From: Bhargavaea sp. CC-171006
GTDB lineage: Bacteria; Bacillota; Bacilli; Bacillales_A; Planococcaceae
Assembly: GCF_009761675.1 (NCBI RefSeq)
Contig: NZ_QUZH01000032.1
Coordinates: forward strand, 1-50,743
Reading direction: 5' to 3'
DNA length: 50,743 nucleotides
Shown: one piece after another, positions 1 to 50,743 of the stretch
Layout: the number at the start of each line of letters is the position of its first letter
Numbering within the stretch: the first letter of the stretch is position 1
Position numbers and translations under genes: made by a program
The notes under the pieces: generated by a model
What the model was told of the DNA's origin: nothing
Databases searched by the model: none
What the model saw: only the letters and a program-made list of their open reading frames with translations

Positions 1-402
<402 letters not shown>

Positions 403-545
403 AGAGTATGAGTAAGCTCATACTTTAAAGCTGGCATATCAAGTGATATGTCCGATATCATTTGTTCCGTTTCCCCGACGGGTCGGGTTCCGGGAACTCA
501 TTTCATCAGCGTTTTGCTGTTCAGTTTTCAAGGTTCATGGTGTTG
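403..545 (-). other. rRNA operon leader with processing hairpins
   Basis: This is the transcribed leader between the rrn promoters and mature 16S. Two short perfect hairpins are visible just upstream of 16S: GTATGAG/CTCATAC at 406-423 and a CATATCA/TGATATG stem at 435-450. Further upstream is the motif CCTTGAAAACTGAACA, commonly seen in Bacillus rRNA spacers and leaders. The role in RNase processing and antitermination is inferred from rrn leaders in general. Confidence 0.7.
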
Positions 546-572
546 TTGTCATTGTTTGACAGCGACCTTACT

Positions 573-601
573 AATATAACACGCTTCAAAACTTAAGTCA
601 A
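573..601 (-). promoter_or_regulatory. rrn promoter P2 (sigma-A)
   Basis: On the minus strand TTGACT (596-601) is followed, after exactly 17 bases, by TATATT (573-578). This promoter is nearest to the 16S gene, and its placement about 170 bases before mature 16S fits Bacillus rrn P2 promoters. Confidence 0.8.
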
Positions 602-665
602 CAACATTTTATAACTTTTTCATTCCGTTCGCTGCGAAGTCCGTGTCGGAAACGCAACGTTGATA

Positions 666-694
666 ACTATACCACCGTAAAATGAACTGCGCAA
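666..694 (-). promoter_or_regulatory. rrn promoter P1 (sigma-A)
   Basis: On the minus strand TTGCGC (689-694), a 17-base spacer and TATAGT (666-671) form a second promoter, 93 bases upstream of P2. Tandem promoters are usual for Bacillus rRNA operons. Confidence 0.65.
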
Positions 695-762
695 GCCCCT
701 AAACTATAGTCGGAATCTTTGGTTTCACCAAGAAATTCAGTACAGCAGATTCTGTTTGAATA

Positions 763-802
763 GAAAAAACGCCTGTCTTCCCTCAAGAGGAAAACAGGCG
801 TG
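763..802 (-). terminator. Intrinsic terminator of lysS
   Basis: On the minus strand, just after the lysS stop, an ACGCCTGT/ACAGGCGT stem with an internal TTCC/GGAA pairing is followed by six Ts. It separates lysS from the rRNA promoters. Confidence 0.9.
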
Positions 803-808
803 TATCCT

Positions 809-2332
<1,524 letters not shown>

Positions 2333-2416
2333 TTACAGTCATGCGTTCATTGTACACAATCAAACCTGTTTCTTCACATATATTTACCCGAAAAAGACTC
2401 CCGCCGCCTCTATATA

Positions 2417-2442
2417 AGAAAAGCCGCCATAAAAGTGGCAGC
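2417..2442 (-). terminator. Terminator of the folate-dusB operon
   Basis: On the minus strand, shortly after the dusB stop, a GCTGCC/GGCGGC stem (with one G-T pair) is followed by TTTTC. The stem is short, so it may be only partly efficient. Confidence 0.6.
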
Positions 2443-2451
2443 CCCATTCCA

Positions 2452-3468
2452 TCAGACGGCGCTTGCAGCAGCCGGGTTGTTCTCCATCTGTTTCGCGAAG
2501 CCGAGAAGAAGCGTCTTGAGCTCATCCCCGGTTTCCGCCTGGTTGATCCCTTTGCGGATTCCCGCGTTGGCCCGGATCCCTTTCAGGTACCATGATGCGT
2601 GTTTGCGCATCTCGCGCACCGCGACGTATTCACCCTTCAGCTGCACGAGGCGGTCGAAATGCAGAAGGCAGACATCGATTTTTTCCTGTATGGAAGGCAT
2701 CCCGATCAGTTCCCCGGTTTCAAGGTACTTGACCGTGCGCCAAATCATCCACGGATCGCCGAGGGCGGCGCGGCCAATCATGACTCCGTCCACGCCGGTT
2801 TCATCCAGCATGCGGCCGGCATCTTGCGGCGTCTCGACGTCGCCGTTGCCGATCACCGGGATATTCACCGCTTCCTTCATCTTGCGGATCCAACTCCAGT
2901 CTGCCTCACCTTCATACAACTGTACGCGCGTGCGGCCATGGACAGCAATCGCCGCTCCGCCGGCCGCTTCGACGGCCTTGGCGTTTTCGACACCAAAGAG
3001 ATGGTCTTCATCCCAGCCGATGCGCATCTTGACGCTGACCGGTTTGTCTACGGCATCCACGACAGCTGACACCATTTCATGGATCTTGTCCGGGTCCAGA
3101 AGCCACTTGGCCCCCGCCTCGCATCGGATGATCTTGTTGACCGGGCACCCCATATTGATATCGATGATATCGGCATTCGAATACTGATCGACATATCTGG
3201 CCGCCTCGACAAGGTTTTCTTTGTCGCCGCCGAAAATCTGCAGCGAAAGGGGATATTCGCGCTCGTCGATGTACAGCATCTCCATCGTCTTTTCGTTCCG
3301 CTGGTTGATGCCCTTGTCACTGATCATCTCGGCGTATACGAGACCCGCGCCGAACTCTTTGACCGTAAGCCGGAATGCGGAGTTGCAGACGCCCGCCATC
3401 GGAGCGAGGACGACACGGTTATCCAATGTGATGTCCCCGATCTTGAACGGCTTGCGTGTTTCATTCAT
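2452..3468 (-). CDS. dusB: tRNA-dihydrouridine synthase DusB
   Basis: FMN- and NADPH-dependent enzyme that reduces specific uridines in the tRNA D-loop to dihydrouridine. The 338-residue protein shows the Dus TIM-barrel hallmarks: the N-terminal LAPMAGVCNSAFR flavin segment, the catalytic cysteine loop DINMGCPVNKI near residue 100, and the NGDV/GRAALGDPW phosphate-binding segments. AGGAGG precedes the ATG at 3468. It is the last gene of the folP-folB-folK unit, 55 bases after folK; B. subtilis has a small gene (yazB) in between, which is missing here. Identity is firm; the exact target uridine cannot be read from sequence. Confidence 0.97.
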   Translation of the reverse strand: MNETRKPFKIGDITLDNRVVLAPMAGVCNSAFRLTVKEFGAGLVYAEMISDKGINQRNEKTMEMLYIDEREYPLSLQIFGGDKENLVEAARYVDQYSNADIIDINMGCPVNKIIRCEAGAKWLLDPDKIHEMVSAVVDAVDKPVSVKMRIGWDEDHLFGVENAKAVEAAGGAAIAVHGRTRVQLYEGEADWSWIRKMKEAVNIPVIGNGDVETPQDAGRMLDETGVDGVMIGRAALGDPWMIWRTVKYLETGELIGMPSIQEKIDVCLLHFDRLVQLKGEYVAVREMRKHASWYLKGIRANAGIRKGINQAETGDELKTLLLGFAKQMENNPAAASAV

Positions 3469-3523
3469 TTCTTTTCCTCCTGCCTTGCCCGGTTTCCGGG
3501 CAGACTGCTGTATAGAAACCGGA

Positions 3524-4039
3524 TCACTTTCCCTCCAGGAAAGCGGCCGGTCCTTGAATCTGTTTATATAGCCGGATCCCGTCCCCGAGGTCGACTCCGG
3601 GAAAACCCGGGAAGCGTCTCTTCAGCGAATCAGCAAGATCCGGATCCGTCTCGAGGAGCGGCACGAGAACGAACGCCCGCTCATGCATACGCGGATGCGG
3701 GACAGTCAGTTTCTCCGTTTCCATATTTTCATCATTGAACAGAAGAATGTCAAGGTCGCATACCCTCGGTCCCCAGCGCACCGTCCTCACACGGCCGATC
3801 TCCGCCTCGATTCCGAGACAAGCATCCAGAAGCTCCTCCGCTCCGAGCGCAGTCCGCAGCCGGAACACCATGTTAAGGAATGCGGCCTGGTCCTCGTAGC
3901 CCACCGGATCGGTTTCATAGATGGAAGAAACGCGGTCCAGTTCCGTTCCGGGCAGGCCGTTTAGCCGGGTTGCCGCTTCGCGCAGATAAGCTTCGCGGTC
4001 CCCCATATTGGAACCGGCGGACAGATAGGCGATGTTCAT
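3524..4039 (-). CDS. folK: 6-hydroxymethyl-dihydropterin pyrophosphokinase
   Basis: Transfers pyrophosphate from ATP to 6-hydroxymethyl-7,8-dihydropterin, the step before dihydropteroate synthase in folate synthesis. The 171-residue protein begins MNIAYLSAGSNMGDRE, matching HPPK N-termini, and has the signature RWGPRVCDLDILLF with the metal-binding Asp pair. I chose the ATG at 4039 because it begins at this conserved motif and overlaps the folB stop by four bases (ATGA), implying coupled translation; a longer open frame upstream lies wholly inside folB. It is followed by dusB. Confidence 0.97.
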   Translation of the reverse strand: MNIAYLSAGSNMGDREAYLREAATRLNGLPGTELDRVSSIYETDPVGYEDQAAFLNMVFRLRTALGAEELLDACLGIEAEIGRVRTVRWGPRVCDLDILLFNDENMETEKLTVPHPRMHERAFVLVPLLETDPDLADSLKRRFPGFPGVDLGDGIRLYKQIQGPAAFLEGK

Positions 4040-4407
4040 GAAAATCGCCCTCTCGTGATGTCCACTTCGACCGCACGGTAATGTCCCGGGATCGGAGGAT
4101 CGGGCTTGATGACACGCACCCGGCAACCTTCGACCTTGTCACCGAAGTCCGACAGGATCGCCGAAGCGATCCGCTCCGCGACTGCCTCGATCAGTTTCAC
4201 AGGTTCGCCTTCTACAATTTTCTTCACGACCGCATAGGCATCCGCGTAGTTCACAGTCTTGTCCAGGTCATCGGTTCGCCCTGCCTCTTCCAGACTGACG
4301 GCAAGGGACAGCGACACAAGGAACCGCTGGCCGATCTTCGTTTCTTCCGGCAGTGCGCCGTGGTATCCGTAGAACTGCATCTCATGCAGGTGAATGTAGT
4401 CCATCAC
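4036..4407 (-). CDS. folB: Dihydroneopterin aldolase
   Basis: Cleaves dihydroneopterin to 6-hydroxymethyl-dihydropterin and glycolaldehyde. The 123-residue protein starts MMDYIHLHEMQFYGYHGALPEE; the FYGYHG segment with the following Glu is the family signature, and a second conserved block, LIEAVAERIA, lies near residue 75. It overlaps folP upstream and folK downstream by four bases each (ATGA), so the three folate genes form one translationally coupled operon. The usual partner genes pabA, pabB and pabC for p-aminobenzoate are absent from this locus. Confidence 0.96.
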   Translation of the reverse strand: MMDYIHLHEMQFYGYHGALPEETKIGQRFLVSLSLAVSLEEAGRTDDLDKTVNYADAYAVVKKIVEGEPVKLIEAVAERIASAILSDFGDKVEGCRVRVIKPDPPIPGHYRAVEVDITRGRFS

Positions 4408-5258
4408 AAGTCTCCTTTGTATGCCGTCTTGCCCGTCAGCACGTCCATCATCCTTGTCATGCGGGCAATTTCCTTCACGTCATGGACACGCACCATATGG
4501 CAGCCCTTGTCTACGCCGAAACAGACTGTCGCACCCGTGCCTTCCATGCGCTCATCCACCGGAAGGTCCAGGATGTTGCCGATCATTCGCTTGCGGGAGG
4601 TGGCGAGCAGCACCGGGTAGCCCATTGCGACGAGATCGTCCAGGTGTTGCATCATCAGGATGTTTTCATGGGTCGACTTGGCGAAGCCGATGCCCGGATC
4701 CAGCCAGATGTTGCGGTCGCTGACTCCGGCGTCCTTCGCGATTTTGATGCTTTCTTCAAGGTCAGCCTTCGCATCGGGCCAGAAATCACCGTAATCCGCC
4801 TCTTCCCTGTTGTGCATGAGGATGATTGGCACATCCCGCTCCGCTGCAAGTTTCGCGATGTCCGGCTCCCGCTTGGCTCCCCAGATGTCATTGATGATAT
4901 GCGCGCCTGCATCAAGCGCGCCCTTGGCCACATCCGCCTTGTACGTGTCGACCGACAGGCAGATGCCTTCCTCGTCCTTGAGCCGCTCGATCACCGGGAC
5001 GATCCGGGACAGTTCCTCGTCCACCGAGATGACTTTATGACCGGGTCTGGTCGACTCGCCGCCGACATCGATGATCATCGCCCCTTCATCTCTCATCCGG
5101 AGCGCCTTGCGGACCGCGTCATCCGTCCCATTATGCCGCCCTCCGTCGGAAAAAGAGTCGGGCGTCACATTCAGGATGCCCATGACCACCGTTTCTTTAT
5201 TGAAATCCATGGACGCGCCGCCGATCTGATAGCGGCCGTCGCTGCCGTTGAATGCCAT
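4404..5258 (-). CDS. folP: Dihydropteroate synthase
   Basis: Condenses hydroxymethyl-dihydropterin pyrophosphate with p-aminobenzoate to form dihydropteroate; the target of sulfonamides. The 284-residue TIM barrel carries VMGILNVTPDSFSDGG, the pterin-binding DVGGESTRPG loop, DIWG near residue 145, and the C-terminal VRVHDV motif. The ATG at 5258 follows TAGGAGGT with good spacing. The first gene of the folP-folB-folK-dusB operon, it is separated from cysK by a terminator. A weak candidate promoter (TGGAAA, 18 bases, TAAGAT) and a small GCGGC/GCCGC hairpin lie in its leader. In B. subtilis pabB-pabA-pabC precede this gene (called sul there). Confidence 0.97.
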   Translation of the reverse strand: MAFNGSDGRYQIGGASMDFNKETVVMGILNVTPDSFSDGGRHNGTDDAVRKALRMRDEGAMIIDVGGESTRPGHKVISVDEELSRIVPVIERLKDEEGICLSVDTYKADVAKGALDAGAHIINDIWGAKREPDIAKLAAERDVPIILMHNREEADYGDFWPDAKADLEESIKIAKDAGVSDRNIWLDPGIGFAKSTHENILMMQHLDDLVAMGYPVLLATSRKRMIGNILDLPVDERMEGTGATVCFGVDKGCHMVRVHDVKEIARMTRMMDVLTGKTAYKGDL

Positions 5259-5368
5259 GCTGCCATACCTCCTAGTTCACTGCGGCTCCTGCCGCTCTTC
5301 TCCTCATCTTACAGCGGACCGGCACTGTTTTTCCATAGGGAATGCGGGAACATCCCAAAACGGACAAA

Positions 5369-5395
5369 ACAAAAAGAGGGCCGGAGCCCCCTTTC
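5369..5395 (-). terminator. Terminator of cysK
   Basis: On the minus strand a nine-pair AAAGGGGGC/GCCCTCTTT stem with one wobble pair runs into a T-rich tract shortly after the cysK stop. Confidence 0.8.
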
Positions 5396-5409
5396 GGTGT
5401 TCTGTATGA

Positions 5410-6333
5410 TCAGTCGAACTGGTAGAGCGGTGTGCTCAGGTAGCGCTCGCCATTGGACGGGATGATGGCGACGACTGTCTTGCCCTTGCCGAGCTTTTTC
5501 GCCGTCTCGAGTGCCGCATAGATGGCCGCGCCGGACGAGACGCCGCCGAGGATGCCTTCCTGGCGTGCGGTCTTGCGCGCCGTGTCGTACGCATCCTCAT
5601 CGGATACCTGGATGATTTCATCGTAGATCCCCGTATCCAGCACCTCCGGCACAAATCCCGCGCCGATTCCCTGGATTTTGTGCGGGCCGGACTGTCCGCC
5701 GGAAAGGACCGGGGATTTCTCCGGCTCTACCGCGATGATTTTCACTTCCGGGAAGCGTTCTTTCAGGACGCCGCCAGCGCCGGTGATGGTCCCGCCGGTG
5801 CCGATGCCGGAGATGAACGCATCGACCCGGTCAAGGGAGTCCGCGATTTCCGGGCCTGTTGTCAGGCGGTGGATTTCAGGATTCGAGAAGTTCTCGAACT
5901 GCTGAGGCAGGAACCAGCCATTTTGCTCTGCCAGTTCATTGGCTTTGGCGATGGCGCCTTTCATGCCATCCGCCCCCGGAGTGAGCACGAGTTCCGCACC
6001 ATACGCGCGGAGGAGGTTCCGTCGCTCCATGCTCATTGTGTCCGGCATGACGATGACTGTTTTGTAGCCTTTGGCCGCCGCAACCATGGCAAGGCCAATT
6101 CCTGTGTTACCGCTGGTCGGCTCGATGATTGTGCCGCCTTCCTGCAGCTTGCCTTCCTTTTCCGCCTGCTCGACCATCGCAAGCGCAATCCGGTCCTTGA
6201 CGCTGCTGCCCGGGTTGAAGTACTCCAGCTTCAGGTAGATGTCTGCATCATTTTCCCCCGTCAGGCGATTCACCTTGACGAGCGGCGTCTGATGAATGAG
6301 ATCTGTAATCGAATTTCCTACTCGTGTTTTCAT
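5410..6333 (-). CDS. cysK: Cysteine synthase (O-acetylserine thiol-lyase)
   Basis: PLP enzyme that makes cysteine from O-acetylserine and sulfide. The PLP lysine is in [12 protein letters not shown] (about residue 46), and the substrate/phosphate loop is [19 protein letters not shown]-like PLP-phosphate loop is present as GVSSGAAI. I place the start at the ATG at 6333 ([19 protein letters not shown], 307 residues), because GGAGTGATC precedes it and the family begins there; an upstream ATG at 6357 lacks a ribosome site. It is a single-gene unit with its own promoter and terminator. In B. subtilis CysK also moonlights with the regulator CymR; no clear CymR site was identified here. Confidence 0.96.
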
Positions 6334-6379
6334 CCCGATCACTCCAATCCCTATCATTCCAATAGGCTTTATTTCCTAC

Positions 6380-6409
6380 ATGATATCAATGTATGCACGG
6401 AGGTGTCAA
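6380..6409 (-). promoter_or_regulatory. cysK promoter (sigma-A)
   Basis: TTGACA (6404-6409), an 18-base spacer and TATCAT (6380-6385) on the minus strand, about 45 bases before the chosen cysK start. Confidence 0.7.
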
Positions 6410-6463
6410 TCAGTACAATTCCACATTCTGCTCCGCTCCTCCTCTTTTCAGGAGCCGCCCAGA

Positions 6464-6493
6464 AGAAAAAAGCATGCCCTCAGGCATGCTTTT
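6464..6493 (-). terminator. Terminator of the coaX-hslO-yacD operon
   Basis: On the minus strand a perfect AAAAGCATGCC/GGCATGCTTTT hairpin with a short loop and T tract follows the yacD stop directly. Confidence 0.93.
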
Positions 6494-6500
6494 GAGCTTC

Positions 6501-7430
6501 TTATTCTTTTCCGTAGATCCATTCCGCTCCAAATTCTTCCCAGAATGATTCCGGGGTTACGGACTGCGAAAGCTGTTCGATGGCGAGCTCCCGGCGGATC
6601 TGGTCTTTGACGTCCTTGAACTTGAACAGGCGGCCTTCGGCAGAATCGCTCACTTTCAGAAGAGCGACTGTTCCATCGGCAAGGGCGATCGGGCCGGCGG
6701 TTTCTCCGGCCTTCATCCCACTGACGGCTTTGATGATGGCGGGATCGGAGTTTTCCGAAGACTCGCTGATATAGCCTAGTTCCCCGCCGAGGCTGCCGGA
6801 AGCGCGGTCGATTGAACGTTCGCGTGCCAATGCTTCAAACGATGACCCGCTTTCCAGTTCGGCAAGCGCCTTTTCTGCCTCCGACTGGTCCGGCAGAATG
6901 ATGGCGGCCGTTCTGTAAGATGGCTTTACATCGTACAGCGCTTCGTTTTTCTCATAATACTCTTTGACCGCCTCGTCCTCGATGATGACGTCTTTCGTCA
7001 GCACTTTCTCAAGAATCAGCTGTGACCGCACCTGTTTGCGCAGGGGCTCGCCCGTCAGTTCACCGGTGCCTTCGCCGCCTGTACGCAACATGGCGATTTC
7101 CAGGTCGATTTCGTCTTCGGAGACCTTGATGCCGTATTCCTCCGCGGCGGCCTCCATGACTTTCTGATTGACGAGCTCGCGGAGTGTCTCACGACCGACC
7201 CGTTCCTCCATGGCCGCCACCCACTCTTCCTGGGTGACGGTCTCCTTCCCGACGGATGCCACCTGTTCCCCGGTGCCGGCGGACTTCACACCGCCGCCGT
7301 CCTTTGTCACCCATAGCGTGAACCACAGCAGGTTGCCGGCGAGCAGAATTCCGAGAACAACAAGGACCGGTTTCGTCTTCAGACGGCGCTTGCGTACCGG
7401 CTGTTCCGGCTCAGTTCTTGTCCTTCTCAT
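6501..7430 (-). CDS. yacD: Membrane-anchored parvulin-type peptidyl-prolyl isomerase
   Basis: Probable extracytoplasmic foldase of the PrsA/SurA type. The 309-residue protein has a basic N-terminus, one membrane segment at about residues 22-42 ([20 protein letters not shown]), a SurA-like helical region ([12 protein letters not shown] to [13 protein letters not shown]), a parvulin domain at about residues 170-265 with [12 protein letters not shown], and a short C-terminal helix. No lipobox cysteine is present, so it is held by its uncleaved membrane helix, unlike lipoprotein PrsA. It overlaps hslO by 20 bases and occupies the position of B. subtilis yacD between hslO and cysK. The substrate is unknown. 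Confidence 0.88.
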
Positions 7431-8298
7431 CGCTTAGAAATCCTCTCAGCTCATCTTCGGAGAATTGATACTTTTCCAGGCAGAAGTGGCACTGCGCCTC
7501 GGCTCCGTGATCTTCTTCGATCATCTCGCGGATCTCCTGGTCCCCGAGCCCTTTGATCGCGTTGCCGAACCGCTCCTTGGAGCAATCACATTCGAAGGAA
7601 ACCGGCATCGTATCGATAAACCGGACATTTTCCGTGCCGAGCACTTCCTGCAGAATCTCTTCCGGCGTCAGGCCGTCTTCAATCTGCCGGGATACCGGGC
7701 GGGCTACCGTGATCCTCTCCTCAAGCAGGGTGATCGTTTCGTCGGACGCGCCCGGCATGACCTGGATGATGAAGCCGCCGGCCGCCTTGACGGTATTATC
7801 AGGATTGACAAGAACGCCCAGCGCGACTGCGGACGGCACCTGCTCGGAAACCGTCAGGTACTGTGTGAAGTCTTCGGCGATTTCACCGGAAACGATCGGC
7901 ACCTGACCTGTGAAGTGGTCACGGAGACCGAGATCCTTCACGACGGAAAACATTCCATCGGTCCCGACGGCACGGCGGACGTCAAGCTTGCCTTGTTTGT
8001 TCAGGTCAAAATGGACATATGGATCCGAAATATATCCGCGCACGTGGCCTTTTGCATCCGAATCGGCGAGGATGGCACCCGCGGGGCCTCCTCCCTCGAC
8101 TTTGACGGTCAGCTTGCCGTCACCTTTCAGCATGGAACCGAGCATGACCGTGCCTGTCAGCGTTCTGCCGAGTGCGGCGGTTGCCGTCGGCCAGGACTGG
8201 TGGCGGCGCTGTGCTTCACCTGCAGTTTCCGTCGTCCGGGCACCCAAGACGCGGATCGTTCCGTCAAAAGCCAGGCCTTTCACGATATAATCAGACAT
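7411..8298 (-). CDS. hslO: Redox-regulated chaperone Hsp33
   Basis: Cytosolic holdase that becomes active when its zinc cysteines are oxidised. The 295-residue protein has the usual length, the N-terminal [17 protein letters not shown] domain, and the C-terminal zinc centre CDC ... CHFC with about 30 residues in between, the family redox switch. I start it at the ATG at 8298 (MSDYIVKG), preceded by AAGGAG; an upstream in-frame ATG at 8316 lies on the ribosome site. It follows coaX by 18 bases and overlaps yacD, forming a coaX-hslO-yacD operon as in Bacillus. Confidence 0.97.
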
Positions 8299-8316
8299 GT
8301 GATCCAACTCCTTCAT

Positions 8317-9081
8317 TCATTGATTGCGGTCGTAAATCAGCTTCAGGCCCTTGAGTGTCAGATGGCTGTCAACGATGTCGATGGCGTCCGTTTCGCTGGC
8401 GATGAGCGGTGCAAGACCGCCTGTCGCGATGACTTTCGGATCCGTGCCCGCCATTTCCTTGATGCGTGCAATCAGGCCCTCCACCTGGCCGACATAGCCA
8501 TAGACGATCCCGGCCTGCATGGCTGCGACCGTGTTTTTCCCGAGGACATTTTCCGGACGGACAAGTTCCACGCGCGGCAGCTTGGATGCGCGTTCGAAAA
8601 GCGCTTCGGTCGAGATGCCAATCCCCGGTGCGATAACACCGCCCATGTATTCCTTTTTGTCATTGATGTAGCAGAGCGTAGTTGCAGTGCCGAAATCGAC
8701 GATGATGAGCGGGCTTCCGTATTCATGAATTCCGGCTACCGCGTTGACGATCCGGTCCGCGCCGACCTCGCGCGGGTTCTCATATTTGATGTTCAGGCCG
8801 GTTTTGACGCCGGGCCCGACGACGAGCGGCGTCAGGCCAAAATACTTCTCGCACATATGCTCAAGCGCAAACATGATCGGCGGCACGACGGATGAGATGA
8901 TGATGCCATCGATCGTCTTCATGTCGAGACCGGCATGGGCGAACAGCGACTTGACCTGCATGCCGAACTCGTCTTCCGTTTTCCGGCGGTCGGTACCCAT
9001 CCGCCACTGATAGATCAGCTCGTCCCCTTTGTATACACCAAGGACAATATTTGTATTCCCGGTATCCATTACCAGAATCAT
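8317..9081 (-). CDS. coaX: Type III pantothenate kinase
   Basis: Phosphorylates pantothenate, the first step of coenzyme A synthesis. Type III enzymes belong to the ASKHA fold; the sequence shows the N-terminal phosphate loop [15 protein letters not shown], the [10 protein letters not shown] segment with the conserved Asp near residue 100, and [11 protein letters not shown] and GGVIAPG loops. Length is 254 residues. The second ATG (9081) is chosen because GAGGA lies seven bases before it and it matches CoaX N-termini; an ATG two codons upstream is possible. First gene of the operon with hslO and yacD, directly behind the ftsH terminator. Confidence 0.96.
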
Positions 9082-9140
9082 GGCCATTCCTCACTTATTC
9101 ATTCGATTGTCCGTAACATCATATCACAATCGCAGCCGGC

Positions 9141-9175
9141 AAAAAAAGCCGGCGCCCCTAATTAGGGGCGCCGGT
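9141..9175 (-). terminator. Strong terminator of ftsH
   Basis: On the minus strand a perfect ACCGGCGCCCCT/AGGGGCGCCGG(C) hairpin with a four-base loop is followed by seven Ts. It separates ftsH from coaX. Confidence 0.95.
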
Positions 9176-9184
9176 CTGATAGGC

Positions 9185-11185
9185 TTAATCGATTCCAGGT
9201 CCCTTCCGGTCTTCGCGGATCGGGCCTTGAGGTGTCTCGGTGTTTGAGCCGTCTTCCTGCGGGAGGTCACCCGAAGAAGGATCGTACGGCGCTCCTGTCG
9301 AATCCGGCGTCGCTTCAGTTTCGGGCTCTTGGCCTTCTTCATCAAGCGGCTCCGGGAGCCTGCCGTGATCTTCAAGGTGCTTGATGTCCCGTGCGTCGAG
9401 CGTCTCTTTTGTGAGAAGCGTGTTCGCAATGAGATCAAGCAGATCGCGGCGTTCGGTCAGGATTTTCTTGGTGCGCGCATACTGCTCTTTGATCATGTCC
9501 ATCATTTCCTGGTCGATCTCATAGGCGATCTTATCGGAGTAATTCTGCTCCGAACCGATGTCCCGGCCAAGGAAGACGTTGCCGCCCTGGCTCTGCCCGT
9601 ACTGCATCGGACCAAGCTTTTCGCTCATCCCATACTCGGTGACCATCTGGCGGACAATACCCGTCGCACGCTGGAAGTCGTTGTGCGCGCCGGTCGACAC
9701 TTCGCCGAAGACGATGTCTTCAGCGGCACGGCCGCCGAGGAGGCCGGACACCTTGTCGAGAAGTTCAGGCTTCGTCATGAAGTAGCGGTCTTCCTTAGGA
9801 AGCATGACCGCATACCCACCCGCCTGACCGCGGGGAACGATGGTCACTTTGTGGACCATTTCCGCTTCATCGAGCGTCAGGCCGATAACAACGTGGCCCG
9901 CTTCGTGGAATGCGACAATTTTGCGTTCCTTCTCGGAGATGACGCGGCTCTTCTTGGCAGGCCCCGCGATAACGCGGTCCGTCGCCTCGTCGATATCGGT
10001 CATGTCGATCTTTTTCTTGTTGCGGCGTGCCGCTACAAGGGCAGCCTCGTTAAGGAGGTTTTCAAGGTCCGCCCCGGAGAAGCCCGGTGTGCGGGCCGCG
10101 ATCGCCTTGAGATCGACGGAGTCCGCGAGCGGCTTGTTGCGTGCATGGACCTTCAGGACTGCTTCGCGTCCCTTCACATCAGGACGTCCGACCGTGATCT
10201 GACGGTCGAAACGTCCCGGGCGAAGAAGCGCAGGGTCGAGGATGTCCGGACGGTTCGTTGCGGCGATAATGATGATACCTTCGTTTTCGCCGAATCCGTC
10301 CATCTCCACGAGAAGCTGGTTCAGCGTCTGCTCACGTTCATCATGGCCGCCGCCGAGGCCGGCGCCGCGCTGGCGCCCGACCGCGTCGATCTCATCAATG
10401 AAGATGATACACGGCGCATTTTTCTTCGCGTTTTCGAACAGGTCACGCACACGGGATGCCCCGACACCGACGAACATCTCAACGAAGTCCGAGCCGGAGA
10501 TCGAGAAGAACGGCACGCCGGCTTCACCGGCAACCGCTCGGGCGAGGAGTGTCTTACCGGTACCCGGAGGTCCGACAAGGAGAATACCTTTCGGAATGCG
10601 TGCACCGATGCTGTCGAACTTGGAAGGGTCCTTCAGGAAGTCGACGACCTCCACCAGTTCGGCTTTTTCTTCATCGGCGCCGGCCACGTCATTGAACGTG
10701 ACCTTTTTCTTTTCTTCGCTATACAGTTTGGCTTTGCTCTTGCCGAAGTTCATGACCCGGTTGCCGCCGCCCTGCGCCTGGTTCAGCAGGAAGAAGAAGA
10801 GGATGATGATGATGATGAACGGAATGAGCCCTGTCAGGAACTGGACCCAGCCGCTTGATTGGGGTGCAGGCAGGAAGGTGATCTCGGTGTCGGACTGGTC
10901 CGCCACGCGGTCGATCTCATTCATGAGCTGCTCGTTGTCCGGAGGAATGTTGACAATGAAGGTTTCGCCTTCCTTGGCGTCATTCATCGTTCCCCGGACC
11001 TCGTACACCAGCTGGTTTGGCTGGATGGTCGCCTCTTTGATGTCCCCGTCGGCCAGAGCCGTCAGGAACTCGTTATACGTCAGGTTTTTCGTCTGTGTAT
11101 TCGGGTTATTGAACGAACCAAAGATCCCCATGATTACGAGGAAAATCAGGCCGTACAAGATGGTATACCTTAATATTCGGTTCAT
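9185..11185 (-). CDS. ftsH: ATP-dependent membrane zinc metalloprotease FtsH
   Basis: Membrane-bound AAA protease that degrades misfolded membrane proteins and regulators. The 666-residue protein has an N-terminal membrane helix ([19 protein letters not shown]), an extracytoplasmic domain to about residue 110, a second helix ([19 protein letters not shown]), the AAA domain with Walker A GPPGTGKT, Walker B IIFIDEID and the pore FVEMFVGVG, and the zinc protease site HEAGH. The acidic, proline-rich C-terminal tail is poorly conserved. I start at the ATG at 11185, which has GAGGAGG before it; an upstream in-frame start (11251) has none. A weak promoter (TTGGCG, 17 bases, TAAGAT, 11223-11251) precedes it. 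In B. subtilis FtsH is needed for efficient sporulation entry. Confidence 0.97.
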
Positions 11186-11342
11186 CCCGAGCCTCCTCAC
11201 CATTAAAAGAAAACTATAGTAAATCTTATCATAGGACCCGACCGCCGCCAAAAGAAAAGGCTTTGGCTGGAAATGGTCCGCGGAACACGATCCAAAACCC
11301 TTTTTCCGTCGATTTCCCTATTTCTTTAAGCGTCCGGATCCG

Positions 11343-11885
11343 TCAGAACGAATAGATCTCTTTTTTCAGGACGCCGATGTACGGAAGGTTCCGGTATTTT
11401 TCCGCGTAGTCGAGGCCATAGCCGACGACGAACGCGTCCGGAACTTCAAACCCGACCATGTCCGCCTTCAGGTCCACCTTGCGGCCTGTCGGCTTGTCGA
11501 GCAGCGTGACGATCTTGATGGAGTTCGCCTTCCGGTACTTGAGGAGGTCGATCAGATAGCTGAGTGTTTTGCCGCTGTCGATGATGTCCTCGATGATCAG
11601 GACATCGCGTCCCTCAACGCTCGTGTTAAGGTCCTTGACGATCTTCACTTCGCCGGAAGATACGGTTGCATTGCCGTAGCTGGAGACGTCCATGAAGTCG
11701 ATCTCGATATAGCCGTCAAAGCGCTTGATCAGGTCGCTCATGAACGGGAGCGCGCCTTTCAGCACGCCGATCGCGAGCGGAAACTTCCCTTCGTACTCTT
11801 TTGTTAGCGCAGCCCCCAGCTCGGCGATTTTCTCCTGGAGCTCCTCCTCAGAGATGAGGGTCTGTTCGATATCGTTTCCAATCAT
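11343..11885 (-). CDS. hpt: Hypoxanthine-guanine phosphoribosyltransferase
   Basis: Purine salvage enzyme forming IMP and GMP from hypoxanthine or guanine and PRPP. The 180-residue protein carries the PRPP-binding motif [15 protein letters not shown] start at the ATG at 11885 ([12 protein letters not shown]), which has AGGAGG before it and overlaps the tilS stop as ATGA; the longer frame reads back into tilS. The tilS-hpt pair followed by ftsH is the standard Bacillales order. In B. subtilis and Listeria TilS and HprT cooperate in ftsH expression, which the arrangement here would permit. Confidence 0.97.
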
Positions 11886-13333
11886 GTGGTTTCCTCCTGT
11901 GCGTGGTCCGCGCAATTTGCATCAAGCGCTTGCTCCACGATGAATATGTACGGGCCGCCCGTGCGGCCGTCCCGTGTAAACCCTCTTCCGTAACGGACGC
12001 CCGGGACCGCGACAACTCGCCCGTCCGCTGCGGTGACGATCGGCCATGAAGCCCTCAGGCCCCTTGGAATCTTGTCGTCGATGAAAATCCGTGAAACTTT
12101 CTTCGGTTCGGCCATGTTCGGAAGAAGGATCCGGTCGCCCGAGCGCGGCGGGCGCACCGAGAGCGGCGGCATGGCCGCCTCCTCCCCGAAATACAGAACC
12201 TCCCGGCCTGGTGACGGCTCCGGCTCCGAAACCGAATCCCGGTCCGACCAGAACAGCCGCACACCGGCTCCCGCGGAAACCCAGCCGCCGGCCGGCAGCA
12301 GGGTTTCCGGGGCTTTTCCGGACGCTTCCTGCCCGGTCTTCCGGAATATGGCTTTTCCGTATTCCCTCTCCAGCCGGAATCCGTCCGGGAGGTCGACCGA
12401 ACCGCTCCCTTCAGTGCGCGTCAGCTGACTGAGGATCAGCGTTTCCAGGCGCGCGCCGGAGGGATGCCGACCTGAAAGGTATAGATAGTCTAATAGTATG
12501 GGAATTATGCGCCTTTGTAAAGCGGAGGGCACACGGGAGAAGGCCTCTGTCATCACGGCCAATCCGCCGCCGGGAAGGGGGGCGGAAATCTTCTCCCACT
12601 CTTCCCGTGCCCGTCCGTTCAGATACGCCTCATCTTCTCTCCTGGCCAGATCCCACTCGGCGACATGGCATGCCGCCCTGGGGTTTTCTTCCCGGATCAA
12701 CGGGACGATGCGATGACGGAACCGGTTTCGTGTGTAATCCGGTTTCATGTTGCTCGGATCCGTCCTGTAGGGAAGCGCATTCGCTTCCAGATACTCCATG
12801 ACTTCCCTTCTTTCACTTAAAAGAAACGGCCGGATCAGAAGTCCTTTTCCGAACCTTCGGGATGCCGGAATACCCGGCGCCGCGTCGGCCGTTCCGCGGG
12901 CAAGCCGCATCAGCACGCTCTCCAGTACATCGTCGGCATGGTGTGCCGTCGCAAGCACTCCGTACCCCTCCCGCTCCATGACCTCACCGAAGTACCGGTA
13001 CCGCTCCGTCCTGCAGACATCCTGGACATTACCGCCCTGTTGCCTCACGATTTCCCCGACCGGAATCGCCGTTCCATGGAAAGGCACGCCAAGCCCTGCG
13101 CACAAGGCGCGGACAAAGCGTGCATCTTCCGCTGACTCTTCACCACGGAGCATATGGTCGACGTGTACCGCCCCGACCGTGAAGCCGCTGTTTTCACCGA
13201 GGCGTCTCATCACGTGGAGGAGGGCGACGGAATCAGGGCCGCCCGAGCAGGCGATAAGCACGCGGGAGTCTTGCGGAATCCATCCTTGCTCACGGATCAG
13301 CTCCGCCGCCTGCCTTACCAGTTTTTCCGCCAT
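11882..13333 (-). CDS. tilS: tRNA(Ile)-lysidine synthetase
   Basis: Converts the wobble cytidine of tRNA-Ile(CAU) to lysidine so that it reads AUA. The 483-residue protein has the N-terminal PP-loop ATPase with [12 protein letters not shown], the [11 protein letters not shown] and [16 protein letters not shown] segments, and a C-terminal TilS domain ending in RPPRSGDRI ... [17 protein letters not shown]. The second ATG (13333) is preferred over one at 13339, because GGGAGG is correctly spaced only for it. It begins 24 bases after spoIIE with no terminator; B. subtilis has yabS and yabT between these genes, which are absent here. Overlaps hpt by four bases. Confidence 0.96.
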
Positions 13334-13357
13334 CTGCATCCCTCCCCCTGTTTCCTT

Positions 13358-15769
13358 TCATCTTACCACCGTTTCCTTGCCGGTAACCGTTGAATATGGC
13401 GTGAATATTGACCATTTCTGGACCGTGTGCTCGATTTTGATGACAATCACCGTCCGGTCGTCAGACGGCAGCCGGAATTTGCGGGCCATTTCCTGCATGA
13501 TATAATCTGCCATCCCGTCCGTACCAAGGTCTTCACAGCGCGACAGCACCGCTCCCAGCATGCGCTCCTGCTGCTCCGGAGCGACCGACGGCGAGAACAT
13601 GCCATCTGTCATCATGACGATCACATCGCCCGCCTTCAGGCCATGGCGCTTTGCGTCCACCGAGAAGGACGGCAGGAAGCCGAACGGCACCGCGGCGCTC
13701 TCCAGTTTGAACAATTTCCCGCCCCTGCTGATGTAGGTCGACATCGAGCCGGCCTTGTACGACCAGAGCCTGCCGTCCTGCAGGTCGATCAGCGCCAGGT
13801 CGACCGTCGCGTACATATCGTCCCCTCCCTTGAGGGACATGACATAATGGAGCGTGTGCATCGCCGTTTCCGGATCCATCCGGCGGTTCAGGCATTCCCT
13901 CATGAGCCGGATCACCTTCCGGCTTTCCCGGTAGGCCTGTGCATCCGAACCCATGCCATCTGACAGGATCACCGCGGCAAGGCCGTCATGAAGATGGAAC
14001 ACTTCGTGGGAATCGCCTGCGTGGAATGTGCCGTCCTTGGAAGAAGACACGACCGAGTAGTCCATCGTGAAGCGGACGGCAGAGACGAACGTCACCTGGA
14101 GATGCGGGAACGGATCCTCCAGGAACACCGACTTCTCCACCTCGAACGGCTCGCCGTACATCTCGTTCAGCACCGGCATGATGAGCCGCTCTGCGACCAT
14201 GCGCTCCGTCTCCCACTCGCTTTTGCGATCCGGCAGCGAGCAGACGATTTTGCGGGCGCCCTGCTCCTCCGACAGGATATCCACCTGGAAGTGCGGGATT
14301 TCCAGCTTATGCAGACGGGCGGACAATTCCTCTTCTTCAGGGCGGAATGTCTTGATCTCTTCTTTCATATTCATCATCATGTCGTTCAGGTGACGGCTCA
14401 TGTCGCGCAGCTGAAGCGCAAGCATCTTCCGCCCGTGATGAAGCTGGTTGTTCAGGACGGCCTGGGAATAATCCTCCTCGAGTTCCTGCATGAGCCCCGT
14501 GGAACGCACGCACTTGTATCCGATCCGCTCCTCCATCCTGATCCTTGGCCCGCGCTTCGGCGAAGCCTGGGCCTTCATCCACTCGTCAAGAAGCGGCGCG
14601 ATGCCGTCTTCGGGATCCGACCAGCACTTCTCGTAGCGGAAGCATGACTGGCAGATGGCCGGCGGGCGGCGCTGCCCCTCGTCTTCCCGGTTGCCGTTGT
14701 GGTCGCTTACCAGCTGCGACATGAAGTGGGCAAACTGGTGGAAGTCATGCAGCTGGCTGTCCATCTTTTCCTCAAGCCAGACTCTCCGGCGCTCCGACTG
14801 CACGGTGCGGTCCGGATTCACCCTGCTGCGTACAAATGCGAGCGAGCGGGACGGGATGCAGAGGAACAGAAGAGTGGCAAGTGCCATCGACATAAAGTGG
14901 ACGTCATCAAGCGGCAGGGTCTCGTCATACATATAGAAGAACACCGAAGCGAGCGGTGCGGCAGCCGCTATGCCAAGCTTGCCGGCCTTCGCGGCGATTC
15001 CCGCACAGAAGCCGGTCAGCGCATAAAGGGCGATCATGCCGCTGAACTCAAGATCAGAGACACTGACAATTGTCCCGATCACCGTCGCAGCAGCCGTTCC
15101 CGCCGCCAGTCCCCCGACCGATACCGAGAACAGCACAGCAAGATGGATCAGGACGGCCGGTAGCGAGAACTGACCATAAATCATCCCGCCCATTCCCGTG
15201 ATCATCAGCGCACCGACGAGGAACGCGGCCCCCGTCCGCTCCGCAGTCCAGCGCTCATGCAGGAACTTGTGCGCCGGCGTGAACACCGCAAACAGGAAAA
15301 CCGCCATAAATGCCGTCAGCAGCGCCTCGCAGGCAATGAGAAACCAGACATCCCCCGCCACCTGACCTCCGTATGAGGCCATCTGCCAGACCGATTGGAT
15401 TGCCAGCACGACCAGCCCGAGCGTCACCGGCACCGATTTCCGGAAAACCCGGAAACGGATGATCGAGTGGAACAGCAGGATCTGCAGGATATGGATCGCC
15501 GCTTGTCCCGGCCCGAGCATCATGCTGCCCAGCCCTCCGCCGATGATGACGAGCGGAAGGTAATTCCGGTAGCGGATGGCCGCCAGCGCCCATACCGGCA
15601 ACAGGAACGGCACAGCCGCCTCGAACAGCACCGCCCTTGATAGGAAAAACGAAGCTGCCAGGAAAAACAGCGAGAATCCGATCTTCACCTTGCGCCTGGA
15701 CACCGCATCCGCCCAGCGCCTGAATGGCATGCCTGCATTTTGCCATGCCTCATTCCCCAATAATCTCAT
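13358..15769 (-). CDS. spoIIE: Stage II sporulation protein E, PP2C phosphatase
   Basis: Membrane-bound serine phosphatase that dephosphorylates SpoIIAA and so activates sigma-F in the forespore; it also takes part in polar division through FtsZ. The 803-residue protein has about ten membrane segments in residues 30-330, a central regulatory region, and a C-terminal PP2C domain with metal-binding aspartates in HAGDSHE, DGMGSD (about 604-609) and MTDGMF (about 722). I start at the ATG at 15769, preceded by GAGGGGGAA; an upstream in-frame ATG at 15901 has no ribosome site and would add 44 poorly conserved residues. In Bacillus it is transcribed by sigma-A with Spo0A~P; a possible Spo0A box lies upstream. 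Length and layout fit the family (827 in B. subtilis). Confidence 0.96.
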   Translation of the reverse strand: MRLLGNEAWQNAGMPFRRWADAVSRRKVKIGFSLFFLAASFFLSRAVLFEAAVPFLLPVWALAAIRYRNYLPLVIIGGGLGSMMLGPGQAAIHILQILLFHSIIRFRVFRKSVPVTLGLVVLAIQSVWQMASYGGQVAGDVWFLIACEALLTAFMAVFLFAVFTPAHKFLHERWTAERTGAAFLVGALMITGMGGMIYGQFSLPAVLIHLAVLFSVSVGGLAAGTAAATVIGTIVSVSDLEFSGMIALYALTGFCAGIAAKAGKLGIAAAAPLASVFFYMYDETLPLDDVHFMSMALATLLFLCIPSRSLAFVRSRVNPDRTVQSERRRVWLEEKMDSQLHDFHQFAHFMSQLVSDHNGNREDEGQRRPPAICQSCFRYEKCWSDPEDGIAPLLDEWMKAQASPKRGPRIRMEERIGYKCVRSTGLMQELEEDYSQAVLNNQLHHGRKMLALQLRDMSRHLNDMMMNMKEEIKTFRPEEEELSARLHKLEIPHFQVDILSEEQGARKIVCSLPDRKSEWETERMVAERLIMPVLNEMYGEPFEVEKSVFLEDPFPHLQVTFVSAVRFTMDYSVVSSSKDGTFHAGDSHEVFHLHDGLAAVILSDGMGSDAQAYRESRKVIRLMRECLNRRMDPETAMHTLHYVMSLKGGDDMYATVDLALIDLQDGRLWSYKAGSMSTYISRGGKLFKLESAAVPFGFLPSFSVDAKRHGLKAGDVIVMMTDGMFSPSVAPEQQERMLGAVLSRCEDLGTDGMADYIMQEMARKFRLPSDDRTVIVIKIEHTVQKWSIFTPYSTVTGKETVVR

Positions 15770-15807
15770 GATTCGATTCCCCCTCGTCTTTGAATCAAGT
15801 GTCCTGA

Positions 15808-15874
15808 GTATACCGGGGCGATTCACGGAAGTTTGTCTGTTCCTGGCAACCCGGCCGGAGAAACTTTCGACGGA
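15808..15874 (-). promoter_or_regulatory. Putative spoIIE promoter with Spo0A-like box
   Basis: On the minus strand TATACT (15808-15813) stands about 40 bases before the spoIIE start, with no good -35. About 55 bases further upstream is TCCGTCGAA (15866-15874), one mismatch from the Spo0A box core TGTCGAA. A missing -35 with upstream Spo0A boxes is the arrangement known for B. subtilis spoIIE. Assignment is inference. Confidence 0.4.
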
Positions 15875-15970
15875 ATCAGCATCTTTTTTGGAATCTTCCA
15901 TATTTGCGGAAGCTGGCAGGAATACGACGAATCACGCGGCAGGATTTTTGATGCCATAGACAAAAAAAGA

Positions 15971-15999
15971 TTGACACCGGCTGTTCCGCTCTGTATGAT
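15971..15999 (+). promoter_or_regulatory. tRNA-Met promoter (sigma-A)
   Basis: TTGACA (15971-15976), exactly 17 bases, then TATGAT (15994-15999), ending 19 bases before the tRNA. A strong consensus promoter facing away from spoIIE. Confidence 0.85.
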
Positions 16000-16018
16000 A
16001 TGGAAGTGTCGCAAACAC

Positions 16019-16092
16019 GGCGGTGTAGCTCAGCTGGCTAGAGCGTACGGTTCATACCCGTAAGGTCGGGGGTTCGATCCCCTCCGCCGCTA
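16019..16092 (+). tRNA. trnM: tRNA-Met (CAT), elongator type
   Basis: A 74-base cloverleaf: acceptor GGCGGTG pairing with CGCCGCT (first pair G-U), D-arm GCTC/GAGC, anticodon stem TACGG/CCGTA with loop TTCATAC (anticodon CAT), and T-arm with loop TTCGATC. CCA is not encoded. The sequence closely resembles the elongator tRNA-Met of Bacillus rather than an initiator or the lysidine-modified tRNA-Ile2. It has its own promoter and terminator and runs opposite to spoIIE and yabR, although the same tRNA in B. subtilis is, to my knowledge, co-directional with the surrounding genes. Confidence 0.96.
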
Positions 16093-16099
16093 TACGGAA

Positions 16100-16137
16100 A
16101 CCGGCCCTTCCCCGATTCGGGGGAGGGCCGGTTTTTT
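16100..16137 (+). terminator. Terminator of the tRNA-Met gene
   Basis: CCGGCCCT ... AGGGCCGG with further inner pairing (CCCCGATTCGGGG), followed by six Ts, starting eight bases after the tRNA. Confidence 0.95.
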
Positions 16138-16205
16138 CGTGTCCCGGCTAATCGGAAAGCCTGTTTCATGTGGAACGGTGGCGGATGCTGACGGGCCACT
16201 GCAAC

Positions 16206-16242
16206 AAAAAGCGGCCTGCCGGAAAGAATCCGTCAGGCCGCC
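16206..16242 (-). terminator. Terminator of yabR
   Basis: On the minus strand GCGGCCTG/CAGGCCGC with an inner CGG/CCG pairing is followed by TTTTTG. It faces the tRNA terminator, so the two convergent units are insulated. Confidence 0.88.
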
Positions 16243-16310
16243 GAAGCGTTCCCGGGCTGTTTCCCGGGCATCTATATCAGAGATTTTTTTCGATCGAAGC
16301 AGTCAGCAAG

Positions 16311-16745
16311 TCAGCCTCTTCTCGCACCCCGGCCGCCGCGCTTGGATTCCGTCGCGCGCTTGAGGGTGGACAAACGGTCTTCACTGTCCTTCAGGAACCG
16401 TGCCATCTTCTGCTCGAAGTTTTCTTTTCCTACACGTCCGTGGTCGCCGCCGCCACGGTTGCCGCCACGCGGGCGGTATGGGCGCTCCGGACGCTGAGGA
16501 CGTTCGGATTCCGGCTTCGCTTTCCGGATCGACAGGCCGATTTTCCCGTCGTTGCCGACATTCATCACTTTAACTTCTACGGTATCGCCGACCTTGAGCA
16601 AATCATTGATGTCCTTGACGTAGTGGTCTGCAACCTCACTGATGTGGACCAGGCCAGTCTTCCCGTTAGGCAGCTCAACGAATGCCCCGAAGTTGGTGAT
16701 TCCTGTTACTTTACCCTGTACCTTGCTGCCGACTTCAATTGACAT
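16311..16745 (-). CDS. yabR: S1-domain RNA-binding protein YabR
   Basis: A 144-residue protein: one S1 RNA-binding domain (residues 1-75, with VQGKVTGITNFGAFVELPNGKTGLVHISE) and a basic, arginine- and glycine-rich tail (RPQRPERPYRPRGGNRGGG ... SKRGGRGARRG). It belongs to the YabR/YugI (general stress protein 13) family, whose members bind ribosomes or RNA; the exact role here is unknown. AAGGAGGAG precedes the ATG. It is a single-gene unit with a strong promoter, a leader of about 80 bases with short inverted repeats, and a terminator. In B. subtilis it sits between divIC and spoIIE, as here. Confidence 0.93.
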   Translation of the reverse strand: MSIEVGSKVQGKVTGITNFGAFVELPNGKTGLVHISEVADHYVKDINDLLKVGDTVEVKVMNVGNDGKIGLSIRKAKPESERPQRPERPYRPRGGNRGGGDHGRVGKENFEQKMARFLKDSEDRLSTLKRATESKRGGRGARRG

Positions 16746-16838
16746 AAAAAAAATGCTCCTCCTTAAAGATTAAGCGGGCCGTCACTGACAGCCATGCATA
16801 CATATTCCGGGTCTTGACAGACCAAGTCCCTTGACCTA

Positions 16839-16866
16839 ATTATAACCAACAATCAAAGAGTGTCAA
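16839..16866 (-). promoter_or_regulatory. yabR promoter (sigma-A)
   Basis: TTGACA (16861-16866), a 16-base spacer and TATAAT (16839-16844) on the minus strand. Confidence 0.8.
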
Positions 16867-16931
16867 TGAATCGGCCGGATTTCTTGGAGCGGGCGGAGTT
16901 TAAGAGGATTCCGCCTTACTGCATCCCCATT

Positions 16932-16975
16932 AAAAACAGCAGCGGCTACTCCGTTTATTCCCGGGCCGCTGCTGT
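16932..16975 (-). terminator. Terminator of divIC
   Basis: On the minus strand an ACAGCAGCGGC/GCCGCTGCTGT stem with an 18-base loop is followed by TTTTTAA. Confidence 0.9.
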
Positions 16976-16996
16976 CCTCTTTTTATAGAAGACGGT

Positions 16997-17425
16997 TTAC
17001 TTCTCTGAGTCTCCGTCTTTTTTCTCTTTATCCTTTTTCTCATCATCCGGTAGTGTGAAGATGATTTCGCCTTCCTCGGACAGGAGGTATTCCTTCCTGG
17101 CGAGCTTGGCGATGTATTCCGGGTCGTCCAGTTTTTCGAGCTCAAGTTCCAGGGCCGCGCCTTCTTCCTGAAGTTTCTCCAGCTCCGCGATCGCTGCTTT
17201 TTTCTCTTCCTGCTTGGCGGCGATAGCCTGGTTCTTTTCGACGAGCGACCAGGTCATCCACCCGAATATCAGCACCGCGAGAACGGCGAAGACAGCGAGT
17301 CTCCTATAGAGCCGGATTTTCCGCGCTTTCTTGATCTGTTCCTTGCGTTCCCGGGCCCGGACATACTCGGTCTGGATCGGTGTGACGGGCCCATGACTGT
17401 TTGCCTGCCTGCTTTGCTGTTCCAT
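16997..17425 (-). CDS. divIC: Cell division protein DivIC
   Basis: Septum protein of the FtsB type that acts with FtsL and DivIB in the divisome. The 142-residue protein has a short cytoplasmic N-terminus rich in Arg/Lys, one membrane helix (LAVFAVLAVLIFGWMTWSLV), an extracytoplasmic coiled coil (QEEKKAAIAELEKLQEEG...) and the conserved end LARKEYLLSEEGEIIF, followed by a charged Lys/Glu/Asp tail. I start at the ATG at 17425, preceded by AGGGGGA. An upstream in-frame ATG at 17467 lies inside a TATAAT box and is probably not transcribed from that promoter. It follows yabQ by 48 bases. Confidence 0.92.
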   Translation of the reverse strand: MEQQSRQANSHGPVTPIQTEYVRARERKEQIKKARKIRLYRRLAVFAVLAVLIFGWMTWSLVEKNQAIAAKQEEKKAAIAELEKLQEEGAALELELEKLDDPEYIAKLARKEYLLSEEGEIIFTLPDDEKKDKEKKDGDSEK

Positions 17426-17465
17426 CCTCGGTCCCCCTGCCTGCGTCGGAGCGCATGATTCATCC

Positions 17466-17494
17466 ATTATACCTCATGCGGACCTCTTTTTTAA
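17466..17494 (-). promoter_or_regulatory. Internal promoter for divIC
   Basis: On the minus strand TTAAAA (17489-17494), 17 bases, then a perfect TATAAT (17466-17471). It lies at the yabQ stop and would give the essential divIC gene vegetative expression independent of the sporulation promoter before yabP. Confidence 0.6.
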
Positions 17495-17977
17495 GGGGTG
17501 GCCGGCGAACTTGCGGCGAACTTTTCTTGACAGATTCCCCGCTTTTCTGCGGACCGCACGGATCGGCTTTTGAAACGGGCGCAGCAGCAGCCGTACCAGG
17601 AAGAGGACCAGGCGGAGCGGGATTCCGATAATGAAGGCGACTATTCCCCAGACCAGCCCCAGCAGGAACAGGACCGGACGGATGATCAGCGCTGCGAGCA
17701 GCCTGCCCGCAAACCTGAACGGCCGGTGCAGCGCAGATTCGTAAAGCAATACGCCGAGCAGCTGGGCCAGCAGGTCATAGAGCCTCCATTCGCCCGACCG
17801 CACGGCGAACAGGACGGAAAACGCGGCCAACCCCAAAAGCGGCCACGCCATCAGCTCGATGGCGGTGCCGGCCCGGGTACCGCCGCCCGCCGTCCGGATC
17901 ATGTCGATGACGGCAGCGGCAAGGATGCCTGTCCCGGCCATGGCCAGCAGGCTGAGCAGCTGATGGGAAACGATCAT
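17474..17977 (-). CDS. yabQ: Spore cortex biosynthesis membrane protein YabQ
   Basis: A 167-residue membrane protein with four or five hydrophobic segments (for example QLLSLLAMAGTGILAAAVID and LLAALIIRPVLFLLGLVWGI) and a strongly basic C-terminus (RRKAGNLSRKVRRKFAG). Position after yabP, before divIC, and topology identify it as YabQ, needed for cortex formation in B. subtilis and localised to the outer forespore membrane. It overlaps yabP by four bases (ATGA). Sequence conservation in this family is low, so the call rests mainly on synteny. Confidence 0.88.
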   Translation of the reverse strand: MIVSHQLLSLLAMAGTGILAAAVIDMIRTAGGGTRAGTAIELMAWPLLGLAAFSVLFAVRSGEWRLYDLLAQLLGVLLYESALHRPFRFAGRLLAALIIRPVLFLLGLVWGIVAFIIGIPLRLVLFLVRLLLRPFQKPIRAVRRKAGNLSRKVRRKFAGHPLKKRSA

Positions 17978-18279
17978 CCGAATAACTTGGTAAGGATATT
18001 CCGTGAATGACCGTCTTCGTCTTCATACTGGAGCACTTTCACGGTCCCCTCGAGGGTGAGAAGGCCCTTGTCCACGTCGAGGTGGACGATCCGGAGCCCG
18101 TCTCCCCGGATCTGGAGCTGTCCCTGCGAGGTGCGTACGATAAACTCTTCCTGGTCAAATCGGTCGATCGCTTTTACCGACGTCAGATCCATCCTTTTGC
18201 GGTTTCTGAGCGACACGTGGTGGTCGCCGGATGGAATCTGGTAGGCAGTGCCCGGATTTTCCGTCTGTTCGATCTGCAT
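17974..18279 (-). CDS. yabP: Sporulation protein YabP
   Basis: A 101-residue soluble protein of the YabP/YqfC family, with HHVSLRNRKRMDLTSVKAIDRFDQEEFIVRT and a C-terminal LTLEGTVKVLQYEDE. Made in the mother cell in B. subtilis under sigma-E; its molecular role is unknown. I start at the ATG at 18279, which follows AGGGGGAA; the longer frame to 18348 would begin upstream of the sigma-E -10 element. It is preceded by a near-perfect sigma-E promoter and followed by yabQ. Confidence 0.93.
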   Translation of the reverse strand: MQIEQTENPGTAYQIPSGDHHVSLRNRKRMDLTSVKAIDRFDQEEFIVRTSQGQLQIRGDGLRIVHLDVDKGLLTLEGTVKVLQYEDEDGHSRNILTKLFG

Positions 18280-18321
18280 CTGTTCGTTCCCCCTTTTCGC
18301 TTGTCCTTGTCCGTTCAACGC

Positions 18322-18351
18322 ATTGTATGAGCGGAAGCGGGGAAACATGAC
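18322..18351 (-). promoter_or_regulatory. Sigma-E promoter of yabP-yabQ
   Basis: On the minus strand GTCATGTT (18344-18351), 14 bases, then CATACAAT (18322-18329). This is one mismatch from the classic sigma-E pattern GTCATATT-N14-CATACAAT and lies 42 bases before the yabP start. Confidence 0.85.
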
Positions 18352-18367
18352 CTGAAGAATACCGATG

Positions 18368-18408
18368 GAAAAACGGCCCGGGACGCTTGGTGCGCTCCGG
18401 GCCGTTTT
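18368..18408 (-). terminator. Terminator of yabM-mazG-rqcP
   Basis: On the minus strand AAAACGGCCCGG/CCGGGCCGTTTTT with inner GCGC/GCGT pairing, four bases after the rqcP stop. Confidence 0.95.
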
Positions 18409-18411
18409 GTG

Positions 18412-18702
18412 TCAGTCTTCGTCGTCGATGAATTCGGGTTCGACTTTGTCGAGTTTTTCTTCTTTCAGGATGGTGAACATGTTGCCGGCTTCATCTTTTT
18501 TGACGGAGTCCTTCAGCATGTCCACACGGGCGGTTACCAGCTTCTGGCCAAAGCGGATGGCGAGCTCGTCGCCCTCTTTGACAACAGTCGATGCCTTTGC
18601 CTTTTTGCCGTTCACCATAATGCGGCCCTGGTCCGCCACTTCCTTTGCCAGCGTGCGCCGCTTGATGAGGCGGGACACTTTCAGGAATTTATCGAGTCTC
18701 AC
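18412..18702 (-). CDS. rqcP: S4-domain ribosome quality-control protein RqcP
   Basis: A 96-residue protein with an S4 RNA-binding domain at residues 1-60 (MRLDKFLKVSRLIKRRTLAKEVADQG), homologous to B. subtilis YabO/RqcP and E. coli Hsp15. RqcP helps RqcH add C-terminal alanine tails to nascent chains on obstructed 50S subunits. The C-terminal third is acidic. The start is a GTG at 18702, preceded by GGAGAGG at the end of mazG, whose stop adjoins it. Last gene of the yabM-mazG-rqcP unit, before a strong terminator. Confidence 0.93.
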   Translation of the reverse strand: MRLDKFLKVSRLIKRRTLAKEVADQGRIMVNGKKAKASTVVKEGDELAIRFGQKLVTARVDMLKDSVKKDEAGNMFTILKEEKLDKVEPEFIDDED

Positions 18703-20163
18703 TTACATCCTCTCCAATCGTTTCGCTTCATCCCAGAATGCGTCGAGTTCTTCCAGCGTATAGTCTTCAAAACTTCCCCGGCCTTCCCGGACCCGTTCCT
18801 CGACATGGGTGAAGCGCCTTCTGAACTTGCGGTTGGCCCCGGTCATCGCCTCTTCGGGCGACACCTTATAATAGCGGGCGAGGTTGACGAGCGTGAAGAG
18901 CACGTCGCCGAACTCATCGGTCCGTTCGCCTTCTCCGCCATTCTCTGCAGCATGCCGGAATTCCTGCCATTCCTCTTCGAACTTGTCCCAGGCGCCTTCC
19001 GCATCGGGCCAGGTGAATCCGTGCCTGGCGGCTTCCTTCTGGTAGTTGTAAGACGTGAGGAGAGACGAGGCGTAGCGCTCCTGCCCGTCCAGGACCGAAC
19101 GGGTTGTTCCGCCTTTTTCCCGTTCCTTGATCGCCTGCCAGTTGCTGACGACGGCATCGGCGTCAGCCGCATCCGCGTCGCCGAACACATGCGGATGGCG
19201 GCGGATCATTTTTTCCGCAACCGTCTCCAGCACATCCTCCATCTGGAAGTAGCCGTTGTCCTCCCCGATCTGCGCATGGAGGAACACCTGCAGAAGCACA
19301 TCGCCCAGTTCGCCGATGATGGCGTCATCGTCCCCGTCATCGATTGCCTGGACGAGTTCATGCGCTTCCTCGATCAGGTATTTCCGGAGCGACTCGTGTG
19401 TCTGTTCGCGGTCCCAAGGGCAACCGTCCGGACTTCTCAGGATGCGGATGATCTCGCGGAAGGCGTCCCATTCCTTCAGCCGCTCTTCAAGCCGGACGGC
19501 AGGAGGAATGTAAAGCGTCATGAGGTTGCTGGTCTCCACAGTCCGGTCCAGCTCATAAAGCGGGACGGTGACGAGCTTTTCTTCAGGGGACCCGGCAGCC
19601 GTGACAATGGTGACCGGGTGGTCGTCCGGGTACTTTTCCATGAGCGTAAGCTTGACGTCTGATGCACTGAACGCATCATACACCTGAGCGATCAGGACGT
19701 GCTGGTCCATTTTTACATCATCCCGGTGCATCTCCGTGCCGTCCAGCAGCTGGAAACCGTCGATCGGGTCGATCCGGAGCGCGTTGAATACCGGGTCCAG
19801 AAAGCTCTGGCCGCCTTCGATATGAAGGAGCGCCCTTCCTTCACGCTCCGCCTGGACCAGGTGCTGGACAGTCTGTTCGGCCACAAGCGGATGGCCGGGC
19901 ACGGCGTACATGACCGGCCCTTCTTCAGCCATGTCCAGGAGCGTGTCCGCGATTTCGCGGTAAACCGGAGGGAAAGTATCATGTTTGGTGTAGACGTCGT
20001 CGAATGTGCGGAATGTGATGCCTTCCGCCTCCAGTTCTGCGATGACGGGATGGTCAGCCGTCCGGACATGTACGAGCCCTGCACTTTTCAGCTTGCGATA
20101 GACGCCGAGCGGCAGCCCGTCGAGGCCCGACGCCCCGAGACCGATCACGGTGATTTCATTCAT
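18703..20163 (-). CDS. mazG: Tetrapyrrole methylase / MazG fusion YabN
   Basis: A 486-residue two-part protein. Residues 1-220 are a tetrapyrrole-methylase-like domain (ITVIGLGASGLDGLPLGV, MYAVPGHPLVAEQTV). Residues 235-486 hold two MazG nucleotide pyrophosphohydrolase repeats, with LIEEAHELVQAI ... GELGDVLLQV and EEWQEFRHA ... DEFGDVLFTLVNL, the EExxE-D metal motifs. MazG hydrolyses nucleoside triphosphates to monophosphates, cleaning up aberrant nucleotides. The role of the methylase-like half is unknown. It starts four bases after yabM at an ATG with AGGAAG, and abuts rqcP. The normal length and fusion for Bacillales YabN. Confidence 0.95.
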   Translation of the reverse strand: MNEITVIGLGASGLDGLPLGVYRKLKSAGLVHVRTADHPVIAELEAEGITFRTFDDVYTKHDTFPPVYREIADTLLDMAEEGPVMYAVPGHPLVAEQTVQHLVQAEREGRALLHIEGGQSFLDPVFNALRIDPIDGFQLLDGTEMHRDDVKMDQHVLIAQVYDAFSASDVKLTLMEKYPDDHPVTIVTAAGSPEEKLVTVPLYELDRTVETSNLMTLYIPPAVRLEERLKEWDAFREIIRILRSPDGCPWDREQTHESLRKYLIEEAHELVQAIDDGDDDAIIGELGDVLLQVFLHAQIGEDNGYFQMEDVLETVAEKMIRRHPHVFGDADAADADAVVSNWQAIKEREKGGTTRSVLDGQERYASSLLTSYNYQKEAARHGFTWPDAEGAWDKFEEEWQEFRHAAENGGEGERTDEFGDVLFTLVNLARYYKVSPEEAMTGANRKFRRRFTHVEERVREGRGSFEDYTLEELDAFWDEAKRLERM

Positions 20164-20167
20164 GGGA

Positions 20168-21769
20168 TCACTTCCTCTTAGGTTTATTCAAAATCAGCTG
20201 CAGGGCGGCAAGCCACCGGCCAAACGGGATCAGGTACCATTCCCGCTCCGACAGCACACGTGTCTTCGCGATGACTGACAGAAACACAGCCGCACCGAGG
20301 GCAACGCCGGTAAGGGCGGTGAGTGTCGCGCCGACCCGGGCAGGAAGCGCGTCAAACAGCCACATATCGGCCAAGAGCATCCACGGGACGAGGACGGCTG
20401 CCATCATGAGGGACGCCGCCGAGATCATCATGTAAAACCGGCCTTCGGCCAGACGCACCGGCCACACTTTCTTAAAATAGATCAGAATCCCTACTCCGGC
20501 TGCGGCAAATCCCGCCACCCCCGCGACGGAGGCGCCGAGGATGCCCGCCTGAGGCACAAGCAGCCAGTTGGCCGCCACCTTGACCGCAAGGCCCAGCAGA
20601 AGCAGGAGCGCCGGCACCTTCACCCTGCCCAGTCCCTGGAGCACCGCCATGAGGGGCAAAATCAGCGACAGCTCGAATATCTGGATGCAAAATACCATGA
20701 TGGCGGCGGATCCGCTCCGCGTCTCGAACAGCATTTCATTGACATAAGGCAGGACGAGAATCAGTCCGAGCGCCGCCGCCCAGCCAAACAGGAACGCAAG
20801 CCTCCAGGCCAGACGGATAAACGGTTCCGCCGTCCGGCCGTTTTTTTTGGCCGTGTGGGCCGCGACAAGCGGCACGATCGACAGTGAAAGGGTGGAAGCA
20901 AGCAAAATGCCCATCTGGACAAGCGGCTGGCCCCGGTCATAGACACCCTTTGCCTCCATCGCCGACTCCCGCTCCATCGTTTCCGCCATCAGGTTAAACA
21001 CCGTAAACGAATCGACCAGCTGGAAAAAAAGCAAAATAAGCGAACTCAGGCTTGCTGCCAGGCTGATCGCCGTCAGCTCCTTCACGACAGGCCAGGCGCG
21101 GACCGATACCGACCGGTCCCGGAAGTCCGGGCGGCCCGTCCACTTCCTGAACAGGGCGAACAGGAGAAGAACGCCCGCCGCTTCGCCCGCGACCGCACCC
21201 CACATGGCCATCTGTCCGGCCATGTAAAGGGAGGCTCCGGCTGAGACGACGATAAGGGTGCCCGCCAGGATGACCGTCACCCGCACCACCTGTTCGGCCA
21301 CCTGGGCGGCCGCAACCGGTGCCATGCGGCCTTCCGACTGGTAGACGCCTTTCAGGAGGGCGAGGAGCGGCATGAACAAAATGACAAGCGAACCGGCGCG
21401 CAGGAGCTTGGCCAGCTGCAGGTCGCCCATCCAGCCGGTGATGATCTCAGCGCCCAAAAACAGCACAAGAAAACTTGCCCCGGACACCACGGCCAGGCAG
21501 GCCAGCGCAATCCTCATGACGGCGCCGCTTTCCGCGCGGTCCCGGTCCGCCATCACCTTGGAGACGGCGACCGCAAATCCCGCAGATGTCCACACCGTGA
21601 TGATGCCGATGAACGGGTACACCTGCTGGTATATATAAAATCCTTTGTCGCCGACCAGGTTCTGGAACGGAATGCGGTAAACCGCACTCAGGATTTTGAC
21701 GATGATGCCGGCCGCCGCCAGGAGGGCCGCACCTCTCATGAAAGTCTTCATGTTCCATTGCTGCTGCAT
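20168..21769 (-). CDS. yabM: MOP-superfamily flippase-like protein YabM
   Basis: A 533-residue integral membrane protein with about 14 hydrophobic helices and a SpoVB/Wzx-type N-terminus (MKTFMRGAALLAAAGIIVKILSA; a short prefix precedes it). The family moves lipid-linked oligosaccharides across the membrane; whether this one carries lipid II, a spore-specific precursor or another glycolipid cannot be told. It is the first gene of the yabM-mazG-rqcP unit, behind an extended -10 promoter. B. subtilis has the same gene in the same place. No duplicated or broken segment is visible. Confidence 0.92.
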   Translation of the reverse strand: MQQQWNMKTFMRGAALLAAAGIIVKILSAVYRIPFQNLVGDKGFYIYQQVYPFIGIITVWTSAGFAVAVSKVMADRDRAESGAVMRIALACLAVVSGASFLVLFLGAEIITGWMGDLQLAKLLRAGSLVILFMPLLALLKGVYQSEGRMAPVAAAQVAEQVVRVTVILAGTLIVVSAGASLYMAGQMAMWGAVAGEAAGVLLLFALFRKWTGRPDFRDRSVSVRAWPVVKELTAISLAASLSSLILLFFQLVDSFTVFNLMAETMERESAMEAKGVYDRGQPLVQMGILLASTLSLSIVPLVAAHTAKKNGRTAEPFIRLAWRLAFLFGWAAALGLILVLPYVNEMLFETRSGSAAIMVFCIQIFELSLILPLMAVLQGLGRVKVPALLLLLGLAVKVAANWLLVPQAGILGASVAGVAGFAAAGVGILIYFKKVWPVRLAEGRFYMMISAASLMMAAVLVPWMLLADMWLFDALPARVGATLTALTGVALGAAVFLSVIAKTRVLSEREWYLIPFGRWLAALQLILNKPKRK

Positions 21770-21802
21770 GCTTCAGGCTTCCTTCTTTCCAAGAATATCC
21801 CC

Positions 21803-21812
21803 ATTATAGCAC
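21803..21812 (-). promoter_or_regulatory. yabM promoter, extended -10
   Basis: On the minus strand TGCTATAAT: a TATAAT (21803-21808) preceded by a TG dinucleotide, with no good -35. It lies 34 bases before the yabM start. Confidence 0.55.
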
Positions 21813-21845
21813 GCCGGCCAAAGGGAACATCCGGCTTTCGCCAAA

Positions 21846-21893
21846 CCAAAAGGCCGCCGCTCCGCCGGTAGTTTCCGGCATTGCGGCGGCCCT
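21846..21893 (-). terminator. Terminator of spoVT
   Basis: On the minus strand AGGGCCGCCGC/GCGGCGGCCTTTTGG encloses a second hairpin (GCCGG/CCGGC). Confidence 0.85.
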
Positions 21894-21927
21894 CCGGCCA
21901 TTCTATACATTCTAACAGTTGTAGGCG

Positions 21928-22464
21928 TTACGGCTCCATCTGCTTGGCGAGGAAGTGGGCTGCGGTTTCCGCTGCCTTTACTTCCGGATCACCGATAAAG
22001 TGGACTTTCGACAGCAGGTAGACAGCGCCGATCGGGTCGCCGCCCGAAACGATCGGGCAGATGCACGATGACTTGATCTGTTCGGTGACACCGGGCACCC
22101 ATTCCAGGGACTTTTCATTTTTCTCGGTGACGATTGAGCGTCCGAGCATGACCTCCTCCAGTTCACCGGAGATCCGCTTGCCCAGATAATCTTTTTTCGG
22201 AAGGCCGGCTGCCGCAATCATTTCATCACGGTCGCTGATGAGCGCCGGCGTCCCCAATGTTTCGTAAAGCGTTTCTGCATATTCCTGTGCAAAACTCCCC
22301 AGCTCGCTGATTGGGGAATACTTTTTCAGGATGACTTCCCCGTCCCGGTCAGTGAAGATTTCAAGCGGGTCGCCTTCCCGGATGCGCATGGTGCGCCTGA
22401 TTTCTTTCGGGATAACAATACGGCCGAGGTCGTCGATCCGTCTGACGATACCTGTTGCTCTCAT
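21928..22464 (-). CDS. spoVT: Stage V sporulation protein T, transcription regulator
   Basis: Forespore DNA-binding regulator that tunes sigma-G genes. The 178-residue protein has an AbrB-type swapped-hairpin domain at residues 1-50 (MRATGIVRRIDDLGRIVIPKEIRR) and a GAF-like C-terminal domain (about 56-178, with CICPIVSGGDPIGAVYLLS). It is the size of B. subtilis SpoVT and lies between mfd and yabM as there. A sigma-G promoter is visible upstream, and a strong terminator follows. Note the second AbrB-type gene, abrB, at 43154. Confidence 0.97.
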   Translation of the reverse strand: MRATGIVRRIDDLGRIVIPKEIRRTMRIREGDPLEIFTDRDGEVILKKYSPISELGSFAQEYAETLYETLGTPALISDRDEMIAAAGLPKKDYLGKRISGELEEVMLGRSIVTEKNEKSLEWVPGVTEQIKSSCICPIVSGGDPIGAVYLLSKVHFIGDPEVKAAETAAHFLAKQMEP

Positions 22465-22506
22465 TCGTGATGCCTCGCTTTCGACGTTCGGATAGGTCTG
22501 CGCGCT

Positions 22507-22537
22507 TAGTATGCATCACGATTAGCCAATTTATGCA
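22507..22537 (-). promoter_or_regulatory. Sigma-G promoter of spoVT
   Basis: On the minus strand TGCATA (22532-22537), 18 bases, CATACTA (22507-22513). Both boxes match the sigma-G consensus (TGMATA and CATNNTA). spoVT is a known sigma-G gene. Confidence 0.85.
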
Positions 22538-22556
22538 ATCCCGCCCTGCGGACAGG

Positions 22557-25500
22557 TCATGCTTCCTGTTTTTTCGCTTCCGGTAAAATTTTCATGACGC
22601 CTTCAAGCACATCGAACAGCGTCTTTTTGCCGGTTTTCGACCCGTCGATCGTGAGGAGCAGCCGGCCATCTTCCACGTGGAAACCGACGGCACGGCCGTA
22701 TTGGAGCGTGTCCTCCATGATTTTTGCGCCGTCCGCCTGCCGGGTCCCCGCTTCCGTGAATGAGATGATCACCCGGTCACCCTGCTGCTTGATCGAATGG
22801 ACGCCGGCTTCCCGGGCCCATACCTTCATCAGAGCGACTTTCAGGAGCTGCTCGGCTTCCAGAGGCAAGTCGCCGAACCGGTCGGCCATTTCGTCGACAA
22901 GTTCCGAATAGTCTTCTTCGGTCGCCACCGCCTTGACCCGCTTGTACATCTGGATTTTCTGGAATCCGTCGGGGATAAAGCTGTCCGGGAAGAACGCATC
23001 GGTGTGGAGCGTCACTTCGACATCCGGCACGTCCTCTTCCTTGCCGTTGCCCCGCTTCTCCTCGATGGCCTCTTCAAGCATCTTCGAATACATGTCGAAC
23101 CCGACCGAATCGATAAAGCCGTGCTGCTGGGCTCCGAGGAGGTTTCCCGCACCCCGGATCGACAGGTCGCGCATCGCGATCTTGAAGCCGGAACCGAGCT
23201 CTGTGAATTCCTTGATCGCCTGCAGGCGGTTTTCCGCAACATCGGTCAGCACCTTGTTCCGCTGATAAAGGAAGTACGCGTACGCGACGCGGTTCGACCG
23301 GCCGACCCGCCCCCTCAGCTGATACAGCTGGGCGAGGCCCATCCGGTCGGCGTCATGGACGATCAGCGTGTTGACGTTGGGGATATCCACACCGGTCTCG
23401 ATGATCGTTGTCGTCACGAGGACATCATACTCTCCTTCCAGGAAAGCAAGGATGACCGCTTCCAGCTCTGTCTCGGACATGCGGCCGTGTGCTGTCGCGA
23501 TACGGGCCTCCGGCACGAGCATCTGGATCTCCTCTGCCTTGCGTGCCATGTCCTCGACTCTGTTATAGAGATAAAACACCTGTCCGCCGCGCGCCATTTC
23601 CCGCTCGATCGCTTCCCGGACGAGCGGGCCGCTGTATTCCATGACGTATGTCTGGACCGGGAATCGGTTGGCCGGCGGTGTTTCCAGGACGGACAGGTCG
23701 CGGACACCGATCATCGACATATGCAGCGTGCGCGGAATCGGGGTCGCCGTCAGCGTCAGGACGTCGACGTTCGCCTTCATCTGCTTGATTCGCTCCTTGT
23801 GCGTGACGCCGAAGCGCTGCTCCTCGTCGACGATGAGCAGTCCGAGGTCGCGGTATTCCACATCCTTCGAAAGGAGGCGGTGCGTGCCGACGACAACGTC
23901 GACCGTACCGTCCTTCAGGCCCTTGACGGTTTCCTGATGCTCTTTCTTCGTTCCGAACCGGCTCAGCATTCGGACCTCGACCGGAAAACCGGCAAATCGT
24001 TCCTTCATTGTTTCAAAGTGCTGCTGGGCGAGAATGGTCGTCGGGACAAGGAAGGCGACCTGCTTGCCATCCCCGACCGCCTTGAATGCGGCGCGGATTG
24101 CGACTTCCGTCTTGCCATAACCGACATCGCCGCACAAAAGCCGGTCCATCGGCCGCTCGCGCTCCATGTCCCTCTTGATCTCTTCAATCGAGCGGATCTG
24201 GTCGTCGGTCTCGTCATACGGGAACGACGCTTCGAACGAGTGCATGAGGTCGTCATCCGGCGAGAAAGCAAAGCCTTTTTCGGCCTCCCGCTTGGCATAC
24301 AGCTTGATGAGGTCGTCGGCGATGTCCTGGACTGCCTTCGATACCTTGCTTTTCGTCTTTTTCCATTCGGTGCCGCCCAGCTTGTGGATTTTCGGTTCTT
24401 TGTCTTCAGACCCGACATATTTCTGGATTTGGTCGATCTGATCGATCGGCACATACAGCTTGTCATCCCCGCGGTAGCTGATATGGAGATAATCCTTGTG
24501 CGTGCCGCCCACATCAAGTGTCTCGATGCCGATGTACTTTCCGATGCCGTGCTGGATATGGACGACATAGTCGCCCGGCTTGATTTCCGAATAGCTTTTG
24601 ATCCGCTCGGCGTTCGACAGCTTCTGGGAACGCGCTTTTCTGCGGGATCGCTGCTTGAAGAGTTCACTGTCCGTCACGACGGCGATCTGCCTGAGCGGCA
24701 GTTCAAACCCGTCGGACAGGTCACCCTCAATCACGTGTATGCCGGAGCCGGGTACTGTGCCTCCTTTGGGAATATCGACCTCCATGCCATAGTCCTCGAG
24801 GATGGAGCGGACTTTCTCCATCCTCTCCCGGTCTCCCGCAAGCAGAAACACCGTAAAGCCGCCGGCCCGCCAGCGTTCCGCTTCTGACTTCAGGAGGTTC
24901 ATCTGGCCGTGGAACTGCTGCATCGGCTTGCAGGAGATCTGCACGGTGTCCTTCAGCACGAGTCCCGGCAGTGAACGCGAAAACAGGGAAAGATACACTT
25001 TCTTCTGACCGGTCATCGCGTCGATTTCCTTGAACGTATGGCTGAGCCGCGCATCGTGGACCAGCTTCCCGGAGGCGATCATCTCGGTATGCCACTCGCC
25101 CTCCTGACGCTCCAGCGAATCCGCCACTTCAATGATCCGGCCGGCCTCGTTATAAAACAGGATGCCCTCTTCCGGGAAATAATCACCGAGAAATGCCGTC
25201 TCGCCTGCCAGTGAAGCATACTTCATGACGCCTTCCGGAATCTCCCCGTCCTTCATGAGCGCGATGTCCGCGCCGATCTTTTCGAGGAGCGCCTCGCGTG
25301 CTGCCTCATCGCTTACCTTCTTGAGGCTTGCGGCAAGTGACTCTTCAAGGCGTTGGGCCGTCACGGCAAGCCGTTCTGCAGACCAGCTGAATTCGTGCGC
25401 GGGAAGAATCCGGACAGTATCCAGGCGCCCTGTGGAGCGCTGGTCATCCGCCGAGAAAGTCCGGATGGAATCGATTTCCGTATCAAACAGCTCGATCCGG

Positions 25501-26075
25501 ACAGGTTCTTCCCGGTCGAGCGGATAAATATCAAGGATGCCGCCCCTGAGCGCGAACTCGCCCGGGGAGGTCACCATCGGCTGACGGGAGAAGCCCATGG
25601 CGACAAGGCTTGCCGCCCACTCTGCAGGATCGATTTCATCTCCCAGCTCCGCAGAAAGGGCGGCGTTTTGCCAGTCGGACGGAGTGGGGAGCAGCTTGCG
25701 GAGCCCGGCTATCGGAGTAACAAAGATGCCGGAACCGTCCCGCATGAGATGATCCAGTGCCTCGATGCGCTGCGCTCGGAGTTCCGGGCTCGCGACGGAC
25801 AGCTCGGCCGCGGTCAGTTCATCCGCCGGATATAGGCGGACCGCCCCCTCTCCGGAAAGCCTGATGAGGTCTTCGTACGTGCGCTGCGCCTGCAGCATAT
25901 TCGGTTCGACGACGAGAACCGCCCTGCCCGTCTTTTTCGAAGCGAGCGCAAACAGGGCGGCACGCGCGCCGCCCGCAAGGCCCGTGACCAGTTGTCGGTC
26001 ACGGCCCTCCTTCAGATCGCCGAGGAGGTCCGCAATCTCCCCTCCCCCGGCCAGTACATCGAGTAACTCTTCCAT
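22557..26075 (-). CDS. mfd: Transcription-repair coupling factor Mfd
   Basis: Removes RNA polymerase stalled at lesions and recruits UvrA. The 1172-residue protein has the UvrB-like N-terminal region (residues 1-400), the CarD-like polymerase-interacting domain (about 490-570, with PGDYVVHIQHGIGKYIGIE), the translocase domains with LLCGDVGYGKTEVA (Walker A), DEEQRFG (DExx) and QLRGRVGRSNRVAYAY, and the C-terminal TRCF domain. The ATG at 26075 has AAAGGA at the right distance; an in-frame ATG nine bases upstream sits on that site, and a longer frame to 26198 runs into the fin-mfd gap. It lies between fin and spoVT as in B. subtilis. Confidence 0.97.
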   Translation of the reverse strand: MEELLDVLAGGGEIADLLGDLKEGRDRQLVTGLAGGARAALFALASKKTGRAVLVVEPNMLQAQRTYEDLIRLSGEGAVRLYPADELTAAELSVASPELRAQRIEALDHLMRDGSGIFVTPIAGLRKLLPTPSDWQNAALSAELGDEIDPAEWAASLVAMGFSRQPMVTSPGEFALRGGILDIYPLDREEPVRIELFDTEIDSIRTFSADDQRSTGRLDTVRILPAHEFSWSAERLAVTAQRLEESLAASLKKVSDEAAREALLEKIGADIALMKDGEIPEGVMKYASLAGETAFLGDYFPEEGILFYNEAGRIIEVADSLERQEGEWHTEMIASGKLVHDARLSHTFKEIDAMTGQKKVYLSLFSRSLPGLVLKDTVQISCKPMQQFHGQMNLLKSEAERWRAGGFTVFLLAGDRERMEKVRSILEDYGMEVDIPKGGTVPGSGIHVIEGDLSDGFELPLRQIAVVTDSELFKQRSRRKARSQKLSNAERIKSYSEIKPGDYVVHIQHGIGKYIGIETLDVGGTHKDYLHISYRGDDKLYVPIDQIDQIQKYVGSEDKEPKIHKLGGTEWKKTKSKVSKAVQDIADDLIKLYAKREAEKGFAFSPDDDLMHSFEASFPYDETDDQIRSIEEIKRDMERERPMDRLLCGDVGYGKTEVAIRAAFKAVGDGKQVAFLVPTTILAQQHFETMKERFAGFPVEVRMLSRFGTKKEHQETVKGLKDGTVDVVVGTHRLLSKDVEYRDLGLLIVDEEQRFGVTHKERIKQMKANVDVLTLTATPIPRTLHMSMIGVRDLSVLETPPANRFPVQTYVMEYSGPLVREAIEREMARGGQVFYLYNRVEDMARKAEEIQMLVPEARIATAHGRMSETELEAVILAFLEGEYDVLVTTTIIETGVDIPNVNTLIVHDADRMGLAQLYQLRGRVGRSNRVAYAYFLYQRNKVLTDVAENRLQAIKEFTELGSGFKIAMRDLSIRGAGNLLGAQQHGFIDSVGFDMYSKMLEEAIEEKRGNGKEEDVPDVEVTLHTDAFFPDSFIPDGFQKIQMYKRVKAVATEEDYSELVDEMADRFGDLPLEAEQLLKVALMKVWAREAGVHSIKQQGDRVIISFTEAGTRQADGAKIMEDTLQYGRAVGFHVEDGRLLLTIDGSKTGKKTLFDVLEGVMKILPEAKKQEA

Positions 26076-26178
26076 GGGTTCCATCCTTTCAAAAAAGAAA
26101 CATTCTGTATCTGTCAGATTCCCTTTGCGGGGAAATTTAGTCCGATCAGGTGCGGCATGGCGCCGGTTCCCGGACGCA

Positions 26179-26212
26179 GAAAAAGCCTTGGACACCAAGT
26201 GGGTGCCAAAGC
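26179..26212 (-). terminator. Possible weak terminator after fin
   Basis: On the minus strand an imperfect TTGGCACC/GGTGTCCAA stem with a bulge, then GGCTTTTT. It would partly separate fin from mfd. Confidence 0.4.
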
Positions 26213-26219
26213 AACGGCA

Positions 26220-26447
26220 TCATTGCAGCCATTTCTGCAGGGAATAGTAGTCGGGGAACCGGTCAAGCGACTGTTCACAATCCTTACAGATGCACTGAAC
26301 GGTCGCGTCCCCGTCTTCCCCTTCCAGGATGAATTCTTCCGCTTCCTCTTCACCGAGCCGGAGCAGCGTCCTCGCTTCATCAGCAGAGCCGAACGGCAGA
26401 CGGCCGATCTCCGTTTCACAGTGGCGGCAACGGTAACGGATCGCCAT
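26220..26447 (-). CDS. fin: Anti-sigma-F factor Fin
   Basis: A 75-residue zinc-ribbon-like protein: CRHCETEIG near the N-terminus and CICKDCEQSLDRFPDYY near the end give two CxxC pairs. Fin (YabK) binds sigma-F and helps replace it with sigma-G in the forespore. Size, cysteine spacing and position between pth and mfd match. Start at the ATG at 26447 (MAIRYRCRHC), with an A/G-rich ribosome site (GGAAGGGGG); a frame eight codons longer exists. In B. subtilis it is made from sigma-F and sigma-G promoters; any promoter here would lie within pth and was not identified. Confidence 0.9.
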   Translation of the reverse strand: MAIRYRCRHCETEIGRLPFGSADEARTLLRLGEEEAEEFILEGEDGDATVQCICKDCEQSLDRFPDYYSLQKWLQ

Positions 26448-26502
26448 GCATGCGCCCCCTTCCTTTCCCATCAGTATAGACAGGAGCGGCGGGGGCTATG
26501 CC

Positions 26503-27066
26503 TCACTTGGCATTGAATTCATTCATGACATCGATGAACGGGCTTTTAAGGGCAGCTTCGCATGCATCTGCCGCGCGTTCCGCGGCTTCCCTCATGACCG
26601 GTGTTTCTTCATCGGTGAACCTGCCGAGCACCCAATCCGTCACGGCCATCGGGACATCCGGCCGGCCGATGCCGATTCTGATGCGGTCAAAATCACGCGT
26701 TCCGATGTGCTGGATGATCGACTTCATGCCGTTGTGGCCGCCCGGGCTGCCCTTCTGTCGGAGCCGGAGCCTGCCCGGAGAGAGGTCGAGGTCATCATAG
26801 ATGACGATCAGGTCATCTTCCGGCACGTCGAAATAGTCCATCATCGGGCGGACACATTCCCCCGAGAGGTTCATGTAAGTAAGCGGCTTGACAAGCAGCG
26901 CCTTGCCTTCGGGTCGGTGAACCGTCGCATACATGCCGTTGAATTTGGTTTGGTTGAGCGGGGCGTTCCATCGGTCCGCCAGCACATCGATGGCGTGGAA
27001 TCCGATATTGTGGCGGGTCTGTTCGTACTGCCTGCCCGGATTGCCGAGCCCGACGATAAGTTTCAT
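26503..27066 (-). CDS. pth: Peptidyl-tRNA hydrolase
   Basis: Releases tRNA from prematurely dropped peptidyl-tRNA. The 187-residue protein begins [23 protein letters not shown] with the catalytic His in TRHNIGF, and has [30 protein letters not shown] and GGHNGMKSI. Start at the ATG at 27066 with GAGGA eight bases before; frames extending to 27072 or 27099 are less well placed. An extended -10 (TGGTAAAAT, 27098-27106) directly upstream could be its promoter, behind the ctc terminator. Standard order ctc-pth-fin-mfd. Confidence 0.97.
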
Positions 27067-27127
27067 GGACATCTTCCTCTTGGCAATGATGCTTTCCATT
27101 TTACCATGATTCAGACAGGCGGGCAGT

Positions 27128-27159
27128 CAAAAAGGATTGCCCGCGGCCGGGCAATCCTT
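27128..27159 (-). terminator. Terminator of ctc
   Basis: On the minus strand AAGGATTGCCCG/CGGGCAATCCTT hairpin with a T tract. Confidence 0.95.
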
Positions 27160-27168
27160 ATACAGCTG

Positions 27169-27825
27169 TTATTCGGTTTCCTGAGGGGCTTCGTCGGTGC
27201 CGCCACCAGCCTCCGCACCAGGTGCGGCTTCCGGATCGGCAGCTCCGTCCGCATCGGCTTCCGCCTGCTCCGTGCGTGGCGCGGTGATCGTCACGAGCAC
27301 TTTATCATCCTCATCAGTGACATCCACTCCCCACTTCGACTTTACATCACCGACCGTGAGGGAGTCTCCGACCGCCATTTCAGAAACATCGACTTCAAGC
27401 GCCTCCGGCATGTCGGAAGGCTTGGCCGAAATGTTGACCGTCCAGAAAGGCTGGCTGAGGACGCCGCCTTCTTTGACGCCCGGCGCCGTATCGTCCCCTA
27501 TGAGGGAGATGTTCACTTCCGCCTCCATTTCGGTATTCATGTCGATGGCGAGGAAGTCGGCATGCTTGAACTCGTTCTTCATCACGTCCATCTGATAGTC
27601 ATGGAGCACCGCATTGACTTTTTTGCCTTCAACCTCAAGCTGGAACACGGCGTTTCGGCCTTCGTCGCGGAGCGTCAGATACAAATCGTTCTCCCGGACC
27701 GCAACCGGCACACTTTCCAGTTCATAACCGTATACCACCGCCGGCACAAACCCGCCGCTCCGAAGTTCCGTCAGTTTGGAACGTCCGGATTTCTCCCGTT
27801 TTTCTGCTTTGATTGTAGTTGCCAT
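27169..27825 (-). CDS. ctc: General stress protein Ctc, ribosomal protein bL25
   Basis: bL25/Ctc family protein that binds 5S rRNA. The 218-residue protein has the L25 beta-barrel (residues 1-95, FVPAVVYGYELESVPVAV) and the TL5/Ctc C-terminal domain (about 100-185), followed by a low-complexity acidic, Ala/Gly/Pro-rich tail of about 35 residues (EQAEADADGAADPEAAPG). In B. subtilis ctc is a sigma-B stress gene with a role on the ribosome under stress. A sigma-B promoter is clearly visible here. It follows prs and precedes pth. Confidence 0.95.
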   Translation of the reverse strand: MATTIKAEKREKSGRSKLTELRSGGFVPAVVYGYELESVPVAVRENDLYLTLRDEGRNAVFQLEVEGKKVNAVLHDYQMDVMKNEFKHADFLAIDMNTEMEAEVNISLIGDDTAPGVKEGGVLSQPFWTVNISAKPSDMPEALEVDVSEMAVGDSLTVGDVKSKWGVDVTDEDDKVLVTITAPRTEQAEADADGAADPEAAPGAEAGGGTDEAPQETE

Positions 27826-27867
27826 CTGCAGTCACCATCCATATAGTTTTGTCGTCATGCATAGTGT

Positions 27868-27892
27868 TTACCCGAATAGTTTGATATTAAAC
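27868..27892 (-). promoter_or_regulatory. Sigma-B promoter of ctc
   Basis: On the minus strand GTTTAA (27887-27892), 13 bases, GGGTAA (27868-27873), matching the sigma-B pattern GTTTAA-N12-15-GGGWAW. It lies about 43 bases before the start codon. Confidence 0.85.
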
Positions 27893-27976
27893 ATCCGAGA
27901 TTGCGATGATGCATCCGGCCGGAGTGGCCAGGGGAAAGTTTTTCGCCGGAAGTGTGCCCATTTCCGGCGGAATAAT

Positions 27977-28004
27977 GGAAAAGACCGCCCCTGGGGGCGG
28001 TCTT
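27977..28004 (-). terminator. Terminator of glmU-prs
   Basis: On the minus strand AAGACCGCCCC/GGGGCGGTCTT followed by a short T tract. Confidence 0.92.
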
Positions 28005-28011
28005 GAATAAA

Positions 28012-28971
28012 TCAGTTAAACAGGGTGCTGACGGATTTGTTTTCGAAAACCCGGACGATGGCGTCGGCGAGGAGCGGCGCGACGGACAGTTCCTTGATTT
28101 TCTCCGACTGGCGATCTTCCGGAAGGTTGATCGAATTCGTGATGACGAGCTCTTTGATCTTCGAGTTGTCGATGCGCTCGATTGCAGGACCGGACAGCAC
28201 CGGGTGCGTGCAGCACGCATACACTTCGGTGGCGCCGTTTTCCACGAGGGCATTTGCCGCAATCGTGATCGTGCCGGCAGTATCGATGATATCGTCGATC
28301 AGGATCGCTTTCTTGCCTTCGACGTTCCCGACAATGTTCATTACTTCCGCGACGTTCGGGCGCGGACGGCGCTTGTCGATGATCGCGATCGGCGCCTTGA
28401 GGCGGTCCGCCATCTTGCGGGCGCGCGTCACACCGCCGTGGTCTGGCGATACGATGACAAGCTCTTCGCCCGGGATGTTCTTTTCCTTGAAGTAATCGGA
28501 AAGGATCGGGACCGCGACCAGGTGGTCGATCGGAATGTCGAAGAAGCCCTGGATTTGCGGCGCGTGAAGATCAAGTGCGATGACGCGGTGCGCGCCGGCC
28601 GTCTCCAGCAGGTTCGCCACAAGCTTCGCGGTGATCGGCTCACGGGCGCGGGCTTTGCGGTCCTGGCGGGCATAGCCGTAATACGGCATGACCACGTTGA
28701 TCGTGCGGGCGGAAGCACGCTTGAGCGCGTCGACCATGATGAGCAGTTCCATAAGATTCTCGTTGACCGGGGCAGACGTCGACTGGATGACAAAGACGTC
28801 GCAGCCGCGGATGCTCTCTTCAATATTGATCTGTACCTCGCCGTCGCTGAAGCGGTTGACCGAGCATGCGCCAAGCGGAACGCCGATATCCTCTGCGACT
28901 TCCTTGGCCAGGGGCTCGTTTGAATTCAGGGAGAAAATCTTCAGTTTATGGTCCGGATAATGGTTCGTCAT
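28012..28971 (-). CDS. prs: Ribose-phosphate pyrophosphokinase
   Basis: Makes PRPP from ribose 5-phosphate and ATP for purine, pyrimidine, His and Trp synthesis. The 319-residue class I enzyme has the ATP-binding [19 protein letters not shown], the catalytic region [18 protein letters not shown], the divalent-cation site [18 protein letters not shown] and the PRPP loop [14 protein letters not shown]. It overlaps glmU by four bases (ATGA), so the two are coupled. The product feeds PurR and Hpt encoded in the same window. Confidence 0.98.
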
Positions 28972-30362
28972 TTTTTGGATTGCTCCTCCGATCGCTTTTT
29001 GTTCAATTTTTCAATATAACCTTCCTTATTCTCCTGCCTGGAGCGCGCGATTGCAAGGGCATTTTCAGGAACATTTTTTGTCACTGTCGATCCGGCGGCG
29101 ACATAGGCGCCTTTCCCGACGGTGACCGGTGCGATCAGATTGGAGTTGCAGCCGACGAACGCGTCGTCTTCGACTGTGGTCCGGAACTTGTTGACCCCGT
29201 CGTAGTTGACGGTGATCGTGCCGCAGCCCATGTTGACTCGCTCTCCAATATCGGTGTCCCCGATGTAGCTGAGGTGGGAGACCTTGCTGCCTTCCCCGAG
29301 ATTCGACTTTTTCACTTCGACGAAGTTGCCGACTTTCACACTGTTGCCCAGGTCGGATTCCGGGCGGATATGGGCGAAAGGCCCGACTGCCGTATCTTCT
29401 CCGATCTTGCTCGACATCACGACGGACTGGCGGATTGTCGTCCTGTCGCCGATCACGCTGTCCTTGATCTGGCTGCCGGGCCCGATCTGGCAATCCTCCC
29501 CGATAACCGTACGGCCTTCGATGACCGTGCCGGGCATGAGGACGGTGTCGCGGCCGATTTCGGCGTCCGCGCTGATGTACGTGTTGGCCGGGTCTTGGAT
29601 CGTGACGCCGCCCCGCATGTGCTTCTCGGCGATCCGGCGGCGCATGACGCGCTCCGCCTCTGCCAGCACGACGCGGTCGTTGACGCCTAGTGTTTCTTCA
29701 AAATCATCTGTCGCATAGGCGGCGATCGTCTCTCCTTCCGACAGGAGGATGCCAAAGACATCCGGCAGATAGTATTCGCCCTGCGCGTTGTCGTTGCCGA
29801 CTTTTTGGAGCGTTTCGAACAAAGTTTTATTGTCAAAGCAATACGTGCCGGTGTTGATCTCCCTCACCTGCTGTTCTTCCGGACTCGCATCTTTCTGTTC
29901 GACGCTGCGCAGGAAGTTTCCATTTTCGTCACGGATGATCCGCCCGTAACCTGTCGGGTCGTCCGCGAACGCGGTGAGAATCGTGGCTTTTGCTTTAGTT
30001 TCATTATGGTGGTCAATCAGCGCCTTCATCGTTTCCGGCGTGATCAGCGGCGTGTCTCCGCACACGACGATCGTAGTGCCGTCGAGGCCGCCTAGGTTCT
30101 GTTCCGCCTGAAGAACGGCATGGCCGGTTCCCAGCTGCTCTCCCTGCAGGACAAACTCGCTGCGTGCGCCGACTTCTTCCTCGACCTTCTCCGCACCGAA
30201 TCCGACGATTGTGACAACACGGTCAGCGCCGACTCCCCGGACATTGTCGACAACATGGCTGACCATCGGCTTACCGCATACCGGGTGGAGCACTTTATAG
30301 AGCTTCGATTTCATGCGTGTTCCCTGGCCGGCTGCCAGGATTACGGCATATGTATTCGTCAT
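28968..30362 (-). CDS. glmU: Bifunctional GlcNAc-1-phosphate uridylyltransferase/acetyltransferase
   Basis: Makes UDP-GlcNAc, the precursor of peptidoglycan and wall polymers. The 464-residue protein has the N-terminal pyrophosphorylase signature [20 protein letters not shown] and [10 protein letters not shown], then the C-terminal left-handed beta-helix of hexapeptide repeats with the acetyltransferase active-site region near [13 protein letters not shown] and [16 protein letters not shown]. First gene of a glmU-prs operon with its own promoter. In B. subtilis it directly follows spoVG; here a PBP gene is inserted between them. Confidence 0.98.
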
Positions 30363-30402
30363 CAGGCAGTTCCCCTAACTTTTTTTCTTGGATTTCCCTC
30401 TA

Positions 30403-30431
30403 ACGATAGACGAAAACGGCCCGTTTTTCAA
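30403..30431 (-). promoter_or_regulatory. glmU promoter (sigma-A)
   Basis: TTGAAA (30426-30431), 17 bases, TATCGT (30403-30408) on the minus strand, about 40 bases before glmU. Confidence 0.65.
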
Positions 30432-30542
30432 GAATTTACAGGGTAAAGGCTTGACATCCGGGTCATCGGACGTTCCTGCTCCGGCTTTCGGATGGGAAAC
30501 CTGCGATTGTATTCATAAGACCAGGAAAGACATGGCCGCCTC

Positions 30543-30580
30543 AAAAATTCAGCCGCTCCCTTTGAGGGAGCGGCTGAATC
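30543..30580 (-). terminator. Terminator of the PBP gene
   Basis: On the minus strand ATTCAGCCGCTCCC/GGGAGCGGCTGAAT with a four-base loop and T tract. Confidence 0.95.
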
Positions 30581-30587
30581 ATACAGT

Positions 30588-32603
30588 TTACCTTCCGGCA
30601 GCATAGCGGTGGACCTCAGCGGACATGCCCGCAACATAGTCGCTTCCGCCATTGTCTTCGATGCTTTCCACCATCATCGCCAGAATGAATGAAGGATTTT
30701 CGGCATGATAGGAAACGAAGTAGCCATTCTCCTTGCCCTGCTTTTCTCCGGCGGCCTTCAGTTCGGCGGTTCCTGTCTTGCCTGCAATCGGTACGTCCGC
30801 GAGATTTGCGGATTGGGCGTATCCGTCCAGGACGACGCTGCGGAGCGTGGCGCGGATCGTTTCCGCCTGTGCCGGGTCGAGCAGATCCTCTTTCCACACC
30901 TGCCCGTCTTCTTCGTCGAACAGCAATGTCGGCTTATGCATCGTGCCGCCTGTCAGAAACGGCTCATACATGGTCGCGAGGTGCAGGATGTTCGTCAGCA
31001 TCTGGCCCTGTCCGAATGACGTATCGGCCAGCTGGCCCTCCGAGCCGATCGTCCCGTCATTGGAGATCTGCGAGGCCTTCAGCTCCATCGCCTCAAGCGG
31101 GACGGTCTCGCCGAAGCCGAATTGCTTCAGTCCTTCGGTGAACGTGTCCCTTCCCATCGCGAGGGCCTGCTGGGCGAAGTAAATGTTGTCCGAATAAACC
31201 ATCGCGCGTTTCAGGTCGATCGGGTTCGGTGCTTCCGGATGCACGCGGGACACCCGGTACGAGCCCCAGGAAGCATCCTTCTGCCAGGTCTTCCCCTTTA
31301 TCGTAAGCCCCGCCGCCGGATCAAGCGTACCGGCTTTTATGCCGATGGCCGCTGTGACCGGCTTCAGTGCCGATCCCGGCGCGTAGCTCTGGGCAAAGCG
31401 GTTGAACAGCGGCGTCTTTTCGTCTTCCTCGAGTTCGCGGTATCTGGTGCCGCTCATGCCGGCGATAAACTCGTTCGGATCATAGGCCGGGGAACTGACG
31501 AGGGCCAGCACCTCGCCGGTTTCAGGATCGACTGAAGCGGCCGTGCCCGGCTCTCCCTTCATCGCATCGTAGGCGACCTTCTGAAGTTCGGCATCGATGG
31601 TCAGCTTGACTGTCTCCCCGTCTTCCGGTGCGCGCTCGGCGACAGTCACCGGGTCCCGCCCCTCCGCTTTCTTGATGGTAATCTTCATGCCGTCCTGGCC
31701 CCGGAGCCGGTCCTCCAGCAGACTTTCCAGACCCCGCCGGCCGATCTGGTCGGTCTCCGAGTATCCCTTGTCCTTCAGCTTTTCCAGCTGTTCTGAGGAA
31801 ATCGGGCCGATATAGCCGGTCAGGTGGGCCAGTGCCGTACCGTAAGGATACTCCCGCATGCCGATTTCCCTTGCCGCGATACCCGGAATCTCAAGAAGCT
31901 GTTCAAGCCGGCCGGTGTCACTCTTGGCGGTCTTTCCGACCGGCACGAAAAGATCCGGCTTGACCCATGCCGCATTCAGGCTGGTGTCGATCGCTTCCGG
32001 AGTGGTGCCGAGCAATTCGGCGATGTCCGGTTTCCTGGATTCATCCAGCTTTTCGGGAACAATCCCCACCTGATACCCGGTCCCGTTTTTTGCAATCGGT
32101 ATGCCCGTCCTGTCGACAATCTCCCCCCGCTTCGCTTCGGTGCGGGAAATGCCGATTTCATCTCCCGGCTCAAGATCCGGGAAGATGTAGGAAGGGTCCC
32201 ATTCGACGAACCAGTTTTTCTCCTTTTCCCGCTCTTCGTATAAGAGCCTGACCGGCTTGTCGAACTCGACCGGACCGGCAAGCGTCTCCATCTTCACGCT
32301 GATATTGAACTCGGCAGGCTGCTCCCTGTCCCACTTGGTATCCTCGCCGGGCTTTTCATAAGTGACCTCCAGGTTGTCAATCCCGAGGTCCTCCCCCAGC
32401 TTTTCCTGGCGCGCTGCAAACTCATCTTCCGGAAAAGTCTCTTTTGTTTTTGCGGTCAGATAGTTTTCATACATCTCTGCATAGTCGCCTTTGTTCCAAT
32501 GGCTGACATACTCCGCCAGCCTTTCTTCGGGTGACGGCTTATCCATGCATCCCGCCAGGAAAACGATCAGGAGCACGGAAGTACCGAACAGTATTTTTTT
32601 CAT
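30588..32603 (-). CDS. MecA/PBP3-like class B penicillin-binding lipoprotein
   Basis: A peptidoglycan transpeptidase on the outer face of the membrane. The 671-residue protein has a lipoprotein signal (VFLAGC, Cys19), an NTF2-like MecA N-terminal domain (about residues 25-145), a PBP dimerisation domain (about 155-310, with RGEIVDRTGIPIA), and a transpeptidase domain with SALK (Ser411, Lys414), SDN (471-473) and KTGT (609-612). This is the architecture of B. subtilis PbpC (PBP3) and staphylococcal PBP2a, many of which have low beta-lactam affinity; resistance cannot be inferred from sequence alone. GGGAGG precedes the ATG. It is a single-gene unit between the spoVG terminator and the glmU promoter, an unusual place compared with B. 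subtilis. All motifs are intact. Confidence 0.94.
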   Translation of the reverse strand: MKKILFGTSVLLIVFLAGCMDKPSPEERLAEYVSHWNKGDYAEMYENYLTAKTKETFPEDEFAARQEKLGEDLGIDNLEVTYEKPGEDTKWDREQPAEFNISVKMETLAGPVEFDKPVRLLYEEREKEKNWFVEWDPSYIFPDLEPGDEIGISRTEAKRGEIVDRTGIPIAKNGTGYQVGIVPEKLDESRKPDIAELLGTTPEAIDTSLNAAWVKPDLFVPVGKTAKSDTGRLEQLLEIPGIAAREIGMREYPYGTALAHLTGYIGPISSEQLEKLKDKGYSETDQIGRRGLESLLEDRLRGQDGMKITIKKAEGRDPVTVAERAPEDGETVKLTIDAELQKVAYDAMKGEPGTAASVDPETGEVLALVSSPAYDPNEFIAGMSGTRYRELEEDEKTPLFNRFAQSYAPGSALKPVTAAIGIKAGTLDPAAGLTIKGKTWQKDASWGSYRVSRVHPEAPNPIDLKRAMVYSDNIYFAQQALAMGRDTFTEGLKQFGFGETVPLEAMELKASQISNDGTIGSEGQLADTSFGQGQMLTNILHLATMYEPFLTGGTMHKPTLLFDEEDGQVWKEDLLDPAQAETIRATLRSVVLDGYAQSANLADVPIAGKTGTAELKAAGEKQGKENGYFVSYHAENPSFILAMMVESIEDNGGSDYVAGMSAEVHRYAAGR

Positions 32604-32670
32604 GTTGACCCTCCCTCACGTCTTTCCAGTTTAACAATAAATTGAAAATGGTAACAGGCTCGGACACATG

Positions 32671-32698
32671 AAAAAACCGTCACCGGTAACGGAGACGG
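32671..32698 (-). terminator. Terminator of spoVG
   Basis: On the minus strand CCGTCTCCG/CGGTGACGG (one internal mismatch, loop TTAC) followed by six Ts. Confidence 0.85.
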
Positions 32699-32711
32699 CT
32701 GAGCGGGCCGG

Positions 32712-32996
32712 TTATGCGCCGGCGCCTTCAAGTTGCGGTTCTTCCTTTGTCAGGTGATAGGCACCCAGCACGGCGTCCTGGATCATCTGACGCGTGTCCG
32801 AATTGATGGGGTGGGCCACATCTCGGAACTCGCCGTCCGGCGTCCGCTTGCTCGGCATGGCGACGAACAGTCCGTCATTGCCGTCGATGACCCGGATATC
32901 ATGGACCACGAACGCCTCATCAATCGTGATGGAAGCAATGGCACGCATCCGGCCATCAGTCTCTACCCTACGAAGTCTCACATCAGTTACTTCCAC
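32712..32996 (-). CDS. spoVG: Septation/RNA-binding regulator SpoVG
   Basis: A 94-residue protein with the highly conserved core [20 protein letters not shown] and [20 protein letters not shown]. SpoVG binds RNA and DNA and affects asymmetric septation in Bacillus and virulence genes in Staphylococcus and Listeria. The start is a GTG at 32996: it gives the family N-terminus and is preceded by the strong ribosome site AAGGTGGTGA; a longer in-frame ATG at 33038 would start within the promoter/leader region. It is preceded by a sigma-H promoter in AT-rich DNA, which in B. subtilis is also an AbrB target. Confidence 0.96.
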
Positions 32997-33032
32997 ATTT
33001 TCACCACCTTCGGCAACTTCTTGGTTGTCTAT

Positions 33033-33057
33033 ATTCAATATAAATGGTAAATTCCCT
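33033..33057 (-). promoter_or_regulatory. Sigma-H promoter of spoVG
   Basis: On the minus strand AGGGAAT (33051-33057), 14 bases, GAAT (33033-33036). Layout and boxes match B. subtilis spoVG (AGGATTT, 14 bases, GAAT). The flanking 60 bases are AT-rich, suitable for AbrB binding. Confidence 0.8.
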
Positions 33058-33138
33058 TCTTACGATACAAAATTTTTGAACTATTCAAAGATAGGTATTT
33101 TCATGCACCGGTTAAAGAGGCAGCCGAAAAGTGAAAAA

Positions 33139-33357
33139 GCTGATTTACGCTACGAGCACTCGCTGTCCGCGGGCTGTCCCCAAGCCTCCTCGGACTACGT
33201 CCTGCGGGGTCTCGGTTGGCCCGCTGTTCCCGCAAAAGTTTCGCGCCCTCCGCTTCAATCAGCCGCACGGCAAGCTTTTCAGTGGCCTCGCTTCGCTCTG
33301 TGGGGTCTTCGGCTAACGTTTGCCAGCAGCTGTCTCGGGCCTTTCACTTCAATCAGC
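33139..33357. repeat. Composite GC-rich intergenic repeat
   Basis: Non-coding block between spoVG and ridA. It starts at GCTGATT (33139-33145) and has the inverted copy AATCAGC at 33257-33263. The interior (GTCCGCGGGC, AGCCTCCTCGGAC, TGCGGGGTCTCGG, CCCTCCGCTTCAATCA) resembles a repeat I recall from many Bacillaceae intergenic regions. A second, more degenerate copy of the right half follows (TGTGGGGTCTTCGG ... TTCACTTCAATCAGC, to 33357). No gene or promoter is seen in it; the ridA terminator lies just beyond. Confidence 0.6.
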
Positions 33358-33411
33358 TAATCTTGTAAGTTTGGAGTTGTCCCGATTAAAGCCGGGAGGT
33401 TCCGGCATGAT

Positions 33412-33444
33412 AAAAACGGCAGCTCCGCATTGGGAGCTGCCGTT
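33412..33444 (-). terminator. Terminator of purR-ridA
   Basis: On the minus strand AACGGCAGCTCC/GGAGCTGCCGTT with a T tract. Confidence 0.94.
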
Positions 33445-33457
33445 GGCTTTGAGTCTA

Positions 33458-33832
33458 TTACTTTGCGAGTGCGACCGCTTCGATTTCAACAAGAACATCT
33501 TTTGGAAGTCGGGCGACTTCCACGCAGGAGCGTGCCGGTTTGTGGTCGCCGAAGTAGGATGCATAGATTTCGTTGATTGTGCCAAAATCATTCATATCCT
33601 TGATAAAGACGGTGGCTTTGATGACACGGTCAAGCGACGAGCCGCCTGCTTCCAGAACGGCCGATAGGTTCCTGAAAGCCTGGTGTGTCTGTTCTTCAAC
33701 GCCACCTTCCACGAGGTTGCCTTCCGGTGTGAGCGGGATCTGGCCAGATGTATAGACGATGCCGCCTGTCACAATACCCTGCGAGTAAGGGCCGATTGCT
33801 GCCGGCGCCTTGTCTGTCTGGATCAAGTTCAT
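33458..33832 (-). CDS. ridA: RidA family enamine/imine deaminase
   Basis: A 124-residue YjgF/YER057c/UK114 family protein (YabJ in B. subtilis). It hydrolyses reactive 2-aminoacrylate and other enamine/imine intermediates from PLP enzymes. Family landmarks: [25 protein letters not shown], and the C-terminal Arg-Ser-Cys-Val-Glu ([11 protein letters not shown]) with the active-site Arg. Start at the ATG at 33832 with AAGGTGG; a longer frame runs back into purR. It begins one base after the purR stop, so the two are translated together. YabJ has also been linked to purine repression in B. subtilis. Confidence 0.96.
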
Positions 33833-33833
33833 A

Positions 33834-34664
33834 TCAGTTTCCACCTTCCCTGAAATAGTTGCCTTCCACCAGTTCGATCGTCCGTTCTTTTTCATTGACC
33901 TCACGCAGTCTCAGGAGAGACACGTAGTCTTCCACGAGCCGCTCCTCCTGCACGTCCTCAGACTCGACGAGAACAGCAACGCCGGCAGGCTCACAGTCAA
34001 ACTCGGCAAGAAGGTTCTTCATGCCGTTCATCGTGCCGCCGACCTTCATGAAGTCGTCGGTGAGAAGCACACGCTGGCCGCTCTGCATGCTGCGCTTGGA
34101 AAGGACCATCGTCTGGATGCGCCGGCTGGAACCGGAGACATAATTAATGCTGACCGTCGATCCCTCTGTCACTTTGCTGTCTCGCCGCACGACGACGACA
34201 GGAACATTCAGGTGTCTGGCAATCGCATGGGCGATCGGGATGCCTTTTGTCGCTACGGTCATAATGGCATCGATTTCAGAATCCTTATAACGGGCAGCGA
34301 ACAGGCGGCCGATCCGGTCCATCAGCCCGGGATTACCGAGCAGATCCGTCATGAATAAGTACCCGCCCGGAAGCAGTCTGCCCGGGTCGCTGAGCGCATC
34401 CATGAAATCACGGATGATTTCATGTGCCTCTTTACTGCCGGCGTCCGGTATGTACTTCACGCCGCCTGCCGCACCCGGCACGGTGATGAGCCGGCCGGTC
34501 CCCTGCTCCTCGAACGTCCCCTTGACGATGGCGAGGTCCTCGCTGATCGATGACTTCGCCGCATCGTATGCGGAGGAAAAATGAGTGAGCGGGATGAGCG
34601 TATGCGGATGTGCAAGCAAATATTGGGTCATGTCGACGAGCCGTTCACTGCGCTTCCATTTCAA
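33834..34664 (-). CDS. purR: Purine operon repressor PurR
   Basis: PRPP-responsive repressor of purine genes. The 276-residue protein has an N-terminal winged helix (residues 1-75, [20 protein letters not shown]) and a phosphoribosyltransferase-like domain with the PRPP motif [16 protein letters not shown]. The start is most likely a TTG at 34664: it gives the B. subtilis-like N-terminus [11 protein letters not shown] and has AGAGGTGG five bases before. A GTG at 34673 is in frame but overlaps that ribosome site. A PurBox-like sequence lies upstream, hinting at autoregulation. Its co-effector is produced by Prs encoded 5 kb away. Confidence 0.95.
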
Positions 34665-34715
34665 AATGTCCACCTCTGAGCTTATGTCTGAACCGGAACA
34701 GGCCGGCTTTTTACA

Positions 34716-34728
34716 GAATCCGAATAAT
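34716..34728. promoter_or_regulatory. Candidate PurBox upstream of purR
   Basis: On the plus strand GAATCCGAATAAT matches 11 of 13 positions of the B. subtilis PurBox AWWWCCGAACWWT. It lies in the 94-base gap between ispE and purR. A second half-site-like CCGGAAC is at about 34693. In B. subtilis purR is autoregulated through PurBoxes; here this is inference. Confidence 0.4.
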
Positions 34729-34758
34729 TTACCTTCACATTAACATAAATATCCGGAT

Positions 34759-35631
34759 TTAATCAAGCCGGGTGCTGTTCCGCCCGCCAAGCATGCGGAC
34801 AGCGTGCACTTCCGGACAGAAGCCGTTCAGACCATTGACGATTCGGGCAACACGGGCCTCCTGCGAGACGAGACCAAAGACGGTCGGCCCGCTGCCGCTC
34901 ATCAGTACCGCATCTGCGCCAAAGCGCTCCATGCCGTCCTTGAGCATGGCGACCTCCCGGTGCATCTCCATCGTCACTGGCTCCAGCACATTGCCGAGGT
35001 TGCGGCAGACTCCGCCGTAATCTCCGTCCCCGAGTGCCGCCTCCATCGCCCCGATGTCCGGGTGTTGGGCACGGGACAAGTCAAACTTCCCGTAGATGTC
35101 CGCTGTGGATACGCCGATGTCCGGCTTAGCCAGGATCACCCAACAATTCGGCGGTGCGGGCAGATGGCGGATCTTCTCTCCGCGCCCTGATGCAAACGCG
35201 GTCCCCCCGTATACACAGAACGGAACATCCGATCCGATCTCCGATCCGATCTCCGCCAGTTCGTCCAGTGACAGGCCGAGTTTCCAGAACCGGTTCAGCC
35301 CGCGAAGCGCCGCAGCGGCGTCGCTGCTCCCGCCTGCAAGTCCTGCGGCGACCGGGATTCGCTTGTCCAGTGTAAAAGTCACGCCATCCCGCATACCCAT
35401 CCGCTTGCGGAGAAGGTCCGCAGCCTGATAGACCAGATTGCGCCGGTCATCCGGCACATAGCGGTCGGAGGACTTGATGACGATCTTTCCGCCCTTTGCG
35501 CCTTCGATGGTCAGCCTGTCATACAGGTCGACCGTTGTCATAATCATTTCGACCTCGTGGTAACCGTCCGGGCGCTTGCCTAGGACGTCGAGGGTCAGAT
35601 TAATCTTCGCCGGTGCTTTTTCATGGATCAT
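34759..35631 (-). CDS. ispE: 4-diphosphocytidyl-2-C-methyl-D-erythritol kinase
   Basis: GHMP kinase of the MEP pathway for isoprenoids. The 290-residue protein has the N-terminal [21 protein letters not shown], the ATP loop [20 protein letters not shown] and the C-terminal [18 protein letters not shown] precedes the ATG at 35631. It lies between sspF and purR, as in B. subtilis. Transcription presumably starts in the 50 bases after the sspF terminator; no convincing promoter was picked. Confidence 0.97.
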
Positions 35632-35684
35632 GAAGGCACCTCCCCAAAATTCAATGCCCCTATTTTACCATAGGCAGGGAGAAT

Positions 35685-35714
35685 GAAAAAAGCAGACGGA
35701 AAAATTCCGTCTGC
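35685..35714 (-). terminator. Terminator of sspF
   Basis: On the minus strand GCAGACGGAA/TTCCGTCTGC hairpin followed by six Ts. Confidence 0.95.
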
Positions 35715-35753
35715 CCGGTGTCAGCCGTTTTTGGATTTCGGGTTACAGAAGCG

Positions 35754-35933
35754 TTACTTTCGGCCTTCGCCCATGTTCCGCTCCGCCATCTCGATCGCAT
35801 GCTTCACCATGTTACCGGCGTCACGTGCTTTGATGCCTCCCCAACCTTCCTGCTGCACAACATCGTAAAATCCAAGTTCCTTCGCAATCTCTTCCTTCAG
35901 ACGCTGGGACATTACTCCGCCGTTTCTAGCCAT
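35754..35933 (-). CDS. sspF: Small acid-soluble spore protein, alpha/beta type
   Basis: A 59-residue DNA-binding protein that coats forespore DNA and protects it. Too short for many ORF filters, it reads [20 protein letters not shown] at its start and contains the SASP signature [20 protein letters not shown]. The more typical GPR protease cleavage site (ELA/EIA region) is present as [16 protein letters not shown] stands well before the ATG. Located between veg and ispE, the position of B. subtilis sspF. A sigma-G -10 (CATACTA) lies about 33 bases upstream. Single-gene unit with its own terminator. Confidence 0.95.
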
Positions 35934-35965
35934 TCGGTTTTTCCTCCTCGATCGGCTGACACATG

Positions 35966-35972
35966 TAGTATG
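35966..35972 (-). promoter_or_regulatory. Putative sigma-G -10 of sspF
   Basis: CATACTA on the minus strand, a perfect sigma-G -10. The region where a -35 should be overlaps the veg terminator and matches poorly, so the promoter is only half supported. Confidence 0.5.
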
Positions 35973-35982
35973 GCCCGAAATT

Positions 35983-36026
35983 AAAAAAGAACCCGGTCAA
36001 AACCTTCCAGAAAGGTTTTGACCAGG
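35983..36026 (-). terminator. Terminator of veg
   Basis: On the minus strand CCTGGTCAAAACCTT/AAGGTTTTGACCGGG hairpin followed by TTCTTTTTT. Confidence 0.95.
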
Positions 36027-36049
36027 CAATAATGGGATAAATAATTGCA

Positions 36050-36316
36050 TTACTTCACGACAAAATCCATTTTCTCTGAGCCGTTGATAAATGTCAGTTC
36101 CACGGCCTCCGTCAAAAGGTCCGTATAACTGTAGGAGACCCGCTCGAACGAATGCTCCTCCTGGTCGAGCTCAATGACAAATACGGCATGATACGTTTCC
36201 CGAAGGGTACCGGCACGCTCAATCGTCTTTTTGCGGCCACCATTCGCCTTTAGTTGCAAACGCTGACCTAAATGAGAATCAAGCGCCTTCTTGATATCAG
36301 CTAATGTTTTTGGCAT
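36050..36316 (-). CDS. veg: Veg protein, biofilm/sporulation regulator
   Basis: An 88-residue protein of the Veg family ([29 protein letters not shown], then [19 protein letters not shown]). Abundant in vegetative cells; in B. subtilis it has been reported to stimulate biofilm formation through SinR and to affect spore outgrowth, but the molecular activity is unclear. It has two strong promoters in tandem, like the classical Pveg. B. subtilis has yabG between rsmA and veg; here nothing lies between. Confidence 0.96.
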
Positions 36317-36341
36317 TATCGCTTACACCTCACTGTATGTA

Positions 36342-36370
36342 AGGATAACACATTTAAAAGTTTCTGTCAA
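36342..36370 (-). promoter_or_regulatory. veg proximal promoter (sigma-A)
   Basis: TTGACA (36365-36370), 17 bases, TATCCT (36342-36347) on the minus strand. Confidence 0.85.
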
Positions 36371-36381
36371 TTAAATTTAAA

Positions 36382-36410
36382 ATTTTATCAATGCGCTCTC
36401 TGTATGTCAA
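36382..36410 (-). promoter_or_regulatory. veg distal promoter (sigma-A)
   Basis: TTGACA (36405-36410), 17 bases, TAAAAT (36382-36387) on the minus strand, 40 bases upstream of the proximal promoter, in AT-rich DNA. Confidence 0.85.
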
Positions 36411-36465
36411 TGTTTTTTCTTCTGCATTTTACTCTTTTAATGGATTTGAAAAATTTTTGTAACAA

Positions 36466-37921
<1,456 letters not shown>

Positions 37922-37954
37922 TCTTTCGTTCATTTCCTCCAATTTTACCGGCAT

Positions 37955-38184
37955 GCGGCCGGAATGTACAGAAAGCCGTTACCGTTGCGTATCCTTAGGG
38001 TCCCCAGGCACCTACTAACATAAGCACTGACAATCACCTCGGCTCGTTTGCCGATCAGCCCTATGACCTTCTGCCAACTCTTCATCAACCTTTGATCAGC
38101 CTTAAGTTAATCTAATATCACCCTGAACCATCCTGAATCAATCTGTTGGGACAACAGGGCCACTCAGAATCGTAAAGAGCAGTT
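37955..38184. other. Long non-coding stretch upstream of rnmV
   Basis: About 230 bases between the rnmV start and the 38185-38312 element. No convincing gene, T-box or terminator was found. Several TGATYR-like words recur on the minus strand (TTGATTCAGG, TTGATGAAGA, GCTGATC twice). A weak promoter candidate (TGTACA, 17 bases, TAAAAT, 37946-37974) lies next to rnmV. Function unknown. Confidence 0.3.
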
Positions 38185-38312
38185 GATTTCCGTTACGGGC
38201 GGACGCTTTCCGCGGGGAAGGCAACGCCCGCGGACTAGCGGACGCCGTCACGAAGAACGGCGTCTGTGGCCATAAGCGAAGCGTTGGCCGACAAGGGCCC
38301 ATAGCGGAAATC
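38185..38312. repeat. 128-bp MITE-like element with terminal inverted repeats
   Basis: The ends are GATTTCCGTTACGGGC (38185-38200) and GCCCATAGCGGAAATC (38297-38312), inverted copies matching at 14 of 16 bases. Inside are GGACGCTTTCCGCGGGG and a hairpin GACGCCG/CGGCGTC. It has no coding capacity of note and lies in the rnmV-yabE gap. Part of its left end resembles the GC-rich repeat seen at 33139-33357. Confidence 0.65.
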
Positions 38313-38332
38313 CGGAGGATTTTTAAGAAAAG

Positions 38333-38368
38333 AAAAAACTGCAGACAAAGAAGCACTTTGTCTACAGA
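38333..38368 (-). terminator. Terminator of yabE
   Basis: On the minus strand CTGTAGACAAAG/CTTTGTCTGCAG with six Ts. A second strong hairpin (ATCCGCGG/CCGCGGAT, about 38374-38397) precedes it directly after the stop. Confidence 0.92.
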
Positions 38369-38405
38369 CTAAATCCGCGGCACCCGGCCGCGGATCGGTT
38401 CATCT

Positions 38406-39704
38406 TCAGTTAAGGATCTTGATTTTCACCTTTTTGCGGCCGAAGCTGTAGGCCTGGTCTTTTGTCGGGACAAAGACATCGATCTTGTTGCCTTTGATCG
38501 CGCCGCCGGTGTCACCGGCAATGGCTGTGCCGTAGCCCTCAACCCAGACTTTAGAGCCAAGCGGAATGACGCTCGGGTCTACCGCGATGACTTTCGCACC
38601 CGGGTTGGCCTTCAGGTTGATGCCTGTTGCCGTAATTCCCGAGCAGCCGTTGCAGGATGCCGTATAGGCAGTTGCCGACACATAGAATTCCTTGCCGCCG
38701 GACGGTGCCTCATTGCGGGAAGCTGATGCTTGAACAACTTTCCCGGCTGGTTTTGATGCAACATTCTTTTCAGCAGGCTTTGATGCAGTAGCCTTGCCGG
38801 ATGGTTTCGAGGCAACTGCTATTGCAGGTGCAGAGGCTTTCGTGCCGACTGCGACCACTTTGTCTACCGGCTTCTTGACCACTTTCTCGTTCTGGAGCTT
38901 GCGTTTGACTTCTTTGCCGTCTTCTTTGATGACTTCATACGTGCGTTCCACTTTTCCTGCTTCACCGTTCTGGACGACTTTTTCCTTGCCTTTCAGCAGG
39001 CTGTTGTCTTTCTTCGTCTGCACGGTGAAGTCCGTCGATTCTTCCACTACATCGGTGACCTTTTCTACCCGGACGACCTTGACGCTGGATTCCGGCTTGA
39101 CGATTTCGTCCATGCCCTGCTCCACGCGGTCGTTCTCACCGAGCTTGATGCCCTGCTTGCTTAAAAAGTCAGCGACCGTAGTCGAAGTGGTCCAGACCTT
39201 GCTTTCCTGGCCCCCGTCGATCATGGCAACTTCATATGCTTTCTCAATATTGACGGTATCCGTATCACCGAGCTTGCTGCCGCGTGCCGGTGTGATGGCG
39301 TCATGTTCACCGAGCTTGATGCCGGCTTCCGCAAGAAGCGCATCGACGTCCTCTTTCGTGGACCAGACTTTGCTTTCTTCCCCGTCTAAGCTGATCGTAA
39401 GCTGTCTGGCTTTTTTCCACTCGATGGACGTACCGTCCCCGAGTTCCGCATCCTTGCCTGGCGAAAGATCATCATGTTCGCCCACTGCAATGCCCTGCTC
39501 ATTCAGCAGTTCGCCGACTGTATCCGCATGGGTACGGTATTCCGTCTGCTCGCCGCCTTCGGAAAAGGTGACGTTCTTTTTGGTACCTTCGTAGACTGCG
39601 TATGTGATGACGCCCGCAAACAGTGCGATCGTCAGAATGGACATGATGATCTTCTTGCCTGTCGTAAATCTGGATTGCTTGTTTTCCTTGGAATTCGTAG
39701 ACAC
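38406..39704 (-). CDS. yabE: Cell-wall binding protein YabE with DUF348, G5 and 3D domains
   Basis: Likely secreted or membrane-anchored wall hydrolase related to resuscitation-promoting factors. The 432-residue protein has a basic N-terminus and one membrane helix (IIMSILTIALFAGVITYAVY), three DUF348 repeats (about residues 45-210, each with VxxLLxExGIxLGExD), a G5 domain (about 215-290), a 9-residue ASKP linker repeat present three times, and a C-terminal 3D domain with aspartates in AVDPSVIPLGSKV, AGDTGG and KIDVFV. The start is a GTG at 39704 with AAGGAGGAG before it. In B. subtilis an antisense RNA from the sigma-X/M regulon controls yabE. Same position as there. Confidence 0.94.
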   Translation of the reverse strand: MSTNSKENKQSRFTTGKKIIMSILTIALFAGVITYAVYEGTKKNVTFSEGGEQTEYRTHADTVGELLNEQGIAVGEHDDLSPGKDAELGDGTSIEWKKARQLTISLDGEESKVWSTKEDVDALLAEAGIKLGEHDAITPARGSKLGDTDTVNIEKAYEVAMIDGGQESKVWTTSTTVADFLSKQGIKLGENDRVEQGMDEIVKPESSVKVVRVEKVTDVVEESTDFTVQTKKDNSLLKGKEKVVQNGEAGKVERTYEVIKEDGKEVKRKLQNEKVVKKPVDKVVAVGTKASAPAIAVASKPSGKATASKPAEKNVASKPAGKVVQASASRNEAPSGGKEFYVSATAYTASCNGCSGITATGINLKANPGAKVIAVDPSVIPLGSKVWVEGYGTAIAGDTGGAIKGNKIDVFVPTKDQAYSFGRKKVKIKILN

Positions 39705-39732
39705 TAAAAAACTCCTCCTTATCACCCGAGTG

Positions 39733-39762
39733 ATTATAGCGGCCGGTTTTCCGGATTGTCAA
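39733..39762 (-). promoter_or_regulatory. yabE promoter (sigma-A)
   Basis: TTGACA (39757-39762), 18 bases, TATAAT (39733-39738), both perfect, on the minus strand. The spacer contains CCGGAAAACCGG. Confidence 0.8.
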
Positions 39763-39821
39763 CCGAACCGGTTTTTTCCTGTGCCGCAGCACGGATGAAG
39801 TGTAGGTCGGATTTGACCTAT

Positions 39822-40595
39822 CTATTCACGAATCTCAAAAATTTTCATTGCGTTTTCGGTAGTCTTGCGGGCTACTTCCTCGAAAGGAATTTCCTTGAGC
39901 AGAGCGATCTGCTCAGCGACGAGCCGAACGTAGGATGGCTCATTGCGCTTGCCCCGGTATGGATGAGGCGCAAGGTAAGGCGCATCGGTTTCAACAAGCA
40001 GATGATCCAGCGGAATTTCTTTTGCAACTTCTTTCGGCTGCCGGGCATTCTTGAATGTCACCGGCCCGCCAAGGGAGATCATGAAATTCATCTCCACACA
40101 TTCTTTTGCCGTTTCCGGGCTGCCGCTGAAGCAGTGCATGATACCGCCCGTCTCTGCTGCATTTTCTTCTTTGAGGATGCGGACCACATCGCCTGTCGCG
40201 TCCCGGTTGTGAATGATGACCGGAAGCTTCAGCTTTTTCGCGAGCGCAATCTGCTTCCGGAAAAGTTCCTGCTGGACATCCTTCGGCGATTTGTCCCAAT
40301 GATAGTCGAGGCCGGTCTCCCCGATGCCGACGACTCTCGGATGTTCGGCCGCGATTTCCTCAATCCAACGCAGGTCTTCCTCTGTGCAGTCGATTGCATC
40401 GACCGGATGCCAGCCGATCACCAGGTAAATGAACGGGTACGTTTCTGCAAGCTCGAGCGCACGAAGGATGGTCGGCCGGTCGAATCCGACAACCACCATC
40501 TTTTCGACGCCGGCATCGAGCGCACGGCGGATTACCTCATCGACGTCCTCCTCGTATTGGTCTGCATTCAAATGGACATGTGTGTCAATCAGCAT
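39822..40595 (-). CDS. tatD: TatD family metal-dependent nuclease
   Basis: A 257-residue TIM-barrel hydrolase (YabD in B. subtilis), probable 3'-5' exonuclease or D-aminoacyl-tRNA/DNA-processing enzyme. Metal ligands: DTHVHLN (HxH), GIGETGLDYHW, IIHNRDA, HCFSGS and VETDAPYLAPHPYRG. Start at the ATG at 40595 with GGGAGAG; the longer frame to 40655 lacks family similarity. It follows metG, as in Bacillus, but a strong terminator separates them and a 180-base AT-rich region with phased repeats lies upstream. Confidence 0.95.
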   Translation of the reverse strand: MLIDTHVHLNADQYEEDVDEVIRRALDAGVEKMVVVGFDRPTILRALELAETYPFIYLVIGWHPVDAIDCTEEDLRWIEEIAAEHPRVVGIGETGLDYHWDKSPKDVQQELFRKQIALAKKLKLPVIIHNRDATGDVVRILKEENAAETGGIMHCFSGSPETAKECVEMNFMISLGGPVTFKNARQPKEVAKEIPLDHLLVETDAPYLAPHPYRGKRNEPSYVRLVAEQIALLKEIPFEEVARKTTENAMKIFEIRE

Positions 40596-40661
40596 GCGTT
40601 TCACTCTCCCAATGTATTGTTCAAGTCTATACATAAATCCTTTTTCAAATTTCACAGTTCT

Positions 40662-40701
40662 ATTACATTTGGATTACAAATTAGATTTAGTTTAATTACA
40701 A
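40662..40701. repeat. Phased ATTACAW direct repeats upstream of tatD
   Basis: On the plus strand ATTACAT (40662-40668), ATTACAA (40673-40679) and ATTACAA (40695-40701), spaced 11 and 22 bases apart, one and two helical turns. Read on the minus strand these are TTGTAAT words in the tatD leader. Could be an operator; no known consensus assigned. Confidence 0.4.
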
Positions 40702-40775
40702 GGCTCTATTTCAAGACTTCTAAATTTGTAAGGGAAGACATGGAAAAAGTCAAAGAAACCGAATTCCGGTTCCTA

Positions 40776-40814
40776 TAAAACGGAAAACCGGAGGACAAAA
40801 GTCCTCCGGTTTTC
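40776..40814 (-). terminator. Terminator of metG
   Basis: On the minus strand GAAAACCGGAGGAC/GTCCTCCGGTTTTC with loop TTTT and a following T-rich tract. Confidence 0.94.
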
Positions 40815-40856
40815 TAGCGTTTCAAGTCATGAGGTATGTTGAAGGCCCGTCCGGAA

Positions 40857-42863
<2,007 letters not shown>

Positions 42864-42865
42864 TC

Positions 42866-42894
42866 ATTTTACCGGATGACTGTCTTCACTTCAA
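42866..42894 (-). promoter_or_regulatory. metG promoter (sigma-A)
   Basis: TTGAAG (42889-42894), 17 bases, TAAAAT (42866-42871) on the minus strand, 33 bases before metG. Between it and the abrB promoter lie about 160 AT-rich bases with an AACAC/GTGTT hairpin and no other clear feature. Confidence 0.65.
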
Positions 42895-43056
42895 TGCAGG
42901 CAAGCTGGTAGAACAATTTCCAGTTAACATTATGCCCGCATTAACACTTTTTTGAGTGTGTTCTAACAAAACACTTTATTTATTGTCCGAAATGGTATAA
43001 ATTTGACTTAGGCTGAAAAAATTATTGTTTTTCATAAAACTTTTCAGCATTGTAAA

Positions 43057-43085
43057 TTGACGGTATTGGTATTAGTTGGTATGAT
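43057..43085 (+). promoter_or_regulatory. abrB promoter (sigma-A)
   Basis: TTGACG (43057-43062), 17 bases, TATGAT (43080-43085). AT-rich flanks would suit AbrB autorepression. Confidence 0.8.
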
Positions 43086-43102
43086 GGCTTTAGTCAATTA
43101 GC

Positions 43103-43120
43103 TTGTCGAATCTTGACGAA
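43103..43120 (+). promoter_or_regulatory. Tandem Spo0A boxes controlling abrB
   Basis: TTGTCGAA (43103-43110) and TTGACGAA (43113-43120), ten bases apart and just downstream of the predicted transcription start. The same tandem arrangement is the site where Spo0A~P represses abrB in B. subtilis. Confidence 0.9.
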
Positions 43121-43153
43121 AAATAAGATACAACTCGAAAGGGGCAATACTGG

Positions 43154-43444
43154 ATGAAATCGACGGGTATTGTACGTAAAGTCGATGAACTTGGACGTGT
43201 AGTCATTCCGATCGAACTCCGCCGCACGCTCGGTATCAAGGAAAAAGACGCACTGGAGATTTATGTCGATGACGACAGGATCATCCTTAAAAAATACATG
43301 CCAAACATGACTTGCGCCATTACAGGCGACGTGTCCGATGACAACCTCCGCCTGATCGACGGGAAACTGATCCTCAGCGAAGAAGGCGCAAAAAAGCTTG
43401 TCGACGAGATCACAGATCGTCTCGGCCAGAAGCAGCACGTATAA
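43154..43444 (+). CDS. abrB: Transition-state regulator AbrB
   Basis: Global DNA-binding repressor of stationary-phase genes. The 96-residue protein has the swapped-hairpin DNA-binding domain (KSTGIVRKVDELGRVVIPIELRR) with the arginines used for DNA contact, and a C-terminal multimerisation domain with LILSEEGAKKLVDEI. AAAGGGG precedes the ATG. The only protein gene on the plus strand, divergent from metG. Its promoter and tandem Spo0A boxes are preserved. Possible targets in this window include spoVG and abrB itself. Confidence 0.98.
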   Translation: MKSTGIVRKVDELGRVVIPIELRRTLGIKEKDALEIYVDDDRIILKKYMPNMTCAITGDVSDDNLRLIDGKLILSEEGAKKLVDEITDRLGQKQHV

Positions 43445-43453
43445 AACTTTCAA

Positions 43454-43484
43454 GACCGCCCGGAACCATCCGGGCGGTTTTTCT
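43454..43484 (+). terminator. Terminator of abrB
   Basis: GACCGCCCGG/CCGGGCGGT hairpin followed by TTTTTCTG, ten bases after the abrB stop. Confidence 0.93.
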
Positions 43485-43588
43485 GTTGTTACAGCCCATG
43501 TCTGGGGAGAGTTTCTTCATATTAAATAGGCATCTGACCGCAGCGAACATTTTTCAGTAATCCCTACGATATTCGACAAAGAAAAACA

Positions 43589-43627
43589 TAAAAAACATCA
43601 GGCCATATATCATTCGGCCTGATGTTT
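43589..43627. terminator. Bidirectional terminator between abrB and rsmI
   Basis: AAACATCAGGCC/GGCCTGATGTTT with an 11-base loop. On the minus strand it is followed by TTTATG and ends rsmI transcription; on the plus strand by TTTCATTTTG. Confidence 0.88.
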
Positions 43628-43650
43628 CATTTTGTGTCCGTATCCGCGCA

Positions 43651-44532
43651 TTATGCAAGATGATACGCCTGGTAAATATCCCGCTTCGGTTCTCCCCGTT
43701 CTTTTGCAACGATTTTGATGGCGTCCTTCGGCGGAACGCCCTCCCGCTCCATCACAGCCTCCACATGCGCCTTTTGCGTCAGGCCGTTCCACCATTCCGA
43801 CTGTTCTTCGGCACGCTGGACCGATTCCGCATCGGCGCCTTCAACGATGATGCAGAACTCTCCCTTGAGATCAGCCGATTCTGCATAGGAGACCGCCTCC
43901 CGGGCGGTACCCCGCAGAATCTCCTCGAACTTCTTCGTCAGCTCACGGACAAGTGCAACCCGCCGCTCCGCTCCGAAAGCAGTCTCAAGATCACGGAGAG
44001 ATTCCTTCAGCCTGTGGGGGGATTCGTAGAAGATTACCGTCTCCCCGCGCACGGCCATTTTCCCGAACAGTTCCCGCCTGTCATTTTTCTTTCTCGGCGG
44101 GAATCCGTGGAACAAAAACGGCTGTGCCGGAAGGCCAGAGGCGATCAGTGCAGACAGCGCCGCATTGGCTCCGGGCACCGGAACAACGGCATAGCCTTCC
44201 CCGATTGCCCGGGCGGCAATATCCGCTCCGGGATCCGAGATGCATGGCATTCCCGCATCGCTCACAAGGGCCACATCCTCCCCGCCGGCCAGCACCGTCA
44301 GGATCCGGTCTCCGCCTTCCCTCAGATTGTGCTCATGATAACTTAAGAGCGGTGTATGGATATCAAAATGGTTCAGAAGCTTTTTCGTATTGCGTGTATC
44401 CTCTGCCGCAATGACCGCAGCTTCCTTCAGAATCCGGATCGCCCGGAATGTGATGTCCTCCAGGTTGCCGATCGGCGTCCCGACAAGATAAAGCTTTCCG
44501 CCGGGGTCCTGTACGCTCCGCTGGGATTTCAT
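43651..44532 (-). CDS. rsmI: 16S rRNA 2'-O-ribose C1402 methyltransferase RsmI
   Basis: Methylates the ribose of C1402 in the 16S decoding centre. The 293-residue SAM enzyme of the tetrapyrrole-methylase fold has LYLVGTPIGNLEDIT, EDTRNTKKLL, DAGMPCISDPG, VVPVPGANAALSALI and a C-terminal LTKKFEEILRGT. Called YabC in B. subtilis. It overlaps yazA by four bases (ATGA) and is the last gene of trmN6-yazA-rsmI. Confidence 0.96.
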   Translation of the reverse strand: MKSQRSVQDPGGKLYLVGTPIGNLEDITFRAIRILKEAAVIAAEDTRNTKKLLNHFDIHTPLLSYHEHNLREGGDRILTVLAGGEDVALVSDAGMPCISDPGADIAARAIGEGYAVVPVPGANAALSALIASGLPAQPFLFHGFPPRKKNDRRELFGKMAVRGETVIFYESPHRLKESLRDLETAFGAERRVALVRELTKKFEEILRGTAREAVSYAESADLKGEFCIIVEGADAESVQRAEEQSEWWNGLTQKAHVEAVMEREGVPPKDAIKIVAKERGEPKRDIYQAYHLA

Positions 44533-44807
44533 GGACGCCCTCCTCCATTCCGTTTCATGTAGTCGATCTTTTCCGTCCGCCTGAGCTGCTTGAAGGCATA
44601 CTCGGCCCGCATGGCTTCCTGCTTGGTCCCGAAAGGTTCATGGAAGATGCAGCGGACCGGACGCCGGGGTTTTGTATATTTCGCGCCTTTTCCTTCGTTA
44701 TGCGCCTTTACACGGCGCTCCAGGTTGTTCGTGTAACCCGCATAGTACGTTCCGTCCGCGCACTCGAGCACGTAGAGGACATGCTCCCCTTCACGCGCCC
44801 GGTCCAT
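44529..44807 (-). CDS. yazA: GIY-YIG domain protein YazA
   Basis: A 92-residue single-domain GIY-YIG protein: [26 protein letters not shown], with the catalytic Tyr/Arg residues, and [12 protein letters not shown]. Related to the UvrC-type nuclease fold; the cellular role of these short proteins (UPF0213) is not established. Start at the ATG at 44807 with GGGAGA, overlapping the trmN6 end by 17 bases; the longer frame to 44858 lies inside trmN6. Translational coupling on both sides. Confidence 0.92.
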
Positions 44808-45543
44808 ACAGCATCTCCCGGATTTCCGGCGTATAGGTACCGTCATCCTCATAAACATAAAGCGGCGGCAGGATTTTCAGGTCCGGCTTGCCGTCCTTTG
44901 TTCCCTCGATGAGGAGCGTGTTGGCCTCCCTGCCCTTCTTCGGATAAACAAAGCGGATCCGCTTCGGTTCCAGGCGGTGCTGTCTCATGGAGGTGATGAT
45001 GTCGAGCAGCCGGCCCGGCCGGTGGACAAATGCCGCCTTGCCGCCCTGCTTCAGGAGGGCGCTTGCGTTGCCGACAGCCTGGTCCAGCGTCAGGTGCAGT
45101 TCATGCCGGGCAATGGCGACTTCCTCCAGCATGTTGCGGTCACTCAGCTCATTTGCCGGGAAGTAAGGCGGGTTGCACGTTACAGTATCATGCTTTTCAT
45201 GACCGAGGATATCCGCAATTCCCTTTACGTCCCCTGTGAAAATGCGGATTTGTTCCTCCAGGCCGTTTAGTGCAACGCTCCGTTGTGCCATGTCCGACAG
45301 CCTCGGCTGGAGCTCGACCCCGGTGATCGGTGCATTCGACCGTGCGCTCAGGAACAGCGGAATCGCCCCATTTCCTGTGCACAGGTCAATGATGCTGCCC
45401 GATTTGCGGATCGGCACGTAAGCGAACTTCGCCAGCAGCACCGCATCCAGGGAAAACGAAAAGACCTGCGGGCTTTGGATGATTTTCAGTCCTTCCGCGA
45501 GCAGATCATCCAGCCGTTCATCTTCGTTCAGTTCTATTTTCAT
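44791..45543 (-). CDS. yabB: tRNA1(Val) adenine-N6 methyltransferase-like protein (YabB)
   Basis: SAM-dependent methyltransferase of the TrmN6 family. The 250-residue protein has the SAM loop [15 protein letters not shown], the acidic VELQ, and the catalytic NPPYF motif of N6-adenine methylases. Likely modifies A37 of a tRNA, though the substrate cannot be read here. Start at the ATG at 45543, which has GGAGGAC; a longer frame to 45636 runs across the yabA terminator. Heads the trmN6-yazA-rsmI unit. Confidence 0.93.
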
Positions 45544-45593
45544 TCCTTTGTCCTCCGTGAAACAGTTTCTGGGCCGCAATACATCCGCAGCCA

Positions 45594-45633
45594 AAAGAAA
45601 AGACCGCATTCCGCCTGTAGCGGAACCGGTCTT
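45594..45633 (-). terminator. Terminator after yabA
   Basis: On the minus strand AAGACCGGTTCCGC/GGCGGAATGCGGTCTTTTC (one mismatch), overlapping the yabA stop. Confidence 0.85.
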
Positions 45634-45992
45634 CATCCATTCTGCTTGTTCAAGAATGAGAGGCAGAACAGGCAGTCCTCGCCCTTCCGCGAACTTCCAA
45701 AGTGGACGTTGCAGACGTGGAACCCTTCATTATAAAGGCGGGCGAGGTTGTCGTGTCCCTCCCCGATCTCCGCCGATTTCGGCTGATGTTTTTTCCCGGG
45801 CTTCCGGCCTTTGTCCTCCAGCTGCTTTTCAATCTCTTCCAGGCGGTTGCGGAGATGATGGTTTTCGATCTGAAGTGCATGATTCTCCTCCATCATCTGC
45901 GCGACCGACTCCTTCAGTTCAGCAAACTGGCGGTTGGCCGATTCAAGGTGTTGCCCGAATTCCATGACCTTGTCCAAGAAGTTCCGGTCCAT
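45633..45992 (-). CDS. yabA: Replication initiation control protein YabA
   Basis: Negative regulator of DnaA that also binds the DnaN clamp. The 119-residue protein has a leucine-rich coiled coil ([18 protein letters not shown] to [14 protein letters not shown]), a linker, and a C-terminal zinc-binding segment HVCNVHFG ... CLFCLSF. Start at the ATG at 45992, directly after an in-frame TTG, with GGGGTGTGA before. It follows ricT by 27 bases and ends the long yaaO-tmk-darA-holB-ricT-yabA operon. Confidence 0.95.
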
Positions 45993-46019
45993 CAATGCTC
46001 ACACCCCATATTGATTGCG

Positions 46020-46826
46020 TCAAACCGATTGCAAGATTTCGTCCAGCGAATAATCGATCACTTTCTTCTCAAAGGACAGCTCCACCTGCAGCATGCGCTC
46101 GAGCAGGTTAAGCCCGACGACTCTGCCTGCACCATCCGGCGTGGTGATGCGGGTGCCGACATCCGGCATGAGGCGCTTCGCTTCCTCGTATTCGTCGTTT
46201 TCGTACTTCAGGCAGCACATCAGCCGTCCGCAGAGCCCCGAGATTTTGGACGGGTTCAGCGACAGGTTCTGATCCTTTGCCATCTTGATCGAGACCGGCT
46301 CGAAGTCCCCGAGGAACGTCGAGCAGCAGAGCATACGCCCGCATGGCCCGATGCCGCCCAGCATCTTTGCCTCATCACGTACGCCGATCTGGCGCAGTTC
46401 GATCCTCGTGCGGAAAACCGACGCGAGATCCTTGACGAGATTTCTGAAGTCGACACGGCCGTCCGCCGTGAAATAGAAGATGATCTTGTTTCGGTCGAAT
46501 GTATACTCGACGTCGACCAGCTTCATCTCCAATCCGTGATCCTCGATCTTCCCGGCCGCGATGTCGAATGTCCGTTTTGCCTCTTCCTCGTTCTCGCGGA
46601 CGGAGGCACGGTCCTGTTCCGTTGCGGGACGGACGATCATCTTGAGCGGCAGGACGATATCATCGCCGCTCATCTGACGGGGCGGAATGACGACTTTGCC
46701 GTATTCGACGCCGCGCGCAGTCTCGACAATGACGTATTCGCCTTTATCCAGGCTGTATTCGCCCGGATCGAAATAATATATTTTACCCGCTTTTTTAAAG
46801 CGGACGCCTACTACATTATAGAGCAT
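46020..46826 (-). CDS. ricT: RicT (YaaT), PSP1-domain regulator of RNase Y
   Basis: Part of the RicA-RicF-RicT complex, which carries FeS clusters, steers RNase Y processing and promotes competence, biofilm and sporulation in B. subtilis. The 268-residue protein shows the PSP1 domain and the cysteine motifs CGRMLCC and CGRLMCCLKYE. It overlaps holB by 11 bases. The partners RicA and RicF are encoded elsewhere in other Bacillales and are not in this window. Confidence 0.96.
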   Translation of the reverse strand: MLYNVVGVRFKKAGKIYYFDPGEYSLDKGEYVIVETARGVEYGKVVIPPRQMSGDDIVLPLKMIVRPATEQDRASVRENEEEAKRTFDIAAGKIEDHGLEMKLVDVEYTFDRNKIIFYFTADGRVDFRNLVKDLASVFRTRIELRQIGVRDEAKMLGGIGPCGRMLCCSTFLGDFEPVSIKMAKDQNLSLNPSKISGLCGRLMCCLKYENDEYEEAKRLMPDVGTRITTPDGAGRVVGLNLLERMLQVELSFEKKVIDYSLDEILQSV

Positions 46827-47820
46827 GTTGACCCTCCTGCATGTTGAGCACCAGTTGTTCCATAAGAAGCGTGCGGTTCATATTGCTTTGGAGGTTACGC
46901 TTTGCCTTCAGGATGGCCTCAAGAATCGAAGCGAGCCGGCCGAAGGTCAGCCGGAGTGCCATCTCTTCCCATCTGGGCCGGTTGTCCGGATAGGCAAGCG
47001 GTGTGGAGAGTCCCGCCTTCACCGCGGAAATGTCGCGATAGGCGAACAGGAGCAGATCCAGCCCCAGTTCAGTCTCGTCCTTCTCCTTGAAGAGCGGACC
47101 CCAGTCCGTCTGAATGAACAGCAGGGCTTCCTGGATACTTTTGTCCGATGCTTCCACCAATTTTATCACTGTCTTACGGGCCTGTCCAAACTGCTCGTCC
47201 TCCGAAAGCGCCAGTGCTTCTTCCGGATCCGCCGTTATCATCGTGACGGTTGACGCCATCGAGCGGGTCACTCCGCCTTCCGAGACCAATTGCTCCAACA
47301 CCGCCTCTCTCGGCGGCGGCTGAAGATGAATCTCCTGGCACCGGGACCGGATCGTCGGAAGGATGGCCGACGCACGGTCTGTAAGCAGGATTGCGGTCAC
47401 TACCCCTTCAGGTTCCTCGAGGAACTTCAGCAGTGTGTTGGCAGCGGCGATATTCATCCGGTCCGCCTGATGGAGAATGTAGATTTTGCGGCCTTCCTCG
47501 AGGCCTGTCTTGTTCAGCTTATAGATCAGGTCCGAAATCTGCCCTTTTTTGATGTCCTGTCCATCCGGACGGATCTGTGTGACGTTCGGATGATTGTCCT
47601 GGCGGATTCTCCTGCAGTTGCGGCATTCGCCGCAAGGCATGCCGTCTGCGGGATCTAGGCAGAGAAGCAGCTGGGTGAAAAAGCGGGCCAGCAGTTCTTT
47701 TCCGGCACCCTTCACGCCATCGAACAGGTAAGCATGGGCGACTCGTCCGGAAGCCGCGGATCCCCCAAGCAGCGAGGCCGCTTTCGGCTGCCGCTTCATG
47801 ATGCTGTTATCGGTGTCCAT
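46816..47820 (-). CDS. holB: DNA polymerase III delta' subunit
   Basis: Clamp-loader subunit. The 334-residue protein has a AAA-type N-terminal domain with a Walker A-like loop (DGVKGAGKELLARF), the zinc cysteines CGECRNC, LLKFLEEPEGVV, and the sensor-1 region LLTDRASAILPTIRSRCQ. Start at the ATG at 47820 (MDTDNSIMKRQP) with AGGGGGA; a longer frame to 47883 runs into the darA terminal region. B. subtilis has yaaR between darA and holB; it is missing here. Confidence 0.95.
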   Translation of the reverse strand: MDTDNSIMKRQPKAASLLGGSAASGRVAHAYLFDGVKGAGKELLARFFTQLLLCLDPADGMPCGECRNCRRIRQDNHPNVTQIRPDGQDIKKGQISDLIYKLNKTGLEEGRKIYILHQADRMNIAAANTLLKFLEEPEGVVTAILLTDRASAILPTIRSRCQEIHLQPPPREAVLEQLVSEGGVTRSMASTVTMITADPEEALALSEDEQFGQARKTVIKLVEASDKSIQEALLFIQTDWGPLFKEKDETELGLDLLLFAYRDISAVKAGLSTPLAYPDNRPRWEEMALRLTFGRLASILEAILKAKRNLQSNMNRTLLMEQLVLNMQEGQHAL

Positions 47821-47889
47821 CGGCGTCCGTCCCCCTGTTAGAAAAATCCCGTGTCCGAAAATCTCACGGGCACGGGTGGTCATCTTGAA

Positions 47890-48897
<1,008 letters not shown>

Positions 48898-48901
<4 letters not shown>

Positions 48902-50343
48902 ATATAATATGCCTCCGGTGATTGTCGTGAGACCAGAATTTGTTGTACGTCCAGCCGGTGTGTTCCCTGGAACGCCGTACCGGCTGTGAGATGTTGATGC
49001 AGGCTCCTGATTTTCTCGCCGGTGATCGGTTCTCCGGGAAGGAGCAGCGGAATGCCCGGCGGATATGGAATGACAGATGCTGCAGAAAGGCGCCCCTCCG
49101 CTTCGCGGTAGTTGATCCACTCGGACGATGCTTCGGGCCGGACTTCCGGCGGCCCATCAGCCGCAGTGATGGCCGGCTTTGTGGCCGGTTCCGGCGGCTG
49201 TCCGGTTTTCCTGCCGGGTCCGAGCGTTTCTGCAGCTTTTCGGGCAGCGGAAAGCACTTCCTGCAGGCTGATCTGTCCGTCCTTCAGGAGAGGCAGGACG
49301 AGCAGTGCCTGGTATGGATCCGAAAGTTCGGTGTGCACGCCAACACGGGCCAGCGCTTCTGAAAGGTCATTTCCAGAGTGGCCGTCCGCACGGAGCAGAA
49401 GCTTAAGCGGATCATCCGGCTGAATCACCGATAGGCCGTCCAGGGCGTCCAGCCCTGCAATCAATTCTTTCCTGAAGGAAAGGAATGTCTGCAGGTCCTT
49501 TTCCGAGTAGTTGGCGATATAATGACGCGCATCGTCAAGTGATGCCATCAGCGGATAAGACGGGCTGCTGGATTGGAGCATGCCCAGATAATAACTGATA
49601 CGCTGTGAATCCAGCAATGAGCCTTGCGCCACATGAAGAAACGAGGCCATTGTCATCGCGGGGAGCGTCTTATGTGCCGACTGGACGACCACGTCAGCCC
49701 CCTGGAAAAGTGATGACTCGGGAAACGGCGCGCCGATACCGAAATGCGCTCCATGCGCCTCATCTACAAGTAGCGGTATCCCCGCGCCATGACAGACATC
49801 TGCGATCTCACGCATATGCGGGGATACCCTGCCGTAATAGGTCGGGTTGGTCAAGATGACTGCTTTTGCCTCAGGATACATCCCGATTGCTTCCCGCACC
49901 AGCTCCGTTTCCGTATGGCCGGGTGACCGGGTGTTTGCATCCCATACCGGATCCACGTAAACCGGACGGGCTCCGGCCAGTACCAGACCATGAAAAATCG
50001 ACTTGTGCGCATTGCGTTGCACAATGATTCTGTCGCCGGGACGGCAGACCGCAAGAATCATCGCCAGATTACCGGCAGTTGAACCATTGACGAGGAAAAA
50101 GCTCCGATGTGCTCCGTAAGCGTCCGCCAGAAGTTCCTGGGCCTCCCGGATCGGACCGTCCGGTGCATGGAGGTCATCCAGCCCCGGCAGTTCTGTCACA
50201 TCCCAGGACATCATGCCCTGAACGGCGTCCGGCAATCCTGTCAGGTTTCCGTTTTTATGGCCGGGCACATGAAATGAGACCGGACCGCCTTCTGCGAAGC
50301 GCTCCAGCATTTGCACCACCGGCCGCCGTGATTGACTGCCCAT
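48898..50343 (-). CDS. yaaO: Orn/Lys/Arg decarboxylase family protein YaaO
   Basis: PLP-dependent decarboxylase of fold type I. The 481-residue protein has HVPGHKNG near the N-terminus, FFLVNGSTAGNLAMI, VDEAHGAHFG with the cofactor aspartate, and SAHKTLPAMTMAS with the PLP lysine. The C-terminal domain is the short form typical of the Bacillus SpeA/YaaO group. A low-complexity proline/alanine stretch lies near residues 375-400. Substrate (arginine, lysine or other) is undetermined. AAAGGGG precedes the ATG. First gene of the six-gene operon. Confidence 0.92.
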
Positions 50344-50393
50344 TGCAAAAACCCCTTTAACCGTTCGAGAGTAGAATCGTTGCTGACAGGTTC

Positions 50394-50402
50394 ATTATAA
50401 CA
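50394..50402 (-). promoter_or_regulatory. yaaO operon promoter, extended -10
   Basis: On the minus strand TGTTATAAT: TATAAT at 50394-50399 with an upstream TG, 51 bases before yaaO. The -35 is poor. Confidence 0.55.
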
Positions 50403-50420
50403 TGCATAGGAAACATGGAC

Positions 50421-50464
50421 GGGCTGGCCCGGCAGGACTGATTACACGGTTGCCAGGCCGGCCC
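50421..50464. repeat. GC-rich inverted repeat upstream of yaaO
   Basis: GGGCTGGCCCGGCA and TGCCAGGCCGGCCC are inverted with 12 of 14 bases matching, around a 16-base loop. No T tract follows, so it is not a terminator. Function unknown. Confidence 0.5.
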
Positions 50465-50483
50465 GCGTTAAAGTTCATCGCGT

Positions 50484-50501
50484 AGCGCTAATATTAGCGC
50501 T
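50484..50501. repeat. 18-bp perfect palindrome
   Basis: AGCGCTAATATTAGCGCT reads the same on both strands. Its AGCGCT ends are the same core as in the array that follows, suggesting a shared binding factor or origin. Confidence 0.7.
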
Positions 50502-50546
50502 CACTCAATATGAATCCGCATTGTGAGAGGGGGAATATGAAGGTAT

Positions 50547-50658
50547 AAGCGCTCATAGATTTCCATGAGCGCTTATTGCCGTTCTATGAGCGCTTGTGTA
50601 TATTCTAAGAGCGCTTGCAGGTCTTCTACGAGCGCTCGCCGAGTTTCTATGAGCACTT
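50547..50658. repeat. Array of 21-bp AGCGCT repeats with inverted leading unit
   Basis: Five copies of a 10-base unit, consensus ATGAGCGCTT, start at 50565, 50586, 50607, 50628 and 50649, exactly 21 bases apart. The 11 bases between copies vary except for a TTCT (or TTC) end. One inverted unit AAGCGCTCAT (50547-50556) precedes the first copy and can pair with it. The array lies between the rRNA operon terminator and the yaaO promoter. It does not resemble CRISPR: the unit is too short and no cas genes are near. Confidence 0.85.
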
Positions 50659-50689
50659 CTGTGAATAGTCCTTCGGACTATTTACGCAC

Positions 50690-50717
50690 AAAAAAACCGC
50701 CTCCATAAGGAGACGGC
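50690..50717 (-). terminator. rRNA operon terminator
   Basis: On the minus strand CCGTCTCC/GGAGGCGG with loop TTAT and seven Ts, directly after the 5S end. Confidence 0.92.
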
Positions 50718-50721
50718 CTTG

Positions 50722-50743
50722 TGCCCAGCGACGTCCTACTCTT
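50722..50743 (-). rRNA. rrf: 5S ribosomal RNA, 3' end
   Basis: On the minus strand the last bases read AGAGTAGGACGTCGCTGGGC, the conserved 3' end of 5S rRNA in Bacillales. The rest of the gene lies beyond the window. It closes an rRNA operon transcribed toward yaaO. Confidence 0.9.

Follow-up and report, generated by a model that had tools for sequence, protein, structure and literature searches.

Direct-repeat arrays with a 21-bp period at gene ends in Bhargavaea and other Planococcaceae, putative same-face sites of a cooperative DNA-binding protein

The array beside the rrn operon

The window analysed here is the whole of a 50,743-nt contig (NZ_QUZH01000032.1) of Bhargavaea sp. CC-171006, and its array is flanked on one side by an rrn operon, at the 3' end of the latter, and on the other by an operon resembling yaaO-tmk-darA. 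The yaaO-tmk-darA-like operon is read leftward and, in addition to the yaaO-like gene at its head, encodes a thymidylate kinase (PF02223) and a c-di-AMP receptor (PF06153). The right flank is apparently the 3' end of a 5S rRNA, as read by eye at the contig end; an Rfam scan of the window scored the 16S rRNA at 1-402, at the opposite contig end, and one tRNA, and nothing else.

Table 1. Features at the right end of the window.
Feature	Position	Strand	Basis
yaaO-like Orn/Lys/Arg decarboxylase, first gene of its operon	48898..50343	-	PF01276
Perfect 18-bp palindrome AGCGCTAATATTAGCGCT	50484..50501	.	sequence check
Inverted leading unit AAGCGCTCAT (ATGAGCGCTT on the minus strand)	50547..50556	-	word and repeat searches
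Unit 1 TTCCATGAGCGCTT	50561..50574	+	repeat search and phase scan
Unit 2 TTCTATGAGCGCTT	50582..50595	+	repeat search and phase scan
Unit 3 TTCTAAGAGCGCTT	50603..50616	+	repeat search and phase scan
Unit 4 TTCTACGAGCGCTC	50624..50637	+	repeat search and phase scan
Unit 5 TTCTATGAGCACTT, rrn side of the array	50645..50658	+	repeat search and phase scan
Terminator stem and apparent 5S rRNA 3' end of the leftward rrn operon	50697..50743	-	sequence reading

A mismatch scan bore out the initial annotation in its description of five units at an exact spacing of 21 bases with one inverted unit in front. The word ATGAGCGCTT is matched without mismatch at 50565 and 50586, with one mismatch at 50607 and 50649, and with two at 50628, so that all five units (50565-50658) are exactly 21 bp apart, while one period beyond them on either side there are 8 mismatches. 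From the AGCGCT of the inverted unit to the next AGCGCT the step is 20 bases, not 21. A repeat search of the same array returned four 39-nt copies with spacings of 21, 21, and 21. Column frequencies define a conserved core, TTCTAYGAGCGCTY, of 13-14 bp with 7-8 bp between cores; the TTCT first assigned to the end of the spacer belongs to the core.

Phased sets of at least three of five sites, each at no more than two mismatches, did not occur on either strand of 40 order-1 Markov copies of the window. The single word, at one mismatch or fewer, is weakly enriched in the window (8 occurrences against 4.2 expected, with as many in 3 of 100 shuffles), so it is the phasing that is improbable and not the word. 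The window array is real.

The neighbouring palindrome, which the initial annotation had grouped with the array, is perfect over 18 bp as described, with an inner GCTAATATTAGC that two Bhargavaea loci retain at the same position. It probably constitutes an element of its own, lying upstream of the yaaO-like gene, and is a possible operator. The conserved GCTAATATTAGC palindrome lies 5' of the yaaO-like gene in the window (50484-50501) and at 1402 in L040 and 1742 in L076.

One period, many cores

Pairs of GAGCGCT at 21-bp spacing occur at five places in the window's own genome (contigs C2, C4, C6, C9, and C28). The arrays on C2, C4, C6, and C28 share the same rrn terminator flank, making four rrn-type sites including the window, and the C9 array lies between a convergent gene pair; the proximity to rrn that was first noted thus recurs but is only one case of a wider placement at gene ends. 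Orthologous arrays, differing in unit number through gain or loss, are found at the same places in the genus mates G005 and G007 and in contigs of Bhargavaea cecembensis, and TTCTATGAGCGC is spaced at 21 bp in Fictibacillus and Sporosarcina contigs as well. Uniqueness to this site and random spacing elsewhere, which had been named as arguments against a conserved function, are therefore contradicted by exactly spaced copies elsewhere. As to close relatives, loss in which had been named alongside them, G005 and G007 have orthologous copies, but GAGCG triples at period 21 are missing from the other five of the seven genus mates, and two of these (G002 and G004) have no TGACGAA triples either.

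At least one GAGCG triple at period 21 is present in 116 of 261 family genomes, some of which have more than 400 matches; a reversed-pattern control gave zero or nearly zero in most genomes and high counts in some. One of the 116, G077, carries another core, CGCGAGTAT, at exactly 21 bp (e.g. C2:850377). This core is the letter reversal, not the complement, of TATGAGCGC, which is probably chance since CGCGAGTAT surfaced through the reversed control. Relatives have GAGCGG, GAGCGA, or CGCGAGTAT at the same period, and the self-complementary AGCGCT, which the initial annotation pointed out, is not a general property of the arrays.

The period also emerges when no core is specified. A core-free scan of 151 kb of the window's own genome yielded 7 hits at period 21, of which 6 fall outside the window; no other period between 15 and 35 gave more than one, and three Markov copies gave none at 21. 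Corresponding scans gave 6 hits at 21 in 400 kb of G226 (at most 2 at any other period) and, in 240 kb of G219 picked without regard to arrays, 13 raw or 9 merged hits at 21 (at most 3 elsewhere), with several cores represented. Outside the family, 13 stretches (260 kb) from seven genomes of 7 other families contained no period-21 array. Successive TGAGCG words stand 21 bp apart 271 times in the G226 loci and 218 times in those of Sporosarcina P13, some of which may overlap; the next commonest spacings, 20 and 42, account for 10 and 14 cases in G226 and 7 and 7 in P13, and neither set of loci has a peak at 31/32.

Within the window's own genome, 21-bp arrays are built on the unrelated cores CTATGCGCG, TTTCGTCATTCG, GTGAGACGTTG, and TTCGTCACTTTC. 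Of the 8 genomes of the genus, 6 have TGACGAA triples, as do 2 of the 253 others in the family; the reversed control is 0. As unrelated cores share the 21-bp period, the geometry is common to the family and the core words turn over. Class C arrays are head-to-head, with forward TTTCGTCATTCG units followed by inverted ones (L171 11472-11679; L016 551-650). A TPP riboswitch (Rfam RF00059) occupies 2540-2645 of L016, an own-genome stretch that also holds an array.

A phage origin was rejected, the exact TATGAGCG triple at period 21 giving no match in viral contigs; the plasmid matches, four Rhizobium records at E 0.03-0.09 and 73-75% identity, were taken as chance. Four-unit GAGCG matches outside the family were found in G594, G531, G460, G373, G056, G330, G476, G612, G596, G604, G462, and G480. 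By eye, the first seven look like coiled-coil coding repeats or 7-bp tandems, and those in G612, G596, G604, and G462 may be non-coding. G476, a genome of another family, has a long tandem of the 7-bp GAGCGGG at C1:2490905.

Position, divergence, and orientation of the arrays

Among the 16 intergenic arrays in the sampled stretches, 9 occupy convergent, 5 tandem, and 2 divergent gaps; another 3 period-21 regions fall within genes. Convergent gaps make up 7 of 14 array-bearing gaps as opposed to 46 of 292 gaps overall (P 0.002), with genes called by a simple ORF scorer; most statements on arrays and terminators were made by eye, including the closeness of several arrays to terminator-like stems. 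The arrays are mostly non-coding and favour convergent gaps and the 3' ends of genes.

Matched arrays differ at 14 of 182 core sites and 27 of 96 spacer sites (P 1e-5), a count that covers three of five groups and omits a pair without any difference and a group in which a unit gain breaks the register. When the rrn pair, whose units may be non-orthologous, is dropped, the figures are 8 of 117 and 12 of 63 (P 0.02). Lower divergence of the core is what binding sites would show, and gene conversion between units could add to it. An IS66 element interrupts one array (L125 1201-3686); it has three ORFs, and the two that were submitted match Pfam IS66 models. A second pair of G226 arrays stands 2747 bp apart, equal to the distance across the IS66 element, which suggests the same arrangement there.

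In G226, GC skew and gene direction place the origin at 2.69-2.84 Mb and the terminus at 1.11-1.27 Mb. Where an array has at least 10 units and its arm is certain, GAGCG points toward the origin at every locus listed (15 of 15, divided 11 to 4 between the arms, P 7e-4), and one further array of this length lies near the origin; the list behind these counts treats the strands alike, with all 18 matches for one strand and matches up to 3.167 Mb for the other. With shorter arrays included, 23 of 25 loci agree, a tally that omits two loci of uncertain arm (1.196 and 2.752 Mb) and leans toward the rule by sampling: GAGCG+ was listed with a 3-unit pattern and GAGCG- with 6 units to 1.784 Mb, with 10 units to 3.167 Mb, and from samples, which under-counts the exceptions of the left arm. 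Along the same chromosome the long arrays are unevenly distributed, seven arrays of at least 10 units lying within 70 kb (3.097-3.167 Mb) and none between 0.33 and 1.68 Mb, the terminus included.

The full list for both strands of G219 agrees with the rule at 10 of 11 loci (P 0.02); the exceptions are one locus in this genome and two loci of shorter arrays in G226. Arrays in convergent gaps agree at 7 of 7 sites, two of which (L161 and L165) come from a one-strand list; for the five found without strand bias the agreement is 5 of 5 (P 0.06). Two arrays in tandem gaps, flanked by lagging-strand genes, are oriented by the arm rather than by the genes, and three arrays fit neither replication nor transcription. 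In G084, 9 of 12 loci agree (P 0.22), or 12 of 12 after a post hoc split by core type, and in G024 the orientation alternates over five loci that were not assigned to arms. The link between array orientation and replication is clear in two genomes only, G226 and G219.

Interpretation and comparison with known systems

The initial annotation saw either a protein-binding array or a structured RNA element, and protein binding stays the best reading because the phase is constant at two helical turns, the cores have changed less than the spacers, and one core recurs among unrelated spacers. Judging from sequence, we propose that the arrays give a cooperative DNA-binding protein, active at gene ends, a row of sites on the same face, a reading to which we give a probability of about 0.45. 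Each array consists of roughly 3-30 copies of a core of 9-14 bp placed at intervals of two turns of B-DNA (usually 21 bp, in some cases 20); the cores thereby share one face of the helix, and the spacers are free to drift. Each core would be the putative site of a sequence-specific protein, bound head-to-tail along the array, and the bound protein may form a filament or cluster at the 3' ends of genes, especially of convergent pairs, and behind rrn operons. There it could play an architectural or barrier role, for example limiting the run-through of supercoils or polymerase, controlling replication forks, or marking the direction of replication. The phase, the recurrence, the several core classes per genome, the bias to gene ends, the contrast between core and spacer, and the orientation in two genomes are observed; binding, cooperativity, and architectural effect are inferred. 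With operators of proteins that bind direct repeats the arrays share the helical phasing of their units. A protein on each core, with neighbours along one face of the DNA, is the simplest account of the fixed phase, conserved core, free spacer, and gene-end position together. Against it, a constant period is also expected from functionless tandem duplication, of which the 42-bp higher-order repeats in long arrays are an instance; the many cores would demand many proteins or one fast-evolving family; gene conversion could also keep the cores of an array alike; and further counterevidence comes from the two arrays in divergent gaps, the three intragenic regions, the five genus mates lacking GAGCG triples (two of them lacking TGACGAA triples as well), and the orientation data, with alternation in G024, a clean pattern in G084 only after the post hoc split, and three exceptional loci in G226 and G219.

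The main rival to protein binding is a neutral or selfish minisatellite, in which slippage favoured by fork orientation would expand 21-bp units in the tolerant DNA of gene ends to no functional effect. It would explain the 42-bp and longer higher-order repeats, the unit gain and loss between orthologues, the five genus mates without GAGCG triples, and the IS66 element, which marks its site as tolerant of insertion; the replication-linked orientation of the long arrays resembles the orientation-dependent instability known for repeats. It does not account for the recurrence of a given core across arrays whose spacers are unrelated, for the smaller divergence of cores relative to spacers, or for the adherence of unrelated cores to 21 bp, and we regard it as somewhat unlikely. 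Orientation also bears on a reading in which the arrays are polar sites of replication or chromosome orientation (a fork barrier, SpoIIIE/FtsK orienting, or similar) whose binder reads direction. The ordering of long arrays by replichore in G226 and G219 and the two tandem arrays that follow the arm are what it predicts, yet the alternation in G024 (arms not determined), the differing sign between core types in G084, and the lack of arrays of at least 10 units from 0.33 to 1.68 Mb of G226, terminus included, are not, and known chromosome-orienting sequences are single words dispersed also within genes. We consider such a role very doubtful.

Two readings would place the arrays in transcripts. 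An RNA-level element (a 3' UTR structure, a processing site, or paired units making terminator-like hairpins) would account for the inverted unit that begins several class A and B arrays and makes a hairpin, and for the terminator-like stems seen by eye near several arrays. Folding is better than in shuffles on four of the five class A and B strands tested (z of -5.6, -5.3, -3.3, and -1.0 for class A, three of four being better, and -2.9 for class B), but for class D the effect is weak (-1.1, -1.5, and -2.1) and for class E there is none (+1.35 and +0.29). A structured RNA is therefore unsupported as a general property; no match at the Rfam gathering score was found at the arrays of the window, L013-L016, or L125. 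Pairing does not need an exact 21-bp phase, and at the five convergent sites found without strand bias the orientation follows the replichore (P 0.06). We consider the RNA reading quite improbable. The second reading is that the arrays encode heptad-repeat peptides of the form F-Y-E-R-x-x-x, 21 bp being seven codons and TTC TAY GAG CGC reading FYER. Some arrays, such as the long ones of G009, are open in this frame by eye, and in-frame stops are in deficit in G226 (13 of 138 units against 28 +- 3.8 in shuffles). They are at chance in Bhargavaea (8 of 40 against 7.9) and G219 (1 of 50 against 1.5) and in excess in Sporosarcina P13 (7 of 79 against 1.2). By reading, the window array carries a TAA in this frame (50606-50608) and lacks a start codon between the upstream stop at 50546-50548 and unit 1. 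Steps of 20 bp break the frame, and head-to-head arrays cannot share one. Coding is rejected as a general explanation and is extremely improbable. Some 21-bp arrays may be annotated as hypothetical proteins of the FYER type.

The finding is striking but unproven. Among the leading matches of our literature searches there was no description of 21-bp arrays, and some genomes of the family carry hundreds of units. If proteins bind them, they would represent a novel mode of chromosome organisation among Bacillus relatives, and the fixed geometry with changing words would provide a natural series for the co-evolution of protein and site. The fullest version, in which species-specific DNA-binding proteins and two-turn site arrays throughout the family, at gene ends and oriented by replication in at least some genomes, with core words replaced from species to species under a constant 21-bp geometry, constitute an undescribed gene-end chromatin, is one that we judge unlikely on present data. 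If the arrays are neutral, they would form an unusual minisatellite whose ruler is the helical repeat and whose orientation is tied to replication in some genomes; this, too, would call for a mechanism.

Several known systems share features with the arrays. CRISPR repeats are about 23-50 bp long with unique spacers of similar size, whereas the core here is 13-14 bp and the spacer 7-8 bp. Plasmid iterons, too, are helically phased direct repeats, with units of roughly 20 bp, but they belong to the replication origin of a plasmid; the 21-bp arrays are scattered over the chromosome at gene ends. The REP/BIME elements of enterobacteria are likewise intergenic, at 3' ends and between convergent genes, and present in many copies, but they are palindromes of about 35-40 bp with a sequence common throughout, in contrast to direct repeats at fixed spacing in which only a short core is common. 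Operators read head-to-tail are offered by LytTR regulators such as AgrA, which recognise direct repeats whose two sites are probably about two turns apart, and by BldC, which is reported to bind direct repeats as cooperative multimers; these, however, are promoter operators of few sites, while the arrays reach about 30 units, seldom occupy divergent gaps, and have only a hypothetical binder.

The closest described kind found is the Staphylococcus aureus repeat (STAR) element. STAR elements are intergenic direct repeats with a short conserved word, locus-specific spacers, and a variable number of units, their abundance depends on the species, and no function has been assigned to them (PMC3532100). 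The 21-bp arrays share the intergenic position, the short conserved word, the locus-specific spacers, the changing unit number, and the species-dependent abundance. STAR has a GC-rich 14-bp consensus, T(G/A/T)TGTTG(G/T)GGCCC(C/A), and at least 40 bp of recurring sequence between repeats (PMC3532100), whereas the core here is TTCTAYGAGCGCTY with 7-8 bp between cores, several cores coexist in a genome, and orientation follows replication in two genomes. The 21-bp arrays can thus be regarded as a variant of intergenic direct-repeat elements, with a real chance of being more.
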